Source: Caldilineales bacterium
Lineage (GTDB): Bacteria; Chloroflexota; Anaerolineae; J102
Reading direction: 5' to 3'
NCBI GenBank assembly: GCA_019695115.1
Contig: JAIBAP010000045.1
Location: 1 to 47,011 of the forward strand
Length of the DNA stretch: 47,011 nucleotides
Below the pieces are notes generated by a model. The model made no database searches and was not told where the DNA came from. It was given only the letters and a program-made list of their open reading frames with translations. Of the stretch, positions 1-47,011 are shown piece after piece; the first letter of the stretch is position 1; every line of letters begins with the position of its first letter. A program made the translations under genes and the position numbers.

Positions 1-2762
<2,762 letters not shown>

Positions 2763-2789
2763 ACGGATCGGCGCGGATTTTTGCCACGA

Positions 2790-3018
2790 TTTCGCCTCAC
2801 AACCAGACTTAACACAAAGGCACGAAGAACACGAAGAAAACACAAAGCGATGATGTTTATCGCCGTTTTTGTGTCACCTTTGTGGCCTTCGCACCTTTGT
2901 GTTTAACCCTTTCCCCAATACCATTTGTGTTTCCCCCATTTGTGTCACCTTTGTGGCCTTCGAGCCTTCGTGTTTCATCCATTCCCCAACACCATTTGTG
3001 TTTCCCCCATTTGTGTCA
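2790..3018. repeat. Imperfect ~75-bp direct repeats upstream of purM
   Basis: The segment starts with CACGAAGAACACGAAG-type words, then has two copies of a ~75-bp unit beginning GTGTCACCTTTGTGGCCTTCG (about 2872 and 2946) and containing CCATTTGTGTTTCCCCCAT. A third copy starts as GTGTCATT at 3013, where purM begins. The copies differ by a few bases. No coding potential of its own. Confidence 0.75.
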
Positions 3019-4047
3019 TTACCAGGACTATCAGCCTATCAGTCGGCCGGCGTCGATATCGAGGCCGGTGAGCGCGCGGTTGACCTGATGAAGGCGGCCG
3101 TGCAGAGCACCTATGGGCCGGAGGTGCTGGCCGGGATCGGCGCCTTCGGCGGGCTGTACGAGGCGGCGGCGCTGCGGGCGGCGGCTGATACGATCCTGGT
3201 GGCAAGCACCGACGGCGTGGGCACCAAGACCAAACTGGCGGCGCAGCTGGGGCGGTGGGAGGGCATCGGCCACGACATCGTCAACCATTGCACCAACGAC
3301 ATCCTGGTGCAAGGCGCGCGCCCGCTCTTCTTCCTGGACTACATCGCCGCCGCCAAACTCGACCCCGTCCAGGTGGCGGCGGTGGTGGGCGGCATCGCCG
3401 CTGCCTGCCGGTCGGTGGGGGCGGCGCTGTTGGGCGGAGAAACGGCCGAGATGCCGGGGGTCTACGAACCGGGCGCGTTCGATTTGGTGGGGACGATCGT
3501 CGGCGTCGTCCGCCGGGCCGAACTGATCGACGGCAGCCGCATCCGTCCTGCCGACGCAATCATCGGCTTGCCCTCGAACGGCCTCCACACCAACGGCTAC
3601 TCGCTCGCCCGCACCGTCTTCGCCGATTGGGACTTGCTGGCGACGCCGCCCGGCCTCGACCTCCCCCTCGCCGATGCCCTCCTGGCCCCGCACACCTGCT
3701 ATCTCGACCCGGTTTCCCGCCTCCGCCAGGCGGGGATCGACCTCAAGGGCCTGGCCCACATCACCGGTGGTGGCATCCCCGGCAACCTGCCCCGCATCCT
3801 GCCCGACGGCCTGGGCGCCCGCCTGGAGTGGGGCAGCTGGCCCGTCCCCGCCCTCTTTGGCCTCCTCCGCCGCGGCGGGAACATCGACGGGGCCGAGATG
3901 GTGCGCGTTTTCAACCTGGGCCTGGGCATGCTGGCCGTCGTCCCGCCGGAGCAGGCCGGGGCCGCGCTCGACCTCATCCAGCCGGCCTGTCGCGTGGGCG
4001 AGATCCGGGCCTGGGCTGGGGAGGGTGAGCGGGTTCGGATTGAGTAA
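3013..4047 (+). CDS. purM: Phosphoribosylformylglycinamidine cyclo-ligase (AIR synthetase)
   Basis: Catalyses ATP-dependent ring closure of FGAM to aminoimidazole ribonucleotide, step 5 of purine synthesis. The 344 residues match the family length. Family motifs are clear: AYQSAGVDIEAG at the start, STDGVGTKTKLA, HDIVNHCTNDILVQGA, LLGGETAEMPGVY and ITGGGIPGNLPRILP. The only plausible start is GTG 3013, because the next ATG (3088) lies inside the conserved region. That GTG is part of the upstream repeat. Downstream comes a toxin-antitoxin pair and then purN, so the usual purM-purN link is interrupted. Confidence 0.93.
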   Translation: MSLPGLSAYQSAGVDIEAGERAVDLMKAAVQSTYGPEVLAGIGAFGGLYEAAALRAAADTILVASTDGVGTKTKLAAQLGRWEGIGHDIVNHCTNDILVQGARPLFFLDYIAAAKLDPVQVAAVVGGIAAACRSVGAALLGGETAEMPGVYEPGAFDLVGTIVGVVRRAELIDGSRIRPADAIIGLPSNGLHTNGYSLARTVFADWDLLATPPGLDLPLADALLAPHTCYLDPVSRLRQAGIDLKGLAHITGGGIPGNLPRILPDGLGARLEWGSWPVPALFGLLRRGGNIDGAEMVRVFNLGLGMLAVVPPEQAGAALDLIQPACRVGEIRAWAGEGERVRIE

Positions 4048-4322
4048 ATCTGGCTGAGAGTTTGAATGCAGGTCGCGAGTGGGGCCCCCACCCTGTCTTT
4101 CCGAATGGGTCGATCTGGCGCCCGCTCGCTTCGATCAGCCAGTGAGGAATCCCCAAGGTCGAAAGTCCACAGGCAGGAGGATGGGCGGATTGAGAGGGAT
4201 GGGCAGATCGCTGAACCCACGCACCCACGGGCGCGTTTGACTGGAAGGCAAGGTGCAAGTATAGTCGTCTATTGGAGTTCACCAGTTGAGCTTCGTTTCC
4301 CGCTTCACACCGAAGGTTCTCT
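4048..4322. other. purM to toxin-antitoxin spacer
   Basis: 275 bases without a supported gene. It holds a small GC palindrome (GTGGGGCCCCCAC around 4079-4091) and, near its end, the promoter of the following module. Several short open frames have no start signal or family likeness. Confidence 0.5.
4237..4265 (+). promoter_or_regulatory. Sigma-70-type promoter of the TumE module
   Basis: TTGACT (4237-4242), 17-base spacer, TATAGT (4260-4265). Both boxes differ from consensus at a single position. Expected start of transcription is near 4272, about 50 bases before the first gene. This gives the toxin-antitoxin pair its own promoter inside the pur region. Confidence 0.75.
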
Positions 4323-4655
4323 ATGGCGCCTGCCTACTACGACTCAGATCTGGCCGAACGTGTCTTTCATTCCCTGCCTGCCGTCGATCAGATGGAGGTG
4401 ATGACGTTCGGGGCTTCCTTCCATCGCTTGAATTTGGAGAAGAAGCTCGAACGTGCGCAAGCGAAAATTCAGGCGATGGAGGCGCGCTACGGCGTCACCT
4501 TGGATCGCCTTGAACTCCAGGGGCTGCCAGACGACGCCGATTACGCCATGCACGAAGACTTTGTGGAATGGCGATACTGGCAACGGGTCGCACGAGAGAC
4601 ACAGAAAGCCATCGATGCACTCTCCGTGTTTGCCCTCACATTGGGACCGAGTTGA
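4323..4655 (+). CDS. Small coiled-coil protein, probable antitoxin of TumE-type module
   Basis: 110 residues, acidic, no family I can name with certainty. Residues ~33-55 (LNLEKKLERAQAKIQAMEARY) and the C-terminal third look like amphipathic helices or coiled coil. Its stop codon overlaps the start of the next gene in TGATG, the usual coupling of antitoxin and toxin. Being first in the pair, having its own promoter and preceding a TumE-family toxin all point to the antitoxin role. No DNA-binding motif is evident, so autoregulation is open. GAAGG lies about ten bases before the ATG. Confidence 0.6.
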   Translation: MAPAYYDSDLAERVFHSLPAVDQMEVMTFGASFHRLNLEKKLERAQAKIQAMEARYGVTLDRLELQGLPDDADYAMHEDFVEWRYWQRVARETQKAIDALSVFALTLGPS

Positions 4656-5014
4656 TGCAGGCGCGCATTCTTGCCCTGTTTGCTGCCTACGGCGACCATA
4701 TCGCCCGTCTTGTCCCCGTACATGTAGAAGACGAGTATCTCAAACTTGTGATCTACTTCGCCGACGGCAGCAATCTGCGGGTTGCAGAAGAATGGAACGG
4801 CGGCGTTCTTTCAAGTTACAGCTATTATTGGCTTTCCGCAGACGACAGCCTCAAGATAGGTTGGGACAATGCCCCACATCATCGGGAATTGGAGCATTTC
4901 CCTCATCACAAGCACATTGGGCGACAGGAGAATCGCTTTCCTTCTGCAGAAAGGCGCCTCGAAGATGTCATGCGGGTTATCCTGGCGCAGATGAATGCAC
5001 CTGATCAGGCATAG
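4655..5014 (+). CDS. TumE/DUF6516 family toxin
   Basis: 119 residues. The signature GWDNAPHHRELEHFPHHKH (residues ~70-88) followed by ENRFPSAERRLEDVM is typical of the DUF6516/TumE toxin family, whose members pair with a small upstream antitoxin. The N-terminal half carries the family's alternating strands (LKLVIYFADGSNLRVAEEW). The start overlaps the upstream stop by one base (TGATG), implying translational coupling. The biochemical target of this family is not something I can read from the sequence. Coding DNA is less GC-rich than purM and purN, which fits acquisition by transfer. Confidence 0.78.
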   Translation: MQARILALFAAYGDHIARLVPVHVEDEYLKLVIYFADGSNLRVAEEWNGGVLSSYSYYWLSADDSLKIGWDNAPHHRELEHFPHHKHIGRQENRFPSAERRLEDVMRVILAQMNAPDQA

Positions 5015-5016
5015 CT

Positions 5017-5643
5017 GTGGGATCAGTGGCCCGATCATCTCGCCTCGTCCTCCTCCTCTCCGGCGGCGGCAGCAACCTGCAGGCCATCCTCGACGCCTGC
5101 GCCGACGGTTGGCTGCCGGCGCAGGTCGTGGCCGTGATCGGCAACAAAGCTGAGGCGTTTGGGCTGGAGCGAGCGCGACGCGCCGGCGTCCCCGCCATCC
5201 ACCTCTCTCCCGCCCCCTTTCGCGACCTGGCCGACCCCCGCCGCGCCTACGATGCCGCCCTGGCCGATCTGGCGGCCGGGTTCCGGCCCGACTGGGTGGT
5301 GCTGGCTGGGTGGATGCGGCTGCTGACCATGCCTTTCCTCGCTCGTTTCCCCGGCCGGGTCGTCAACCTGCACCCCGCCAGGCCCGGCGCCTTCCCCGGC
5401 GCCCACGCCATCGAGCGCGCCTACCAGGCTTCCCGGCGGGGCGAGATCAGCGAGACGGGCGTTATGGTGCATCTGGTGCCCGACGAGGGCATGGACGATG
5501 GCCCCGTCCTGGCCTGGGAGCCTGTGCCCATCCTCCCCACCGATGCCCTGGCCGACCTGGAAGCCCGCGTCCATGCCGTCGAGCACCGGCTGCTGCCCGA
5601 AACCTTGCGCCGGCTGATCGCCGGTGAACTTCCCTCCTCCTGA
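5017..5643 (+). CDS. purN: Phosphoribosylglycinamide formyltransferase (GAR transformylase)
   Basis: Transfers formyl from 10-formyl-THF to GAR, step 3 of purine synthesis, in the cytoplasm. About 208 residues. Motifs: VLLLSGGGSNLQAI for the phosphate site, VVNLHPARPGAFPG with catalytic Asn and His, and TGVMVHLVPDEGMDDGP with the catalytic Asp. In HPARPGAFPG the usual HPS is HPA. Start could be GTG 5017 or GTG 5026; both lie just after the toxin stop at 5014, so translation may be coupled to the toxin gene. Confidence 0.92.
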   Translation: MGSVARSSRLVLLLSGGGSNLQAILDACADGWLPAQVVAVIGNKAEAFGLERARRAGVPAIHLSPAPFRDLADPRRAYDAALADLAAGFRPDWVVLAGWMRLLTMPFLARFPGRVVNLHPARPGAFPGAHAIERAYQASRRGEISETGVMVHLVPDEGMDDGPVLAWEPVPILPTDALADLEARVHAVEHRLLPETLRRLIAGELPSS

Positions 5644-5653
5644 GCAGGCGACG

Positions 5654-8581
5654 ATGGCAGCACCTCCCTTCCGTTTCGCCGTCCTCCTCGTCGCGGCCTC
5701 GCTGCTGCTCTGGGCAGCCGCTTCGCCCGGCAGCGCCGTTGCGCTTGCCCGCCCGCCCATCCCCACCGACCTCAGCCAACGCGACGGCTACGGCGCCTTG
5801 CCGGTGGGCGAGATGACCGGCAGCCCCCGTCTCCAGTTTCGCTTCCGCCTCGAAGCCCCGGCCGGCCTGCGGCTCACGCCGGAACTGGAGGTGCGTTCGG
5901 TCGCCACGCCGTTTTCGGGGCCAAATTTCAGCGGCGATGGCTTCGTGACCAGCGGTTCGCCGCAGACGGCGGCGGTGTGGACGACGGAACCGCTGGCCCA
6001 GGCTGGCTATCACTGGCGCCTGCGGCTGCGCTTGGGCGCAAAGACCGGGCCGTGGGTGGCGTTCGGCAGCAATCGCGACGAAGTCGGCGGGGCTGAAGCC
6101 CTGGCCGCCGCCGATTTCTACGCTCTCTACGAGCCTCTGCTCCCCGACGCCCGCCCCCCGGTCGGCTTCGAGTCGTTGACGCGGCTGGCGGCTCTGCCCC
6201 TGCTCACGCCCGGCGTCGAAACGCGGCAGGTGTCATCGTTCGACCGCACCGAGGGCAACACCGATGGCGGCAGCGACGCTCCCGGGCTGGAATCGCGCTT
6301 CTATCAGGAAGACGGGGCCGAGGTGGTGTTGGAGGTGGATGGGCCGGGCCAGATCAACCGTATCTGGTTCGCCGAAGCCAACGACCCGGCCTTTGCCAAC
6401 ACGCGCTTGCAGTTCTTCTTCGACCACGCCGCCGCCCCCAGCTACGAGATCACCATCGTCGACATGACCTCGGGCCAGACGCCGCCGTTCGTCCGGCCAC
6501 TGGTGCTGGACCCCGACCTTTCGTCCGGCGGCTGGATTTCCTATGTCCCCATCCCCTTTCGCCAGGGCGTCAAGGTCCGCTTGCTCGGCCCGCATGTCCA
6601 CTATCAGATCACCTACCAGGTCTTTTCCAGCCCGGCCGGCGTGACCACCTTTCGCGGCAACGAAGATTACAGCCTGGCCCAGCACCTTTGGCAACGAAGC
6701 GGCCAGGATCCCAAACCGACCCGTGGCAACCGCCAGCTGACCGGCGGCGGTTCGTTGGCCCCAGGCGCCACAACCACCCTATTCGAGCTTGAGGGCGGCG
6801 GCGCGCTGCAAAGCCTCCGGCTCTGGATTCCCCAGCTCGAGGCGAGCATCCTGGGCGCGCCACCCCAAACCGACACCGTGCGCGGCCATCAGAACGGCGC
6901 CTCCAGCTTTCGCCTCACCCCGGCCCGGCCCGCTATCGCCACCCGCCTCCGCCTCCGTCGCTTCTGCCGCTTCGCGCCCCAGACGGCGCTGGTGACGGTG
7001 AACGGCGTCGAGCTTGGGAGGTGGGAGCGGCAACTCAGCGAGGACCGCTACCGCTGGTGTGACGATAGCTTCGACCTGCCGCCGCAGCTGGTCGGCAAGG
7101 GGCCATTGTCGCTGCGCATTGCCAGCGCCGACTCGCCTGCCGCCTGGTACGAGGCTTTCTACTGGCTGGAGCAGGCGCAGGGCCTGGACTGGGTGGTGGT
7201 GGATGCGCTCGATGTCGGCGACTCTGCGGACGAGCGGCGGCACGACTACACCATCACCGGCCAGACGGCAGCCGGCAGCTACACCGCCACCTATCGGCCC
7301 CTTCTGACCCCGCAACCTGCCAGTGAGTCGCTGTTGGCGGGGCTGCGGCTGCGGATCAGCGTCGATCATCAGCCGCAACCGCTGGTGGATGCGCCGGTAG
7401 GCGCCTTCTTCGGCTCGGCGCGCGGCCAGGCCAACATCACTTCGCTCATGGCAGGGATGCGGCCGGAGGACGATTCATTCTACAGTTTCTGGCCGATGCC
7501 GTTTGGCTCGCGGCTACGGGTCGAGTTGGTCAACGACAGCCCCGAAGATCTGGCGGAATTCCGCTTTCAGGCGGCGCACTCGCCCCGGCGCTATCCGCTC
7601 CCCGGCCGGGTGAGCGGCTATTTCCGGGTCTTCGAGTCGCTTTCTCGCCCGACCACACCCGGCCGAGACCATCCCCTGGTGACGGCCACCAGCGCCGGCA
7701 AGCTCGTGGGTCTGCATCTTCTCGTCCACAGCGGCGGCGAAGGCTTCATCGAAGGCGACGAACGTTTTCATACCGACGGCGCCCGGACGCCAACGGTGCG
7801 CGGAACCGGCACCGAGGACATCTTCAACAGCGCCTGGTATTACAACCGTGGTCGGGTCATCACCGCCGTGCATGGGGCCAACTCCACCCGCTCGGAAGGG
7901 TGGGTGGATCAATATCGCTGGTATCTCTCCGACGCCATCCCCTTCGCCGCCAGTCTGCAGGGCGGGATCGAACACGGCGGCGGCAACGACATCGACGCCG
8001 ATTACTCCTCCTGGGCCTTTCTTTACCAGACCCCCGCGCCCGCCCTCCTGCGGGCCGATGTCGTCGAGCTTGGCCTGGTCGCCGACAGGGAGGCGCACGA
8101 GGTCATCTTGTCTGGCCCGGCCATGTCTGGCCCGGCCATGTCTGGCCCGGCCATGTCTGGCCCGGCCACCGTCTACACCCTGACGGCCATGTTCGAGGGC
8201 GATGACGACGCCGCTTTCAGGGCTGCCGGATACCGGCTGCCGCTCGGCTCGGCCATCACCCTCACTCTGAGCCTCGACCCCAACGCCGCTCAGATCACCC
8301 TGCGCCGGCGCTACGACCAGGGGGTGGGCATCGAGCGTCTGCTTGTGCACATCGACGGCCAGCCCGCGCCCGACTGGCTGGATGGTGGCCGCAACCGCGC
8401 CCGTCGCTGGCGCGAAAGCACCTACCTGGTTCCGCCCGAGCTGACGTTGTCGAAACGACAGATCACGGTGCGGTTGGAGCCGGCGCCGTGGGCGGGGAGC
8501 GACAGCGCCAACCTGTCAGCCCTGGCTGCCTTCAGCCAGCATCGCGTCTGGCTAGCGTCGGGCGGCCGCCAGGGGCCGTGA
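5654..8581 (+). CDS. Secreted DUF2961 / glycoside hydrolase family 172 protein
   Basis: 975 residues with a signal peptide (residues 1-~31, hydrophobic FAVLLVAASLLLWAAA). The DUF2961 core is seen in SSFDRTEGNTDGG, VDGPGQINRIWF and RGTGTEDIFNSAWYYNRG. GH172 enzymes of this core act on arabinofuranosyl or fructofuranosyl bonds; the substrate here is unknown. The N-terminal ~150 residues and the C-terminal ~250 look like beta-sandwich add-ons. A four-copy 15-bp tandem repeat encodes SGPAM repeats near residue 820. ATG 5654 is preferred over GTG 5624 because it starts the signal peptide. It follows purN by ten bases. Confidence 0.85.
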   Translation: MAAPPFRFAVLLVAASLLLWAAASPGSAVALARPPIPTDLSQRDGYGALPVGEMTGSPRLQFRFRLEAPAGLRLTPELEVRSVATPFSGPNFSGDGFVTSGSPQTAAVWTTEPLAQAGYHWRLRLRLGAKTGPWVAFGSNRDEVGGAEALAAADFYALYEPLLPDARPPVGFESLTRLAALPLLTPGVETRQVSSFDRTEGNTDGGSDAPGLESRFYQEDGAEVVLEVDGPGQINRIWFAEANDPAFANTRLQFFFDHAAAPSYEITIVDMTSGQTPPFVRPLVLDPDLSSGGWISYVPIPFRQGVKVRLLGPHVHYQITYQVFSSPAGVTTFRGNEDYSLAQHLWQRSGQDPKPTRGNRQLTGGGSLAPGATTTLFELEGGGALQSLRLWIPQLEASILGAPPQTDTVRGHQNGASSFRLTPARPAIATRLRLRRFCRFAPQTALVTVNGVELGRWERQLSEDRYRWCDDSFDLPPQLVGKGPLSLRIASADSPAAWYEAFYWLEQAQGLDWVVVDALDVGDSADERRHDYTITGQTAAGSYTATYRPLLTPQPASESLLAGLRLRISVDHQPQPLVDAPVGAFFGSARGQANITSLMAGMRPEDDSFYSFWPMPFGSRLRVELVNDSPEDLAEFRFQAAHSPRRYPLPGRVSGYFRVFESLSRPTTPGRDHPLVTATSAGKLVGLHLLVHSGGEGFIEGDERFHTDGARTPTVRGTGTEDIFNSAWYYNRGRVITAVHGANSTRSEGWVDQYRWYLSDAIPFAASLQGGIEHGGGNDIDADYSSWAFLYQTPAPALLRADVVELGLVADREAHEVILSGPAMSGPAMSGPAMSGPATVYTLTAMFEGDDDAAFRAAGYRLPLGSAITLTLSLDPNAAQITLRRRYDQGVGIERLLVHIDGQPAPDWLDGGRNRARRWRESTYLVPPELTLSKRQITVRLEPAPWAGSDSANLSALAAFSQHRVWLASGGRQGP
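8111..8170 (+). repeat. Four tandem 15-bp copies inside the GH172 gene
   Basis: TCTGGCCCGGCCATG three times exactly at 8111-8155, and a fourth copy at 8156-8170 ending in ACC. It encodes (SGPAM)3 SGPAT. The unit length keeps the frame, so copy number can change without breaking the protein. Confidence 0.95.
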
Positions 8582-8822
8582 CCAATTCGAGCCAGCTCAG
8601 GTGCGCCAACGCCTCCTCGCGCGTTTGCCCACACATCTCCAGCGACGGGCCCAGGCTTTGGCACACGGAAGGGCGCTCTCGCCGGCCATAGAGAGCGCAG
8701 CGCAGGTCGTCCGTCAGGTGCAGGCAGCGCACCCCGGCCGGCTTTCCGTTGGGCATGCCGGGGATGGGTGACGAGATCGAGGGAGCGATGCAACACGCCC
8801 CGCAGCCAGCACGGCACTCCAT
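8532..8822 (-). CDS. YkgJ family cysteine-cluster protein
   Basis: 96 residues from ATG 8822. The eight-cysteine pattern of the UPF0153/YkgJ family is present: CRAGCGACC at the start, GVRCLHL, RCALYGRRERPSVC and MCGQTREEAL. The cysteines are presumed to bind a metal or Fe-S cluster; the function is unknown. The 3' end overlaps that of the GH172 gene by 50 bases, tail to tail. A GTG nine bases upstream is possible but less likely. Confidence 0.85.
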   Translation of the reverse strand: MECRAGCGACCIAPSISSPIPGMPNGKPAGVRCLHLTDDLRCALYGRRERPSVCQSLGPSLEMCGQTREEALAHLSWLELVTAPGGRPTLARRDAG

Positions 8823-8883
8823 ACGCAACACGCTCTACCGACTACGGCGCCCGGAACACGGAACACGGAACACGAAAACCCCC
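8823..8883. repeat. ACACGGAAC-type short repeats
   Basis: Between the YkgJ gene and the end of the Mo-hydroxylase gene lies a run of CGGAACACGGAACACGGAAC words next to ACGCAACACG. It belongs to the same GTGTTGCGT family of low-complexity repeats seen at other junctions. Confidence 0.6.
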
Positions 8884-11712
8884 TCACCTCACTCCCCCCC
8901 GCAACGCCATCGCAATCTCCTCCTGATCCACCGGCAGCCGGTCGATGCGCACGCCCACGGCGTTGTAGATGGCATTGGTGATGGCCGGGGTGGTGGGAAT
9001 GCTGACGATCTCGCCCACGCCCTTGCCGCCATATGGCCCCGCCGCCGCCGGATGCTCGACATGGATGACCACGATCTCCGGCGCCTGGACGATGGACGGC
9101 ATCCGGTAGCGGGCCAACCGGTCCGAGAAAGGCACGCCGTTTTCGACGATGAAATGCTCGGTGAGCGCATTCCCCAGCCCCATCATCACCCCGCCTTCCA
9201 CCTGCCCCACCATCCCCAAGGGGTTGAGCACCTTGCCCACATCGGTGGCGGCGATGATCGTCAACACCCTCACCTCACCGGTGCGCGTGTCCACCTCGAC
9301 TTCGGCCGCCTGGGCCGCAAACGAAAAGGCGAAATGCATGTCGCCGCCCTGTCCCAGCGGCTTCGTCTCCGGCGCCCAGTATTCGTACAGAGCCTTCGCC
9401 GTCCGCCCCTCTGCCTTCATCATCCCCACCACCTCGCCCAGCGGCACCTGGTGGCCGTTGACATAAGCCAGGCCCTCGCTGAAGCGAATCTGCTCCGGCG
9501 GGAGGTCGTATCGCTCGGCCAGGGTGCGGGCCATGCCCTCGCGCAGGGTGATGGCCGCATAACGCACGGCGTTGCCGGTGACGAAGGTCTGGCGCGAGGC
9601 GGTGGTGGGGCCGCCGTCGGGGGTCAGGTCGGTGTCCATTACCAGCGCCCGCACACGGTTCGGGTCGAGCCTGAACTCCTCGGCCGTGATCATCTGCATC
9701 ACCGTCACTAACCCCTGGCCCAGCTCAGCCGACGAGCTGCGCGCCTCCAGCGTGCCGTCCTCGAACAGTTCGACTTCGGCCAGCGCCTTGTCGGGGGCGC
9801 CGCCGCCCAGACCGGTGTTTTTGTAGCCCACGGCAAAGCCCCAGGCCCGCAGCAGATGGGCGGCGGCGGGATCGGGGCGGGGAGCGAAGGGGTTTTCGCC
9901 GCCTCGGCGGCGCATTTCCGCCTCTACAAGGTCGATGCATTCGCTCAAACCAACGCTTTCGTGTAGTAATTGGCCGGTATTGGTCGTGCTACCCAGCCGC
10001 AGCGCGTTCTGGCGGCGCAGATCGACCGGGTCGCGGCCCAGGGTCGCGGCCAGTGTGTCCATCAGGCTCTCGATGGCGAAGGCCGATTGGGTGACGCCAA
10101 AGCCGCGGAAAGCGCCAGCGGGCGGGTTGTTGGTGTACATCGCATAGCAATCGGCCTGGCAGTGGGGCGCGTCGTAGGGGCCGGCCGAGTGGGTGGTGGC
10201 GCGGGTCATCACCTTCTCGCCCAGCGAGGCATAGGCGCCGGTGTCGCCGTACAGCTCGGTCTCCACGGCGGTCAGGCGACCATCCTTTGTGGCGCCCATC
10301 TTGACCCGGATCTGGGTGGCGTGGCGCTTGGGGTGGGCGATCAGGCTTTCGTGGCGGTCGTAGAGCAGCTTGACCGGCCTGCCCGTGGCGTTGGCAAGCA
10401 ATGCGGCGTGGATCTGCCCGGCGATGTCCTCCTTGCCGCCGAAGCCGCCGCCCATCAGCTGGCCCACCACGCGCACCCGACCATCGGGCCAGCCGAAGGT
10501 GCGGGCGACCTGGTGGCGGTCCTGGTAGGGGATCTGCGAGCCGACGTAGATTTCCATGCGGCCGTCGGGCAGCGGCCGGGCGATGCTGCACTCCGGTTCC
10601 AGAAAGGCGTGGTCGGTGATGGCCGTGTGATAGGTGTGCTCCAGGATCACATCCGCCTCGGCAAAACCAAGCCCCACATCGCCCTTGCGCACCTTGATGT
10701 GTTTCAGTAAATTGCCCTTTTCGTGTAGTGAAATACTGTCGTCCTGCCTGGCCTGCACCGGGCTGGAGATGACCGGCTGCGCTTCCAGCTCGATCTCGAT
10801 CAGCGCCAACGCCTGTGACGCGATCTCACGCGTCTCGGCGGCGACGATGGCGATGGCGTCGCCCACGTAGCGTGCTCGCTCACCCACGCCGATCAGGCTC
10901 GGCCAATCGAAGATGACCAGGCCGTGGTTGTGCTCGGCAGGGATGTCGGCGGCCGTCAGCACTGCCGCCACGCCGGGCAGAGCCTGCGCCCGGCTGGTGT
11001 CGATCCGGCGGACGATGGCGTGCGGGACTTCGGCCCGCTTGACGCCGGCGTGCAGCATGTCCTCGAAGCTGAGGTCGTCGGTGTATATGGCCGCGCCTGT
11101 GACTTTGTCGACGGCGTCAGCGCGGATGACGGGGGCGCCGATGACGTGCAGCGGCTGGCCGGAGAGCGGAACCGAGGGCGGGGGCACAGGATCGCCGGTG
11201 CGCAGCGAATGAGCGGCGGCCAGGATGGCGCGTTCGATAGTGGGGTAGCCGGCGCAGCGGCAGAGCGTGTCCTTGAGCGCATGCCGGATTTCGTCCGGGC
11301 TGGCGTCGGGTTGGCGGTTCAGGAGGGCGGCGGCGGTCATGAGCTGGCCAGGGATGCAGAAACCGCACTGGACGGCGCCGTAAGTCACGAAGGCTTGTTG
11401 CAGGGGATGTAGATCGCCATGCGTGGTGCGTGGTGCGTGGTGCGTCCCGGATGGGGGAGCGCAGGTGGCGGCGAGGCCCTCGATGGTGGTGATCGCACGG
11501 CCCTGGGCGCGGGCGGCGGGGTAGATGCAGGCCAGTTGCGGTTCGCCATCGACCCAGACCGTGCACGAGCCGCATTCGGCTTCCTCGCAGCCGATTTTCG
11601 TGCCGGTCAGATGGAGTCGTTGGCGCAGGAGTTGGGCCAGGGTTTCGCCGGGCTGGGAGTCTAGGGCGACGGCCTTGCCATTGACGGTGAGGTGAAGTGT
11701 GTGTGTGGGCAT
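8884..11712 (-). CDS. Xanthine dehydrogenase/aldehyde oxidase family, fused 2Fe-2S and molybdopterin subunits
   Basis: 942 residues. Residues 1-~165 hold both 2Fe-2S clusters (C42, C47, C50, C62; C116, C119, C151, C153). From ~190 on is the Mo-cofactor subunit with GGGFGGKED, PAGAFRGFGVTQSAF and the catalytic Glu in GKGVGE near the C-terminus. It lacks the VAYXCSFR loop of Cu-containing CO dehydrogenase, so a purine or aldehyde-type hydroxylase is more likely. The FAD subunit is encoded separately at 14362-15240 in the same operon. GGAGG precedes the ATG. Residues ~86-99 are a repeat-encoded insertion between the two Fe-S subdomains. Substrate unknown. Confidence 0.88.
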   Translation of the reverse strand: MPTHTLHLTVNGKAVALDSQPGETLAQLLRQRLHLTGTKIGCEEAECGSCTVWVDGEPQLACIYPAARAQGRAITTIEGLAATCAPPSGTHHAPRTTHGDLHPLQQAFVTYGAVQCGFCIPGQLMTAAALLNRQPDASPDEIRHALKDTLCRCAGYPTIERAILAAAHSLRTGDPVPPPSVPLSGQPLHVIGAPVIRADAVDKVTGAAIYTDDLSFEDMLHAGVKRAEVPHAIVRRIDTSRAQALPGVAAVLTAADIPAEHNHGLVIFDWPSLIGVGERARYVGDAIAIVAAETREIASQALALIEIELEAQPVISSPVQARQDDSISLHEKGNLLKHIKVRKGDVGLGFAEADVILEHTYHTAITDHAFLEPECSIARPLPDGRMEIYVGSQIPYQDRHQVARTFGWPDGRVRVVGQLMGGGFGGKEDIAGQIHAALLANATGRPVKLLYDRHESLIAHPKRHATQIRVKMGATKDGRLTAVETELYGDTGAYASLGEKVMTRATTHSAGPYDAPHCQADCYAMYTNNPPAGAFRGFGVTQSAFAIESLMDTLAATLGRDPVDLRRQNALRLGSTTNTGQLLHESVGLSECIDLVEAEMRRRGGENPFAPRPDPAAAHLLRAWGFAVGYKNTGLGGGAPDKALAEVELFEDGTLEARSSSAELGQGLVTVMQMITAEEFRLDPNRVRALVMDTDLTPDGGPTTASRQTFVTGNAVRYAAITLREGMARTLAERYDLPPEQIRFSEGLAYVNGHQVPLGEVVGMMKAEGRTAKALYEYWAPETKPLGQGGDMHFAFSFAAQAAEVEVDTRTGEVRVLTIIAATDVGKVLNPLGMVGQVEGGVMMGLGNALTEHFIVENGVPFSDRLARYRMPSIVQAPEIVVIHVEHPAAAGPYGGKGVGEIVSIPTTPAITNAIYNAVGVRIDRLPVDQEEIAMALRGGVR
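11418..11450 (-). repeat. Repeat-encoded insertion in the Mo-hydroxylase
   Basis: CATGCGTGGTGCGTGGTG words encode THHAPRTTHG in the loop between Fe-S subdomains, where relatives usually run directly into the GELHPLQQAF-like segment. The words match the GCGTGGTG/CACCACGCA repeats found in intergenic DNA at 39.8-39.9 kb. Confidence 0.75.
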
Positions 11713-11740
11713 GGGGACCTCCGCAATTTGTGACTTTGTG

Positions 11741-13084
11741 TCAAGGCAGACCGTTCTCGAAACAGTAATAGAGGGTTTGATAGGCCTGGCGGAATTCGAT
11801 CACGTCTTCCAACACGCTGTTGGGCGGTTCTTTGGCGATCAGCACGCGGGCGATGAAGCCGGCAACCTGCTCCATCTGCGTTTCCTTCATCCCCAGCCGC
11901 GTCAGCTCGATGGCGCCCATGCGCAGGCCACTGGGCCGATCCCAATCTTCGGGCCGGTCGGTGGGGAGTAGGTTCTTGTTGGTGATGATGTTCGCTCGCG
12001 CCAGCAGATGGGCCACCTCCAGGCCGCCGCCCAGCTGACCGACATCGGCGATGACCTGGTGGGTGGCCGTATAGCCTTTGTGTTTGCCCAGGATGGGGAC
12101 GCCGCGGGCATCGAGGGCGGCGGCCAGCGCCTGCGCGTTGCGCACGATCTGGGCCATGTAGACTTTGCCGAAGCCGATCATCTCGGCGGCGGCGACGGCC
12201 AGAGCCGCCACCCGGTTGACCTGGTGCGTGGCGGCCAGCACGGGGAAGATGGCATGGGTGAGGGGGACGGTCAGGGCGGGGTCGTTCCAGAGGATCATGC
12301 CGCTCTGCGGGCCGCTGAACGTCTTGCCGGCGGAGCCGGTGAGCACATCGGCGCCTTCGGCCAGCGGATTCTGGAATTGGCCGCCGGCGATCAGCCCGGC
12401 CTGGTGGGCGCCATCGAAAAAGACCTTGCCGCCCCATTCTTGCACCACCTCGGCGATGGCAGCCACAGGCAACGGGAACAGTGTCATCGACAGGCCCAAC
12501 GCCACCACTTTGGGCCGCACCAACGGCGCCATACGGCGGAACAGATCGATATCGACCGTCAACTCCACGGGATCGAAGGGGATGTCGACGATCTTCAGCC
12601 CGCGCTGCCCGGCCGGGCCGTCGATACGATTGCTGGAATGGCCGCCAAACGGCTGCGCCACGCTCATGATCACATCCCCCGGTTCGGTCAGGGCCTGGTA
12701 GACGGCCATATTGCCCAACATGCTGCCCATCAAACGGTGATCGGCATAGTGGCAGCCAAAGGCTTGCTTGAGCAGTTCCACGCAGAGGGCTTCGACTTCG
12801 TCGATGTATTGGGTGCCGGCGAACCAACGTTGCACCGAGCCGATGTGCCCCTCGGCCGCGCGTGTGCCGATCTCGGACGCCAGCAGCGCCCGGACGGCCG
12901 GGCTGGTGGGGGCTTCGGGGGCCAGCAGGTTGAGGCACTGCTGTCCGCGCCAGGTTTCGTTGCGCTTGACGGCGTCCAGCACGGCTTGTTGCACGGCCGC
13001 AGCCGATGGGCAGGCGTCCAGGATAGCGCGCGCTTGGGCGAGGATGGCGGGATCGTGGACTTCGGTGGGTGCCTTTGTGGTCAT
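11741..13084 (-). CDS. Serine hydroxymethyltransferase-like PLP enzyme
   Basis: 447 residues with the fold-type I layout of GlyA. Asp224 and His227 (FFDGAHQAGLIAGG) and the HGGH-like GGHSS segment are kept. The PLP lysine would be K254, but the surrounding GSAGKTFSGPQSG differs from the usual TTTHKTLRGPRGG, and the YYGG substrate loop reads RWFAGTQYID. It therefore looks like a divergent paralogue, possibly acting on another amino acid. It sits between the MFS gene and the Fe-S/Mo subunit, 13 and 28 bases away. A role in disposal of glycine from purine breakdown is speculation. Confidence 0.75.
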   Translation of the reverse strand: MTTKAPTEVHDPAILAQARAILDACPSAAAVQQAVLDAVKRNETWRGQQCLNLLAPEAPTSPAVRALLASEIGTRAAEGHIGSVQRWFAGTQYIDEVEALCVELLKQAFGCHYADHRLMGSMLGNMAVYQALTEPGDVIMSVAQPFGGHSSNRIDGPAGQRGLKIVDIPFDPVELTVDIDLFRRMAPLVRPKVVALGLSMTLFPLPVAAIAEVVQEWGGKVFFDGAHQAGLIAGGQFQNPLAEGADVLTGSAGKTFSGPQSGMILWNDPALTVPLTHAIFPVLAATHQVNRVAALAVAAAEMIGFGKVYMAQIVRNAQALAAALDARGVPILGKHKGYTATHQVIADVGQLGGGLEVAHLLARANIITNKNLLPTDRPEDWDRPSGLRMGAIELTRLGMKETQMEQVAGFIARVLIAKEPPNSVLEDVIEFRQAYQTLYYCFENGLP

Positions 13085-13097
13085 AAGAGGGTGTACT

Positions 13098-14345
13098 TCA
13101 GGTCAGTTTGCGCATGGAAGGCAGCCGCAGCCAGATCAAGGCGGCGGTGAGGGCCAGAACGACAGCGCAAAAGAGAACGATGCCAGACTCGCCCAACCAG
13201 TGGGCGCCGCCCCCGGCCAGCAGCGAACCCAACGGCATGGCGCCAAAAAAGACCAGGGTGTAGATGCCCATCACCCGCCCGCGCAGGGCGTCGGGGACGG
13301 CGGTCTGCACCAGAGAGTTGGAGATATTGGCCTGGACCATGAACGCCCAGCCCAAGCCCATCATGGCCACCATCGACAGCGGTAGCCAGCGGGCGATGGC
13401 GAAAACAGCCAGGACGACCGGCATCATCAGGCTACCGATCGTCCACATCCGCCCGCGCGGCTGACGTTGGCCCAACCAGGCGATCAGCAGCGCCCCCGTC
13501 AGTGAGCCGATCCCGCGCGCCGAGAGCAGCAGGCCGTTGGTCTTGACATCGCCGCCCAGGATGTCGACCGACCAGGCCGGGAGAAGCGTGAGGATGCTGA
13601 CGCCAAACAGACTGATCATGCCCAGGTTGAGGATGATCGCGCGGATGGTGGGATGGGCGGAGGTGTAGCGCAGCCCTTCTTTCAATTGGGATAGCGCCGA
13701 ACTGCGTTTGGGCTGCGACGCCTGTGGCGCCAGCTTCATCAGCAGCAAGGCGACGATGACGGCGATGAAGGAGAGGCCGTTGATGGTGAAGCACCAGGCC
13801 GGGCCGAGCAGGGCATAGACGGCGGCGGCAATGGCCGGGCCAACGACCACGGCGGCGTTGAACATGGTGGCGTTGAGGGCGATGGCATTGGTCAGGTCGT
13901 CGCGATCCACCAATTCGACCACGAAAGCCTGCCTTGCCGGCGCATCGAAGGCGTTGGCAACCCCCAGCGCCAGGGCGATGGCGATGATGTGCCAGGGGAG
14001 GATGCGGCCGGTGAATACCAGCCCGGCCAGCAAGAAGGCCAGCACCATCATGGCGCTCTGCGTGATCACCATCAAGGTGCGCCGGGACATGCGGTCGGCA
14101 ATGACGCCGCCGTAGAGGGTGAACAACCACGATGGCAATCCAGAGGCAAAGCCGACGTAACCCAGGAAAGCCGGGGACTTGGTCAGCTCGAACATCAGGT
14201 AGCCCTGGGCAGTGGCCTGCATCCAGGTGCCCACCAATGAAACCAACTGGCCGATGAACCACAAGCGGTAGTTGGGCGAGTGCAGCGAGACGAAAGTCCG
14301 CTGCAAGCTGCGCGAGGCGCGCGTCATAACGGAGGCGGTTTGCAT
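13098..14345 (-). CDS. MFS transporter (EntS/MFS_3 type)
   Basis: 415 residues, about twelve hydrophobic helices. The segment SPNYRLWFIGQLVSLVGTWMQ and the loop ADRMSRRTLM are typical of the MFS_3 group of exporters. It lies within the Mo-hydroxylase operon, 16 bases after the FAD-subunit gene, which suggests transport of the substrate or product, though members of this group export varied compounds. ATG 14345 is chosen for its position just after the upstream stop; ATG 14327 is possible. Confidence 0.85.
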   Translation of the reverse strand: MQTASVMTRASRSLQRTFVSLHSPNYRLWFIGQLVSLVGTWMQATAQGYLMFELTKSPAFLGYVGFASGLPSWLFTLYGGVIADRMSRRTLMVITQSAMMVLAFLLAGLVFTGRILPWHIIAIALALGVANAFDAPARQAFVVELVDRDDLTNAIALNATMFNAAVVVGPAIAAAVYALLGPAWCFTINGLSFIAVIVALLLMKLAPQASQPKRSSALSQLKEGLRYTSAHPTIRAIILNLGMISLFGVSILTLLPAWSVDILGGDVKTNGLLLSARGIGSLTGALLIAWLGQRQPRGRMWTIGSLMMPVVLAVFAIARWLPLSMVAMMGLGWAFMVQANISNSLVQTAVPDALRGRVMGIYTLVFFGAMPLGSLLAGGGAHWLGESGIVLFCAVVLALTAALIWLRLPSMRKLT

Positions 14346-14361
14346 GGGCTTTGGTAAGGAT

Positions 14362-15240
14362 TCAGTCTGCCGGAGTTTGTTCCCAGGCAGCGAGCATTGT
14401 TTCGTGTAGCAAAACGCCGGCCAAATGCCGCCGATAAGCGGCAGATGCCCGGTGGGGGCTGGTGCGGAAGCGGGTTTCGGCCAGGAGGGCGTCGAGGGCG
14501 GCGTCGAGGGCGGCGCTTGTAGGCGCCTGACCGGACAACGTCGCCTCGGTCTGGCGCAGGCGGCGGGGTGTGGGGCCGGCCGGCCCGGCCGCCAGCCGGA
14601 TCGAGGCAATCACCCCGCCCGACCGCCGTAGCCAAACCCCCATATTGAGGATGGCGATAGCCACGCCCTGCGGACGCATCACTCGGCGGAAGGCCGAGGC
14701 TTCACCGCTCCCGCGCCGGGCCAGGTGGAAGCCGACGAGGAGATCGGCGGTGGGGTGGAGGGCCGATTGGCCGGGGCCGCGATAGAGGTCGGCGACAGGA
14801 AGCAGGCGGCGTCCCCCGGTGCTGGCGATCTCGGCCTTTGCATCCAGGGCAATCAGGGCGATGGCGCCATCGCCAGCAGGCAGGGCGTGGGCGACGTTGC
14901 CGCCGAGCGTGGCCGTGTTGCGCACCTGTGGCCCGCCGATCAGGGCGCAGGCCTCGACCAACGCCGGGACGTGCTCGGCCAGGAGCGGAGAATCAACCAG
15001 GCGGGACAAGGGGACGGCCGCGCCGACGAAGATGCCATCTTCCTGTTTTTCCACAGCCGTCATTTCGACGATGCGGGTCACGTCCACCAGGGTGTGGACG
15101 GGGGCATGGCGGCCCTGCTCGATGTCGAGCAGGAGGTCGGTGCCGCCGCCGATGATGCAGGCCGGGCCGGGCGCATTGGAAAGGGCGACCAGGGCATCGG
15201 TGACGGAGTCAGCCAGGTGGTAGGTTTGCCAGCGGGTCAT
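14362..15240 (-). CDS. Molybdenum hydroxylase FAD-binding subunit
   Basis: 292 residues of the CoxM/XdhB type. ACIIGGGTDLLLD and NTATLGGNVAHALPAGD are the two FAD-binding motifs of the family. It passes electrons from the Fe-S clusters of the 942-residue partner to NAD+ or a quinone. First gene of the operon, followed by the MFS gene, the SHMT-like gene and the Fe-S/Mo subunit. It is unusual for the FAD subunit to be split from its partner by two genes. Confidence 0.9.
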   Translation of the reverse strand: MTRWQTYHLADSVTDALVALSNAPGPACIIGGGTDLLLDIEQGRHAPVHTLVDVTRIVEMTAVEKQEDGIFVGAAVPLSRLVDSPLLAEHVPALVEACALIGGPQVRNTATLGGNVAHALPAGDGAIALIALDAKAEIASTGGRRLLPVADLYRGPGQSALHPTADLLVGFHLARRGSGEASAFRRVMRPQGVAIAILNMGVWLRRSGGVIASIRLAAGPAGPTPRRLRQTEATLSGQAPTSAALDAALDALLAETRFRTSPHRASAAYRRHLAGVLLHETMLAAWEQTPAD

Positions 15241-15283
15241 GGGGGCGAAGTATAGGTCAGGCCGCAGAAATTGAAAAACGGGG

Positions 15284-16462
15284 TCAGGCCAGACGGGTCA
15301 GGCGCGGGGTCGCAATGGGGAAGTAGGCCGGGCGAAGCCAGGAGGCCAGGCGCAAGAGCAGCGGCGCCAGCGTCCAGGCGGATTGGGCCAGCCCCGGACG
15401 CCCGCTCAGCCGATACAGCAGGGTCGCGACCTGGCTGCGACCCCGCAATTGGCGCAAGATCGGATCGTTGCCAATGCGCTGCGTATAGTCATCGAAGCTG
15501 AAATCGTCTTGCTGGAAGGCGGTGAGGATCGCAGCAGCTGCGACCTTGCCATAGGCCAGGGCAAAGCTGATGCCCTCGCCCAGAAGCGGGTCGGCCCCGG
15601 CGGCGTCGCCGGCGAGGAGGACGTGTGGGCGCGAGAGGACGGCGGCACTATCGAACCAGTGCAGGGGATGGCCTTTCAGGGCGTATTCCGGCAGGTGAAG
15701 ATTCCGGCGCGCCAATGCCTCGGCCAGGACGTTCTTCAGATCGAGGCGCGGGCCGCCAGCAACGGCGCGGCTATCGTAGACGCCACGGTTCATGAATGGC
15801 TGGCCGCCGACCAGGCTGGGGAAGTCCCAATAGTAGCCCTGCAATCCCCGCCGTAGCGGCGTGAAATCGAACACGGCCCGGCCCTGGGCAAAGGCCGGGT
15901 GGTCGCCGGCTTCGGGCGTCAGCACCTCCAGCAGGCGGGCCTTGCGGCCGCCGTCGTCCCAGTGCAGGCTGCGGCGCACGGCGCCGTTGGAGCCATCCGC
16001 GGCCACCAGCACCCGCGCCCGGTAGGCCCCCCGCTCAGTCTGCACTTCGATCCCGTCCGGCTGCGCAACAACGCCCGCGATCGCTTCGCCCTGGCGCACC
16101 TCCACACCCTGTTTCTCGCCCTGCTGTACCAGCCAGTGGTCGAACTCATCGCGGCGGACGACGCGAAAGGCCGGCGCACCGTGCAGCACATAGGCGACCT
16201 CGCCCAAGACGAAGTGGACTTCGTCGATGGTGATGTGCACCGAGTCGAACTCCAAGCCCAGGCCGGTCAGGATGTCGGCGCCGGGCTGGGTGACGCCGCC
16301 ACCGCACAGTTTGGGGCGCGGGAAGATGGCTTTGTCCACCACCAGGATGCGCCGCGCCCAGGACGGGTCGGCCCGGCAAAGGTGCAGGGCCGTGGACATG
16401 CCGGCCGGGCCGGCGCCAGCAATGAGGACATCGACTCCTGTGACCGCTGGCGGCGCGGACAT
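15284..16462 (-). CDS. Geranylgeranyl reductase family flavoprotein
   Basis: 392 residues. The N-terminal Rossmann motif GAGPAGMSTALHL (16-28) binds FAD, and LLAGDAAGADPLLGEGIS is the second FAD motif of the geranylgeranyl reductase/GGR family. PKLCGGGVTQPG after the first motif is also family-typical. Members reduce isoprenoid chains or hydroxylate aromatic compounds. It begins ten bases after lysK ends, so it may ride on the lysine operon transcript although no role there is expected. Confidence 0.82.
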   Translation of the reverse strand: MSAPPAVTGVDVLIAGAGPAGMSTALHLCRADPSWARRILVVDKAIFPRPKLCGGGVTQPGADILTGLGLEFDSVHITIDEVHFVLGEVAYVLHGAPAFRVVRRDEFDHWLVQQGEKQGVEVRQGEAIAGVVAQPDGIEVQTERGAYRARVLVAADGSNGAVRRSLHWDDGGRKARLLEVLTPEAGDHPAFAQGRAVFDFTPLRRGLQGYYWDFPSLVGGQPFMNRGVYDSRAVAGGPRLDLKNVLAEALARRNLHLPEYALKGHPLHWFDSAAVLSRPHVLLAGDAAGADPLLGEGISFALAYGKVAAAAILTAFQQDDFSFDDYTQRIGNDPILRQLRGRSQVATLLYRLSGRPGLAQSAWTLAPLLLRLASWLRPAYFPIATPRLTRLA

Positions 16463-16472
16463 GGCCGCGGAC

Positions 16473-17600
16473 TTAGCCAGCCTCCGCCGTCAGGCGGCGC
16501 AGGGCCTCGGCCAGCACCGCCACCCCGCGCTCCCATTCTGCGATCTCGACGTGTTCATCGGGAGTGTGGTCGAGGGTGCTGTCGCCGGGGCCGTAGGCGA
16601 TGATCGGGCAGCGCCAGACCGGGCCGACGATGTTCATGTCGGAGGTGCCGGTCTTGAGGACGAAGCCCGGCTGCCCGCCCTGCGCCCGGATCGACGGCAG
16701 AAAAGCTCGCACCAGGGGGGTGTTCTTGTCCGACCAATAGGCCACCTCCTCGCCCCGGAACTCCAGCTCGCACCCGCCGGCCTCGGCCCGCAGCACATCT
16801 TTGAGGTCATCGGGGCCGAAATCGGGCGGAAGACGGAAGCCCAGTTGCAGGTGGGCGGTCTGGATCAGGCCGTCGGTCTGTTCGTCGAAGCTGCGCAGCG
16901 AGGGCAGCACCTGATCCCAGGGCCGCTGCCGCCCGACATTGATCTCGTTCACCCGTTCGCGCACCCGGTCCCAGTAGCCGACGGCCAGTTCGCAGGCGCT
17001 GGGGATGGGGTTGGCCGTGTGCGAGACCGGCTGCCGGGCCACGACCTCGACCAGCATCCGCCCCTTGTACCCCAGCGTGATCCGATTCCAGCCGCTCGGC
17101 TCGCCGATGACGACCAGCGCCGGCCGATACTGGGTGAGGGCGAAGTGGGCGCCGCGCGAGGTCACGGCTTCCTCCTCGGTGGCCCCGATGACGATGATGC
17201 GGTAGCCCGGCTGCGGCCCGACCCCGGCTGCGGCCACGGCGAAGGCAGCCAACGGGCCTTTGGCGTCGACCGACCCGCGGCCAAAGAGTTTGCCGTTCTG
17301 GATGCGCACCGGCACCAGCCCGCCGACGGTGTCGATGTGCCCCAAGAGGATGATGTCCTGCTGCCTGCCGCCCTGCCCCGGCCCGCCATCGAGGATGCCG
17401 ACGGCGTTGCCGCCCTCATCGACGAAGGCGCTGAAGCCGTTGCCCGCCATCCACCCGGCCAGGAAGTGGGCGGCCTGGCTTTCTTGTGTGGAGACGGAGG
17501 GGATGCCGACGAGGGAGTAGAGGAGGTCGATGCCGCGGGAGGAGACGGCGTCGTGGGGACGGCGGGGTGGGTGGGGTGGGGTGCGGGTGCGGTTGGTCAT
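16473..17600 (-). CDS. lysK: [LysW]-lysine hydrolase
   Basis: Releases lysine from the LysW carrier, the last step of the pathway. 375 residues, M20 peptidase family. Metal ligands: H88 and D90 in LLGHIDTVGG, D112 in GRGSVDAKGP, and catalytic/ligand Glu in ATEEEAVTSRG (~142-144). The close relation to other LysK proteins and the linked lys genes separate it from ArgE and DapE. The first ~20 residues are Pro/Arg/Thr-rich and unlike the family; the true start may be internal. It is separated from the homoaconitase gene by the antisense hicB. Confidence 0.9.
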   Translation of the reverse strand: MTNRTRTPPHPPRRPHDAVSSRGIDLLYSLVGIPSVSTQESQAAHFLAGWMAGNGFSAFVDEGGNAVGILDGGPGQGGRQQDIILLGHIDTVGGLVPVRIQNGKLFGRGSVDAKGPLAAFAVAAAGVGPQPGYRIIVIGATEEEAVTSRGAHFALTQYRPALVVIGEPSGWNRITLGYKGRMLVEVVARQPVSHTANPIPSACELAVGYWDRVRERVNEINVGRQRPWDQVLPSLRSFDEQTDGLIQTAHLQLGFRLPPDFGPDDLKDVLRAEAGGCELEFRGEEVAYWSDKNTPLVRAFLPSIRAQGGQPGFVLKTGTSDMNIVGPVWRCPIIAYGPGDSTLDHTPDEHVEIAEWERGVAVLAEALRRLTAEAG

Positions 17601-17719
17601 GGGGGTGTATTGCGTGTTGCGTGTTGCGTATTGATTCGCGCTTCAACTTAGAACCACACTTCGGCGCATCGGTGTGTGTGCGGTTTTTGGGCAATTATGC
17701 TGTGACTTCACATCTGGCG

Positions 17720-17725
17720 TATAAT
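17720..17725 (+). promoter_or_regulatory. Candidate -10 box of hicB
   Basis: A perfect TATAAT at 17720-17725, 28 bases before the hicB ATG, with GGAGG at 17743-17747 as ribosome binding site. No good -35 hexamer is seen at the right distance (ATGCTG), so strength is uncertain. Confidence 0.5.
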
Positions 17726-17752
17726 CTATCCAAGATTTTCTCGGAGGCAAGG

Positions 17753-18001
17753 ATGCAAAAGGTTCTACAACTCACCGCGGTTGTCGAGCGCGAAGGCGAT
17801 GGCTATGTCGCCACCTGCCCGGAATTGGATGTCGTTAGCCAGGGTGACACGGTCGAAAACGCGCGTCTCAATCTGCTCGAAGCGGTGGAGGGGTTCTTCG
17901 AAGCGGCTTCGCCTTTGGAGGTTCGACGCCGGACGGAATCAACTTCACAGCACGATGTCCGTTCGGGGCAGACTCTTATCTCGTGTCAAATCGAGGTCTG
18001 A
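17753..18001 (+). CDS. HicB family antitoxin-like protein, orphan
   Basis: 82 residues. The N-terminal [32 protein letters not shown] is the HicB partial RNase H-like fold ([20 protein letters not shown] and [19 protein letters not shown]). HicB normally neutralises the HicA mRNA endonuclease encoded next to it; no HicA frame exists on either side. It runs opposite to the lysine operon, and its last 57 bases overlap the end of the homoaconitase gene. It may be a relic, a stand-alone regulator, or paired with a distant HicA. Confidence 0.75.
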
Positions 18002-20008
18002 ACCAGCCAGAGGGGATGCAGCAAAGAACTCAGATAGCTTCTGTTGCACTTGCCGCGTTTTCAACATCGGAATCAGCCCCCCGGCGGCGATGATGGCGCG
18101 TAACGAGGGCGAAAGTGGCGGGAAGGGGAAGGCGCCGGCCGCACAGACCACCAGGCAGTTGTCGAGGTCGATGCCGATCTCCTCGCCGAGCTGGATGGCC
18201 GCTGCCGCCTCCGGGCAGACGACCGGCAGGATGCCGTTGTTGACGGCGTTGCGGAAATAGATGCGGGCGAAGCTGCTGGCGACGATGGCCTGCACTCCGG
18301 CCGCCTTCAAACACCCCACCGCCTGCTCCCGGCTCGACCCGCAGCCCCAATTACGCCCGCCCACGACGATGTCGCCCGGCCGGACATTGGCGGCGAAGCT
18401 CGGATCCAGGTCTTCGAGAGCGTGCTGCGCCCATTCGGCGGGCGTCTTCAGTGTGTAGGTGTACTTGCCGGGGAAGATGACATCGGTGTTGACATTGTCG
18501 CCATATTTCCAGGCCCGGCCGGAGAGGGGGAGGGTGGAGATTGGAGATTGGAGATTGGTTATTGGCTGCGTACTGCGTACTGCGTATTGCGTATCTTCAC
18601 TTGCCGCTTGCGACCTGTCATCCTTCGCTGCGCTCAGGACAGGCTCTGCTACTTGCGCCCTGCCACTTGCGACCTGCGACCTGCGACTTGCCACCTGCCA
18701 TCTGCCACCTGCCGCTCCTGCGATCCGTCCCGCCACGGCGCTGGCCGCGACGATGGCCGGGCTGGCCAGATAGACATCGCTCTCGGCGGTGCCCATGCGC
18801 CCGCGGAAATTGCGGTTGCCGGTGCTGATCGTCGCCTCGCCCGGCGCCGGGATGCCCATGTGGTTGCCCATGCACGGCCCGCAGCCGGGTGTGCCGATCA
18901 TCGCCCCGGCCTGGATAAATGTATCGATGAAACCGGCGGCCAGCGCCTGGCGATAGACCTGACTGGAGGCCGGGATCACCAGCAGCCGCGTGCCCGCCGC
19001 CACCCGTTTGATTTCGCCGCTGCCGTGACCCAGCACCCGCGCCGCCTCAGCCAGGTCCCCGATCCGGCCATTGGTGCACGTCCCCAGAAAAGCCTGCTGA
19101 ATCGGCGTCCCTGCCACCTCAGACAATGGGCGCACGTTGTCGGGGCTGTGTGGGCAGGCGACCAGTGGCTCGATGGCGCCCAGGTCGCAGGATAGGTGGC
19201 CGGCATAGCTGGCGCCGGGGTCGGGATAGAGGGCGGAGGCGCGCAGCCGGGCCAGGCAAGCGGCCAGGGGCCAGCCGGTGCGGGCGGCAAGCCGGGGCGC
19301 CAGCCAGTCGAATGTGGCCTCGTCCGGCGGGATGTAGGCGCTCTTCACCCCCGCCTCGGCCATCAGGTTCGGCAAGACCATGCGGCTTTCCACGCTCAGG
19401 CCCGTGATGCCCGGCCCGCTGAACTCGATCGATTGGTAGATGCCGCCGTCGGCGCCGATCTCCCGCAGCAGCCACAGCCCCAAATCCTTGGCCGTGACCC
19501 CGGCTGGTAGCTCGCCCACCAACTCGACCCGGATCGTCTCCGGCACGCGTAGCCACAGCTCGCCCGTGGCCCAGATCGCCGCCATCTCGCTGCGCCCCAC
19601 CCCCGCCCCAAAGGCCCCCATCCAGCCGAAATGGGTGGTGTGGCTGTCGGCGCCCAGGATGACCTGCCCCGGCCAGACGATGGCTTCCTCGCTCAGCACC
19701 TGGTGGCAGACGCCTCGGCCCGCCTCGAAGAAGTTCCGCACACCCTGCTCGGCCACGAAGCGGCGCACTTCGGCGTGATTGGCGGCGTGTTGCGTGGTGG
19801 GGGCGGGCACGGCATGGTCGAGGGTGACAGCCAGGCGGTCGGGATACTTGACCCGCTCGACGCCCAGCTCGCGGAAGATGCGGGCGATGGGGGCGGTGTT
19901 GTCGTGGCTGAGCGCCACATCGGGCCGGACATCGAGGATTTGCCCGGCGGCGGCGTGGGTTAGGTCAGCCGCGCGGGCGAGGGCTTTTTCGGCGAAGGTG
20001 GAGGGCAT
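17945..20008 (-). CDS. Homoaconitase/3-isopropylmalate dehydratase, large and small subunits fused
   Basis: 687 residues. Residues 1-~433 are the LeuC/LysT-type large subunit with the 4Fe-4S cysteines in GTCTNGR and GCGPCMGNH. Residues ~495-687 are the LeuD/LysU-type small subunit ([27 protein letters not shown]). In this cluster it should convert homocitrate to homoisocitrate. The two are normally separate chains. Here a ~61-residue linker (~434-494) joins them, and its DNA is made of three intergenic repeat families read in frame. The C-terminal ~30 residues run past the usual LeuD end. Whether it also serves leucine synthesis is open. Confidence 0.85.
18527..18715 (-). repeat. Repeat mosaic forming the LeuC-LeuD linker
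   Basis: From left to right on +: GGAGATTGGAGATTGG words (about 18534-18573), TACTGCGTACTGCGTA words (about 18577-18597), CTTGCGACCTG words with one TCCTTCG...CAGGACAGG element (18620-18645) embedded, then more CTTGCGACCTG/CTTGCCACCTG words to about 18715. All are also found between genes in this window. No stop codon interrupts the reading frame. Confidence 0.88.
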
Positions 20009-20088
20009 TGTAATTGGTTGTTGGAGATTGGAGATTGGTTATTGGAGATTGGTTATTGGAAGTCGAGCTGCGACTTGCACCTGCCACC
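20009..20088. repeat. TTGGAGATTGGTTATTGG repeats before the homoaconitase gene
   Basis: A short run of TTGGAGATTGG and TTGGTTATTGG words, ending in CGACTTGCACCTGCC words. It lies between the start of the homoaconitase gene and the 37-bp repeat block. Confidence 0.8.
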
Positions 20089-20240
20089 TGCGATCCTTCG
20101 TTTCACTCAGGACAAGCTCTGCGACTTGCGATCCTTCGTTTCACTCAGGACAAGCCTGCCACTTGCGATCCTTCGTTTCACTCAGGACAAGCCTGCCACT
20201 TGCGATCCTTCGTTTCACTCAGGACAAGCTCTGCCACTTG
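20089..20240. repeat. Four tandem 37-38-bp repeats after homocitrate synthase
   Basis: Units start with TGCGATCCTTCGTTTCACTC at 20089, 20127, 20164 and 20201, each followed by AGGACAAG and CTGCCACT or CTGCGACT. The block begins directly after the stop of homocitrate synthase and fills the junction to the homoaconitase gene. The core contains TCCTTCG...CAGGACAAG, seen once in the LeuC-LeuD linker too. Confidence 0.92.
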
Positions 20241-21383
20241 CTACTCCTGCCCGGCCCAGTGCAGAAGCAGCTCGTCGACATCGTCTAGCGAGAGGGCTTT
20301 TTCGTCGGCCAGGGTTTTGATGTGCTGGGTGAGGGTCTTGATGCGGTCGTCGCTCAGGGCCAGGCCGAGCTGGTCGGCGCGGGATTTGACGGCGTTCCAG
20401 CCGGTGAGCCGGTGGGCGATGGAAATATAGCGGCCGAGGCCGAAGTCGGCAGGGTTCAGAGCCTCGTAGGTTTCCGGCGCGTTGAGGATGGCTTTGGCGT
20501 GGATGCCGGCCTTGTGCGTGAAGGCCGAAAAGCCGGTGATGGGGTTGTTGAAGGGGATATCGACCCCCACCAGGTCGGCCAACATCAGCTCCAGGTCGCG
20601 CAGCTTTTCCAGCCGGTACTTCCGCCGAGTTTGTTCGGGGTTCCAGGTCATCATCCGGGCCACGAGCGCGCCCAGCGGCGTGATGCCGTTGCGTTCGCCG
20701 ATGCCCAGGATGGAGGTGTCGATGTGCGTGGCCCCGCCCTCCAACGCCGCAAAGGCGTTGGCCACGGCGCAGCCGGAATCGTTGTGGCCGTGGAATTCCA
20801 TGTCGGCGGTGGTCAGACGGCGCAGCGTGCTCACCAGCCGCCCCACTTGCGACGGCGTGGCAATCCCCACCGTGTCGGCGATGCCCAGGCGATTGACCAC
20901 CCCCAGCTTGTCCACGGCCAGATAGACGCGCAGCAGTTCCTTCTCCTCGCTGCGGAACGAGTCTTCGGTGCTGAAGCGCAGCTCGATGTCGGGCGCTTGC
21001 TGGCGGATCCAGACCAGCACCTCAGCGGCGAGATCGATGATCTCGTCGATGCTCTTGCCGTGGCTGAACTGCCGCAGTTGCGAGGAGGTGCCGATGACGA
21101 CATCGACGCCGTCTACGCCCGTTTCGAGGGCGATGTCGGCGTCGTGCTTGTGGCAGCGGATGTGGGTGAGGATGCGCGCCCGCAGGCCCAGCCCGGTGAT
21201 GGTGCGCAGGTCGGCCAGACTGCCGGGCGAGGCCAGCGGCGAAGTCAGTTCCAGATACTCGACGCCGAACTCATCGAGGGCGCGGGCGATGCGCACTTTG
21301 TCGTCGCTGCTGAACTGCGCCCCGATGAACTGCTCACCCTCGCGCAGGGTGGATTCGATGATGTGGTAGTTTTCCAGGGACAT
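20241..21383 (-). CDS. lysS: Homocitrate synthase
   Basis: Condenses 2-oxoglutarate with acetyl-CoA, the first step of the aminoadipate route. 380 residues from ATG 21383, with GGAG eight bases upstream. DmpG/LeuA-type TIM barrel: STLREGEQF (substrate Arg/Glu), [28 protein letters not shown] (metal His), [13 protein letters not shown] and [11 protein letters not shown]. Each is close to what I recall for Thermus homocitrate synthase rather than for 2-isopropylmalate synthase. The frame is open 26 codons further upstream, but that part is repeat-like and unconserved. Lysine feedback is known in the family. Confidence 0.9.
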
Positions 21384-21407
21384 GATTGACTCCGTAGACT
21401 GATCTAT

Positions 21408-21486
21408 CACGAATGACACGAATAGACGAATGACACGAGCAAAAAAGAAAGAATTCGTCACATTCGTCCAATTCGTGCCATTCGTG
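21408..21486. repeat. 16-bp inverted repeat between lysJ and homocitrate synthase
   Basis: CACGAATGACACGAAT (21408-21423) and ATTCGTGCCATTCGTG (21471-21486) pair with one G-T type mismatch across a 47-base loop that holds further ATTCGT/ACGAAT words. It starts right after the lysJ stop (21487-21489). No T run follows, so it is unlikely to be a simple terminator; mRNA processing or stability is possible. Confidence 0.75.
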
Positions 21487-22707
21487 TTAAAAAGCAGTAG
21501 TTGTTGCAGCGATCGCTTCGACGACGAGATCGATTTCCTCGCGCGTGATGACGAGCGGCGGCAGCAGGCGGAGGACGGTCGAGCCGGCGGGCAGGGCCAG
21601 GACGCCGCGGCCTTGCAGGGCTTGCAGCACGGGCGTGACCTTCATCTTCAGATCGACCCCGACCAGCAAGCCCAACCCGCGCACCTCGCGGATCATCGGC
21701 GAGGGAATGGCGCGCAGACGGGCCAGCAGGTAATCGCCAAGCTCCGCCGCCCGTTCCGGCAGGCGTTCGTCGCGCAGCACTTGCAGCGCGGCCAGGGCGG
21801 CGGCGCAGGCCAGTGGATTGCCGCCAAAGGTGCTGCCGTGGCTCATGCGCTCCAGCTCGCCGACGCGAGAGCCAATCAGGCAGGCGCCCATGGGCAGGCC
21901 GCCCGCCATCGACTTCGCCACGGCCAGCAGGTCGGGTTCCAGGCCGAAATGCTCGCAGGCGAAGAGCTTGCCCGTGCGCCCGAAACCTGTCTGCACCTCG
22001 TCCACGACCAGCAGCGCCCCCCGCTCGCGGCATAGCGCCCCCGCCCCGGCCAGATAGGCTGCATCCGCCGGGCGCACGCCGCCCTCGCCCTGCACGATCT
22101 CGATGATGACGGCAGCGGTGTCCGGGCCAATGGCCTGCTCTAGGGCGGCCAGGTCGTTGAACGGGACATGGCAGAAGTCGGGCAGCAGCGGCTCGAACGG
22201 CTGGCGGTATTTCGGCTCCCACGTGGCCGAGAGCGCGCCCAGCGTGCGGCCATGGAACCCGCGCATGGTGGCGATGATCTGCCGGCGTCCGGTGCCCAGG
22301 CGGGCGAACTTGATCGCCGCTTCGACGGCCTCGGCGCCGGAATTGCACAAGAACGCCCGGCTGAGTCCGTCCGGCGCGGCGGTGGTCAGAGCCGCCAGCA
22401 ACTCGGCCCGGCGGTCGTTGTAGAAGATCTCCGGGCAGGAGATGAGCCGGGCGGCTTGCTCAGAGATGGCGGCGACGATGGCCGGGTGGGCATGGCCCAG
22501 GTTGGCCGCCCCCTGCCCGCCCACACAATCGATGTACTCCCGCCCATCCGCGTCCCACAGCCGCGCCCCCTGCCCGCGCACGATGGCGAGGGGCCGTTTG
22601 GGGTAGACGCCGGAGGTGTGGAGGGATTCGAGATGGGTTATTGGGGATTGGAGATTGGTTATTGGAGATTGGTTATTGGAGATTGGAGATTGGGGATGGT
22701 CGCTCAT
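21487..22707 (-). CDS. lysJ: [LysW]-aminoadipate semialdehyde aminotransferase
   Basis: Transaminates LysW-bound aminoadipate semialdehyde with glutamate to LysW-lysine. 406 residues, class III PLP aminotransferase of the ArgD type. Motifs: [44 protein letters not shown] and the PLP lysine in [14 protein letters not shown]. The first ~27 residues after Met-Ser are encoded by the TTGGAGATTGG repeat and are unlike the family; homology starts near [11 protein letters not shown]. Its ATG overlaps the lysZ stop (ATGA), which fixes the start. Confidence 0.9.
22632..22700 (-). repeat. TTGGAGATTGG repeats inside the start of lysJ
   Basis: About 69 bases of TTGGGGATTGG, TTGGTTATTGG and TTGGAGATTGG words, read in frame as QSPI and NNQSPIT segments of LysJ. 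A further single copy (22741-22764) encodes the GTVIGDW segment at the end of lysZ. Confidence 0.88.
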
Positions 22708-23564
22708 GATGGGGTCTCCGTTTTGGCGGGGTGGGCTTCAATCTCTACTCTCCAATCTCCAATTACTGTCCCTTCGCCGTTCAAGGCGGCGCGAACGGGC
22801 TGCGGGCGGCGGGAGTCGGCCAGGATGACGGTGGGGACATGGGATGCCAGGGCTTCGCGGGCGGCCAGGATTTTCTTCTTCATGCGGCCGGCGGCCAGGT
22901 CTTCGGCCCAGTCCAGGCGGTCGGGCGAGATGTGGCGCACGAGGCTGGCTTCGTCGGGGAAGTTGGCGAGCAGGCCAGGCACGTTGCTGAGGATGACCAA
23001 CATCTCTGCCCCTAGTGCACCCGCAATCAACGCCGCTGCCCGGTCGCCGTCCACATTCAGGCGTTCGGCCTGGCGTCCCAGCGCCAGCGGCGCCACCACC
23101 GGCGTGTAGCCCGAAGCCAAAAGCAGGCGCAGCAGGTCGGCGTTGGCGCTCTCCAGCTTGCCGGTGAAGTCATCGCGCACGATGCGCTGGCGGCCATTTT
23201 CCACCGCCCGCACCGCTTCCTTGCGCTCGGCCAGCAACAGCCGCCCATCCACGCCCGAAAGCCCGACGGCATTGCAGCCCAGGCCTTGCAGGCTGGCCAC
23301 CAGGCGCTTGTTCACCTGCCCGGCGGCGGCAGCCACGTAGAGTTCCAGCGTCTCCGGGTCGGTGTAGCGGCTGACGTGGCCAGAGGGCGAGACCAGCTGG
23401 CGCACGGGCACACCGGCGCGCTCGGCCAGCGCATCTGCCGCCGCCGAGGTGCCGTGGACGAGCACGACCGGCCATCCTCCTGCCGCCAGCGCCGCACCAT
23501 CCGCACATACGGCCTGCGTATCGACTTTCGCGCCGCCGCCAACTTTGATCACGAGTGGTTTCAT
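22704..23564 (-). CDS. lysZ: [LysW]-aminoadipate kinase
   Basis: Phosphorylates the delta-carboxyl of LysW-aminoadipate. 286 residues, ArgB-type amino acid kinase. Motifs: VIKVGGGAKVD at the start for ATP, VLVHGTSAAAD, SGVDGRLLLAERKE and NVDGDRAAALIAGALGA. The last ~20 residues (VIGDWRVEIEAHPAK) come from a repeat fragment and do not belong to the kinase fold. Four-base overlap with lysJ. The ATG has no clear ribosome binding site. Confidence 0.9.
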   Translation of the reverse strand: MKPLVIKVGGGAKVDTQAVCADGAALAAGGWPVVLVHGTSAAADALAERAGVPVRQLVSPSGHVSRYTDPETLELYVAAAAGQVNKRLVASLQGLGCNAVGLSGVDGRLLLAERKEAVRAVENGRQRIVRDDFTGKLESANADLLRLLLASGYTPVVAPLALGRQAERLNVDGDRAAALIAGALGAEMLVILSNVPGLLANFPDEASLVRHISPDRLDWAEDLAAGRMKKKILAAREALASHVPTVILADSRRPQPVRAALNGEGTVIGDWRVEIEAHPAKTETPS

Positions 23565-23604
23565 GGCTTATCTGCTCGAAGGAATGAGTTCGATGGTCTT
23601 ATTG

Positions 23605-23660
23605 TTGCGTGTTGCGTGTTCCGTATCGAATGCGAGCACGCAACACGTAACACGTAACAC
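23605..23660. repeat. GTGTTGCGT inverted repeats between lysY and lysZ
   Basis: TTGCGTGTTGCGTGTTCCGT followed, after a short loop, by ACGCAACACGTAACACGTAACAC. The halves are imperfect inverted copies and could form a hairpin in the transcript just after lysY. Confidence 0.7.
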
Positions 23661-24707
23661 TCAAATCGGATGCAATCCAGTAAACGCCAATCCCGCCGTC
23701 TCCTCCCAGCCCATCATCACATTCAAGCATTGCACGGCCGTACCAGCCGCGCCTTTGCCCAGATTGTCGATAGCGGCGAGGGCGACGAAGCGGCCGCTGG
23801 CAGAGTCCACTTCCCAGCCCACATCGGCCAGATTGGTCCCGGCCAGCAGTTTCGGCTCCGGGTGGCGGTAGATGCCCGTGCGCTCGTGGACGATGCGGAC
23901 GAACGGCTCCTGCCCATAGGTTGCCCGGTACGCCCGCCAGATGTCTTTGTCGCTCAGGCCGGGCTGCACCCAGGCATGGGCTGTGGCCAGCACCCCGCGC
24001 ACCATCTCGATGCTGGTCACGGAGAGGTGGATGTCATCTCGCCCCAGCGCCTGGCTGACCTCGGCCTCGTGGCGGTGGCCGGTGGGCGCAAACGAGCGCA
24101 CGGAGCCGGCGCGTTCGGGGTGGTGCGAGGCCAGGCTGGGCGAGGCGCCGCCTTCGGACGAGCCGGCCTTGACATCGACCACGATCGGGCGGTCGGCCCG
24201 CAGCAGGCCGGCCCGGGCCAGCGGCAGCAGGGCGAGCAAAGAGGCGGTGGCGTTGCAGCCGACGCCGGAGACGTAGTGGGCGTTGCGGATGGCATCGCGA
24301 TGGATCTCGGGCAGGCCGTAAGCGAAGCGCGGCAGCCAGGCGGGGGCGGCGTGGTCTTCGCCGTAGCGCTGGCGGTAAACGGCCGGGTCAGCCAGCCGGA
24401 AATCGGCGGAGAGGTCGATGATGCGCGCGGCCAGGGCGGCGAAGCGGTCGATCTGGCGTTGGGCTTCGCCGTGGGGCAGGGCCAGGAAGAGCACGTCGCA
24501 CGGGGCCAGCTCGCTCAGGCTGGTGAAGCGCAGGGGCTGCCGCCCGGCCCACGGTCGCAAGTTGGGGTGCACGCCGTGGACATAGTTCCCGGCCTGCGAT
24601 TCGGACGTGATTTGGGCGATTTCGACCTGCGGGTGCGCCAGCAGCAATCGCAGCAGTTCGCCGCCGCCATAGCCAGAGGCGCCGATGATAGAAACGCGTG
24701 TGGTCAT
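23661..24707 (-). CDS. lysY: [LysW]-aminoadipyl phosphate reductase
   Basis: Reduces LysW-aminoadipyl phosphate to the semialdehyde with NADPH. 348 residues, ArgC type. GASGYGGGELLRLLLAHP binds NADPH; YVSGVGCNATASLLAL carries the catalytic cysteine; the catalytic His is likely in SFAPTGHRHEAEV. The wider neighbourhood (LysW, LysX, LysZ) assigns it to lysine rather than arginine, though dual use is known for such proteins in some archaea. The 81-base spacer to lysX is TTGGAGATTGG repeat. Confidence 0.9.
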   Translation of the reverse strand: MTTRVSIIGASGYGGGELLRLLLAHPQVEIAQITSESQAGNYVHGVHPNLRPWAGRQPLRFTSLSELAPCDVLFLALPHGEAQRQIDRFAALAARIIDLSADFRLADPAVYRQRYGEDHAAPAWLPRFAYGLPEIHRDAIRNAHYVSGVGCNATASLLALLPLARAGLLRADRPIVVDVKAGSSEGGASPSLASHHPERAGSVRSFAPTGHRHEAEVSQALGRDDIHLSVTSIEMVRGVLATAHAWVQPGLSDKDIWRAYRATYGQEPFVRIVHERTGIYRHPEPKLLAGTNLADVGWEVDSASGRFVALAAIDNLGKGAAGTAVQCLNVMMGWEETAGLAFTGLHPI

Positions 24708-24709
24708 AG

Positions 24710-24788
24710 GTGGGGATTGGGGATTGGAGATTGGTTATTGGTTATTAGTTATTGTGGCGCTTTACCGCAAATAACCAATAACCAATAA
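24710..24788. repeat. TTGGAGATTGG repeats between lysX and lysY
   Basis: GGGGATTGGAGATTGGTTATTGG on the left and its inverted form AATAACCAATAACCAATAAC on the right, separated by a short core. Fills the junction completely. Confidence 0.8.
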
Positions 24789-25652
24789 CTACCTACTTCT
24801 AGCCTGTTTTAGTACATAGTCCACCACCCGCGCCGGGATGTCCACGCCGGTGGTGGCGATGCTGTTGCGGAATTCCATGGTGTGGTTGACTTCGTTGACC
24901 AGCAAGCCGCGGTCGGGGTCTTCCAGCAGGTCGATGGCGACCACACCGCCGCCCACCGCCCGCGCCGCCGCCTGGCACAGCCGGTTGATTTCGGGCGTGA
25001 CCGGGCAGTTGCTGGCCTGACCGCCGCGGGCCGTGTTAGTGATCCAGTGCGGCGACTGGCGATAGATGGCGCAGATGGTCTCATCGCCGACGACGAAGGC
25101 GCGGATGTCGCGCCCCGGCTTGGCGATGAACTCCTGGATGTAGAAGATGCTGTGCTGGTACGATCCGAGCGTCTCTTTGTGTTCGAGCACGGCTTCGGCG
25201 GCGTCGCGGTCGTTGATGCGCGCCAACAGCCTGCCCCACGACCCCACCACCGGCTTGAGCACGACCGGATAGCCCAACGCCTCGATGGCTGTCAGCGCCG
25301 ATTCGGGCGTGAAAGCGATACGAGCGCGCGGCTGCGGGATGTTGGCTTCAGCCAGAGCTGCGGTGGTCAGGAGCTTATCGGCGCAGGTCGAGGCGGTGGC
25401 GTAGCGGTTGACGGCCGGGACGCCCGCCATCTCGGCCAGGCGCAGGGCGTACAACCCGCGGGCGGTGCTGACCGACCGCTCCAGCACCACGTCGGCCGTG
25501 AACGGGCTGGTGGGTGGGTGCGCATTGCCGATGGGGAAGACAAGGGCGTCGTCGTTCACGAGATGCACCTCGGCTCCGGCAGCTTCGAGCGCGGCCAGCA
25601 GCAGTTTTTCTTCGACGCGGATGCGGGAAACGACGAGAGCGATGGATGTCAT
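24789..25652 (-). CDS. lysX: LysW-aminoadipate ligase
   Basis: Joins the amino group of alpha-aminoadipate to the C-terminal Glu of LysW using ATP. 287 residues from ATG 25652, ATP-grasp (RimK-like) fold. Motifs: [34 protein letters not shown], and the metal site [15 protein letters not shown]-like [12 protein letters not shown] with IATTGVDIP after it. AAGGA lies seven bases before the ATG. A start at 25748 would only add repeat-encoded residues. Confidence 0.92.
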
Positions 25653-25684
25653 CGAGTTGTCCTTGAGGGCGGAGGAGAGGATGT

Positions 25685-25731
25685 TTTCGTGTTGCGTGTT
25701 CCGTAGACGACACGCGACACGCAACACGAAA
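25685..25731. repeat. Perfect 15-bp inverted repeat between lysW and lysX
   Basis: TTTCGTGTTGCGTGT (25685-25699) and ACACGCAACACGAAA (25717-25731), 17-base loop. No T run follows in the direction of transcription. It lies in the 114-base gap between lysW and lysX and could cap or process the lysW message, which must be made in excess as a carrier. Confidence 0.85.
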
Positions 25732-25766
25732 CACGCAGTAACTACCACAATCTGTAGAAAAGCGCT

Positions 25767-25937
25767 TTACTCCCCCCAATCCTCCTCCACTTCGGGCGCC
25801 AGTTCGAGCTGGGGCGGATCGAGGGAGACGACTTCGAGTTCAGCGCCGCATTCGCTACACGGCACGATTTCGCCAACGATAGGATTATTCAGGGTGAGGT
25901 CAGCTTCGCATTCGGGGCAGGTGGTTTGGAGGGTCAT
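25767..25937 (-). CDS. lysW: Amino-group carrier protein LysW
   Basis: 56 residues. Small acidic carrier to which aminoadipate is attached and on which LysZ, LysY and LysJ act. It has two CxxC pairs (CPEC at 7-10, CSEC at 27-30) for one zinc ion, and ends in EVEEDWGE, the signature EDWGE tail whose last Glu takes up the substrate. It leads the operon, just after the attenuator region. The coding direction and the C-terminus leave no real doubt. No strong ribosome binding site is seen; the bases before the ATG are repeat DNA and a short C run. Confidence 0.96.
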
Positions 25938-25954
25938 GGGGGGGCTTTGGGGGT

Positions 25955-26158
25955 GAGATTGGAGATTGGTTATTGGGGATTGGTTATTGGGGATTGGTTA
26001 TTGGGGATTGGTTATTGGGGATTGGTTATTGGAGATTGGTTATTGGGGATTGGTTATTGGGGATTGGTTATTGGAGATTGGTTACTGGGGATTGGTTATT
26101 GGGGATTGGTTATTGGAGATTGGCCGCAATTACCAATAACTAATAACCAATAACCAAC
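25955..26158. repeat. TTGGAGATTGGTTATTGG array before lysW
   Basis: About 200 bases built of TTGGTTATTGGGGATTGG and TTGGTTATTGGAGATTGG units, roughly 10-11 times, ended by an inverted stretch (TACCAATAACTAATAACC). It lies between terminator B and lysW, so it becomes the untranslated leader of lysW. No coding. Confidence 0.92.
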
Positions 26159-26162
26159 AAAA

Positions 26163-26193
26163 AGCCCCTCTCGCCGGACGGGGCGGAGGGGCT
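26163..26193 (-). terminator. Intrinsic terminator B (3:4 hairpin)
   Basis: In the transcript: AGCCCCTC pairs with GAGGGGCT (8 bp, 26193-26186 with 26170-26163), extended inward by CGCC/GGCG with one bulged A, then TTTTTG. It lies 29 bases after the stop of leader peptide B and about 225 bases before lysW. Confidence 0.88.
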
Positions 26194-26269
26194 GTGGCGA
26201 CTTCATCGTGCGCCGAAGCAGCCTACGCGGACCGCCGGTCCGGTGGGGAATGGAACTGCTTCTTGGCGC
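26190..26269 (-). promoter_or_regulatory. Attenuator B: alternative 1:2 and 2:3 pairings
   Basis: Region 1 GCGCCAAGAAGCAG (26269-26256), which contains two adjacent Lys codons, pairs with region 2 CTGCTTCGGCGC (26221-26210): 12 bp with a two-base AA bulge. Region 2 can instead pair with region 3: GGCTG (26223-26219) with CAGCC (26194-26190) and GGCG (26214-26211) with CGCC (26199-26196). The 2:3 stem takes four bases of the terminator's 5' arm, so the two exclude each other. A ribosome stalled at the Lys codons would favour 2:3 (read-through); one at the stop codon, which abuts region 2, would favour termination. Confidence 0.75.
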
Positions 26270-26288
26270 GCTTGGTGAGGGTAGACAT
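26223..26288 (-). CDS. Leader peptide B, lysine-codon rich
   Basis: 21 residues: MSTLTKRAKKQFHS then PPDRRSA and TAG. Three Lys (all AAG) lie at positions 6, 9 and 10, with Arg at 7. Lys 9-10 fall within the 1:2 stem of the attenuator, and the stop codon is directly before region 2. There is no visible Shine-Dalgarno; the bases before the ATG are repeat DNA, so translation efficiency is uncertain. The position between promoter and lysW and the matched RNA pairings are the reasons for calling it. Confidence 0.65.
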   Translation of the reverse strand: MSTLTKRAKKQFHSPPDRRSA

Positions 26289-26443
26289 GAGATTGGTTAT
26301 TAGAGATTGGTTATTGGAGATTGGTTATTGGAGATTGGTTATTGGAGATTGGTTATTGGTTATTGGTAATTGGTAACTAATAACTAGTAACTAGTAACTG
26401 ATAATTGGGCGCAATCTCCAATCTCCAATAACCAATAACCAAC
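26289..26443. repeat. TTGGAGATTGG array between the two attenuators
   Basis: About 150 bases: TTGGTTATTGGAGATTGG words on the left, then TAACTAATAACTAGTAACTAG words, then CAATCTCCAATAACC inverted words up to terminator A. The same junction, TTTTTG then TTGGTTATTGG, follows both terminators in the transcript. Confidence 0.88.
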
Positions 26444-26447
26444 AAAA

Positions 26448-26479
26448 AGCCCCGCCTGGCTGTGCTGCCTGGCAGGGCT
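26448..26479 (-). terminator. Intrinsic terminator A (3:4 hairpin)
   Basis: In the transcript AGCCCTGCC (26479-26471) pairs with GGCGGGGCT (26456-26448): 9 bp including one G-T pair, extended inward by a GGC/GCC pairing, then TTTTTG. It lies 23 bases after the stop of leader peptide A. Confidence 0.88.
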
Positions 26480-26548
26480 TGTGCGGCGGTAGGGTTCGAC
26501 CATCATCCCAAGCGCAAAAGGCCATCCCAGGCGCGGGAGGGCTTCTTG
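26475..26548 (-). promoter_or_regulatory. Attenuator A: alternative 1:2 and 2:3 pairings
   Basis: Region 1 CAAGAAGCC (26548-26540), with two adjacent Lys codons, can pair with region 2 GGCCTTTTG (26523-26515), 8 of 9 positions with one G-T. Region 2 extended to GGCCTTTTGCG (26523-26513) can instead pair with region 3 CGCACAAGCCC (26485-26475), 9 of 11 positions. Region 3 covers five bases of the terminator's 5' arm. The pairing is less perfect than in attenuator B. Confidence 0.6.
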
Positions 26549-26586
26549 GACTTGGAGCACTTGACGAGGGTCGGCAGGGAATTCAT
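26503..26586 (-). CDS. Leader peptide A, lysine-codon rich
   Basis: 27 residues: MNSLPTLVKCSKSKKPSRAW then DGLLRLG and TGA. Four Lys codons, all AAG, at positions 9, 12, 14 and 15. Lys 14-15 lie in region 1 of attenuator A. Its ATG is about 30 bases after the predicted transcription start. No Shine-Dalgarno is visible. The lysine content is far above chance for a 27-residue frame, and the following terminator and lysine operon explain it. Confidence 0.65.
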   Translation of the reverse strand: MNSLPTLVKCSKSKKPSRAWDGLLRLG

Positions 26587-26622
26587 GGCGGCGGGATGAT
26601 GGCGACAAACAAGGTTGGCGGG

Positions 26623-26651
26623 AGTATACGCAGGTGGGGTCGCGCTGTCAA
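26623..26651 (-). promoter_or_regulatory. Promoter of the lysine operon
   Basis: On the minus strand: TTGACA (26651-26646), 17-base spacer, TATACT (26628-26623). The -35 is perfect and the -10 differs from consensus at one position. Transcription would start near 26616. The gene for the MOSC protein is divergent on the other side. Confidence 0.88.
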
Positions 26652-26675
26652 AATTCAACAGCCACCGCATGCTCA

Positions 26676-26704
26676 TTGCGCGCCGCCTCGAAGCCGGTTA
26701 AAAT
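26676..26704 (+). promoter_or_regulatory. Candidate promoter of the MOSC gene
   Basis: TTGCGC (26676-26681), 17-base spacer, TAAAAT (26699-26704). The -35 is weak. AAAGGAG at 26742-26748 is the ribosome binding site for GTG 26756. Confidence 0.5.
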
Positions 26705-26755
26705 GCCGCCGTCCTTTTCTGGTCAAAACCCATCGTTGCACAAAGGAGCCAAACC

Positions 26756-27319
26756 GTGACCGAGATTCGCTATTTGACAGCCCCCGAGCTTGAGGCCGGG
26801 CTGGATGACATCCGCCAATCGCCCAAACAGGCCGGCCGGCTGGCGTTGATCGTGCGTCGCCCACAGGTCGAGGCGCGGGAAGTACTGGCCGAGGGCGAAC
26901 TCGACCTGGCCGAGGGCCTGGTGGGGGATACCTGGAAGATGCGCGGGAGTTCGCGGACGCCGGATGGCTCGGCCCACCCTGATATGCAGCTCAACATCAT
27001 GAACGCGCGGGTGATCGCGCTGCTGGCACAGGATGCCGACCGCTGGCAACTGGCCAGCGACCAGCTTTTCCTCGATCTCGACCTCAGCGCTGACAACCTG
27101 CCGCCGGGGACGCAGTTGGCGCTTGGCGCGGCCGTCGTCGAGATCACCGACCAGCCCCACCGCGGCTGCGCCAAGTTTTCCGCCCGTTTCGGCCCCGATG
27201 CGCTCAAATTCGTCAATTCAGCCGTGGGCAGGGAACTCAACCTGCGCGGGGTCAATGCCAGGGTCGTCCGCCCAGGGGTGATTCGGGTTGGAGATGTGGC
27301 GAGCAAGATCGCCGCATAA
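26756..27319 (+). CDS. MOSC domain protein
   Basis: 187 residues. The C-terminal half contains the MOSC core with the conserved cysteine in RGCAKFSARFG, which in related proteins (YiiM, MoCo sulfurase C-terminal domain) binds molybdenum cofactor or carries sulfur. GTG 26756 is set by AAAGGAG seven bases upstream. It is divergent from the lysine operon; a link with the molybdenum hydroxylase at 9-15 kb is possible but the genes are not adjacent. Confidence 0.8.
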   Translation: MTEIRYLTAPELEAGLDDIRQSPKQAGRLALIVRRPQVEAREVLAEGELDLAEGLVGDTWKMRGSSRTPDGSAHPDMQLNIMNARVIALLAQDADRWQLASDQLFLDLDLSADNLPPGTQLALGAAVVEITDQPHRGCAKFSARFGPDALKFVNSAVGRELNLRGVNARVVRPGVIRVGDVASKIAA

Positions 27320-27345
27320 CTCTGACGCCAGCAGCACCAACAGCT

Positions 27346-27786
27346 TTAGGGCCAGTCGCCTTGCTTCAATCGCTCAAGCAGGTCGCCGGGCAAGACAATA
27401 CGCAGCCCAGAGCATCTTGCCACTTCGGACACTCCTACCAAATGCCGGCGATCGAGACTTACCAGGCAATCAGCTTTCGCCGCCTTGGCCGCAGCTACGA
27501 TGGGGGCGTCTTTATGAGCGGTGTATTGAGCGACTTGCCGTACTTCCGCTTCGTTGGCGTCCACAACCGTATGAGGCACAGCCTGCAACAAACTCTCGAA
27601 CAGGGGCACGACGGTTGGGGCTTTAGCTTTCAGATTGCGCCTGACTTCTTCAAGGACAACCTCGCTTACCACCAGTTGGAGCACACTCATCTGGGCTAGA
27701 CGGAACAACTCCCGAGATGCGCCAGTGGCTGAGTAGCTGGCAGCAAAGAAGACGCTGGCACCCTCATCGCTCTTCGGGCATCCCAT
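27346..27786 (-). pseudogene. PIN-domain (VapC-like) toxin, probably damaged at its 5' end
   Basis: 146 residues if started at ATG 27786. The PIN core is recognisable: SATGASRELFRL, VVSEVVLEEVRRNL (acidic residue 2) and HKDAPIVAAAKAAKADCLVSLDRRHL (acidic residues 3 and 4). The first catalytic Asp, expected just before ASVFFAAS, is replaced by Gly (DEGASVFF). The natural start would be the ATG overlapping the antitoxin stop (ATGA at 27764-27767), but that ATG is out of frame with the PIN core. A loss of about 10 bases after the first eight would explain both defects. The toxin is likely inactive. Confidence 0.6.
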
Positions 27787-28051
27787 AGCGTTCGCGGACG
27801 ATATCGCCCCGAACCTCACGACCAGATTCGATCAGTTCTTCCAGGCTGATGCCACTGGCCCGAAGAGCCTCGCCGATGCGGTCGAGTGCTTCTGTCGCCA
27901 CCACTTCCTGGGGGGCAATCAGGATACCTCGTTCCGTTTCCTTGAAAGAGACGAGGTCGCCTTCCTTGATCCCCAGTCGTAGACGCATGGGGGCGGGGAT
28001 GGTGATCTGTCCTTTCTTCTGAACACGCGAAAGTGTCGTCGCTACTGTCAC
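27764..28051 (-). CDS. AbrB/MazE/SpoVT family antitoxin
   Basis: 95 residues from GTG 28051. The N-terminal ~45 residues (TTLSRVQKKGQITIPAPMR, then LRLGIKEGDLVSF) are the swapped-hairpin AbrB fold that binds operator DNA; the C-terminal half binds the toxin. GTG 28051 is chosen because AAAGGAG lies eight bases before it, and because ATG 28090 falls in the promoter -10 box, upstream of the expected transcript start. Autorepression at the promoter is the rule for such pairs. Confidence 0.85.
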   Translation of the reverse strand: MTVATTLSRVQKKGQITIPAPMRLRLGIKEGDLVSFKETERGILIAPQEVVATEALDRIGEALRASGISLEELIESGREVRGDIVRERYGMPEER

Positions 28052-28088
28052 CTGGTCATCTCCTTTGGTTGTAGGAATGTATGACTTC

Positions 28089-28117
28089 ATGATAGTTTCT
28101 TTTGCCTCTCATGTCAA
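28089..28117 (-). promoter_or_regulatory. Promoter of the AbrB/PIN pair
   Basis: On the minus strand: TTGACA (28117-28112), 17-base spacer, TATCAT (28094-28089). Start expected near 28082, which leaves about 30 bases before GTG 28051. Confidence 0.8.
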
Positions 28118-28139
28118 CAGCCCACTCCATCATCGCAGA

Positions 28140-29486
28140 CTACGCGCTCGCCGACCGCTCCGCTAACAACACCTTCATCCTCTCCCCATCGCCGTCGGCC
28201 TCCTTGTAGGCAGCCGTCACGGCCGAATAGCCGTACTGCCGGGCCAGGGTGGCCAGCATGGGGATGAGTGTGCGGCTGTGCCATTCGTTGATCTCGGCGT
28301 TCGCCTTCAGCCCGCGCACACATCGCTCGGCAAAGACCGCCGCCCCGGTCTCGATCAGTTCCATCGATTCGAGCACGGCAAAGACCATGCTGCTCTCCCA
28401 TACATTGAGGTCGAGTTCGCCGTGGTCGATGCCCGCCGTACACATGGCATGGTTGCCGATCACCCGGAAGCAAAGCTGGATGAGAAATTCGGGGATGACG
28501 GGGTTGACCTTGCCGGGCATGGCCGAGCTGCCGGGCTGCACCGCCGGCAGGAGCAATTCACCCAGCCCGGCCTCGGGGCCAGAGCCGAGCACCCGGAAAT
28601 CGTTGGTGATCTTGATCAGCCCACGCGCCAGGATATCCAGATGGGCCGAAACCACGGCCAGGTCATCAGGGTTTTGGGCGGCATCGAAGAGATTGGCCGC
28701 CTGATGATAGTTGGGGTCGCGGGACGCCTGCCGCAGGTTGGGGACGATGGCCTCCATGTAGGCCGGGGGCACATCCTCGGCCCGGCCGATGATCGATCCC
28801 CCCAGATTGACGGCATACAACCGCCCCACCGCCTGGCCGATGCGGTCGAGCTTGCGGCGCAGGAAACCGGCGTAGCCACTGAAGAAGTCGGAGAGGGCGA
28901 TGTCCACCGCGTCCTGAAAACAGGTGCGGGCCAGGTGACGATGATCCTGGAACTCACGGCTCTTGGCGTCGAGGATGGCGATCAAGCGGTCGAGGCTGCG
29001 GCGCAGCGACGGCCATTGCAGGATGACGGCCATGTGGCAGGCGGTGGGATAGACATCGTTGGTCGATTGGTTCAGATTGAGGTGGTCGTTGGGATGAACT
29101 AGGCGATACTCGCCCCGCCGCCCGCCCAGCCGTTCCTCGGCCATATTCGCCAGCACCTCGTTCACGTTCATATTGGCCGAAGTGCCGCCGCCGCCGTGCA
29201 GCGCATGCACCGGGAAGTGCTCTGGCTGCGGCGTTTGCAGGAGCTGGTTGACCGAGGCCGAGATGGCGTCGGCCTGTTCGTCGCTCAGCAGGCCAATGTC
29301 GCGGTTGGTGATCGCCGCCGCTTTCTTGATCAGCAGCAAAGCGGCGACCAGGGTGGGAAAGCCGCCGATGGTGCGCTGGCCGTCCAGCGGGAAGTTCTGG
29401 ATCCCACGCTGCGTCTGTCCGCCCCACAGGGCGTCGGCGGGGACGGCAACGGGGCCGAGGAGGTCGGATTCGGTGCGATGGGTCAT
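28140..29486 (-). CDS. Aspartate ammonia-lyase/fumarase family enzyme
   Basis: 448 residues. Family signature GSSAMPGKVNP is the flexible loop with the catalytic Ser; NLNQSTNDVYPTA and HALHGGGGTSANMNVNEV are the other conserved blocks. Aspartase makes fumarate and ammonia from aspartate; class II fumarase shares nearly all of these motifs. The GGGGTSANMNVNEV and NQSTNDVYPTA forms lean to aspartase, but I would not exclude others of the family. No partner genes. Confidence 0.85.
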   Translation of the reverse strand: MTHRTESDLLGPVAVPADALWGGQTQRGIQNFPLDGQRTIGGFPTLVAALLLIKKAAAITNRDIGLLSDEQADAISASVNQLLQTPQPEHFPVHALHGGGGTSANMNVNEVLANMAEERLGGRRGEYRLVHPNDHLNLNQSTNDVYPTACHMAVILQWPSLRRSLDRLIAILDAKSREFQDHRHLARTCFQDAVDIALSDFFSGYAGFLRRKLDRIGQAVGRLYAVNLGGSIIGRAEDVPPAYMEAIVPNLRQASRDPNYHQAANLFDAAQNPDDLAVVSAHLDILARGLIKITNDFRVLGSGPEAGLGELLLPAVQPGSSAMPGKVNPVIPEFLIQLCFRVIGNHAMCTAGIDHGELDLNVWESSMVFAVLESMELIETGAAVFAERCVRGLKANAEINEWHSRTLIPMLATLARQYGYSAVTAAYKEADGDGERMKVLLAERSASA

Positions 29487-29610
29487 GGGCGGGGTCGGTG
29501 TGCGTGTGCGGGTGGGCGCCAGGAGGTCGGCGCAGCGTCAAGGTTGGTGATTGTATGCCCGAATCGGCGACGACGCCAGTTGATATCGCCCCCCGCTGCG
29601 CTCCGGCCCT

Positions 29611-30540
29611 TCACTTTGCCCCCGGCTTGCGGTCGAGCGATGCGTCATCCCACGAGGCCTCGTCCTCGATCGCTTCCAGGTGGGTGAGAACGGTGATGTT
29701 GGGCACGGCCTCGCGTATCTCTGCCTCGATCTGCTCCAGGAGCTGATGCCCGCGCTGCACCGTCCAATCGCCGGGAACCAGCACGTGCACCGACATGAAG
29801 CGCCGCGCTCCGGCCTGGCGTGTGCGCATGGCGTGATAGTTCACCCCTTCTTGCCGGCCGCGCGCAAGCGCCTTTTGGATGGCGGCCAGTTCGTCGGCCG
29901 GCAGGGCGGTGTCCATCAACCCCAGCACCGATTTGCGCACGATGCGCAGACCTGACCAGATGATATTGCCCGCCACAGCCAGGGCGACAATGGCATCCAG
30001 CCGCTGCCAGCCGCTGATCGCTACGACTCCGATCCCGACCAGCACGCCGACTGAGGTCCAGACGTCGGCCAGGAGGTGCTGGGCATTGGCTTCTAGGGTG
30101 ACGGAGTGGTGGGCTCGGGCCGCCCGCAGCAGGACGAGGGCCACGCCCAGATTGACCAGCGAGGCCGCCAATGAGACGATGAGGCCCGACCCCAGTTGCT
30201 CCAGCGGTCGGGGGGTGACCAGCCTTTGGAGGGCAGTGAAGATAATGCCGGCAGCCGCAACCAGGATCAGCGTCCCTTCGACGCCGCTGGAAAAATACTC
30301 GGCTTTGCCATGACCGTAGGGGTGTTCTTCGTCGGCGGGGCGGGCGGCCACCGTCAGCATGGCCAGGGCCATCAGCGCCCCCGCCAGGTTGACAAACGAT
30401 TCCAGCGCGTCCGAGAGCAGCCCGACCGAGCCGGTGAGAAAATAGGCGACAGCTTTGAGGCCGATGGTGAGAACGGCGGCGGCGATCGAGAGCCAGGCAA
30501 AGCGCCGGAGCGAGAAGCGTCCGGTGGGGTCATGGGTCAT
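29611..30540 (-). CDS. Cation diffusion facilitator family transporter
   Basis: 309 residues, six membrane helices followed by a cytoplasmic domain from ~residue 205. Exports Zn, Fe, Mn or similar in exchange for protons. The helix-2 site reads [12 protein letters not shown], an E/N variant of the common HxxxD pair, and the helix-5 site is AQHLLADVW with HxxxD. Start overlaps the stop of the PLD gene by four bases (ATGA), so the two are translated together. Metal unknown. Confidence 0.88.
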
Positions 30541-32477
30541 GGTGTGCTCCTATCCGTGTGGCCCAGCAACCAGTCATCCAGAAACACCCGCGTCAAGGCG
30601 GCGTGGGCCTGGGCCGATTGCAGGGCGATCATCATCTCGCGGTTTAGCTTGTTGCTGACCTCGCCGCCGTTGACCGAGCCGAGCACCACCCACCGCTCGT
30701 CGCCGATGGCCAGCAAGTGCAATTTGGCGTGGAGGCCGCCCCCGGCCGGGTTTCCCGTTGCCGCCTGCAGGTCCAACCCCTCTTGCTGCGCTATCTGGTT
30801 GACATAAGCGGCGGCGGCGGCATTGCTGCGCGGGTCAGAACCGTAGTCGAAGAAGCTATCGAGCAGCAGGCGGACGGTGGCCCCGCGGCGGGCGGCGGCG
30901 ATCAGCGCCTCGAGACGCACATTCGGGTCTGATTGCACCGTGGCATTGGCGCCGCCCCAAAACGTATGCTCGTACAGTTGTTGGGCGTAGATGACATCGC
31001 CGGCCTGGGCGCGGGCGAGGAGGTCGAGCAGGGGGCCAGGCGTCAGGCTGGCCTCGGGGGCGGTGAAGAGCTGGGCCTGGCTGAGGTCGGTGAGGGTGAT
31101 CGGCGCCGGCTGGCGGACGACATAGCCGGTCTGGTTGCCCGGTGTGGGCGGAGAGTAGCCGGGCGGGGGCGCGCCATAGGTGGGATGGTCGGGCTGCCAG
31201 GCAAAGATGTCGGAGTGGGCGGGGTCGTTGTCGGCCTGAAAGATGGCTTCGGCGCCAGCGGCGAGCACGGAATCGGCCAGGATGATGGCGTAGCCGCGGC
31301 GTCCCCAGGTCTCGCCGTCGGCGGCATCGGGCGGGAAGCTGTCGGGATTGAGGTTCTCAGTGCTGACGAACAGGGTCTGGCCGTCGATGATGGCGAACTT
31401 GGCGTGCATGTAGGCATAGCGGTCGTGCGCGGCGCCGACATCGTTGACCATGAAGCGTACGACGCCGCCGGCCGCGGTGATCTGCCCAGCGGCCCACCGT
31501 TCGGCGTCCTCCAATCCGCCCGTTGGGCCGCCCTCCAACAGCAAGCTGACCTCGACGCCAGCCGCGGCGCGCTCGGCCAGGATGCGGGCCAGGCCGGGAT
31601 GTCGCAGCTCGTAGACTTGCAGATGGATGCTGGTCTGAGCCGAGGCCAGCAGCTCGGCCACGGCGTCGTAGGTGTTGTCGGGCGCGACCAGGAGCCGGGC
31701 CGGCGGCGGCTGCGACCAGCGGGCCGTGGCGGGCCGGATGAAAGCAAACAAGTCCCAGCCAGGGTAGGCCGCCCGGCGTCCGCGGGCCGGGTCGGGGTTG
31801 CCCTGCGCCCAGTCGGTAGCCGCGCCGTGGTTGGGAAGGGCCAGCGAGGTGACCGGGTCGAAAAGACGGTAGAAGACTTGTCCCTCGCGGCCAAAGCGGG
31901 GGTTGGCCTGGTAGTAGGGGAGGGCGGGGCCTGTCCAGCCAGGCAGGGCGGCGGTGCTGGCAGCGAAGGGGATGGCGTCGATGGTGGCGCCATCCGGCGC
32001 CAGCAGTTCCACCTCGTCGCCGGCATTGTTCAGGTTCGGCGCCCGGCCGTTGGCATTGGGGATGGCTGGGTCGCTGTCGGCCTCGTATTCGCAATCCGGG
32101 GCGAAACCCCAGCCGGCGCGGAAGGCGACGGCTGTGCGCGCACACCAGATCAGCCCGCCGGCCGGCAGGGTGAGGGCCGGCAGTGTCACCGTCCCCTCGC
32201 CATCGCTCAGCTGCCAGCCCGCCAGCCAGACCGGATTCCGCCCCTGGTTCTGGATGGCCACGGCTTCGTCGAGGTCGTTGGCGGCCAGGCCATCGGGGAC
32301 GAAGGCGAAGATGAGCGCCCGCGGCGCCGAGGAAATGTAGGCGACGTGCGCCTGCACAGGCAGGAAAATGGTTGCTGCCGGTAGCTCGCCAGGGGCGGCC
32401 CGCAGGCGGCCGGCCTGGCCGGCGAGAACAAAGATCAGCGCCAGGATGAGCCGCAGCCCGGCGGTGCGAGTGTTCAT
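30537..32477 (-). CDS. Secreted phospholipase D-like protein with lamin-tail domain
   Basis: 646 residues. Signal peptide 1-~27. Residues ~45-200 look like a lamin-tail (LTD) beta-sandwich ([35 protein letters not shown]). Two PLD repeats follow: [20 protein letters not shown] and [21 protein letters not shown], each with HxK and downstream N/E. PLD enzymes cleave phosphodiesters in lipids or nucleic acids. Four-base overlaps with the genes on both sides. Substrate unknown. Confidence 0.85.
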
Positions 32478-33373
32478 CCCCCGCTCTCCCGGTCAAAGAT
32501 GGCCCACAGGCGAGGGATCTGCTCGGCCAGGGCGCCGGCATCGGTCAGGGCTTGCCACAGCGGGCCGGCGCCGCCGCATTCGACGGCGATGATCTGCGGC
32601 TGGCCCCATCTTCCTTGCCGGATCTCCGCCGCCGCCCATGCCATCACCGGCCAATCGGCCTCGGTCAGCGGCAGGTGGTCGAGCCAGCGACCCTGGTGGC
32701 GGGCGATGCGCGCCTCATCGACGCCGTTGGCCCGCATCCGCTCCTCCCAGGGGCTGCCAAAAGGCTGGAGGCCGGTGAGGTGGATCTCGCGCGTGCTTCC
32801 GGTCGGCAGCCGGGCAAGGTACTCGCTTTCGTCCATGCCCAGGCGCCGCGCCGCCAGCCGGGCGTGAGAAAGGTCGAGGAGGAAGCCGCAGCCGGTGTTT
32901 GCGACCACGTCGGCGATGACTTCGGGCAGGATGCCGGCGGCGATGGCTTTGTTGTTGTTGCCGTGGTTGTTCTCGACGATGACCCGCTCGGCCCCGAACT
33001 GGGCCACGGCCGCCATCACATCGCGGCAATAGGCGGCGGTCACGATGGCGGCGTCATCGCGGCTGGTCGAGGCGAAGGGGATGGCGGGGTGCTGGCTGGC
33101 GGTGGCTTCGAGATGGAGGTTGACGAAGCCGGTGGCGGTCGTCTGCAGCCAGCGTTCGATCTCACCCCAATCGGCGGGTTGTTTGTCGCCATTGACCATC
33201 ACCAGGCCGCGCCCTCCCCCTGCCTGTAGCCCAAAATGGACATAGACCGGGCGGACGGCCTGGGCTGCCGCCGTTATCTCGGTCCAGGGCGGGCACTTGA
33301 ACAGGTCGATGTCGATCTGGCCAGCCCGAACCAGCTCGGCGGCCTGGGGCGAGTAGTTGAGGGCGAACTGCAT
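32474..33373 (-). CDS. TIM-barrel protein, probably DUF692-like
   Basis: 299 residues. VIVENNHGNNN and GFLLDLSHARLAARRLGM resemble the metal-binding strands of the DUF692/xylose isomerase-like TIM barrels, in which Glu, His and Asp bind iron or other metals. Some DUF692 proteins modify cysteine-rich peptides, but no precursor peptide is seen here. First gene of a trio with the PLD and CDF genes, overlapping the PLD start by four bases. Function unknown. Confidence 0.55.
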   Translation of the reverse strand: MQFALNYSPQAAELVRAGQIDIDLFKCPPWTEITAAAQAVRPVYVHFGLQAGGGRGLVMVNGDKQPADWGEIERWLQTTATGFVNLHLEATASQHPAIPFASTSRDDAAIVTAAYCRDVMAAVAQFGAERVIVENNHGNNNKAIAAGILPEVIADVVANTGCGFLLDLSHARLAARRLGMDESEYLARLPTGSTREIHLTGLQPFGSPWEERMRANGVDEARIARHQGRWLDHLPLTEADWPVMAWAAAEIRQGRWGQPQIIAVECGGAGPLWQALTDAGALAEQIPRLWAIFDRESGG

Positions 33374-33432
33374 TTTGTGATCCGCGAAGGGCGCGAAGGG
33401 GGCGAAGGGAGGTGAGGGGAGGTCAGGGGAGG

Positions 33433-33951
33433 TCAGGGGGAGGCGGCGATCGCTTTGTGGTAGATGATGAGCCGTTCTTGTTTCGTCCCGATTGGCTGGC
33501 GGAGGGCCTGCCCGGTGGCTGCGAAGCCTTGTCCCGACCAGAATCGCACGTTCTCACGGTCGCTGACGAGCAAGGCCAGCCGCATCTCGTGCCCGAGCTG
33601 GGTGAGGCGCAGCCACTCTTCGAGGATGCGAAGCGACCACTCTCGCAGTTCGTGGCGGGGGGCAGGCGGGGCGTCGGCCAGGATCAAGGCCCCAAACCAG
33701 ATCACGCCCGGTTCTGGGTGGTCGAGACGGAGGTCGAAACACCCCACCATCTGCTCTCGCTGCCAGTAGATGCCCAACAGGACCCGTTCGCCACCGGCAA
33801 GGACGTTCTGGTAGTCGAGCGCGGCCTGGTCGGGGCGGGCGGCCGCGCCGCTGTGCCGCATGAAGTAGTCGCGGCTGGACTCGTACAACGCCTGTAACTG
33901 CGGCAGGGCGTCGGCGTCGATCTGCCGCAGGGTGATCGGCGGCGCATCCAT
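33433..33951 (-). CDS. GNAT family acetyltransferase
   Basis: 172 residues from ATG 33951, one base after the stop of the preceding gene. The fold is suggested by MVGCFDLRLDHPEPGVIWFGALIL, HELREWSLRILEEWL and RLALLVSDRENVRFWSGQGFAATG, the last being a typical end of a GNAT domain. Acceptor unknown. The usual RGxGxG acetyl-CoA loop is not well kept (APRHELREW). Confidence 0.72.
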   Translation of the reverse strand: MDAPPITLRQIDADALPQLQALYESSRDYFMRHSGAAARPDQAALDYQNVLAGGERVLLGIYWQREQMVGCFDLRLDHPEPGVIWFGALILADAPPAPRHELREWSLRILEEWLRLTQLGHEMRLALLVSDRENVRFWSGQGFAATGQALRQPIGTKQERLIIYHKAIAASP

Positions 33952-33952
33952 G

Positions 33953-34687
33953 CTAAGGCGCCTGTCGCCGGGGCAGCGTCTGCAGGGTCTGGCGTAGTTT
34001 GACGATGCTATCCGCCGGATAAAAGCCCTTGGGAACCGAGGCATTGGCGTAGACCAGACTGCGCCGGCCGAGGAGGACGCCGGGGTTGAGGACGCTGTTG
34101 CAGCCGGTTTGGGCGTCGTCGCCGAGGATGGCGCCAAGTTTGGTCAGGCCCGTGTCGTAAAGCTCGCCTTCGATGGCAAGCTGAAGGGTCGGGCGCTTGC
34201 CGGTGGCCGGGTCCTTGGCGCTGACGAGGGTCAGGTTGGAGAGTTTGGTGCCGGCGCCCAGGTTGACGCGGCGGCCCAGGATGCTGTCGCCCACGTAGGC
34301 AAAGTGGGGGGCGTGGGCGCCGGGCAAGAAGATGGCGTTCTTGACTTCGCTGGCGTGGCCGACCACGCAGCCGTCGCCGAGGATGACACCGCCGCGCACA
34401 TAGGCGCCGTGACGGATCTCGCAGTTGGCGCCGATGAGGGTGGGGCCGGCGATGTAGGCGCCCGGCTCGACCACCGAACCGGGGCCGATGACGATGTCGC
34501 CGGGGCCGAGGTGGGCGCCGGGCAGGATCTCGCCTTCGTTGTCCAGGCCACGCCCGCCGAGTCGCTGCCAGAGGTAGGCGTCGATGCCGGCGAGCGCCTG
34601 CCAGACGAACTCGCAGCCGGCGAAGAGGGCGGCGTGGGGGAAGGGGTCGAGGTCGAAGAAGGCGGCAGGGGAGAGGTCGATTGACAT
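33953..34687 (-). CDS. Left-handed beta-helix (hexapeptide) nucleotidyltransferase-like protein
   Basis: 244 residues. From ~residue 50 on it has hexapeptide repeats (IVIGPGSVVEPGAYIAGP, TLIGANCEIRHGAYVRGG, VILGDGCVVGHASEVK, SILGRRVNLGAGTKLSN). It resembles the acyltransferase half of GlmU-like sugar-nucleotide enzymes without the N-terminal nucleotidyltransferase. Lies between the GNAT and GT4 genes; a role in surface polysaccharide is likely but not shown. Confidence 0.78.
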   Translation of the reverse strand: MSIDLSPAAFFDLDPFPHAALFAGCEFVWQALAGIDAYLWQRLGGRGLDNEGEILPGAHLGPGDIVIGPGSVVEPGAYIAGPTLIGANCEIRHGAYVRGGVILGDGCVVGHASEVKNAIFLPGAHAPHFAYVGDSILGRRVNLGAGTKLSNLTLVSAKDPATGKRPTLQLAIEGELYDTGLTKLGAILGDDAQTGCNSVLNPGVLLGRRSLVYANASVPKGFYPADSIVKLRQTLQTLPRRQAP

Positions 34688-34703
34688 GGCAGGGGCGGTG
34701 TGG

Positions 34704-35831
34704 TCAGGCGGCGGCCAATTCCAGGACGGCCAGGGTCTCGGCGGCGGTCTTGGCCCAGGAAAAGCGGGTCAGGTTGGCGCGGCCGTTGGCGATGAGGCCA
34801 GCGCGGAGCTCGGGTTCGGTGAGGACGCGGGTCAGGGCGGCGGCCAGGGCTGAGACGTCGAGGGGGTCGAAGTAGAGGGCGCCGTCGCCGGCGACTTCGG
34901 GCAGGGACGAGGCGGCGGCACAGACGAGTGGGGTGTCGCAGGCTTGCGCTTCCAGGGCCGGAAATCCGAAGCCCTCGCATAGTGAGGGGAAGGCATAGCA
35001 GGCGGCGGCGGCATAGAGGGCGGGGATGTCGTGGACGCGGGCGAAACCGGTAAAGCGGACGAACGGCTCGATGCCGTAGGCGGCCGGCATTTCGTATAGT
35101 GATTGACTATCGAAGCCGGGGCTGCCGGCCAGAACCAGGTAGAGAGGACGGTCGGGCAAACGTTGCCGCACGAGGGCGAAGGCTTCGATCAGCCGGGCCA
35201 GATTCTTGCGCGGTTGCAGGGTGCCGATGTGGAGGATGTACTCGGCGCCATCGGGTAGGCCGTAGCTGCCCAGGGCGCGGGCGATGCGAGCCGGGTCGCG
35301 TTCGGGCTTCAGGCTGGGGTCGGGGGCCAGGTGGACGACGTGAATGCGGTCGGGGTCGGCGCCGTACAGACGGACGAGGTCCTCTTTCGTGGCCTGTGAA
35401 TCGGCGATGATGCGGCTGGCGATGCGGGCGTGGCGGCGGGTACTCCAGCGCAGATAGGCCCGCTGGCGCCAGGGATGGGCGGCGGGGAAGTGTTCGTAGC
35501 CCAGGTCGTGGACGGTGACGACGGTGGGGAGGCGTCTGGCATCGGGGCCGCTGACCGGCAGGACGTGGGCGGGGACGAAGAGGACGTCGGGCGGGTGGCG
35601 GCGGAGATAGGGGCCGAGGTGGGCGTGCGTCCACAAGCGCCGGCCGGGGACGACGGTGAAGCGCGCCTGTTTGTGAAAGAGGTCGCGGTTGGCCGGTGGC
35701 GATGGCACGTACAGGCGGATGTCATGGCCGCTCTCGAGGGCGAGGAGGGCATTGATCAGTTCCAGGCTATAGCGTTCGGTGCCGGTGCGCTTGGCGCGCA
35801 GGGCGCGGGAGGCGTCGAGACCGATGATCAT
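34704..35831 (-). CDS. Glycosyltransferase family 4
   Basis: 375 residues from ATG 35831. GT-B fold: N-terminal GLDASRALRAKRTGTERYSLEL, and C-terminal YILHIGTLQPRKNLARLIEAF and CYAFPSLCEGFGFPALEAQACDTPLVCA with the EGFGFPxLE motif of retaining GT4 enzymes (mannosyl or glucosyl transfer from NDP-sugar). Four-base overlap (ATGA) with the topA stop. Cytoplasmic or membrane-associated. Confidence 0.9.
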   Translation of the reverse strand: MIIGLDASRALRAKRTGTERYSLELINALLALESGHDIRLYVPSPPANRDLFHKQARFTVVPGRRLWTHAHLGPYLRRHPPDVLFVPAHVLPVSGPDARRLPTVVTVHDLGYEHFPAAHPWRQRAYLRWSTRRHARIASRIIADSQATKEDLVRLYGADPDRIHVVHLAPDPSLKPERDPARIARALGSYGLPDGAEYILHIGTLQPRKNLARLIEAFALVRQRLPDRPLYLVLAGSPGFDSQSLYEMPAAYGIEPFVRFTGFARVHDIPALYAAAACYAFPSLCEGFGFPALEAQACDTPLVCAAASSLPEVAGDGALYFDPLDVSALAAALTRVLTEPELRAGLIANGRANLTRFSWAKTAAETLAVLELAAA

Positions 35832-38311
35832 AGCATCTGAACCGTGGTCGCGGGCTGTTCCACCGTGTCCAACGGCGCGTTGTAGTCGCATTGGGCGCAC
35901 TTGACGCGCTTGCCGGCTTTGGTGAGGATGCTGTTACAGCGCGGGCAGCGGGCGTCGATCGGCTCGTTCCAGGTCACGAAGTCGCACTTGGGCCAGTTGT
36001 CGCAGCCATAGAAGACCTTGCCTTTGCGGCTGCGCTTTTGGACGATGGCGCCGCCATCTTTGGGGCAGCGAACGCCGGTGTCGGCCACCAGCGGCCGGGT
36101 GTATTTGCATTCGGGATAGTTCGAGCAGCCGATGAAGCGGCCAAACCGTCCCTCGCGGATCACCAGGGGATGGCCGGACTCCGGGCAGCGTTCGTCGAGC
36201 ACCTCCGGCGCCACCGTCTGGCGCTGCATCGAACTGCCTGCCGCCTCGACCAGGGCCGAGAAAGGGCCATAGAAATCGTGCAGCACCCGCACCCATTCCT
36301 CATCGCCGTTGGCGATGCGGTCCAGCACTTCTTCCATGCGGGCGGTGAATCCCACCTCGAAGATGCTGTCGAAATGCTGCAACAACTGATCGTTGACGAC
36401 GAAGCCGAGTTGGGTGGGGTGAAGCCGCTTGGCCTGGCGCTCGACATAGCCCCGGTCGATGATGGTCGAGATGATGGTGGCGTAGGTGGAGGGGCGGCCG
36501 ATACCGTTCTCTTCCAGGGCCTTGACCAGGGTGGCTTCGGTGTAGCGCGGGGGCGGCTCGGTGAAGTGCTGTTCGGGGAGGAGGCGGAGCAGGTCGAGCA
36601 ACTCGCCTACGGTCAGCGGCGGGATCTGGATGCCCAAATCGTCCTCGCTGGTCTCGTCCTCGGCGCGGGATTCCTCGTACACGGCCAGGAAGCCGGGGAA
36701 ACGGACGGATGAGCCGGTGGCGCGGAACAGGTAGGGTTTGGGGCCAGCGTCGGGGCCGGCCTCCACCTCGACGGTGAGGGTGTCGTAGATGGCGGCGGCC
36801 ATCTGGCTGGCCAGGAAACGCTGCCAGATGAGTTTATAAAGCCGGAACTGGTCGTGGCTGAGGAAGGGCTGCACCGCCTCGGGCGTGCGCTTCACCGAGG
36901 TCGGGCGGATGGCCTCGTGCGCTTCCTGGGCCGAGCGGGTGCGGGTGCGATAGGTGGGCGCACTCTCCGGAACATAGCCTTCGCCGTAGGTGGTCAGGAT
37001 GTAGCTGCGCGCCTCGGCCTGCGCCTCGGTCGAGATGCTGGTGCTGTCGGTGCGCATGTAGGTGATCAGCCCCGTGGCGCCTTCGCCTTCCAGGTTGATG
37101 CCCTCATAAAGCTCCTGGGCGGTGCTCATGGTGCGGTTGGCGGTGAAACCGAGGGCGCGCGAGGCTTCCTGTTGCAGGGTGCTGGTGGTGAAGGGCGCCG
37201 CCGGCCGGCGTTTGCGCTCGCCCCGCTGCACCTTCGTCACCTGCCATGTTGCCCCTTCCAGGTCAGCCACCAGCCGTTGCGCTTCGGCGCCGGTGGCGAT
37301 CTTGAAATCCTCGCCGTTGATCTTGACCAGGCGGGCGCGGAAGCTGCGGCGCTCTGGCTCGCACTTGGCCAGGTCAGCGGCAAGCGACCAGTATTCCTCG
37401 GGGATGAAGGCCTGGATCTCGCGCTCTCGCTCGACGATCAGCCGCACGGCCACCGTCTGCACCCGGCCGGCCGAGAGGCCCCCCCGCACGCTCTTCCACA
37501 GCAGCGGGCTGACCTGATAGCCCACCAGCCGGTCGAGGATGCGCCGCGTCTGTTGGGCGTTGACCAGGTCGAAGTCGATCTGCCGGGCATGAGCGAAAGC
37601 ATCGGCCACGGCATTTTTCGTGATTTCGTGGAAAACCACGCGCTGCGTGCGCTTGGGGTCGGCCCCGGCGGCTTCGGCCACGTGCCAGGCGATGGCCTCA
37701 CCCTCGCGGTCGGGGTCGGTGGCCAGGTAGATTTCCTCAGCGCGGGCGACGGCCTCGCTGAGTTCTTCCACCACCTTCTTTTTCTCCTGCGGGACGATGT
37801 AGATCGGCTTGAAATCGTGCTCGACATCGACCGAGAGTTTGGATTTGTAGAGGTCGCGCACATGCCCGACCGAGGCCTTGACCGTGTAGCCGCGGCCCAA
37901 ATAGTTGCCCACGGTGCGGGCTTTGGCCGGCGATTCGACGATGACCAGTTTGCCCTTGCGCGGGCCGCTGTAGGTGGATCGCCGCGGCGCCGCGCCCTCG
38001 CGCTTGCTGCCGCCGCCGGCCGCCCGTCGCGTCCCGGTCTTCGTCCTGGTTTTGGTGGAGGATTTGCCGGCCGCTGATTTTTCAGTTGCTTTTCCGGATG
38101 CGCTCTTGGTCCCGTCCTTCTTGGCCGGGGTCTTGGCCGCGGGCGCGGGCTTCTCCAGCCCGGCGTGTTCGGGCGTCAGGCCCATCTTGAACATCGTCGT
38201 GCCGCAGACCGGGCACGACCCGCGCGTGCCCGGCGCTCCGGCGGCCGTGAATTCGGCCCGCGGATTCGCCATCTCGCGCTTGGTTTTACATTTGACGCAG
38301 TATGCTTCCAT
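35828..38311 (-). CDS. topA: DNA topoisomerase I with N-terminal DUF5679 zinc ribbon
   Basis: Relaxes negative supercoils. 827 residues. Residues 1-~45 are a DUF5679 zinc ribbon (CVKC and CPVC), then a Lys/Ala/Thr-rich linker to ~115. The Toprim domain holds LVIVESPAK (~122-130) and DPDREGE (~199-205). Active-site Tyr418 is in GLITYMRTDSTS. Three C-terminal zinc fingers follow (CPESGHPL, CPKDGGAIV, CPRCNSIL). The N-terminal ribbon is unusual for bacterial TopA outside this phylum as far as I know. Confidence 0.94.
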   Translation of the reverse strand: MEAYCVKCKTKREMANPRAEFTAAGAPGTRGSCPVCGTTMFKMGLTPEHAGLEKPAPAAKTPAKKDGTKSASGKATEKSAAGKSSTKTRTKTGTRRAAGGGSKREGAAPRRSTYSGPRKGKLVIVESPAKARTVGNYLGRGYTVKASVGHVRDLYKSKLSVDVEHDFKPIYIVPQEKKKVVEELSEAVARAEEIYLATDPDREGEAIAWHVAEAAGADPKRTQRVVFHEITKNAVADAFAHARQIDFDLVNAQQTRRILDRLVGYQVSPLLWKSVRGGLSAGRVQTVAVRLIVEREREIQAFIPEEYWSLAADLAKCEPERRSFRARLVKINGEDFKIATGAEAQRLVADLEGATWQVTKVQRGERKRRPAAPFTTSTLQQEASRALGFTANRTMSTAQELYEGINLEGEGATGLITYMRTDSTSISTEAQAEARSYILTTYGEGYVPESAPTYRTRTRSAQEAHEAIRPTSVKRTPEAVQPFLSHDQFRLYKLIWQRFLASQMAAAIYDTLTVEVEAGPDAGPKPYLFRATGSSVRFPGFLAVYEESRAEDETSEDDLGIQIPPLTVGELLDLLRLLPEQHFTEPPPRYTEATLVKALEENGIGRPSTYATIISTIIDRGYVERQAKRLHPTQLGFVVNDQLLQHFDSIFEVGFTARMEEVLDRIANGDEEWVRVLHDFYGPFSALVEAAGSSMQRQTVAPEVLDERCPESGHPLVIREGRFGRFIGCSNYPECKYTRPLVADTGVRCPKDGGAIVQKRSRKGKVFYGCDNWPKCDFVTWNEPIDARCPRCNSILTKAGKRVKCAQCDYNAPLDTVEQPATTVQML

Positions 38312-38317
38312 TGAGTG

Positions 38318-38475
38318 GTTATTGGTAATTAGTAATTGGTTATTGGAGATTGGTTATTGGAGATTGGTTATTGGAGATTGGTTATTGGAGATTGGTTATT
38401 GGAGATTGGTTATTGGAGATTGGTTATTCACGCTAATTACCAATAACCAATAACCAATAACCAATAACCATTTCC
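38318..38475. repeat. TTGGAGATTGG array between dprA and topA
   Basis: TTATTGGAGATTGG repeated about seven times at 38338-38428, then inverted copies (CCAATAACCAATAACCAATAACC) to 38470. Inverted halves could fold into a long hairpin in the topA leader. Confidence 0.92.
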
Positions 38476-38488
38476 CAACGCAAATTGA

Positions 38489-39592
38489 TCAATCGACGTG
38501 ATACACCGGCCCTGGCTCGCGGGCGAGGACGTATTGCATCCCGCCAGTCTGCCGCACCATGCCTTTTAGTTCCATCAGGGCCAGGGTGCTGGTGATCTCG
38601 CTGATCGGCAGGTTGGCCTCGCGGCGCAGTTCGTCCACATGCCGGGGTTCGGCGCTGAGGAGGGCAAACAGCCGGGCTTCGGTGGGGTCGGTGGGGAGGG
38701 TCTGGCGGGCGGCGCTCTGTTGGGCGACTTTGGTCAGGTTGAGGGCTTCGAGCACGTCGTTGGCGCTGATCACCGGCGTCGCTCCCTCCTGGATCAGCCG
38801 GTTCGGCCCCTCGCTGGCGGCGGAGAGGATGCTGCCCGGCACAGCGAAGACCTCGCGTCCCTGCTCCAGCGCCTGCTTGGCCGTGATCACCGCGCCCGAG
38901 GACCAGTCGCCCTCGACGACGATGACGGCCAGGCTGAGGCCGCTGATGATGCGGTTGCGGGCGGGGAAGTTGCGGGCTTCGGGCTGCATCCCCAGCGGCT
39001 GCTCGCTGACCAGGGCGCCCTGCTGCTCGATACGCCCGGCCAGTTGGCGGTGTTCGGGCGGGTAGATGGTGTCGAGACCGTTGCCCAGCACGGCCAGGGT
39101 GCGGCCGCTGGCGTTCATGGCTGACTCGTGGGCGACGGCGTCGATCCCGCGCGCCAGCCCGCTGACGACGGTGACGCCCGCTCGCGCCAGGTCGGTGGAG
39201 AGGCGCAGCGCACACTCGCGGCCATAGGCCGTGGCCCGTCGCGTGCCGACGATGCCGATCGCCCACTCGTCTTCGGGCAGCAGCTCGCCGCGCAGGTAGA
39301 GGACGGGCGGGGGGCTGTCGATGCGGCGCAGGTTGGCGGGGTAGGCGTCGTCGTCCCAGGTCAGCACCCGCAGCCCGGCAGCCTGGACGCGGGCAAGTTC
39401 AGCTTCGAGGTCGAAGCTCTTGCGCAAGAGCAGCAGCCCTTCGAGCGAGCGGCGATCCAGCCCGGCCTGAGCCAGCTCGAGCGGCGGCGCTTTCCACGCC
39501 GCTTCGACATCGCCGAAGGCGTCGATCAAGGCGCGCAGCTTTTTGGCGCCGATGCCCGGCGCCCGGTTGAAGCCGATCCAATAACGCAGCAT
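38489..39592 (-). CDS. dprA: DNA processing protein DprA
   Basis: Loads RecA on incoming single-stranded DNA in transformation. 367 residues from ATG 39592. N-terminal SAM-like part (APGIGAKKLRALIDAFG), central Rossmann part with GIVGTRRATAYG, VVSGLARGIDAVAHE, PARNRIISGLS and VVEGDWSSGAVITAKQALEQGREVFAVPG, and a C-terminal winged-helix (~300-360). A promoter is found 93 bases upstream. Confidence 0.94.
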   Translation of the reverse strand: MLRYWIGFNRAPGIGAKKLRALIDAFGDVEAAWKAPPLELAQAGLDRRSLEGLLLLRKSFDLEAELARVQAAGLRVLTWDDDAYPANLRRIDSPPPVLYLRGELLPEDEWAIGIVGTRRATAYGRECALRLSTDLARAGVTVVSGLARGIDAVAHESAMNASGRTLAVLGNGLDTIYPPEHRQLAGRIEQQGALVSEQPLGMQPEARNFPARNRIISGLSLAVIVVEGDWSSGAVITAKQALEQGREVFAVPGSILSAASEGPNRLIQEGATPVISANDVLEALNLTKVAQQSAARQTLPTDPTEARLFALLSAEPRHVDELRREANLPISEITSTLALMELKGMVRQTGGMQYVLAREPGPVYHVD

Positions 39593-39684
39593 GGGGAAGG
39601 AAAAGCCTGGTAACAAAGGCCCGCCCGCCGGAGATAGGCGGGCGGATGGGGCCGATTGGGGCCAGAAGGCGACGAACGTTTGCC

Positions 39685-39713
39685 AGCATAGCGGGGAGAG
39701 TGCGCTTTGTCAA
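39685..39713 (-). promoter_or_regulatory. Promoter of dprA
   Basis: On the minus strand: TTGACA (39713-39708), 17-base spacer, TATGCT (39690-39685). Start near 39678, giving an untranslated leader of ~85 bases with the 9-bp hairpin. Confidence 0.8.
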
Positions 39714-39809
39714 GAGCCTCAAGCGCCTGCGCTGCCTACACGCGGCTCGTAGGGCGCCGTTTTCAGCCGCCCCATCCGGTTTTGGCCCTGCCAGGACTTG
39801 CGTTACCAT

Positions 39810-39910
39810 GCCACCCACGCACCACGCAACACGCACCACGCAACACGCACCACGGAACACGCAACACGCAACACGCAACACGCAACACGTACCACGCACC
39901 ACGCACCACA
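39810..39910. repeat. ACGCAACACG/ACGCACCACG repeats
   Basis: Ten or so nine- to ten-base words CACGCACCA, CACGCAACA, CACGGAACA and CACGTACCA in a row. This is the same word family as at 8.8, 11.4, 17.6, 23.6 and 25.7 kb. Confidence 0.88.
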
Positions 39911-39914
39911 GAAC

Positions 39915-40898
39915 ATGAACAAACGCCAACGCCTCGAAACCCTGCTTGCCGGCCAACGCGCCGACCGCCCCGGTGTGGCCCTCTGGCGGCACTGGCCCGG
40001 CGATGACCAACTTCCCGCAGAACTGGCCCGCTCCACCATCGATTGGCAGCGGCAATTCGACTTCGATTTCGTCAAAGTTACGCCCGACTCCAACTTCTGC
40101 GTCGGCGGCTGGGGCGCCGACTCGCGCTGGCAGGGCGGCGACGAGGGCAGCCGCGTCTACGTCTCTTATCCCGTCCGTTCAGCCGAGGACTGGCTGCGCC
40201 TGGCCCCGCAAGACCCCTCTGCCGGACGGCTGGGCGGCCAGGTTCGCTGCCTGGAGATGATCGGACGCGAGTTGGGGGCCGAGACGCCGTTCATCCAGAC
40301 CATCTTCAGCCCTACGGCCCAGCTCAAATACCTGGCCGGAACCGAACGCGCCCTGGCCGACCTGCGCCACCACCCCAGCGCCGTCCACGCCGCCCTGCGC
40401 ACCATCACCGAGACGACCCTGCGCTTTCTAGAGGCGATGCGTTCTAGCGGCGCCGCCGGCATCTTCTTTGCCGTGCAGTTGGCCGCGCCCGGCCACCTCA
40501 CCCCGGCTGAGTACGAGCAGTTTGGCCGGCCCTACGACCTGGAAATCCTGGCCGCGGCCCGGCAGATGTTCTGGTTCAACCTGCTCCATCTGCACGGGGC
40601 CAACGCCTATTTCGATGCCTTCAGCGATTACCCCGTCCAGGCCCTGAACTGGCACGACCGCGAGGGCGCGCCCAACCTGGCCGAGGGCCGCGCCCGCTTT
40701 GGCGGCGCATTGGTGGGCGGGCTGCGCCAGCGCGAGACGATGCTGTTGGGCGGCCCGGACGATGTGCGGGCCGAGGCCGCCGACGCCATCGCCCAGACCG
40801 AGGGCAGCGGCTTCATCCTGGCCACCGGCTGCGTGACAATGGTCACCACGCCCCTGGCCAACATCCGCGCCGCGCGGAAAGCAGTGAGTGGAGATTAG
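39915..40898 (+). CDS. Uroporphyrinogen decarboxylase family protein
   Basis: 327 residues. UroD/MtaA-type barrel: KRQRLETLLAGQRADRPGVALWRHWPGD at the start, FNLLHLHGANAYFDAFSDYPVQALNWHDR with the family's HxH-like site, and SGFILATGCVTMVTTPLANIRAA at the end. Such paralogues include corrinoid-dependent methyltransferases as well as true UroD. The heme-type GNxxP motif is not seen, so this is more likely a methyltransferase-like or unassigned member. The last codons and the stop fall in TTGGAGATTAG repeat DNA. ATG 39915 is the first one after the upstream repeats. Confidence 0.8.
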   Translation: MNKRQRLETLLAGQRADRPGVALWRHWPGDDQLPAELARSTIDWQRQFDFDFVKVTPDSNFCVGGWGADSRWQGGDEGSRVYVSYPVRSAEDWLRLAPQDPSAGRLGGQVRCLEMIGRELGAETPFIQTIFSPTAQLKYLAGTERALADLRHHPSAVHAALRTITETTLRFLEAMRSSGAAGIFFAVQLAAPGHLTPAEYEQFGRPYDLEILAAARQMFWFNLLHLHGANAYFDAFSDYPVQALNWHDREGAPNLAEGRARFGGALVGGLRQRETMLLGGPDDVRAEAADAIAQTEGSGFILATGCVTMVTTPLANIRAARKAVSGD

Positions 40899-40985
40899 TA
40901 ATTGGTTATTGGTTATTGGTTATTGCAGATTCTCGTCAATATCCAATAACCAATCTCTAATAACCAATCTCTAATAACCAAAAAC
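40890..40985. repeat. TTGGTTATTGG repeats between the UroD-like and NUDIX genes
   Basis: TGGAGATTAGTAATTGGTTATTGG words on the left and CCAATAACCAATCTCTAATAACC on the right, an inverted pair with a short core. Confidence 0.85.
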
Positions 40986-41498
40986 ATGCCCGACTTCATT
41001 TTCTGCCCGCGCTGCGCCAATCGATTGGTGGAAAAACGACTATATGGCCGCCAGCGCAGCTACTGCCCGGCTTGCGGCTTTATCCATTTTCGCGAGCCGA
41101 GGTTGGCGGTGGGTGGGCTGATCACCGAGGGGGAGCGGGTGCTGCTGATCCGGCGGCTGGCGGTCCCGCGCATCGGCTTCTGGGCCGTGCCGTCGGGCTT
41201 CGTCGAGTACGACGAGCAGCCGCGACCGGCGCTGGTCCGTGAGATCGAGGAAGAGACGGGGATGGAGGTCGAGGTGGGGCGGGTGGTCGAGGTCTATGCC
41301 AACGCCGACCCCAGCCGTCCGGGCGTGTTCCTGTTGTTCGAGGCGCGGCCGACCGGCGGGCAACTCCGGCCCGGCGATGATGTCAGCGAAGCGCGCTGGT
41401 TTGGCCCCGCCGACCTCCCCTGGGCCGATCTGGCGTTCGAGCAGATGAACGGCGTCTTGCGGGCGTTCTGGCGGCTGGACGCGCTGGAACCTTCGTGA
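40986..41498 (+). CDS. NUDIX hydrolase with N-terminal zinc ribbon
   Basis: 170 residues. Residues 1-~35 are a four-cysteine ribbon (FCPRCANRL and YCPACGF). The Nudix box is GFVEYDE then ALVREIEEETGM (~77-99). The layout resembles NudC-like NADH pyrophosphatases, but it is shorter and lacks the SQPWPFPxS tail, so an ADP-ribose or other nucleotide-derivative hydrolase is as likely. Convergent with the GT39 gene. Confidence 0.88.
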   Translation: MPDFIFCPRCANRLVEKRLYGRQRSYCPACGFIHFREPRLAVGGLITEGERVLLIRRLAVPRIGFWAVPSGFVEYDEQPRPALVREIEEETGMEVEVGRVVEVYANADPSRPGVFLLFEARPTGGQLRPGDDVSEARWFGPADLPWADLAFEQMNGVLRAFWRLDALEPS

Positions 41499-41593
41499 TT
41501 GGCGATTGAAAGTTGATGTTGGCGATTGCCACATCATAGCAGCCGTCTCCGCCCTCCGGCCATCGTCCTTCGTCTATCGTCCATCGTCTCTCA
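41499..41593. other. Spacer between NUDIX and GT39 genes
   Basis: Short convergent spacer. It contains CCATCGTCCTTCGTCTATCG words that again look like a local repeat. No terminator with a T run was found. Confidence 0.4.
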
Positions 41594-44368
41594 TCAGGGC
41601 AACGGCAAGGCGATGAAATCACTCGTCACGGCGCCGCCGTCATCCACCACTGGCAGGCGCTGACCGGTGTCCGGGTCGTACAGCCCAGCGATGAGGCGAT
41701 AAGGGCCGGGCGGGAGGGCGGCGGGCAAGTGCAGAGGGTGGGGATCGAGGACGGTCTCGCGGGGGAGCCAGGCGGTGGTGGGCAGGGCGCCGCCGGCAGG
41801 GTCGCCGTCATGTTGGGCCAGGATCGTGCCATCGGGGCCGAGCAGGTGGACGAAGACGCGGTAGCGTTCGGCGGTGGGGCCGGCCGGCTGCCAGTGCAAA
41901 GTCAGGGTGATGGCCTGGCTCGGCCCGATCTCGCCCGCCAGGTCATAGCCCCGCAGCCGGTGCCCGCCCTGCCAGATGGCTGCGAGGGGATAGCTGGGCG
42001 TCGAAGGCTGGAAGCTGTGCTCCCGCGCCCCTACCTCCACCCGGCCCAAGTCCAGGTAATCCCGGCCTTGCCACTGCTCCCGTGCTTCGGTGGCCGGGTC
42101 GAACAGCCCGGCGATGAGGCGATAGCGGCCGGCGGGGAGGTCGGCGGGGAGGCGCAGGTGGTGTTGGCTGCGGATCGGTGCGCTGGCAGCCCAGGCCGAT
42201 GTTGGCAGCCAGGGGATGGGCGGCCCTTCCAGCCCGGCCACGACCTGCCCCCCCCGACCCAGAAGCTGAACGAAGACGTCCCGGTCGGGCGAAAGGGGAG
42301 CGGCCGGCTGCCAGTAGAGACTGAGGGCGAGGTCGTCGCCGGGGAGTTGGGTGGTTTCGGGCCGGTCGTGGCCGAGGAAGGCGACGGCATCGCCCCGGAG
42401 GGCGGAGGGGTGATCGGGGGAGACGGGGGCTGAGTCCGCCGCTGGAGCGACTGTGACTTCTCCCAGCAGTGCCTGCGCGCCCGGTGTGGGGCCGGCGAGG
42501 GCGATGGGCGTTTGGGCGGCGTCGAGCAGGGCGGCCCAGAGCTGGTAGGTTCCGGGCGGCGTGCCGGGTGGGATGGCCAGGGCGATGCGGTCGCGGTTCG
42601 TCCAGGGGGGCTGGGCAGGGTCGAGCGGCGGCCAGGGTTGGGCGAAGGGGGTGACATCGCGCTGCGCCCAGCGCGCGCCGGCCGCCGGGTCGGTGAGCCA
42701 GAGCGAGAAGGTGAGGCCGGCGGGGTCCACAGTCCGATCTCCCGCCCAGGCCAGGTCGAAGAACAGCCGTGCATCCGATTCGACCATCTGGGCGGAGGAC
42801 AGGGTGACGCCGTTTTCCCAGGCGACGGGCGCGGCCAATTCCTGGCGGGGGCCAGCGGGCGCGGCTGCCCAGGCCGTAAGCCGCGTTTGCTGGTTGAACC
42901 AGCGGTTTTCGAGCTGATAGTCGCCCTGGGCGAGATAGTCTTCGGCAGCGGTTTCGAGGATGCCGCCGAGGGCCAGGTGTTCGGGGAACCAAACCGCCCC
43001 TTGTGTCAGGAGGCGGTCGAGCGCGGCGCGGGTGTCGGGTGTCCAGTCGTCGCCGGGGCTGGGGACGATGGCGGGGCCGGTTTCCTCCGGCAGATAGGTC
43101 CAGAAGTAGCCGGTCTGCCAGGGGAAGATGGCGAAAACGCTGTCGTTGGGCCGGGCCTGGGCGCGGACGGCGGCGATCAGGGGGCGATAGTCGGCGTCGG
43201 GATAGCGCGGGCTGAGGTAGAAGGTGGTCAGGCTGGCGGCCGTGGCTGCAAAAAGGAGGGCGACGAAGGCGATGGCCGCCGCCCGCCAGCGTTGCATCAG
43301 CCGCTCGACGCCGGTGGCCAGCAGCAGCCAGAAGGCCGGGGCGCAGAAGAGGAGGATGCGCTCGAAGCGGGGCGGGATGAAGGGGGTGCGCAGCTGCTGG
43401 ACGAAGGCGATGCCCAGCGGGAGGGCCAGGCAGAGGGCCAGGTAGGTGAGGGCCGGGGCGAAGCGGCGAGACCGGGGGGCTTCCTCAGAGCGGCGCCGAA
43501 GCAGGAGGAGGGCGAACGGCAGCAGCAGGAGGATGGCCCAGGGCCAGAGTCCGGCCAGCGGGCCTTCGAGATGGCCGACGAGGAAGGCGCTGAGGTGGCG
43601 TCCGAGATAAGCGAGCAGGCCGAGGGGGGCGTCGTTGTCCTGGACGACTTTGTAGGCGACATAAGCGAGCAGTTTGGGGCCGGCGAAGAGGATCCAGGGC
43701 ACGTAGAGCAGTCCGGCGGCAGCCAGGGCCGCCAGCCAGGGCCAGAAGCGCCGCCGGGCGGATGCCAGCATCCAAATGAACTGGGCCAGCGGCAGCAGGG
43801 CGAAGTAGTAGAGGGTGTGCAGCCCCGCGACCAGGGCCAGGGTGTAGGCGATCCCGAAGCGGAGGCGCGCGCCCGGCTGCGCCCAGCGCCAGCCCACCCA
43901 CAAGGCCGCCAGGCTGAGGGTGGCGGCCAGCCCATACATGCGGATTTCCTGGCTGTAGTAGATGGCCAGGGGGTTGATGGCGACGAGGGCGGCGGCGATG
44001 ACTCCGGCCCTGGGGTTGCGCAGATCCCGACCCCCAAGATAGGCCAGGGGGATGGCCAGAAGCCCGGCAATCAGGCTGAAGAACCGTAGCGCGGCCGGGG
44101 ACAGCCCGAACAGTCCGCTCCAACCGTGCAGCAGAGCGTAGTAAAGCGGCGGGTGGATGTCGGCTGCCGTCAACCGCATCATGTCGGCCACGGGCCGGGC
44201 GGCAAACCAGACGCTATAGCCCTCGTCCCACCACAACGGTTGGAAGTCCAACCGGATGAGGCGCAGAAGAAAACCCAACAAGATGAGCGCCGCCAACATG
44301 ACCAAACGGCGTCGCCGGCCGGCGTCTTGGCCGGGGTGCTCGGCGCGAGACCCGAAGGCTGAGGTCAT
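41594..44368 (-). CDS. GT39-type membrane glycosyltransferase with beta-sandwich tail
   Basis: 924 residues from ATG 44368. The first ~450 are membrane (about 11 helices) and carry the family's early acidic motif in LWWDEGYSVWF and IHPPLYYALLHGW, typical of ArnT/PMT-like enzymes that use lipid-linked sugars. From ~500 on are three beta-rich repeats (VFVQLLGRGGQVVAG; VFVHLLGPDGTILAQ; LPAGRYRLIAGLFDPA / LPPGPYRLIAGLYDPD), probably extracytoplasmic. A longer N-terminus (44407) adds repeat-derived residues only. Confidence 0.85.
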   Translation of the reverse strand: MTSAFGSRAEHPGQDAGRRRRLVMLAALILLGFLLRLIRLDFQPLWWDEGYSVWFAARPVADMMRLTAADIHPPLYYALLHGWSGLFGLSPAALRFFSLIAGLLAIPLAYLGGRDLRNPRAGVIAAALVAINPLAIYYSQEIRMYGLAATLSLAALWVGWRWAQPGARLRFGIAYTLALVAGLHTLYYFALLPLAQFIWMLASARRRFWPWLAALAAAGLLYVPWILFAGPKLLAYVAYKVVQDNDAPLGLLAYLGRHLSAFLVGHLEGPLAGLWPWAILLLLPFALLLLRRRSEEAPRSRRFAPALTYLALCLALPLGIAFVQQLRTPFIPPRFERILLFCAPAFWLLLATGVERLMQRWRAAAIAFVALLFAATAASLTTFYLSPRYPDADYRPLIAAVRAQARPNDSVFAIFPWQTGYFWTYLPEETGPAIVPSPGDDWTPDTRAALDRLLTQGAVWFPEHLALGGILETAAEDYLAQGDYQLENRWFNQQTRLTAWAAAPAGPRQELAAPVAWENGVTLSSAQMVESDARLFFDLAWAGDRTVDPAGLTFSLWLTDPAAGARWAQRDVTPFAQPWPPLDPAQPPWTNRDRIALAIPPGTPPGTYQLWAALLDAAQTPIALAGPTPGAQALLGEVTVAPAADSAPVSPDHPSALRGDAVAFLGHDRPETTQLPGDDLALSLYWQPAAPLSPDRDVFVQLLGRGGQVVAGLEGPPIPWLPTSAWAASAPIRSQHHLRLPADLPAGRYRLIAGLFDPATEAREQWQGRDYLDLGRVEVGAREHSFQPSTPSYPLAAIWQGGHRLRGYDLAGEIGPSQAITLTLHWQPAGPTAERYRVFVHLLGPDGTILAQHDGDPAGGALPTTAWLPRETVLDPHPLHLPAALPPGPYRLIAGLYDPDTGQRLPVVDDGGAVTSDFIALPLP

Positions 44369-44422
44369 GGACGGCTGCGACGACACGGAACAGGCATTAC
44401 GCAACACGCAACCCGGCGCCGC

Positions 44423-45379
44423 TCACTGCGCCGCGAGGAAAGCCACGAATTTTTCCCGGTTGGGATCTCCGCTTGCGGTGGAGAACCTGACAAGGGGCGA
44501 TTGGATTTGGCCGCCGCCGTCGATAACATAGAGTTCCCAGTCGCCCATCCCAGGGTTCAGGATCTCGACCTTGATGTTGTAGGGCTTGCGGTTACCGCGG
44601 TCGGGCGGGGCAGAGAATTCGAAGACATCGCGGGAGGGGGCGCTGGTGAAGACAACCTGGCCCCCGCGCCGCAGTTGGACGCGCCAGCCGGATACCGGCG
44701 CCCCGGCCAGGTTATAGACCTTGACCCAGATGGTCAGCCAATCGTTGTTGGTCTGGAAGTGGAGCGGGCCTTCGCCCACATAGAAGAGCGGGGCCGGGGT
44801 GGGCGTGGGCGGGATGGGGGTGGGGGTGTCGGTGGCGGCCGGCGGCGGGGCCGGCGGCGGGGTGGGGATGTCCGAGGCGGTGAGGCCGTCGGTGTTGCCG
44901 CTGATGCTGATCAGGCTGCCCATCACCCAACCAGAAAGCCCGCCCTCCAGACAGCAAATCTGCCACCATGTGCCCTCGGAGTTGACGCCGACGATGCTGA
45001 AGACCTGCCCCTGGTTGGCATGGCCGATGCGCTCGAAGGTGGGGCCGGGGCCGCTGCGGATGTTGGCCTGCTCGATGGCGATGCGGGCCTCTGGCGGGGG
45101 GAGGGGCGTGGGGGTGGCCGAGGCGATGGGGGTTTCGGTGGGGGTGGGGGTGATGGTGTCGGTGGGGGTTGGCGTCCAGGTGGGGGTGGGGGTGATGGTG
45201 GGGGTGGGGGTGACGGTGTCGGTGGGGCGCAGGGTGGCGGGCGGGGTGGGGGTGGGGGTGGGGGTGGGGGCCACGATCAAACGGCCCACGCTGCAACCCA
45301 GACTGGCAAAGGCGAGCAGCAAGAGCGCAGCAAGGAGGCGAAGTCGGGCGGCGGGGCGCGGGCGAGTGGGGTTGGTCAT
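44423..45379 (-). CDS. SH3-domain lipoprotein
   Basis: 318 residues. Lipobox LAFASLGC (cysteine ~29) after a basic start and hydrophobic stretch. Residues ~35-95 are Pro/Thr-rich (TPTPTPTP type), followed by an SH3b domain (QANIRSGPGPTFERIGHANQG, GTWWQICCLEGGLSGWV), a second PT linker, and a C-terminal beta domain (VWKVYN-like IWVKVYNLAGAPVSGWRVQL). Likely surface-anchored and binds cell wall or glycans. Paralogue of the next gene upstream. Confidence 0.82.
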   Translation of the reverse strand: MTNPTRPRPAARLRLLAALLLLAFASLGCSVGRLIVAPTPTPTPTPPATLRPTDTVTPTPTITPTPTWTPTPTDTITPTPTETPIASATPTPLPPPEARIAIEQANIRSGPGPTFERIGHANQGQVFSIVGVNSEGTWWQICCLEGGLSGWVMGSLISISGNTDGLTASDIPTPPPAPPPAATDTPTPIPPTPTPAPLFYVGEGPLHFQTNNDWLTIWVKVYNLAGAPVSGWRVQLRRGGQVVFTSAPSRDVFEFSAPPDRGNRKPYNIKVEILNPGMGDWELYVIDGGGQIQSPLVRFSTASGDPNREKFVAFLAAQ

Positions 45380-45424
45380 CGTCGAAGGTGCGTCGCACCT
45401 GCCAGGTGCGACGCACCGGGCGCG

Positions 45425-46381
45425 TCAGTTGCGCGTGAACTGGATGAACAGCCACTGCAAGTTGGCCGGGTTGGTTTGGAACGAGATGGCGGGGCTGACC
45501 TGGACGCCGTTGCCGTCAACCAGCCAGATTTTCCAGTCGGCGGCATCCTGGCTGCCGTACTCGAATTTCACGTTCTGCATTTTGTTGTCGCCGCAGCCGG
45601 GGCAGGTGGCGTCGCTGCCGCCGGGGCGCGAGGTTTCGCTCAGGGGGACGTCGGCGCCGTTGCGGGTGGCTTTGAGGCGATAGCCGGCAAGCCAGGCGCC
45701 GCCCTTGTCTTTGACGGCGCCGAAGACGTTGAGGAAGTTGTTGGTGGTGCGGCTGGTCGAAGGGCCGATGGCCGCGAAGGGGTAGGAGGCCGGGGGCGGG
45801 CTGGTGGGGGCCGGGGGCTGCGTGGGTTGGGCCGTGGGCCGCGGGGCGGGGCGCGGGGTCGGCGGCGGGGCCGGGATGTTGGCGGCCACAGCTACGGCTG
45901 ATGTGTCTCCGACCGGGCGGGTGAATTGGGGGCTGTTGATCACCCAGGCGACCTGGCCGTTGGGCGTCTGCACCTGGAACCAGTCGCCGGCGTTGTTGCG
46001 GGCCAGGATGTTCAGCCGCTGGCCGCGCCCGGCCTGGGTGAGGCGGGGATAGTTGGTGCCGGGGCCGCCGCGCAGGTTGACGGTGGGAGCGGTGATCTCG
46101 ACCTGGGGCGCCACCGGCGCTGGGGTGGCTGTGGGCGGTTCCAGCGTGGCGGTGGGCTGTTCGGGCGTGGGCGAGGGCAGCTCGGGGGTGGCGGTGGGTG
46201 GCTCGGGGGTGGCGGTGGGCGGCGCCGGGGTGGGGCTGGGCGGCTCTGGCGTGGCCGTGAAGGTGGGGTGCAGGGTGGGCCGCGGGGTGGGGGACGGCTG
46301 GGGCTGCTGCCGGCCGCCCAGGTTGCACCCGGCCAGGAGCAGGGCCAGGAGTAGGGCCGGGAGAAAGCGGAAGAGGCGCAT
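45425..46381 (-). CDS. SH3-domain lipoprotein, paralogue
   Basis: 318 residues from ATG 46381. Lipobox LLLAGC (cysteine ~19). PT/PE-rich linker, then an SH3b domain (TVNLRGGPGTNYPRLTQAGRG, DWFQVQTPNGQVAWVI) and a C-terminal domain (NFLNVFGAVKDKGGAWLAGYRLKATRNG) that ends like its neighbour. Same length and order of domains as the gene at 44423-45379, so a tandem duplication is likely. Confidence 0.82.
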   Translation of the reverse strand: MRLFRFLPALLLALLLAGCNLGGRQQPQPSPTPRPTLHPTFTATPEPPSPTPAPPTATPEPPTATPELPSPTPEQPTATLEPPTATPAPVAPQVEITAPTVNLRGGPGTNYPRLTQAGRGQRLNILARNNAGDWFQVQTPNGQVAWVINSPQFTRPVGDTSAVAVAANIPAPPPTPRPAPRPTAQPTQPPAPTSPPPASYPFAAIGPSTSRTTNNFLNVFGAVKDKGGAWLAGYRLKATRNGADVPLSETSRPGGSDATCPGCGDNKMQNVKFEYGSQDAADWKIWLVDGNGVQVSPAISFQTNPANLQWLFIQFTRN

Positions 46382-46755
46382 TGGGGGTGCGATCACGGGT
46401 TGAATCCGAGGTGAGGGGGTGGTGGATTGGGAAGGGAAGGCAGTATAGCACGCAGGCAACGGCGCGCCCAAGCGGTCTTGGCGTGGGGGAGAGGGGGGAT
46501 GGTGAGACGGAGGGAGGGAGGGACGCAGAGACGCAGGGAGGGAGGGACGCAGGGAGGGAGAGACGGAGGGACGCAGGGAGGGAGGGACGCAGGGAAGGGG
46601 ACATGGCGCCGAATATGATCTGGAACATTGCTGGCGGCAGGAAGATCGGATAGAATCGGGAGCAAGGTCAATCCCCTGACGGAGTGTCTTTTTCTTTCTT
46701 CTCGCCTCTGCGGCGCCCCAGGTTTTGGGCCGTCGATTTCTCGATCGAGGTGGAT
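46382..46755. other. Spacer with purine-rich tandem repeats and two candidate promoters
   Basis: 374 bases without a gene. On the minus strand TTGGGC (46471-46466), 18 bases, TATACT (46447-46442) may start the SH3 lipoprotein gene. 46499-46600 is a tandem repeat of GGGAGGGACGCAG words. On the plus strand TTGCTG (46628-46633), 17 bases, TAGAAT (46651-46656) may start the gene at the right edge. Confidence 0.6.
46499..46600. repeat. GGGAGGGACGCAG tandem repeats
   Basis: Strand-asymmetric purine-rich array (G and A on +), about eight units of GGGAGGGACGCAG and shorter variants. Confidence 0.85.
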
Positions 46756-47011
46756 ATGTTCACCCCCCCCCCATCGTAGTTTAGTTTACATTGTCAATGG
46801 GTTGATCGTGATCAGTTTGATTGTCGGTGGCCTGGCGCCGGTGCAGATGGCGCAGGCGGCCGAAGCTGGCAAGGCGGCCGCAGGGCCGGCCCTGAGCCGC
46901 AACCCCGAACAAAGGGAGGAGATAGCCAGAAACACCGCGGCCATAGTGAAGTCGTCGAGTTCACCTATGCCGACCGGGACGACCTGCCGTCGAGCTGCAA
47001 TCCTTTCGACT
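46756..47011 (+). pseudogene. 5' end of a secreted protein, frame interrupted at a C10 tract (partial)
   Basis: ATG 46756 has AGGTGG just before it, but the frame stops after seven codons at TAG past a run of ten C (46763-46772). Removing one C joins it to a frame that reads a hydrophobic signal segment (YIVNGLIVISLIVGGLAP, then MAQAAEAG), an export signal. Near 46943 that frame becomes implausible and another one (HSEVVEFTYADRDDLPSS) looks better, so a second shift is likely. The gene continues past the window. Broken gene, phase-variable gene or sequencing error cannot be told apart here. Confidence 0.5.

Follow-up and report, generated by a model that had tools for sequence, protein, structure and literature searches.

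The lysine operon in the window (the whole stretch of 47,011 nucleotides analysed) is very probably preceded by two ribosome-mediated lysine attenuators in series, lying on one transcript that continues into the operon. The downstream element, A2 (26288-26159), is the attenuator of the original prediction. Its reading as a lysine attenuator was supported, with the correction that A2 is the second of two; the upstream attenuator, A1 (26586-26444), lies directly upstream of A2 and had been overlooked. The basis of this reading consists of anatomy, conservation, helix-level co-variation and a modelled folding switch.

Anatomy of the leader region

The features of the two elements and of the genes behind them are listed in Table 1. 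A TTGACA box and a TATAAT-like box with a spacer of 16 were found at the same place upstream of A1 in 17 relatives, mostly with a 12/12 match to the consensus. Between A1 and A2 there was no good promoter, the best site matching the consensus at 8 of 12 positions at most. Because the sole good promoter lies upstream of A1 and none lies between the elements, A1 and A2 should share one transcript. The leaders carry clustered codons for the end product of the pathway, four for Lys in A1 and three in A2, and the gene set downstream, in which lysZ encodes [LysW]-aminoadipate kinase, is that of a lysine operon. A1 and A2 were the only units in the 47-kb window in which a terminator follows a small Lys-rich ORF; when the window was Markov-shuffled 12 times, a single unit of this kind turned up overall.

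Table 1. Positions of the leader elements, the lysine genes and the ilvB leader (window coordinates, except for ilvB).
Feature	Position	Strand	Basis or remark
Promoter TTGACA-17-TATACT, upstream of A1	26623..26651	-	11/12 consensus match
A1 leader ORF, 27 codons, MNSLPTLVKCSKSKKPSRAWDGLLRLG, Lys codons 9, 12, 14, 15	26503..26586	-	
A1 region 2, GCGCCTGGGATGGC, antiterminator partner of region 3	26521..26534	-	Helix swap
A1 region 3, GCCCTGCCAGGC, 5' arm of A1 terminator	26467..26478	-	
A1 intrinsic terminator, hairpin -25.2 kcal/mol, then TTTTT	26444..26480	-	
A2 leader ORF, 21 codons, ATG...TAG, MSTLTKRAKKQFHSPPDRRSA, Lys codons 6, 9, 10	26223..26288	-	
A2 region 1 (Lys-Lys-Gln codons) of 12-bp 1:2 stem	26256..26269	-	MFE fold, helix swap
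A2 region 2, CACCGGACCGGCGG, within ORF, partner of region 3	26232..26245	-	
A2 post-stop segment, CTGCTTCGGCGC, partner of Lys codons	26210..26221	-	MFE fold
A2 region 3, CGCCCCGTCCGGCG, upper half of terminator	26172..26185	-	
A2 intrinsic terminator, hairpin -24.3 kcal/mol, then TTTTT	26159..26193	-	
lysW, first structural gene	25770..25937	-	TIGR01206, 85 bits
lysX, lysY (argC-like), lysZ, lysJ, homocitrate synthase, fused homoaconitase large and small subunits	17945..25649	-	
ilvB leader attenuator (acetolactate synthase)	G000:C18:26844-26973; locus L179, about 507-680		Sequence

Most of the anatomy first described for A2 was confirmed. The 21-codon frame with three AAG codons (codons 6, 9 and 10) is present at 26288-26223 of the minus strand, the 12-bp stem (GCGCC..GAAGCAG with CTGCTTCGGCGC) appears in the minimum-energy fold, and the intrinsic terminator occupies 26193-26159 of the same strand. 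The A2 RNA (141 nt) folded at -57.2 kcal/mol, compared with -42.5 ± 3.7 in shuffles (z = -4.0). Two details had to be revised. The competing 2:3 stem exists (-19.5 kcal/mol) but does not simply share the 5' arm of the terminator, as had been proposed; region 3 of A2 runs from the inner part of the 5' arm across the loop into the inner part of the 3' arm. The stop codon, described as abutting region 2, is adjacent to the pairing partner of the Lys codons, whereas the pairing partner of region 3 is located within the ORF, 5' of the stop. No Shine-Dalgarno sequence precedes the A2 ATG, as was already pointed out, and none precedes the A1 leader or lysW in the source genome either; in several relatives the leaders are preceded by AGGAG, GAGG or GGAG.

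Lysine control is usually attributed to L-box riboswitches and T-boxes, and a structured leader with a terminator ahead of a lysine operon is also what a metabolite riboswitch or T-box, acting in place of ribosome-mediated control, would present. At these leaders, in the window and in 20 further loci, no Rfam family, including the lysine riboswitch and the T-box, was found at the gathering score, and the only two Rfam matches there were to an FMN switch, which is unrelated, and to a tRNA on the opposite strand. Such a device would, moreover, leave the runs of Lys codons unexplained, and we regard its probability as negligible.

Heptad repeats of the ATTGGTT/ATTGGAG type were observed on the flanks of both attenuators, and repeats were located at 25958-26123, 26289-26408, 22625-22697, 20013-20060 and 38348-38423. 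The 20-mer GATTGGTTATTGGAGATTGG occurs in 111 copies in the genome, against 0 for a reversed control, and some of the copies lie in predicted coding sequence (the start of lysJ). The large and small subunits of homoaconitase form a single ORF of 687 residues (17945-20008, minus strand), and the linker that joins them is repeat-derived sequence.

Helix pairing and co-variation

RNAalifold, applied to 17 A2 sequences, picked the 2:3 antiterminator unprompted; four of the sequences carried double changes from GC to AU. A pair count of this helix showed that 90.2% of cells were paired, with a co-variation score of 0.185 compared with 0.125 ± 0.018. With 18 A1 sequences the program picked the terminator, three pairs of which showed double changes; the stem displayed compensatory UA/GC and GC/AU changes. 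The intrinsic terminator between the leader ORF and the first gene is conserved, with compensatory changes.

In a helix-swap test, own-species segments were compared with between-species swaps, and the permutations that reached the own-species mean energy were counted. These permutations ignore phylogeny, so that significance is overstated; read in that light, the counts out of 20000 were 9 (1:2), 23 (2:3) and 0 (3:4) for A2, and 94, 0 and 0, respectively, for A1. The A1 2:3 helix had an energy of -18.4 kcal/mol with own-species segments and -15.2 kcal/mol with those of other species. In an additional set of 36 leaders drawn from other families and phyla, the 2:3 swap gave 0/20000, and the 1:2 swap, made with crude segment limits, was not significant. 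A column-wise test found no co-variation in the 1:2 stem of A2 because the register of pairing is not the same from species to species, and the helix swap was used for this stem instead. Relatives with the terminator but without the Lys codons or the pairings, which the original prediction had named as evidence against itself, were not seen: the Lys codons, the terminator and both alternative stems are all retained, with compensatory changes.

The peptides themselves end in conserved sequences (AWDGRLRLG and LPDxxSG), which is compatible with functional small peptides or arrest peptides, the terminators then being ordinary ends of small transcripts. The conserved C-terminal codons, however, are the two regions 2, which change together with region 3, and the N-terminal parts differ in length and sequence. 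This explanation appears very improbable, and we take the conserved codons to be pairing segments of attenuators.

Modelled effect of ribosome position on folding

Folding was modelled with an imposed ribosome footprint for 17 A2 and 18 A1 elements, each transcript ending directly ahead of the 3' arm of the terminator. With the ribosome on the last Lys codon, the 2:3 stem formed in 35/35 elements, with a mean of 10.5 pairs in A2 and 8.5 in A1; with the ribosome on the stop codon, the means were 2.7 and 2.8, respectively. In a minority of relatives the 2:3 stem persisted with the ribosome on the stop codon; these were A2 of L008 and L011-L013 and A1 of L002, L006, L015 and L016.

In the A2 element of the window, 10.3 pairs of the 2:3 stem formed when the A site was at codons 6-11, a range that includes all three Lys codons, and 0 pairs formed from codon 15 to the stop. 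In the A1 element, with the RNA behind the ribosome held open, 9.2-9.4 pairs formed with the ribosome at codons 10-14, and none from codon 19 onwards; the stall positions that gave the full 2:3 stem ran from codon 8 to 15, with all four Lys codons inside. When a 5'-UTR segment was allowed to pair behind the ribosome, A1 of the window gave zero 2:3 pairs at every position, because this segment pairs with the end of the leader. The complementarity involves CGCCATCATCCC (26593-26604, minus strand) in the 5' UTR and GGGATGATGG (26500-26512, minus strand) at the leader end, and it was not observed in the relatives inspected.

When no ribosome was present, the 2:3 stem still formed in many A2 relatives (mean of 8.0 pairs), and not in the window. 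Full-length thermodynamics nearly always favoured the terminator over the antiterminator; antitermination must therefore be kinetic. As computed, stalling at the cognate codons leads to an antiterminator that excludes the terminator.

Codon specificity

ORF and terminator units with at least 4 Lys per 9 residues were found before lysW at 36/89 loci. The next residues at the same threshold were Arg with 14 and Ser with 10, and Lys on the antisense strand gave 0. In a second, named set, which partly overlaps the first 89-locus set, Lys reached 21/80 and Ser came next with 7. As a pathway-matched control, a leader for branched-chain amino acids (MPSATASTLILVSVKLLVLISGQEPSPVGRQAPGN) followed by a terminator was found before ilvB in the same genome. 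This leader bears Ile, Leu and Val codons, indicating that leader codons match the pathway.

The rank of Arg, the second most frequent residue in the leader count, bears on whether the signal could be arginine, or basic amino acids as a class. LysW pathways can make ornithine too, and A2 has a conserved Arg codon (KRxKK), KR being present in most relatives. This codon, CGC, lies within the 1:2 stem, which can explain its retention, and in A1 the stall site lacks a conserved Arg. The operon, moreover, contains homocitrate synthase, homoaconitase and [LysW]-aminoadipate kinase, and at the stricter threshold Lys exceeded Arg by 36 to 14. We consider arginine or general basic sensing improbable; lysine is the signal to which A1 and A2 would respond.

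Conservation across relatives

We searched for lysW in 298 genomes of the class and obtained a match in 227; regions upstream of lysW were scanned at 89 loci from 29 sampled families. At a looser threshold, a Lys-rich leader with a terminator was located upstream of lysW at 47/89 loci and in 12/29 sampled families, counts that may include a few single calls due to chance, for instance one in f45. Leaders were present in all sampled members of f1 (10/10), f31 (8/8), f36 (11/11) and f15 (4/4), and likewise of f33, f19, f32 and f35; no Lys-rich leader was found before lysW in f39 (0/9) and f43 (0/5), among others. Tandem pairs occurred in at least five families. The A1 and A2 tandem is the rule in f1 and f31, and differently shaped pairs were seen in f15, f19, f33 and named Anaerolineae records. 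Named relatives include Caldilineae and Anaerolineae bacteria of Chloroflexota.

Covariance models of A1 and A2 were run on 20 genomes of the window's order, all from its family. Both elements were detected in 10/10 genomes that bear lysW, and the 10 genomes without lysW had neither, except for one marginal A1 match (E = 0.009). In one genome of the order, A1 and lysW are on separate contigs. The A1 leader of relatives has the conserved sequence xKxSKSKKPSLAWDGRLRLG. A2-like leaders, which end in KK..PDxxSG and a stop, are the commoner type in the class and often occur without A1.

The frequency of single A2-like leaders would suit a scheme in which A2 alone regulates and A1 is a constitutive terminator or a relic. 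However, A1 is kept together with A2 in every lysW-bearing genome of the order and in f31, its terminator and antiterminator have undergone compensatory changes, and a constitutive terminator beside the promoter would silence the operon. The chance that A2 acts alone is therefore slim, and two working attenuators in series is the reading we retain.

Model R2 matched A2 (E = 2.4e-4), and R1 matched A1 in four relatives (E = 1.5e-4 to 5.5e-4). An origin of A1 and A2 by duplication is only hinted at by these values, and the common Lys codons and terminator shape could account for the cross-matches. At L180 (genome G277), a gene for a LysE/RhtB-family exporter sits between A1 and A2, so that A1 may control the exporter there. 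Lys-rich leaders with terminators were also observed before lysW in Phycisphaerales and other Planctomycetota and in records labelled Gemmatimonadetes and Acidobacteria (L115, L119, L120, L122, L152, L163 and L166); these leaders had no obvious sequence similarity to those of Chloroflexota.

Proposed mechanism

In the mechanism that we propose, transcription would start at the 26651 promoter and run through A1 and A2 into lysW-X-Y-Z-J and the genes for homocitrate synthase and homoaconitase, and both leaders would be translated. When Lys-tRNA is short, a ribosome would stall on the Lys codons and occupy region 1, region 2 would pair with region 3, which is the upper or 5' portion of the terminator hairpin, and the polymerase would continue transcribing. 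When Lys-tRNA is plentiful, the ribosome would reach the stop codon and cover region 2, allowing the terminator to form. The terminator would form too if the leader were not translated, region 2 then being sequestered by region 1 or by local hairpins. Since the polymerase would have to clear both gates, the leak should multiply and so reduce the basal level of expression, and a steeper response is expected than a single gate would give.

On balance, we think it fairly likely that this same-signal cascade acts as a lysine gate in two stages, with multiplied repression and a sharper response, an architecture undescribed before, common in lysine operons of Chloroflexota and possibly of more than one origin. 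A large, mostly uncultured group very probably controls lysine by leader-peptide attenuation, with two attenuators in series that would read one amino acid, lysine. The arrangement offers a natural test case for what a doubled attenuator brings, be it lower leak, a steeper response or different set points; a difference in set point may lie in the four Lys codons of A1 versus three in A2.

Comparison with known systems

The trp, his, leu, thr and ilv attenuators of enterobacteria share with A1 and A2 the cognate codons, the mutually exclusive 2:3 and 3:4 stems and the intrinsic terminator. The present elements differ from them in having lysine as the putative signal and in standing two in series. 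A2 differs further in that its region 3 forms the upper half of the terminator and that separate segments pair with region 1 and with region 3. The L box riboswitch likewise places lysine genes under the control of a leader RNA, but it binds lysine directly and has no leader ORF, and no match to its Rfam model was found at these leaders.

Leader-peptide attenuation by lysine was reportedly described for the lysine cluster of Thermus thermophilus, in J Biol Chem in 2005. The original prediction mentioned leader-peptide control in the Thermus lysine cluster, and this is consistent with the sequence of four Thermus genomes, in which the leader MLALEKKLGRRGVG or MLAR(A/G)KKLGRRGVG, a hairpin and a T-run precede homocitrate synthase. 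As in A1 and A2, Lys codons, a hairpin and a T-run stand before a lysine cluster of the LysW/alpha-aminoadipate type. Thermus has one leader of 14 residues with a KK pair, directly before homocitrate synthase, whereas here two leaders in tandem lie before lysW, one of 27 residues with 4 Lys codons and one of 21 residues with 3. No sequence similarity was visible between A1 or A2 and the Thermus leaders. The two systems probably share a way of working, and not necessarily an origin.

Tandem attenuators with two leader ORFs in one leader RNA are known from mgtCBR of Salmonella, and the authors call their tandem a singular example (PMC3641672). There, mgtM and mgtP sense ATP and proline, the effects are additive, and intrinsic terminators are absent (PMC3641672). 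A1 and A2 resemble mgtCBR in having two leader ORFs in series on one leader RNA and differ from it in that both carry Lys codons and both have terminators. By modelling, single attenuators can already be hyper-sensitive (PMC1183508). No precedent for attenuators in series for the same amino acid was found in the literature searched, which, the search being limited, is weak evidence. A single lysine leader being already known, the comparison suggests that what is new here is the same-signal tandem, together with its conservation and its distribution across Chloroflexota.
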